From an uncultured Rhodocyclaceae bacterium (lineage in GTDB: Bacteria; Pseudomonadota; Gammaproteobacteria; Burkholderiales; Rhodocyclaceae): a DNA stretch of 13,779 bases. This document shows positions 1-13,779 of the stretch, piece after piece. Every line of letters starts with the position of its first letter. Position 1 is the stretch's first letter. The DNA lies in assembly GCA_903930805.1 (NCBI GenBank), contig CAIYZZ010000510.1, forward strand, positions 1-13,779. Direction: 5' to 3'. Position numbers and translations under genes: made by a program. Under the pieces are notes generated by a model. The model did no database searches and had not been told where the DNA came from. It was given only the letters and a program-made list of their open reading frames with translations.

Positions 1-1
1 C

Positions 2-1024
2 TGGCCGGCACCGGTGATCATCGATGAAGTCCAGTATGCCCCACAGTTGTTTTCGGCGATCAAGTTGCAGGTTGATCGGGAGAAGACCAACGGCCAGTTC
101 TGGCTGACCGGTTCGCAAAAATTCCAGCTGATGCGCGGCATTACCGAAAGCCTCGCCGGACGTGTTGCCATCGTCGATCTGCTGGGCCTGTCGCAAGCCG
201 AACTGGACGGGCGCGCCGAAACGACCCAACCCTTTGTGCCGACCGCCGAATGGATCGCCAGCGCCCGGCAGCAGACAAAGCCACAGTCCCTCATGAATGT
301 GTTCGAGCGCATCTGGCTTGGTGCCTATCCCAGGCTGAACACACAGGGCACCCAGACTCGGGATCTGTTTTATCGCTCCTACATCCAGACCTATATCCAG
401 CGCGACGTGCAGGATGTGCTGAAGGTGTCGGACCAGACCGCCTTCAACCGCTTCTTGACCGCCGTGGCCGCCCGCACGGGGCAGTTGCTGAATGTCGCCA
501 GCCTGGCACGCGCGGTCGATATCGACAACAAAACCGCCAAGGCCTGGCTCTCGGTGCTGGAGACATCGGGGCTGGTGTATCTGCTCCAGCCCTACCATTC
601 CAACCTGACCAAGCGCCTCGTCAAGGCACCCAAGCTCTATTTCCTCGATACCGGCCTGGCGGCTTATCTCACCCGCTGGCCGGATGCCGCATCGCTTGAA
701 GCGGGGGCCATGTCCGGTGCGCTGCTGGAAACCTGGGTGGTCAGCGAGATCCTCAAGAGTTACTGGCACAACGGGCTGGAGGCTCCGCTGTTTTTCTATC
801 GCGACGCCGACCAGCAGGAAGTCGACCTGATCGTCGAATCCGCCGAGGCCTTGTACCCGGTCGAGATCAAGAAAACCGCCTCACCCTCCCGCAACGCCAA
901 GCGGCATTTCACGGTGCTCGACAAACTGAACAAGCCCGTGGGCCACGGCGCAGTGATCTGCTTCGTCGAGCGGGACATTCCGCTCTCGCGCGACGTTACG
1001 GCGATTCCGCTGGCGTATTTGTGA
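2..1024 (+). CDS. AAA ATPase with DUF4143 domain, 3' part only
   Basis: The frame is open from base 2 to the TGA at 1022-1024, so the gene begins upstream of the window and the GTG at base 14 is not its true start. What remains begins in the ATPase core: a Walker B strand (PVIIDEVQ) is followed by a sensor-like segment (FWLTGSQ); the Walker A loop must lie off the left edge. The C-terminal half resembles DUF4143, ending with a block where an E-V-D-L-I-V strand is followed by Y-P-V-E-I-K-K, the spacing of a PD-(D/E)XK nuclease-like fold often seen at the end of this family. Members are widespread single-gene ATPases of uncertain role, commonly in mobile or variable regions. Nothing links it to the nif genes, which face the other way. 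Family assignment is fairly sure; function is unknown. Confidence 0.85.
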   Translation, partial: WPAPVIIDEVQYAPQLFSAIKLQVDREKTNGQFWLTGSQKFQLMRGITESLAGRVAIVDLLGLSQAELDGRAETTQPFVPTAEWIASARQQTKPQSLMNVFERIWLGAYPRLNTQGTQTRDLFYRSYIQTYIQRDVQDVLKVSDQTAFNRFLTAVAARTGQLLNVASLARAVDIDNKTAKAWLSVLETSGLVYLLQPYHSNLTKRLVKAPKLYFLDTGLAAYLTRWPDAASLEAGAMSGALLETWVVSEILKSYWHNGLEAPLFFYRDADQQEVDLIVESAEALYPVEIKKTASPSRNAKRHFTVLDKLNKPVGHGAVICFVERDIPLSRDVTAIPLAYL

Positions 1025-1061
1025 GCCAGGACGAAACAAGCCCTGAGCGCTCAGCCTGTGC

Positions 1062-1085
1062 GCCGTCCCACCAGCGCCGACTTTT
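1062..1085 (-). repeat. 24-base dispersed repeat, copy 1
   Basis: Read on the minus strand this is AAAAGTCGGCGCTGG, then two variable bases (here T, G), then GGACGGC. Three more copies lie at 2702-2725, 5370-5393 and 10196-10219, all in the same orientation. This copy starts 37 bases after the stop codon of the DUF4143 ATPase gene, and in the opposite orientation to that gene. It differs from copies 2 and 3 at a single base. Confidence 0.85.
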
Positions 1086-1138
1086 CTCATGCAACGGTCG
1101 CGTATCGGCCAGAAGCTGCCAGTGGCTGTTACTTTTGA

Positions 1139-1351
1139 ACCCACTACAATTACCACTCCCGCAGTGTCACCTACCCCATTGACGCAATACCAAAGCTCCT
1201 TCTTCTTGCCTGTAGCCTTTGTATCTCTTTCTTCGCGCGTGCAGAAGACGCGGCAATCGAACAACTGTTTCTCAATGCAGGTATCACCCCTTCGCGCTAT
1301 TCCGATGCAGACCGGAAAGCAAAGCGGGCGGCAATAGAAAATGTCTTCTGA
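1139..1351 (+). pseudogene. Small secreted-protein-like frame lacking a start codon
   Basis: Between a TGA at 1136-1138 and a TGA at 1349-1351 the frame is open for 70 codons. It reads like a lipophilic export signal (PKLLLLACSLCISFFARA) followed by a plausible mature segment (EDAAIEQLFLNAGITPSR and onward, ending AAIENVF). No ATG, GTG, TTG or CTG precedes the hydrophobic stretch in this frame; only ATT (1178) or ATA (1187) would be available. It may be a gene broken by loss of its start, a gene using a very rare start, or a sequencing error. It lies 68 bases before the M23 peptidase and in the same direction. I do not recognise a family, and chance cannot be excluded for so short a frame. 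Confidence 0.3.
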
Positions 1352-1419
1352 CATACGCACCGGCCCGTTTCCAGTTTATTGAAGAATAAGCGCCAGGCAA
1401 GTAGTATATTGCCAGTGTC

Positions 1420-2517
1420 ATGATACGTTCCTGGTTCGCCGCACTCCTATTCATCCTGTCACCAAATACGTTTGCCGGTGACTACCCCTTCGCTGTCAAT
1501 GGTGTCCGCAACGGTGTCCAGACAATCCTGATTGCCAGTAATCGGGGACCTGGGACGGTTTCAGTGCACCTTGATGTCACGGGGAGCAACATCGGCAGCA
1601 ATCGCTCGTTACCAATCGTGGCTGTCGTCCCGCCAAATTCAGAAATGGAGCTTGCCCGCCTGTTTCCTGCCCATCCGGGGACATCCCAACTCCAGTGGAC
1701 GACCAGTTTCATGCTCGGTAACATTAATGCTCAGGCAGATCCCCAGGCACTGTACCGGCTGCCTTACCTCGATGGCTACAGCTTCACCCTTGGGCAATCC
1801 CCTGGCGGCCACATTACGACACACCTCACGGCAGAAAGCCGCGATGCGGTTGATATCACGATGCCTGAAGGCACACCTATTATTGCAGTGCGTGATGGTG
1901 TGGTGGTTCGCACCGAAGCTAGGTTTGCAAACCAGGGCGCGCTGGATCCCGCCATGCTCGACAAGGCAAACTATGTCGAGATCGAGCACTTCGACGGCAC
2001 TATTGCCCAGTATGCGCACCTGCGCCATGGCGGCGTGATCGTCAGCCCTGGCCAGCGGGTAATGGCCGGCGACATCATCAGTTACTCGGGATCGACGGGT
2101 TACTCTGGCGGACCACATCTGCACTTTGCCATCCAGGTGACTCGGATGGACAGCCACAACAAGTTTTCGCGGGTATCGATGCCCTTCATGTTCTACGTCG
2201 GCACACCGGCAACTGCTTTCAAGTCCGTGGAAGGCCTGCTGGCGACAGCTGACTATGGCAGCCGAGCGGCTATTCCGAAAATGCCAATACCACCGCCACA
2301 GGCAAGCCAATCGACCGCAGTAGTGAAAGTGAGACAAGCTTCAGGACAGGAGTCGGGCACGAAGGTAAAGCTGGAGATATCCGGGCCGTATGTCGACTTC
2401 ATCGCCGGACTGCCAGGATGGGTGCTGTACGCTGGCACAGTGGCTGTCGTGTTGCTCGTGTTCTCGCTGCTGCGGCCAAAGGAAGATGAGTATTCACGGA
2501 ATGAGCCAAGACTGTGA
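1420..2517 (+). CDS. M23 family metallopeptidase, exported, with C-terminal membrane anchor
   Basis: The 365-residue product starts with a short signal peptide (MIRSWFAALLFILSPNTFA, cleavage probably after residue 19). An N-terminal beta-rich domain (about 20-115) is followed by a peptidase M23 / LytM domain (about 125-260). Its landmarks are an upstream histidine pair (H131, H135) before the zinc aspartate D145 in DAVDITMPEGTPI, the catalytic-site H200 in QYAHL, and the HLH zinc motif at H233-H235 in GPHLHF. This family cuts peptide bridges of peptidoglycan or other glycine-rich peptides outside the cytoplasm. A proline-rich linker (about 285-300) leads to a hydrophobic segment at 333-351 with a charged tail, suggesting the enzyme stays anchored in the inner membrane facing the periplasm. 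No good ribosome site precedes the ATG, but the signal peptide supports this start. It is unrelated to the nif genes and converges on nifS. Confidence 0.85.
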   Translation: MIRSWFAALLFILSPNTFAGDYPFAVNGVRNGVQTILIASNRGPGTVSVHLDVTGSNIGSNRSLPIVAVVPPNSEMELARLFPAHPGTSQLQWTTSFMLGNINAQADPQALYRLPYLDGYSFTLGQSPGGHITTHLTAESRDAVDITMPEGTPIIAVRDGVVVRTEARFANQGALDPAMLDKANYVEIEHFDGTIAQYAHLRHGGVIVSPGQRVMAGDIISYSGSTGYSGGPHLHFAIQVTRMDSHNKFSRVSMPFMFYVGTPATAFKSVEGLLATADYGSRAAIPKMPIPPPQASQSTAVVKVRQASGQESGTKVKLEISGPYVDFIAGLPGWVLYAGTVAVVLLVFSLLRPKEDEYSRNEPRL

Positions 2518-2701
2518 TGCTGGCCTAACGACACTTTGCTGGGCCAGAAAATGTATTTTGACTATGCGAAACCACCAGGCCTTGCCAGCCTTCACCTTCT
2601 CGAGGTTGGCATCGACACCACCAACGATGACTTTGCAAAGTTTACCGACGAACTAAGGCTTCCCTTCGAAGAAGTTCAACTTCCGCTCAGGGTCGAATCT
2701 T
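2518..2701. other. Convergent junction between the M23 gene and nifS, possible gene remnant
   Basis: The two flanking genes end towards each other here. Immediately after the M23 stop there is an inverted pair CTGGCC (2520-2525) / GGCCAG (2542-2547) with a 16-base loop, without a T-run; it could be a weak terminator for either side. A plus-strand frame beginning ATG at 2551 (or TTG at 2536) reads sensible protein (for example FDYAKPPGLASLHLLEV and FAKFTDELRLPFEEV) and then runs through the repeat copy at 2702-2725 and on into the antisense of nifS up to 2796. The first fifty or so codons might be the remnant of a gene, because the remainder is clearly the shadow of nifS. It has no ribosome site and I recognise no family. 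Confidence 0.3.
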
Positions 2702-2725
2702 GCCGTCCCGCCAGCGCCGACTTTT
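2702..2725 (-). repeat. 24-base dispersed repeat, copy 2
   Basis: Same sequence as copy 3 over all 24 bases (minus-strand reading AAAAGTCGGCGCTGG, CG, GGACGGC). It begins 7 bases after the TAA stop codon of nifS, in the direction of nifS transcription, so it should form the first part of the nifS 3' untranslated region. Confidence 0.9.
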
Positions 2726-2732
2726 CTAGGGC

Positions 2733-3941
2733 TTACGCATACGACGGCGCAAACGCCTGCTCGGGATTCGCGACCGGCGCATTGCCGGACCAGTAAGGCG
2801 AGAGTTTGCGCAACTGGGCGGCGATAGGCGGCACGGCGGCGATGACGCGGTCAATCTCGGCTTCTGTCGTGTAACGCGATAGCGAGAAGCGGATCGTGCC
2901 GTGCGCGGCGGTGTAGGGAATGCCCATCGCGCGCATCACGTGCGAAGGTTCCAGCGAACCCGAGGTGCAGGCCGAGCCCGACGAGGCAGCGATGCCGAGC
3001 TTGTTGAGCAGCAGCAGGATGCCCTCGCCCTCGATATATTCAAAGGCGATATTGCTGGTGTTGGGCAGACGGTAGAGCAAGTCGCCAGTGGCGAAGGCAT
3101 GCGGCACCTTGGCGAGGATGCCGCGCTCCAGCTTGTCGCGCAGACGCTTGACGACGGTATTCTCGTGACCGATGTTGGCCATGGCCAGCTCCGCCGCCTT
3201 GCCCAGCGCGACGATGCCGGCAGAGTTCTCGGTACCGGCGCGCCGGCCACGTTCCTGATGACCGCCACGAAACAGCGGACGAAAGCGGCAGCCGCGCCTG
3301 AGATACAACACGCCGACGCCTTTTGGCGCATGTAATTTATGCCCTGACAACGAGAGCATGTCGATCTTCGTGTTCTTCAGATCGACGGGAATCTTGCCGA
3401 CCGCCTGCACTGCGTCGGTGTGGAAAATGACGCCGGCCTCATGCGCCATCTCGGCCATTTCTTCGACCGGGAACAGCGTGCCGGTCTCATTGTTGGCCCA
3501 CATGGCGGAAACGATGGCGACATTAGGCGCAAGCAGCGACTTATAGTGGTCGAGGTCGATGCGGCCTTTCTTGTCGACGGGCAGGCGATGCACGACATAG
3601 TCTTCCTTTTCCAGCCATTCGCAGAGCGTGAGGATGGCCGGGTGCTCGACAGCGGTGGTGATGACGACGCGCCGCTCGGGTTGCGCCTTGAGGGCGGAGA
3701 GGATCGCGGTGGAATCCGACTCGGTGCCGCAGGAAGTGAAAATGATTTCCGAATCATGCTCGGCGCCGAGTAGTGCCTGCACCTGGCCGCGCGCCGTCTT
3801 CAGCGCCTTGCCGACTTGGGAACCGAAACTGTGGATCGACGACGGGTTACCGAAATGTTCGGTGAAGAAAGGCAGCATCGCCGTCACGACTTCAGGATCG
3901 ACGCGGGTCGTGGCGTTGTTGTCGAGGTAGATGGGGTCCAT
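2733..3941 (-). CDS. nifS: NifS, cysteine desulfurase for nitrogenase Fe-S clusters
   Basis: A class V aminotransferase-fold, PLP-dependent enzyme that removes sulfur from cysteine and passes it as persulfide to NifU. With the start at the ATG at 3939-3941 the protein has 402 residues (the length of the Azotobacter enzyme as I recall it) and begins MDPIYLDNNATTRVDPEVV, the conserved family start. A ribosome site (AGGA, then AGGAAA) lies just upstream; a GTG five codons earlier is open but would overlap nifU. The PLP lysine is K202 in SLSGHKLHAPKG, the PLP-stacking histidine is H100 in AVEHPA, and the catalytic cysteine is C325 in SSGSACTSGSLEPSHV. The TAG of nifU lies only 4 bases before this start, so nifU and nifS are translationally close. 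It is the last gene of the iscA-nifU-nifS unit. Confidence 0.97.
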   Translation of the reverse strand: MDPIYLDNNATTRVDPEVVTAMLPFFTEHFGNPSSIHSFGSQVGKALKTARGQVQALLGAEHDSEIIFTSCGTESDSTAILSALKAQPERRVVITTAVEHPAILTLCEWLEKEDYVVHRLPVDKKGRIDLDHYKSLLAPNVAIVSAMWANNETGTLFPVEEMAEMAHEAGVIFHTDAVQAVGKIPVDLKNTKIDMLSLSGHKLHAPKGVGVLYLRRGCRFRPLFRGGHQERGRRAGTENSAGIVALGKAAELAMANIGHENTVVKRLRDKLERGILAKVPHAFATGDLLYRLPNTSNIAFEYIEGEGILLLLNKLGIAASSGSACTSGSLEPSHVMRAMGIPYTAAHGTIRFSLSRYTTEAEIDRVIAAVPPIAAQLRKLSPYWSGNAPVANPEQAFAPSYA

Positions 3942-3945
3942 TTTC

Positions 3946-4866
3946 CTATCCTGCACGAGCCAATTCTTTGGCCAATTCGCGCGCGGGCAGCACCGTTACC
4001 AATTCGCCGAGCGCCTCGCAGAGCTTGGCCTGAATGCCGCCGATCGTCGCGTGTTCCATCATGCAGCCGGCGCAGGCGCCGACCAGATTAAGGTAGATCT
4101 TCTTGCCCTGAATCTCGATGAGTTCCATGTCACCGTGGTCGCGCTGCAATTGGGGGCGGATGGTCTCAAGCGTCTGCTCGATCTTGCGGATGCGCTGGTA
4201 GTTGGTCAGGCCGTTTTTCGTCGCAGCCGTGGCCGGCGACTTGGCACTCGGGCCTTGCGTCGCACAGGCCGGTGCGGCCTGGTTCACATGGCTGGGCTTC
4301 TCGGCGCAGACCTTGGCGAGGATTTCCTCGATGCCTTCGTGGCACGACGCGCAACTGCCGCCGGCCTTGGTGTAGTTCGTCACCTGCTCCACCGAAATGA
4401 GGCCGTTGGCGCGCACCACATCTTCGATCATCACGGCGTCGATGGCGAAGCACTTGCAGATCAGCGCGCCTTCCTCGTGGTCGTCGCTCCATGCCTCGCC
4501 GCGATAGTTGGCGATAGCCGCCTGCAAGGCCTCGCGGCCCATCACCGAGCAGTGCATCTTCTCGGGCGGCAGGCCGTCGAGATAATCGGCAATGTCCTGG
4601 TTGGTGACCTTGAGTGCATCGTCGAGCGTCTTGCCCTTGATGATCTCGGTCAGCGCCGAACTCGACGCGATGGCCGAGCCGCAGCCGAAGGTCTGGAAAC
4701 TGGCTTCGAGGATGATGTCGGTGGCCGGTTCCACCTTCAGCATCAGCCGCAGCGCGTCGCCGCACTTGATCGAGCCGACATCGCCCACGCCGTTGGCACC
4801 TTCGATGGCGCCAGCGTTGCGGGGGTTGAAGAAGTGTTCGCGGACTTTTTCGGTGTATTCCCACAT
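3946..4866 (-). CDS. nifU: NifU, Fe-S cluster assembly scaffold
   Basis: A 306-residue scaffold that builds [2Fe-2S] and [4Fe-4S] clusters with sulfur from NifS and hands them to nitrogenase components. It has the full three-part NifU layout. The IscU-like domain (1-125) has scaffold cysteines C35 (IKCGDAL), C62 (FGCGSA) and C106 (MHCSVMG). The central ferredoxin-like domain has C137, C139 (ICKCF) and C172, C175 (CASCHEG). After a linker of about 45 residues comes the Nfu domain with C265 and C268 ([15 protein letters not shown]). The chosen start, ATG at 4864-4866, gives the family start [19 protein letters not shown] and has a good ribosome site (AAGGGAG). An upstream in-frame start at 4908 would overlap iscA and is rejected. 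The gene begins 11 bases after iscA stops and ends just before nifS. Confidence 0.97.
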
Positions 4867-4877
4867 GGCAGGCTCCC

Positions 4878-5201
4878 TTACATCGTGAAGGATTGCCCGC
4901 AACCACACGTGGAAGTGGCGTTGGGGTTGTCGAACTTGAAACCGGTGTGCGTCAGCGTGTCGATGAAATCGACTGTCACCCCGGCCACCAGCGTGTAACT
5001 CATCGGATCGACAAGTAGTTTGACGCCCTCGATATCGAGTTCCGTATCGTCCTCCTGCTTCTCGGCTTCGAGACGCAGCCCGTACTGGAAACCGGAACAG
5101 CCGCCACCCTGGATCATGATGCGCAGGCCGGCGACGGGGTTCTCGGAACCGCGGATGAAGCGGTGGATGGCTTTGACGGCCTTGGGGGTCAGGGTAATCA
5201 T
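4878..5201 (-). CDS. iscA: Nif-specific IscA-type Fe-S carrier
   Basis: A 107-residue A-type carrier (HesB/IscA family) that binds and delivers iron or Fe-S clusters. The three ligands of the family are present: C35 in [11 protein letters not shown] and C99, C101 in [10 protein letters not shown] near the C-terminus. The ATG at 5199-5201 gives [15 protein letters not shown], the typical start, and follows a strong ribosome site (GGAGAG). An upstream in-frame ATG/GTG-type extension to 5252 would begin inside the sigma-54 promoter and upstream of the predicted transcription start, so it is rejected. Position directly upstream of nifU and behind a nif promoter marks it as the nitrogen-fixation copy, as in Azotobacter, not the housekeeping isc copy. 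It is the first gene of the iscA-nifU-nifS unit. Confidence 0.95.
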
Positions 5202-5235
5202 GGATATCTCTCCGCAGTGGGGTTTGCTCTCTATG

Positions 5236-5251
5236 TGCAATCCCTGTGCCA
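5236..5251 (-). promoter_or_regulatory. Sigma-54 (-24/-12) promoter of iscA-nifU-nifS
   Basis: The minus strand reads TGGCAC-AGGGA-TTGCA, a near-perfect sigma-54 promoter with GG at 5250-5249 and GC at 5238-5237 separated by exactly 10 bases. Transcription should begin near 5225, about 24 bases before the iscA start. The site lies between an IHF site and the gene, as expected for NifA control. Confidence 0.93.
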
Positions 5252-5267
5252 CGCCAAGATAAATACT

Positions 5268-5280
5268 TAACCCTTTGATA
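5268..5280 (-). promoter_or_regulatory. IHF binding site of the iscA promoter
   Basis: The minus strand reads TATCAA-AGGG-TTA, an exact match to the IHF consensus WATCAA-N4-TTR, inside an AT-rich stretch. It lies between the NifA site and the sigma-54 promoter, where IHF bending would bring NifA to the polymerase. Confidence 0.8.
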
Positions 5281-5308
5281 CGTATAACTTAGAAGTTACG
5301 GCGCGGTT

Positions 5309-5324
5309 TGTCGTGTTTCCTACA
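5309..5324 (-). promoter_or_regulatory. NifA upstream activator sequence of the iscA promoter
   Basis: The sequence is TGT-CGTGTTTCCT-ACA, the TGT-N10-ACA dyad recognised by NifA. It is centred roughly 90 bases upstream of the predicted transcription start, within the usual range for nif promoters. It sits between the end of the CheW-domain gene and the IHF site. Confidence 0.85.
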
Positions 5325-5369
5325 AACACCAGGATTTCCCACGGGCGTAGTCGGATCAGCTCGCTTGAC

Positions 5370-5393
5370 GCCGTCCCGCCAGCGCCGACTTTT
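5370..5393 (-). repeat. 24-base dispersed repeat, copy 3
   Basis: Identical to copy 2 over 24 bases. It overlaps the TGA stop codon of the Cache/CheW gene by one base (the final A of TGA is the first A of the repeat), and runs on into the spacer that carries the NifA site of the iscA promoter. It shares three further bases (GTC) with copy 4 at its far end. Confidence 0.9.
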
Positions 5394-8053
5394 CAGGCGT
5401 GGGCGGCAGCGAGACTTCCCGTGAATTCTCGTACTGACGTGCCGGCACGTTCGCGCGCCTTGACCAGTTTGAGGCGAATGCGTTCCGGTGAGAGGACGAC
5501 GAGGATGTTCTCGCGCCCGGTCGCAGCATCCGGCCGCACCACGTTCTCGGAGAGCACGCCTTCGCCGGGAAAGAGATTGGCGACGGAGTCGATGGATGCA
5601 TTGTCCACCTCGGGAATTTCCCCGAGGCGATGCACGAGGATGCCGAAGGACTCGCCGGTCACGCCCCGCACGACGACGATCTGGGTGTAGGTAGCCGGAT
5701 CCACCGGTTTGCCGAAATGCAGGTGGTCGCGCAGATCGAACACCAGGAGCGGGTCGCCACCGAACATCACCACACCGCGCACATAGCTCGGCATACCTGG
5801 CAAGGGGGTAATACCCACCGCGTCGATAGCCTCGACGACATTCAGCGACGGGATGCCGAACCATTCCTCGCCGATATAGAAAGTGGCAATTTCGGTGGAT
5901 TCCTGTCCAGGCCGGTTACGCGCGGCGTGCGGCATCTGCACCTTTTCCTGGCGGGCCGGCTTTGCCTGAATCATGGTTTGTACCTGGCCGAGCGGAATGA
6001 AAATGAGGGCGGCGACGTCATTGCGATAGGCGTCCTGCGCCCCCTTGAACTCGCGGTAACCCGAGGACATTTTCGAGCCGACCGCATAATACTGGTCGCG
6101 GTACTCGATGATGTTGGAGTAGGCGCGACCATTGTCGAGGGCGAAGAATGCCTCGTCGATCGACAGCTCGGCACCGACGGTGATACGCGTATCGGTGGCC
6201 GCAATTACGCGGCGCTTGCGGTCGGCAAAGACGGCGAAACAACCTTCCGGCACTCTGCCTTTCTCATCGCGCGGCAGGGAATCGCGCAGCATGGCCTCGA
6301 ATTGCAGCGTGCCATCGAACACGATGCCGATCCCGCCGACCACCTTGTCGGCCTCGCCGGGCGCGCGGATGGCCGCCGCGTAGATGTAGGTAGGGGCGCT
6401 GCCATAGAGGTCGGTCGGATCGAAAGCCGAAACCGCGTAACTCTGACTGTCCTTGAGGGCGAGGGTGCGACGAACCCACTCCTCGCCGATCGGTTTGTTG
6501 AGACCGCACGCACCCTGCTCGTTCGACACGGCCACCAGCGCACCGCTGGTGTCGAATACCAGCAGGTTTGTATAGACGGTGTAGAGGCCGTTGATCATGC
6601 GCAGAATCGCAGCGATACGCTCTGCAGCAGTGGCATCGAGCGGACTTTGGGCCAGGCAATCGCGGAATGCGGTAGTCAGCGCCCACCAGCGACAGTCGTC
6701 GGAGCGCTCGTAGAGGTTGCGATCCATGATGTCGATGGCCAGCGAGGCGAGGAACTGGCAATCTTCAAGAATCGACGAGACCACGGTTTCGTGAAGGTTG
6801 CCGATGGAGCGGGCGAAAACGTCACGCGTTTTCAGTCCAGTATTGCTGATTTCCCAGAGCAGCACCTTGGAAAAGGCTGGGTTGATGGCTTTCTTGTCAC
6901 TGCTTTGACGCACGTTGCCGTTCCACACCGAGCGGTTGAGTTCGCGCTGGATGCATTCGGCCTGCTGGGGAATGCCGCGCAGGCCCTCGGAAAATAGCGT
7001 CGGGCTCATCATCACGCCAGCCAGGATGTTGGGCGGCACCTTGCTCAAACGATCCGCCGCCGAGCGGGCAAAGGCCTTTTCAAGCGGCACCATGACGTGA
7101 CCGAGCCAGCCGGGCCCCATGTAGCCCTGATAACCCTTGGTAGCGCGCGTTACCGCCAAGTATTCGCGGCCGGCGAAGCGCACCACCTTGCAGTCGGAGT
7201 CGAGCACCTTTTCGAGGCGAGCGCCGACCGGTACGTGGTAGACGTCGCTGCTGGCGATTACCGTGCCCGCGGGGTCCAGCAAGCTCAGGGCGCCCCAGTC
7301 GTCCTCCGCGGCGAGGTTGCCGAAAATGCCGGCCGTCTCGTTCGCAAAGCGGAAGCACAGGCACAGAACGCCGAGAGGCCGTCCGCCGTCCGCCGCCATG
7401 ACGCGGTAGGAATAGATCAGGCTGGAGGCGCGTCCGGGCGCGAGATCGCTGTGGCGAAAGGTCTCGACATAAGCGGCATCGGTGGCCAGCGACTCGGCAA
7501 TCAGCGGATCCGCAGAGGCGGTCACCGCGTTGTCCGCATCAAGCTGCGCCAACAATTTGCCCGTCGCATCAAGGAGAATGATGTTGTGATAGACGGTGTA
7601 TTTGCGGGCGTATTCCTGGAAGCGGGCTACCAGCTGTTCGCGGCGCTGACGCACCGATTCGCGGTGCAAGGCATTCTCGCCGTAATCCGCCACGAATTCG
7701 AGATAAGCGCGAATGTCGTCATCTGTCGCGAGAAATCCAATGTCGGCAGTGCGCTCGAAGAGGTTGCGCACCATGATATCCACCGCTACCTGAGCCTTCG
7801 ACTCCATTTCCAGCACAACCTTCTTGCGCGTCTCGATGCCAAGATTGTTGAGCAGCGCAGCGGTCAGGCTGGCAAAAGCCTGGCGCGTGCCGCTCATGTC
7901 GGTGCCGGTGCCGGAAAGTTGGCCGAGCAGGGTGAGGTTGTCCCAGACGGCTTGCAGGGTCTGCAACATCTCGCGATATTCCTCGACACTTTCCATATGG
8001 CCGATCAGCGGCAACAGGCTGTCGTCGATGGCAATGCCCTTGTACGTCTGCAT
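5393..8053 (-). CDS. Tandem Cache-like sensor protein with C-terminal CheW domain
   Basis: An 886-residue protein with two related sensor modules and a CheW domain. Module 1 (about 80-330) carries VDIMVRNLFERTADIGFLA (91-109) and YTVYHNIILLDATGKLLA (152-169). Module 2 (about 425-690) repeats this as IDIMDRNLYERSDDCRWWA (440-458) and YTVYTNLLVFDTSGALVA (491-508), followed by a Cache-like GGIGIVFDGTL strand, so the halves arose by duplication. The C-terminal part (about 717-865) looks like CheW: EIATFYIGEEWFGIP, then YVRGVVMFGGDPLLVFDLRD. CheW couples receptors to the CheA kinase. I see no signal peptide, membrane helix or receptor methylation/signalling domain, so the protein appears cytoplasmic, unusual for Cache domains. 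It starts 15 bases after fdxB and is the last gene of the nifN unit, implying NifA-controlled expression. A role in taxis linked to nitrogen fixation is inference; the sensed ligand is unknown. Confidence 0.88.
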   Translation of the reverse strand: MQTYKGIAIDDSLLPLIGHMESVEEYREMLQTLQAVWDNLTLLGQLSGTGTDMSGTRQAFASLTAALLNNLGIETRKKVVLEMESKAQVAVDIMVRNLFERTADIGFLATDDDIRAYLEFVADYGENALHRESVRQRREQLVARFQEYARKYTVYHNIILLDATGKLLAQLDADNAVTASADPLIAESLATDAAYVETFRHSDLAPGRASSLIYSYRVMAADGGRPLGVLCLCFRFANETAGIFGNLAAEDDWGALSLLDPAGTVIASSDVYHVPVGARLEKVLDSDCKVVRFAGREYLAVTRATKGYQGYMGPGWLGHVMVPLEKAFARSAADRLSKVPPNILAGVMMSPTLFSEGLRGIPQQAECIQRELNRSVWNGNVRQSSDKKAINPAFSKVLLWEISNTGLKTRDVFARSIGNLHETVVSSILEDCQFLASLAIDIMDRNLYERSDDCRWWALTTAFRDCLAQSPLDATAAERIAAILRMINGLYTVYTNLLVFDTSGALVAVSNEQGACGLNKPIGEEWVRRTLALKDSQSYAVSAFDPTDLYGSAPTYIYAAAIRAPGEADKVVGGIGIVFDGTLQFEAMLRDSLPRDEKGRVPEGCFAVFADRKRRVIAATDTRITVGAELSIDEAFFALDNGRAYSNIIEYRDQYYAVGSKMSSGYREFKGAQDAYRNDVAALIFIPLGQVQTMIQAKPARQEKVQMPHAARNRPGQESTEIATFYIGEEWFGIPSLNVVEAIDAVGITPLPGMPSYVRGVVMFGGDPLLVFDLRDHLHFGKPVDPATYTQIVVVRGVTGESFGILVHRLGEIPEVDNASIDSVANLFPGEGVLSENVVRPDAATGRENILVVLSPERIRLKLVKARERAGTSVREFTGSLAAAHA

Positions 8054-8068
8054 TGCGGTTTCCCGACC

Positions 8069-8353
8069 TCAGGCGGCGACGAAAGTGAAGCAACCCTTCG
8101 GGCAGGTGCGGCCGCAGGCGCCGCAACCAGTGCAGTCGCCCGGGTTCTTGACGGTCATCATCGCCTTGGCGTCCTCGTCGTCCCAATCGTCCTCGTCGAT
8201 CTCGTCGTCTTCGCCGCGGTCGACGAGCGTCAGCACGTCGCGCACGCAAACCTTGTAGCAACGGCCGCAGCCGATGCACTTCTTCGGGTCGATCGACTCG
8301 GCATAAGTTGGGGTATAGGGCGTGCCGCCCCGGGTAACAGCAGTTGCACTCAT
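8069..8353 (-). CDS. fdxB: FdxB-type nif ferredoxin, two 4Fe-4S motifs
   Basis: A 94-residue ferredoxin of the nif-associated ferredoxin III type, probably donating electrons to nitrogenase or its cofactor assembly. The first cluster motif is C26, C29, C32, C36 (CIGCGRCYKVC); the second is C74, C77, C80, C84 (CTGCGACGRTC) with an extra C88. Between them lies a very acidic insert (about 45-61, rich in D and E) of the sort seen in FdxB proteins, which sets it apart from ordinary 2[4Fe-4S] ferredoxins. The ATG at 8351-8353 follows a good ribosome site (AAAGGA). The gene starts 21 bases after the DUF269 gene and is followed after 15 bases by the Cache/CheW gene. Confidence 0.92.
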   Translation of the reverse strand: MSATAVTRGGTPYTPTYAESIDPKKCIGCGRCYKVCVRDVLTLVDRGEDDEIDEDDWDDEDAKAMMTVKNPGDCTGCGACGRTCPKGCFTFVAA

Positions 8354-8374
8354 GATGGTCCTTTCTGGGATGGG

Positions 8375-8821
8375 TTACAGTCCGGCCACTTCGGGATAGA
8401 GGCCAACGCGTTCGATGGCAACCGACAGAAGCTTGTCGCCCTCGGTCTTCATCTTCGAGAGCGATTCGAAGCCGAAGCGATGCACGTCGCGCAAGGTCTT
8501 GTCGAGCGCCACCAGCTTGCCGACGATGATCAGCACACGGCCGAAGCCCTCGTGCGTCAAATGGACAATAGGCACTGCCATCAGGCCGCATTCCTTCTCG
8601 ATCAGCACGGCGATGGCGTTGTAGAAGGCTTTGACCTGGGAAATGATCACCTCGTCCGGATCGCCGATGATGGGAATCGAGGCCTTGCGCTCCTTGGTCA
8701 TCACATAAGGTTCGAGGATTTTCTCGGGCGCCCAGCCACTTTGGGTGCCATAGGTGTCGAGGGCGCGCATCTGGCGCACCATCTCCTTGATGAAATCGGT
8801 TTCGAGGACAGGATCAGACAT
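8375..8821 (-). CDS. NifX-associated nitrogen fixation protein (DUF269)
   Basis: A 148-residue protein matching the DUF269 family that usually follows nifX. Recognisable blocks are MRALDTYGTQSGWAPEKIL near the N-terminus and the C-terminal run LVALDKTLRDVHRFGFESL, with a stretch FYNAIAVLIEKECGLMA between them. The exact biochemical role of the family is not established; its constant position beside nifX points to FeMo-cofactor trafficking or nitrogenase maturation. The ATG at 8819-8821 follows a GGAGA ribosome site, 45 bases after nifX ends. Length is normal for the family. Confidence 0.9.
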   Translation of the reverse strand: MSDPVLETDFIKEMVRQMRALDTYGTQSGWAPEKILEPYVMTKERKASIPIIGDPDEVIISQVKAFYNAIAVLIEKECGLMAVPIVHLTHEGFGRVLIIVGKLVALDKTLRDVHRFGFESLSKMKTEGDKLLSVAIERVGLYPEVAGL

Positions 8822-8866
8822 GGGGATTCTCCAGCGGGGAAATGAAATGGGTGGCGAGAAGCAGGG

Positions 8867-9298
8867 TCAGTCCGTCCATGCTTCCTCCGCCATGCGAGCA
8901 AAGCGATCGGGGCTGCGACTGGCAGCCAGCGCCTTGTCGATCCAGGGCACGCCACCGGCGCACATACCGGCCTGAATATCCGCCAGAAGATCGCCAATGC
9001 GATCCACTTCGGTCACCCGCACCGGCTGAATGCCGACGGCCAGCAATTGCTTGATGGCCGAAGCGCCGACCGCCATGACAAACACGGCGGCGCAGCCCAT
9101 CAGGAAATCAACCTTGGCGGCGAGCTTGTCCTCATTGCCATCCATTGCGGCGCCCGAAAACTCGCCGACCGCCACCAGGCTGACCTTGTCGGGTGTCACG
9201 TCGTAGATGAAGAAGCCTTCGGCAGCGCCGAAATGCTGATTGACGCGCAGGCGGTCACTGCTGGCAAAGGCAACGCGAATCGACATGGCGGCATCCAT
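8867..9298 (-). CDS. nifX: NifX, FeMo-cofactor precursor carrier
   Basis: A 143-residue protein of the NifX/NafY family, which binds NifB-cofactor or the VK cluster and carries it between NifB, NifEN and nitrogenase. The sequence shows the family core: VAFASSDRLRVNQHFGAAEGF near the start, DGNEDKLAAKVDFLMGCAAVF in the middle, and VGASAIKQLLAVGIQPVRV after it. The start is chosen at the ATG 9296-9298, one base after the nifN TGA (TGA-G-ATG), suggesting coupled translation; a second ATG four codons later (9284-9286, MSIRVAF) is an alternative. The frame stays open upstream inside nifN to 9547 but that part is out-of-frame nifN sequence. Confidence 0.93.
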   Translation of the reverse strand: MDAAMSIRVAFASSDRLRVNQHFGAAEGFFIYDVTPDKVSLVAVGEFSGAAMDGNEDKLAAKVDFLMGCAAVFVMAVGASAIKQLLAVGIQPVRVTEVDRIGDLLADIQAGMCAGGVPWIDKALAASRSPDRFARMAEEAWTD

Positions 9299-9299
9299 C

Positions 9300-10703
9300 T
9301 CAGTGGACCAGGCCAGTTGCAGGCGTCGCTGCGCTTTCGTGGCGCCGGGGGCCGTCTTGCCAGAAGATCGAGCGGTAGGGTGTGATGTCATGGTGCTGCC
9401 CCAGAATGAGGTTGGCGATGTCGAACAGGGCCTGGCGTGCGCCGCGATAGCCCACCCAGGTATGTGCATAGCCCCCCACCCAGTCGTATTGCGGGAAGCC
9501 GGCGCGCAACAGCGGCACGCCCAGCCGTTCTGCCGACGGGGCGGCATGTGAATTGGCGATCACGAGCTTGATGTTGCTGCCGGCGGCGGCGCGCTCCAGA
9601 TCTTCGAGATCGCCGACAATGACGCTGTCGATCGGCAAGGTTTCCAGCACGGGCGACTTCACCGGCACAACGGCCGCCGCAATCTCCGCGCCCATTCCGA
9701 CCAGAAAGCGTGAAAAACTTGAAACCAGATCCGGATCGCCTGCCAGCGCCAGCGAAGCGAAGCCGGTCATGAAGTGGGCATCGACCATCGCGTCCTGCAA
9801 CTGGGCGCGCTGGCGCTCGATCCTGGCTGGCACGGGCTGGCCGGAAATCTCCGCGAGCGCCTGGGTGAAGACATCGCATGCCTCCAGCCCCATCAATCCG
9901 TCGAAGCGGTAATCGGGAACGCCAGTTATGTCCTTCAGTTTGTCAGCAGCACGGTTGAGCGAATGGCCGATGACGAGTGTCGCCGCCGCCTCGCCGAGCG
10001 TGACGATCTCGGCGGCGGGCGTACCGCCGACGGTGAGCGGCGAAAACTCGGCGTCGATGAGGTGCCCATCAAGCGAGTCAGAGAGATCGGGAACCACCAC
10101 CGGCCGCAAACCGAAACCTTCGATCCATTCCTTGATAGCTTCGATGTCGCCCGGGGTCAGCATCGATCCGGCCAGCACGTTGACTTGCTTCGGACGCCGT
10201 CCTGCCAGCGCCGACTTTTTGGTATCGGCCACCATCGTCTCGATGATCGCCTCGACCGCCAGCGCGAAGCCGGTTTCGAGACAGCCGACGGTATCGGTAC
10301 TATTCACCGGCACGACATGCACATCGGCGAACTCGGGATGCGCAGTGCGGAACTCATGGATGCAACGACGAATGTCGGTGCCCTGTGTCTCAGACAGGCC
10401 GGTAGTACACAATCCGATTACCGCCGGCTGGTTCTTCTCGGCAATCGTCGCCAGCGCCTGCATGACGTTCTCGTCAGCACCCATCACCGTCGCAATCTGA
10501 TCCATCGCCGTGGTCTGTAGCGGAATCGGCTCCCGGAAGTGGCGCACCAGAAAAACCTTGGCAAACGCCGTGCAGCCCTGCGAACCATGCAGCAGCGGCA
10601 GGGCGCGATTCAGGCCGAGAAAAGCCAGCGAAGCGCCCACCGGCTGCGAAGCCTTGAGCGGATTGACCGATAGCGGTTTGGGGGTGCGGATGATTTTGGC
10701 CAC
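9300..10703 (-). CDS. nifN: NifN, FeMo-cofactor scaffold subunit
   Basis: A 467-residue subunit that with NifE forms the NifEN complex on which the FeMo-cofactor precursor is matured. It opens [19 protein letters not shown], with cofactor-protein landmarks [13 protein letters not shown] (C44, a cluster ligand), [15 protein letters not shown] and [12 protein letters not shown], and ends with [19 protein letters not shown] and a GYRGARQ block typical of NifN. The only in-frame start is GTG at 10701-10703; a weak leader precedes it. NifE, normally directly upstream, is absent: the gene is preceded by its own sigma-54 promoter. Residues 162-170 (KKSALAGRR) are encoded by a copy of the dispersed 24-base repeat, in a spot where, from memory of the Azotobacter protein, the family is variable in sequence and length just before the conserved QVNVL strand. 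It overlaps nothing and nifX follows after one base. Confidence 0.96.
10196..10219 (-). repeat. 24-base dispersed repeat, copy 4, inside nifN
   Basis: This copy lies within the nifN coding sequence, in the same orientation as the gene, and encodes most of K162 to R170. It differs from copies 2 and 3 at one base, which is the third position of the Ala167 codon and so silent. Flanking bases on one side extend the match to copy 3 by GTC. Confidence 0.88.
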
Positions 10704-10735
10704 GACATGACGGCAAGAGGATGTTTCCCCTTCAT

Positions 10736-10751
10736 CGCAAACCGCATGCCA
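10736..10751 (-). promoter_or_regulatory. Sigma-54 (-24/-12) promoter of nifN
   Basis: The minus strand reads TGGCAT-GCGGT-TTGCG, with GG (10750-10749) and GC (10738-10737) separated by exactly 10 bases. Transcription should begin near 10725, about 22 bases before the GTG of nifN. Match to consensus is good, slightly weaker than at the iscA promoter. Confidence 0.82.
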
Positions 10752-10768
10752 GCATTAAACTTGTTATT

Positions 10769-10781
10769 TATCAGTATATTA
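10769..10781 (+). promoter_or_regulatory. Probable IHF site of the nifN promoter
   Basis: The plus strand reads TATCAG-TATA-TTA, one mismatch from the IHF consensus WATCAA-N4-TTR, inside the most AT-rich stretch of the region. It lies between the sigma-54 promoter and the NifA site. Confidence 0.5.
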
Positions 10782-10795
10782 GCGAGAATGCGGCT

Positions 10796-10811
10796 TGTAG
10801 CAAACGCGACA
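10796..10811 (-). promoter_or_regulatory. NifA upstream activator sequence of the nifN promoter
   Basis: The sequence is TGT-AGCAAACGCG-ACA, a TGT-N10-ACA dyad. It is centred about 80 bases upstream of the predicted nifN transcription start, matching the arrangement in front of iscA. Confidence 0.75.
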
Positions 10812-11165
10812 ACTCACCAAATACCTGTCGGTTTGCGCCAATCGCATCTATGGCTGGCAACAGGACACCGGCGACTTCATGTCCGAGGCCTTGCGTACCG
10901 AAATTCTTTCGAGAGCAGGAATCGTAGCCAGGAGAAACGGTGGGGCGGATAGGCCAACAGGTTCGTTGCAGGTACCGGGAAACCGTTGGGTGTTGATAGG
11001 GGTGCGTGTCGGGCCAGAAATACCACTCAGAAATTGTGGTTACCTGGATGACCGTTGCTCTGGGTCAATCCCTGTGCCTGACTGTCGGTGCAGAATCCCA
11101 AGCAAAGTGTAGTTTGCCCGCCCATGTTAGGCGTGCCTAGAACGATTAGCCATCCCAAGATAACC
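10812..11165. other. Non-coding spacer between the nifN promoter and the sensor gene
   Basis: I see no convincing gene here; a plus-strand frame at 10879-11112 has no ribosome site and no recognisable content. Two things stand out. First, bases 11066-11078 repeat 13 bases (CAATCCCTGTGCC) of the iscA sigma-54 promoter exactly, but the flanking -12 GC and first T of the -24 element are changed, so it looks like a degenerate promoter pointing towards nifN. Second, TAGGC (11128-11132) and GCCTA (11135-11139) form a small dyad 26 bases before the sensor gene start, a possible operator. No remnant of nifE could be found. Confidence 0.45.
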
Positions 11166-13779
11166 ATGACATTGAATCAGCAACCCATCCGCACAAGTAC
11201 GGGTGACAGTGAGCGGGTAGCGATCCAGCATCTGCGCATCTCCGCAGGCATGTTGGCCTTTTTCCTCCTGGCATTCGCAGCGATAGCTACCTGGTCCGCC
11301 TGGACAGACGAAAAAGGCGGCTCAGTCAAGAATCTGACCACCATAACGGAGCTGGAGGCACGGGCGATAGACAGCTACTTCACTCATCTGGAGGCTGACT
11401 TGGGAGAACTCAGTGCAGAGTTAATCCGGAAAGGCGACAAAATCGACCTCGAGCAGGCCTACGGACTGGTCAAACAATTCAAAGCCGCTCATGCGGAACT
11501 GTACAACGTTACACTCATCAAGCCGGACGGTGAAATACTGCTGACAGCAAAAAATCCGCCGGGCTCCACCCATGCGACGCTAGCCAAGGAACCCTCCTTC
11601 ATCGAGTTTATCGAAGCACTCAAATCGGGAAAGGAAAGCGGTATAGGGCGCCCCCTGATTGGTGTGGTGAACAAAATCGTGATCGTTCCTGTTCGCCATC
11701 CCATCAGGGATCGTCAGGGCAATTTGGGCTACATCGTCAGTGCCAACTTGCCGCATGATCATCTACAGACATTCTGGAAAGATGCACCGATCACTACAAA
11801 AGCCGCCATCGGGTTGATGCGTGATGACGGTTTTTTGCTCAGCCGCTACCCGGTTCCGACCAATTTATCGCTGGAACAAATCTATGGCAAACCGCGGACG
11901 GGCGCATTAATCAATTTCCTGCATCAGCAAGGATTCCCAGAGCGCGGGTATATACAAGGACCAAGCAGTCTGGATGGACCAGACTTCTTGAATGCGTTTC
12001 GCCGCTTGCCGAATCATCCGCTGACCTTGTTCGTGGCCATGCCCATGACTGAGATACGTAGCGCATGGTGGGATAGGGTAAGCGAAATCTATTTCGTGCT
12101 GCTTGCCCTACTTCTCGGCGGATTCGCTACTTACCGGTATGCCCTGCGCCGCCACTACCAGAGCATGTTTGAGAAACGCAGAGTAGAGCAACTGGAACAG
12201 GAAGGCGGGGTGTTCAAGCAGGCGATCCTGAATTCAGTGGCCGCCAGCATTGCGGTGTTAGATCGCGACGGAGTGATTCAAGCCGTCAATAAACCCTGGG
12301 AACGCTTCTCCATTGAGAACAGCCCGGTTCCTGGGACACCCACATCGCATACCTATGTGGGTACCAATTATTTTGCAGCCTGCCAGATCGACTCCGGCAA
12401 CCAGGAAGATCAGGTCTCGGCCTCTATCGCGGGTATTCATGCGGTTCTGGACGGGGAATTGCCTACGTTCTCTCAGGAATACCCATGCGACACCCCCGAG
12501 AAACGCCAATGGTTCCGATTAGGCGTTGTGCCATTGGAGGGCATATCCGGTGGTGGGGTCGTCATCACGCACACCGACATCACCGACAGCAAACTCGCGG
12601 AAGATGCCATACGCGAGAGCGAGCAACGTTTCCGCATCATGGCGGATAAAGCGCCGGTGCTGATCTGGATGGCGGGGGAGGACAAGCTTTGCGACTGGTT
12701 CAATCAAGTCTGGCTGGACTTTACCGGGAGGACGCTGAAACAGGAAATGGGCAACGGTTGGGCCGAAGGCGTCCATCCCGATGATTTCGAATGTTGCCTG
12801 AACACTTACGTCACTGCCTTTGACGCCCGGCGGGCCTTCTCCATGGAATACCGCTTGCGCCGCTTCGATGGTGAATATCGTTGGCTGATCGATAACGGTG
12901 TGCCGCGCTTTGACGAGCAAGGCAATTTCACCGGCTACATCGGCTCCTGCACAGACATCACGGATCGCAAGTTGGCTGAGGCCGAGCGCATCCGCCTGCT
13001 GAAGATCATTGAGGAGGCACCGGACTTCATCGCCATGTCAGATATGCAGTCGCAGCTTACCTACCTCAATACAGCAGGTGCCCGGTTGGTCGGCCTTCCC
13101 GATAATCCAGACCTGACCACTCTGAAAATCAAAGATATGCATCCAGAGTGGGCGACACGGAAGGTATTGGAAGAGGGGATCCCCGCTGTTCTGCAACATG
13201 ATTCCTGGACCAGCGAAACCGCCTTGCTACACCGGGATGGTCACACAACGCCGGTATCCCAATTGTTACTTCTGCATCGTGATGCGTCGGGCAATCCCCA
13301 GTTGCTCTCGACAATCATGCGCGATATTTCCGAGTTCAAGAACATCCAGAACATGCTGGAAAAAAAAATGCAGTTGCTTAACACCATTCTCGACAACTCC
13401 AGCGTCGGCATCACATTTGTTCAGGATCGCCGACAGGTCTGGTCAAATCGGCGGATGGGGGAAATGTTTGGCTATACGCAGGCAGAAATGGATGGTCATG
13501 GCACTCGCATGTTCTACCCTTCCCAGGAATCCTACGAAGAGCTGGGTCGCCAGGGATACGAAGCGATCTCCCAAGGCGGACATTTCGTCTCTGAACGGAA
13601 AATGTGCCGCAAGGACGGTACGCCGGTCTGGATGCGTCTTTCCGGAAAACTCATTGACGCTGCCGATGTTGCCTCGGGCAGCATTTGGGTATTTGAAGAC
13701 ATTACTGAACAAAAACGCGACCAGAAAGCGCTTGAGGCTGCCAAGGAAGCCGCCGAGGCTGCCAATATCGCCAAGAGCC
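11166..13779 (+). CDS. Membrane sensor with dCache and four PAS domains, probable histidine kinase, 3' end missing
   Basis: The frame is open from the ATG at 11166-11168 to the window end, 871 codons without a stop. A cytoplasmic lead of about 25 residues is followed by a first membrane helix (about 28-45, MLAFFLLAFAAIATW), a periplasmic double-Cache-like region (about 50-300, with the strand LYNVTLIKPDGEILLTA), and a second helix (about 305-325, FVLLALLLGGFATYRYA). Four PAS domains follow: about 355-475 (ending VVITHTDITDSK), 488-602 (PAS_3 type, ending YIGSCTDITDRK), 612-725 (ending STIMRDISEFK) and 737-849 (ending IWVFEDITEQK). The last visible residues, ALEAAKEAAEAANIAKS, are the helix that typically runs into a HisKA domain, so a histidine kinase, perhaps hybrid, is most likely; a GGDEF output is less likely but not excluded. 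An in-frame ATG at 11124 is an alternative start. Base composition is less GC-rich than the nif genes. It faces away from nifN. Confidence 0.85.
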   Translation, partial: MTLNQQPIRTSTGDSERVAIQHLRISAGMLAFFLLAFAAIATWSAWTDEKGGSVKNLTTITELEARAIDSYFTHLEADLGELSAELIRKGDKIDLEQAYGLVKQFKAAHAELYNVTLIKPDGEILLTAKNPPGSTHATLAKEPSFIEFIEALKSGKESGIGRPLIGVVNKIVIVPVRHPIRDRQGNLGYIVSANLPHDHLQTFWKDAPITTKAAIGLMRDDGFLLSRYPVPTNLSLEQIYGKPRTGALINFLHQQGFPERGYIQGPSSLDGPDFLNAFRRLPNHPLTLFVAMPMTEIRSAWWDRVSEIYFVLLALLLGGFATYRYALRRHYQSMFEKRRVEQLEQEGGVFKQAILNSVAASIAVLDRDGVIQAVNKPWERFSIENSPVPGTPTSHTYVGTNYFAACQIDSGNQEDQVSASIAGIHAVLDGELPTFSQEYPCDTPEKRQWFRLGVVPLEGISGGGVVITHTDITDSKLAEDAIRESEQRFRIMADKAPVLIWMAGEDKLCDWFNQVWLDFTGRTLKQEMGNGWAEGVHPDDFECCLNTYVTAFDARRAFSMEYRLRRFDGEYRWLIDNGVPRFDEQGNFTGYIGSCTDITDRKLAEAERIRLLKIIEEAPDFIAMSDMQSQLTYLNTAGARLVGLPDNPDLTTLKIKDMHPEWATRKVLEEGIPAVLQHDSWTSETALLHRDGHTTPVSQLLLLHRDASGNPQLLSTIMRDISEFKNIQNMLEKKMQLLNTILDNSSVGITFVQDRRQVWSNRRMGEMFGYTQAEMDGHGTRMFYPSQESYEELGRQGYEAISQGGHFVSERKMCRKDGTPVWMRLSGKLIDAADVASGSIWVFEDITEQKRDQKALEAAKEAAEAANIAKS

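Follow-up and report, generated by a model that had tools for sequence, protein, structure and literature searches.

A putative 24-base DNA-uptake sequence in a clade of the Rhodocyclaceae

A 24-base sequence recurs four times, always in the same orientation, in a contig of an uncultured Rhodocyclaceae bacterium (GCA_903930805.1, CAIYZZ010000510.1, positions 1 to 13,779; this whole stretch of 13,779 nucleotides is referred to as the window). The locus raises the question of what kind of element is repeated in this way. An earlier note, made from the sequence of the window, had named a DNA-uptake-type signal, a site for a chromosome-organisation protein and a remnant of a small mobile element as candidates.

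The repeat in the window and in its genome

All four copies of AAAAGTCGGCGCTGGNNGGACGGC lie on the minus strand where the earlier note had placed them, with no mismatches outside the two free bases, which read TG, CG, CG and CA in copies 1 to 4. Copy 1 (AAAAGTCGGCGCTGGTGGGACGGC, 1062..1085, minus strand) is intergenic, and an AAA_14/DUF4143 ORF (14-1024, plus strand; ORF call and Pfam) ends 37 bases away. Copy 2 (AAAAGTCGGCGCTGGCGGGACGGC, 2702..2725, minus strand) starts 7 bases beyond the nifS stop codon (gene at 2733-3956, minus strand), and the first A of copy 3 (AAAAGTCGGCGCTGGCGGGACGGC, 5370..5393, minus strand) is the final base of the TGA stop of a Cache/CheW ORF (5393-8053, minus strand). 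Copy 4 (AAAAGTCGGCGCTGGCAGGACGGC, 10196..10219, minus strand) lies within nifN (9300..10703, minus strand; TIGR01285, 3.2e-177), where its in-frame translation, KSALAGRR, falls in a linker of variable length. Such a set is not expected by chance, as had been claimed, since no match, even with up to three mismatches allowed, appeared in any of 200 dinucleotide-preserving shuffles.

The ends of the 24-mer are sharp conservation limits on both sides, as seen in 42 distinct copies (those of the window and 30 loci fetched by exact match, with neighbours at up to three mismatches counted in). The sole exception is the base directly 3' of the 24-mer, a purine in 38 of the 42. Neither the 24-mer nor its complement has a stable fold (folding z-scores 0.36 and 0.05), in agreement with the earlier observation that a strong internal dyad is absent, and three surroundings in the window gave scores of 1.48, 0.49 and -0.08, with no strong hairpin. 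A hairpin or terminator reading of the 24-mer was dropped because its z-scores are near zero.

Counting both orientations genome-wide, as the earlier note had proposed, showed that the motif is not confined to a few copies, the outcome that the note had named as counting against a genome-wide signal: the genome of 3.25 Mb holds 603, with 291 on one strand and 312 on the other, and none of the reversed control. The 18-base core is perfect in 8 of 14 copies from 20 contigs of this genome taken by number. Among genus-mates, 18 of 19 genomes carry 206-748 copies at up to three mismatches, and the remaining one, G006, carries none. Numbers in the hundreds to thousands, far above chance, are what a DNA uptake sequence is expected to show.

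Because the genome-wide split is 291 vs 312, the uniform strand within the window is a sampling effect, and the hint of a polar motif that the earlier note had drawn from it does not hold. A complete congener genome (G017) was sampled through 71 copies in 20 evenly spaced 20-kb stretches. Here no bias by replication strand was found, with 27 leading and 33 lagging among the 60 assignable copies (the other 11 of the 71, from stretches without clear skew, were left out). Strand polarity was rejected on these two splits; equal orientations without replichore bias are also a property of DNA uptake sequences.

Placement and origin of the copies

In G017, 46 of the 71 copies (65%) are fully coding, compared with 89.6% of positions (p = 2e-8), and those in genes occur in both orientations. 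In the window's own genome the corresponding figures are 9 of 14 copies vs 73.5% expected, not significant in this small sample. The comparison of intergenic and coding shares suggested in the earlier note thus yields intergenic enrichment in the congener only, in line there with the mixed genic and intergenic placement of DNA uptake sequences. Intergenic copies show a weak preference for the 3' ends of genes (14/20, p = 0.07), and genes with internal copies include uvrC, FGAM synthase, gcvP, a metal P-type ATPase and nifN.

Because many intergenic copies come after stop codons, a transcription-related signal, such as a terminator or processing site, has to be considered. For three of the four copies in the window, the distance to the preceding stop codon is 0-37 bases, and GCCGT...CTTTT has a terminal T run on one strand. 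This reading is very improbable, as the majority of the G017 copies are intragenic and face both ways, no stable fold exists and not one close pair occurs among the 71 copies, which also excludes inverted pairs of the Neisseria type from this sample.

The copies are spread along the G017 chromosome, with 2-7 in each of 17 of the 20 stretches and no sign of clustering in this sample; mean and variance are 4.2 and 1.5 over the 17 non-empty stretches, and 3.55 and 3.6 over all 20. No copies occur in a desert around prophage genes (1,870,001 to 1,948,678), in a stretch with an integrase and an RTX protein, or in one with a ribosomal-protein operon. Scarcity in prophages and newly acquired DNA, as expected of a DNA uptake sequence, is therefore seen in one prophage region and one integrase stretch of one genome.

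These patterns also bear on the second candidate, a binding site for a protein of chromosome organisation, segregation or repair (the KOPS, Chi, matS, Noc or parS sort). Such a site would suit a long, sharply bounded motif found genome-wide, with fairly even counts per stretch outside the deserts. It is weakened, however, by the lack of replichore polarity and clustering, by the copy-free prophage stretches, by the location of 46 of 71 copies within genes and by dialects that differ between genera. It is considered unlikely, while keeping a small share of the probability.

How the copies arose can be traced at a few sites. In uvrC, the best match lies at the same place in 23 of 30 orthologues, differing from the motif at 0 to 8 of 18 positions, and 22 of the 30 alignment rows are gapless, giving graded intermediates of equal length. 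In the nifN linker, a copy with 0-1 mismatch of the 18 fixed bases is present in 7 of 21 aligned loci, the window's own included; this linker is rich in indels, and insertion and substitution are not distinguishable there. Of 18 G017 copies alignable to a second genome, G002, 14 are kept and 4 correspond to motif-free sequence of the same length, while in the G002-to-G017 direction 14 of 15 are kept and one is replaced with no net change in length. Among the alignable copies, positions are largely but not wholly conserved between these two genomes, a comparison of the kind that the earlier note had proposed. Since kept copies are uninformative about insertion, this test rests on five sites, and all five agree with the uvrC series in pointing to birth by mutation in place, as expected of a DNA uptake sequence, albeit in a small sample. 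From these alignments, the copies look as if made by substitution rather than insertion.

The third candidate, a miniature mobile element or in-frame repeat of the RPE/REP type spread by transposition, would account for a length divisible by three and for near-identical copies with several frames open. A transposed repeat (MITE, RPE, REP) would, however, leave insertion-type presence and absence in orthologues, and none was seen in uvrC or between G017 and G002. A mobile-element origin was rejected on the same-length uvrC intermediates and the five sites without net length change, which contradict the proposed remnant wherever it could be tested. The lack of a fold, the absence of conservation beyond the 24-mer and the existence of dialects also count against it, leaving transposition with hardly any probability.

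Dialects across the family and candidate receptors

In 8 of 68 genera, a scan of 297 family genomes for the skeleton AAAGTC-N12-ACGGC found one or more genomes with 100 copies or more. Two more genera follow, g23 with one genome of 87 copies and g66 with one of 63; the remaining genera have at most 16 in any genome (reversed control there 0-11), and 291 genomes of other families have at most 18. Rich genera also contain motif-poor members, with 19 and 37 copies in two genomes of g2 (G312 and G325) and 5 in one of g11 (G229).

The middle of the motif varies by lineage. The dialect GGCGCTGG is found in g1, g2, g38 and others, GACGCTGG in g45 and a AGTCNCNG-like form, discovered de novo, in g11; part of this comparison uses three loci per genome. 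Lineage dialects around a conserved core are a further property of DNA uptake sequences. A possible additional middle, GCCGTGG, is hinted at by three g66 loci. No further dialects emerged when G006, G020, G023, G033 and G040 were searched de novo for enriched k-mers in samples of 60-80 kb each, a size at which sparse signals are overlooked (G040 holds 87 skeleton copies genome-wide). Transfer or contamination may lie behind the crowding of copies onto few contigs in two low-copy genomes (G072, G073) and the presence of two dialects in another (G384). Exact 24-mer matches were also noted in 29 viral contigs, 28 of which have a single copy.

A ComEC domain was found in 55 of 61 genomes searched and a match to PF16732 (ComP_DUS) in 81 of 91, the window's own genome included in both cases. 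Both are equally common in motif-free genera, and G006 has both despite its lack of copies. Identification of a receptor by co-occurrence was rejected, since neither marker discriminates motif-rich from motif-free genomes. At 10 of 11 loci the PF16732 match is accompanied by prepilin-like neighbours, the arrangement of an ordinary minor-pilin cluster; none was flagged at the window's own-genome locus. No feature specific to motif-rich genomes was seen around PF16732 in these 11 loci (10 motif-rich genomes, 1 motif-free), a survey in which the gene predictor overlooked the matched gene itself in 6.

The lack of a receptor singled out by PF16732 or ComEC occurrence would agree with a relic, that is, a former uptake signal inherited but out of use. 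This is quite improbable given the many perfect 18-base cores, the abundance in 18 of 19 congeners and the 14 copies kept between G017 and G002 in flanks merely 72-95% identical, a figure conditioned on copy presence.

A putative uptake signal and its known counterparts

The reading that fits nearly all results, and is probably correct, is the uptake-type signal of the earlier note: the 24-mer is a putative DNA-uptake sequence by which a Rhodocyclaceae clade would recognise its own DNA in natural transformation. Such a tag would be read by a DNA receptor on the cell surface that belongs to the type IV pilus machine and is probably a minor pilin; this receptor would prefer tagged double-stranded DNA, contacting AAAGTC and ACGGC at constant spacing around a genus-specific middle. 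Such a preference would favour import and recombination of DNA from the same or close species, and the import bias would spread copies born by point mutation where the local sequence tolerates them, as at gene ends and in protein loops. Prophages, islands and tightly constrained genes would remain copy-free. With somewhat less confidence, Rhodocyclaceae may be held to have their own, third uptake language, a long two-block AAAGTC-N12-ACGGC whose outer blocks are common to the rich genera and whose middle (at least the three forms above) is set by genus and would impose a species barrier to gene exchange.

Uptake-signal specificity has so far been documented in two families, Neisseriaceae and Pasteurellaceae, and it is a long-standing question whether receptor bias creates the repeats or the repeats recruit the receptor. 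A third family, mostly environmental, in which motif-rich, motif-poor and other-dialect genera are adjacent, would make gain, loss and dialect change testable. If the reading is true, natural competence is predicted for many uncultured Rhodocyclaceae, and the motif would help to gauge from a genome which DNA was acquired recently. No description of an uptake sequence for this family was found in the open-access literature searched.

KOPS, Chi, matS and similar motifs are strand-biased or regional; the Rhodocyclaceae motif resembles them in being short, over-represented and chromosome-wide, but is neither strand-biased nor regional. The Pasteurellaceae USS has the core AAGTGCGGT and T-rich flanking tracts, whereas the Rhodocyclaceae motif has a second fixed block. 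The cores are unrelated beyond an AAAGT-like resemblance, and the bacteria belong to different classes. The two are alike in copy-number class, permissive placement and coding share: 59% of H. influenzae USS lie in coding sequence vs 84%, with 65% vs 86% quoted from older work (PMC2346458).

The Neisseriaceae DUS is read by the minor pilin ComP. It is described as 5'-ATGCCGTCTGAA-3', a 10/12-mer with an invariant CTG core and thousands of genic and intergenic copies, with lineage dialects and five family genomes without obvious DUS (PMC3630211). The Rhodocyclaceae 24-mer is similarly abundant, genic and intergenic, with lineage dialects and motif-free relatives. It is, however, of another sequence and not a DUS in this narrow sense, having 24 rather than 12 bases, two blocks, no CTG core at the corresponding position and, in the 71 G017 copies, no inverted pairs. 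Its right block, read as the reverse complement (GCCGT), is identical to the start of the Neisseria 10-mer over five bases, a match that may be due to chance or may reflect a common root of the two signals.

Four copies of a genome-wide repeat

The 24-base sequence that the earlier note had picked out on the minus strand at 1062-1085, 2702-2725, 5370-5393 and 10196-10219 is a genuine repeat: all four copies match AAAAGTCGGCGCTGGNNGGACGGC with 0 mismatches, and 200 shuffles of the window produced 0 matches. One copy lies 0 bases past the stop codon of the Cache/CheW reading frame and another 7 bases past that of nifS, both on the same strand as the gene. The third, on the minus strand, follows a plus-strand AAA_14/DUF4143 gene at 37 bases from its end; the fourth, also minus, falls within nifN, where it is read as KSALAGRR.

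The product of the minus-strand frame at 5393-8053 is 886 aa long, carries a CheW domain at its C terminus and a Cache match below the cut-off, and has no NCBIfam match at 1e-10. Its gene is flanked by an iscA-like gene on one side and the nif-cluster ferredoxin on the other, an odd location for a chemotaxis-type protein. By eye, a long plus-strand frame at 11088-13778, which continues past the window edge, looks like a PAS-type sensor protein.

The draft genome to which the window belongs, as contig C510, spans 3.25 Mb in 558 contigs and carries 603 copies (up to 3 mismatches) and 0 copies of the reversed control; counted in both orientations, as the earlier note had proposed, they divide into 291 and 312 by strand. 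A purine directly follows the 3' end in 38 of 42 distinct copies (the window plus 30 loci fetched for exact matches), and outside the 24-mer these have nothing else in common.

Distribution and dialects among relatives

The scan covered 150 genomes, the own one among them; the genus (g1) accounts for 19, of which 18 carry 206-748 copies. The sole member of the genus with 0 copies, G006, may have lost them naturally or may be misplaced; its assembly is 87% complete, and a uvrC match was looked for there and not found. ComEC and a match to PF16732 (ComP_DUS) are present in it (L154-L157).

A looser pattern recovered the same few rich genera across 297 family genomes. The skeleton AAAGTC-N12-ACGGC, formed by the outer blocks common to the dialects, reaches at least 100 copies in at least one genome each of 8 of 68 genera (g1, g2, g9, g11, g38, g45, g46 and g64), followed by 87 copies in one g23 genome and 63 in one g66 genome; the remaining genera hold at most 16, with 0-11 for the reversed control. 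Poor members of rich genera by this measure are G006 (2) and G016 (10) in g1, G312 (19) and G325 (37) in g2, and G229 (5) and G340 (48) in g11. The 24-mer itself, with up to 3 mismatches allowed, occurs 206 times in G016, and the looser pattern 406 times in G325. In an order-level sample of 300 genomes, 9 of them from the own family, the highest skeleton count among the 291 from other families was 18 (G384, in two dialects) and the next 8. In low-copy genomes, several of the copies are crowded on single contigs (G073 C66 and C104; G072 C50; G384 C45, there in two dialects), representing imported segments or binning contamination. A lengthened pattern matched 15 named contigs, titled Rhodocyclaceae or Rhodocyclales (11), Sulfuritalea (2), Propionivibrio (1) and Gammaproteobacteria (1); NCBI places Sulfuritalea under Sterolibacteriaceae. 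GTDB counts this genus to Rhodocyclaceae. The uvrC tree (30 rows), built on one gene and with several weak forks, gathers g1, g2 and g9 into a single starred group that also contains motif-poor G032, and places g11 apart.

The genus-specific middle, read at three loci per genus for most genera, is GGCGCTGG in most rich genera, with GGTGCTGG frequent in g9, GACGCTGG with a free spacer in g45 and a AGTCNCNG-like form in g11. De novo k-mers from a 60-kb sample of a g11 genome (G028) yielded AAAGTCAGTC, and in 11 of 13 places with AAAGTCAGT ACGGC followed at the spacing that it has in the 24-mer.

Genomic placement and origin of the copies

Placement was examined in a complete genome of the genus, G017, whose form is GAAAVTCGGCGCTGGCRRSACGGCAC; with up to 2 mismatches allowed, twenty evenly spaced 20-kb stretches contain 71 copies. 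For the suggested comparison of coding and intergenic shares, a home-made gene predictor put 46 of the 71 copies entirely inside coding sequence, 5 partly inside and 20 outside it, compared with 89.6% of positions that are fully coding (p = 2e-8). Among the genes bearing copies are gcvP, those for FGAM synthase and a heavy-metal P-type ATPase, and uvrC, the last truncated where the stretch ends and scoring below the model's cut-off. A smaller sample from the own genome, 97.5 kb in 20 contigs chosen by number, has 14 copies (up to 3 mismatches), 9 of them coding, no significant departure with so few copies and a predictor with fewer training genes. A strand bias relative to the replication arms, also raised in the earlier note, did not emerge: by GC skew, 27 copies are leading and 33 lagging of 60, the other 11 of 71 having been dropped with stretches lacking clear skew.

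Three of the 20 stretches are free of copies: L058, with ribosomal proteins, EF-G, EF-Tu, SecY and RpoA (8 proteins searched); L068, with prophage terminase, portal and head genes (5 searched); and L073, with an RTX-repeat protein, an integrase and a Mu-type transposase (5 searched). Around the prophage genes the copy-free region extends from 1,870,001 to 1,948,678, neighbouring stretches included; beside L058 and L073 copies reappear within adjoining stretches. Two other repeats were seen: a 12-mer, AATGGACAATCT, found 6 times in 80 kb of G017 (L054, L055, L057, L059), and AATAGGGGACAGACCACGATTTT-like units repeated in either orientation over ~9 kb of G040 (L167, 2,000,001-2,020,000), perhaps REP-type or IS-related.

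In uvrC, the best match occupies one common place in 23 of 30 orthologues (0 to 8 of the 18 fixed bases differing), with 0-1 mismatch in 6 of 30. The segment is gap-free in 22 rows, among which equal-length motif-free rows are common; the other 8, which are gapped, carry 2-7 additional residues in this loop, 2 of them also with the motif at 0-1 mismatch. The nifN motif occurs at 0-1 mismatch in 7 of 21 rows (21 of 30 loci aligned), in a linker whose varying length makes it uninformative on copy origin. From G017 to G002, where 18 of 71 copies were alignable, 14 were still present with no more than 2 mismatches, which is silent on their origin, and 4 gave way to sequence of equal length without the motif. 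In the reverse direction (15 of 61 alignable), 14 were kept, overlapping with the former pairs, and 1 was replaced; its alignment contains one gap of a single base on each side and shows no net length change.

Uptake machinery and known uptake sequences

Of 61 genomes searched, 55 have a ComEC domain, and of 91, 81 have a PF16732 match, the own genome included, so that an uptake machine is probably present; both matches occur likewise in motif-free genera. Prepilin-like neighbours accompany the PF16732 pilin match in 10 of 11 loci inspected, none being flagged at the own genome's locus. No receptor for the 24-mer was found among these searches and the 11 pilin loci.

Frye and others (PMC3630211) describe eight DNA uptake sequence (DUS) dialects in Neisseriaceae, conserved within species and found both inside and between genes; five genomes have none. 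They call Neisseria and Pasteurellaceae unique in requiring such sequences. For the uptake signal sequence (USS) of H. influenzae, PMC2346458 gives 59% in coding sequence vs 84% by its own count, and 65% vs 86% from older work quoted. Searches of an open-access library, judged by the titles listed, yielded no account of the 24-mer, nor of a matching uptake sequence in Rhodocyclaceae, Rhodocyclales or Betaproteobacteria. The 24-mer shows those computable hallmarks of an uptake sequence that were examined, some on small samples, apart from close inverted pairs, which were not seen, and a receptor, which was not found; judged by its sequence and distribution it is quite probably a DNA uptake sequence.
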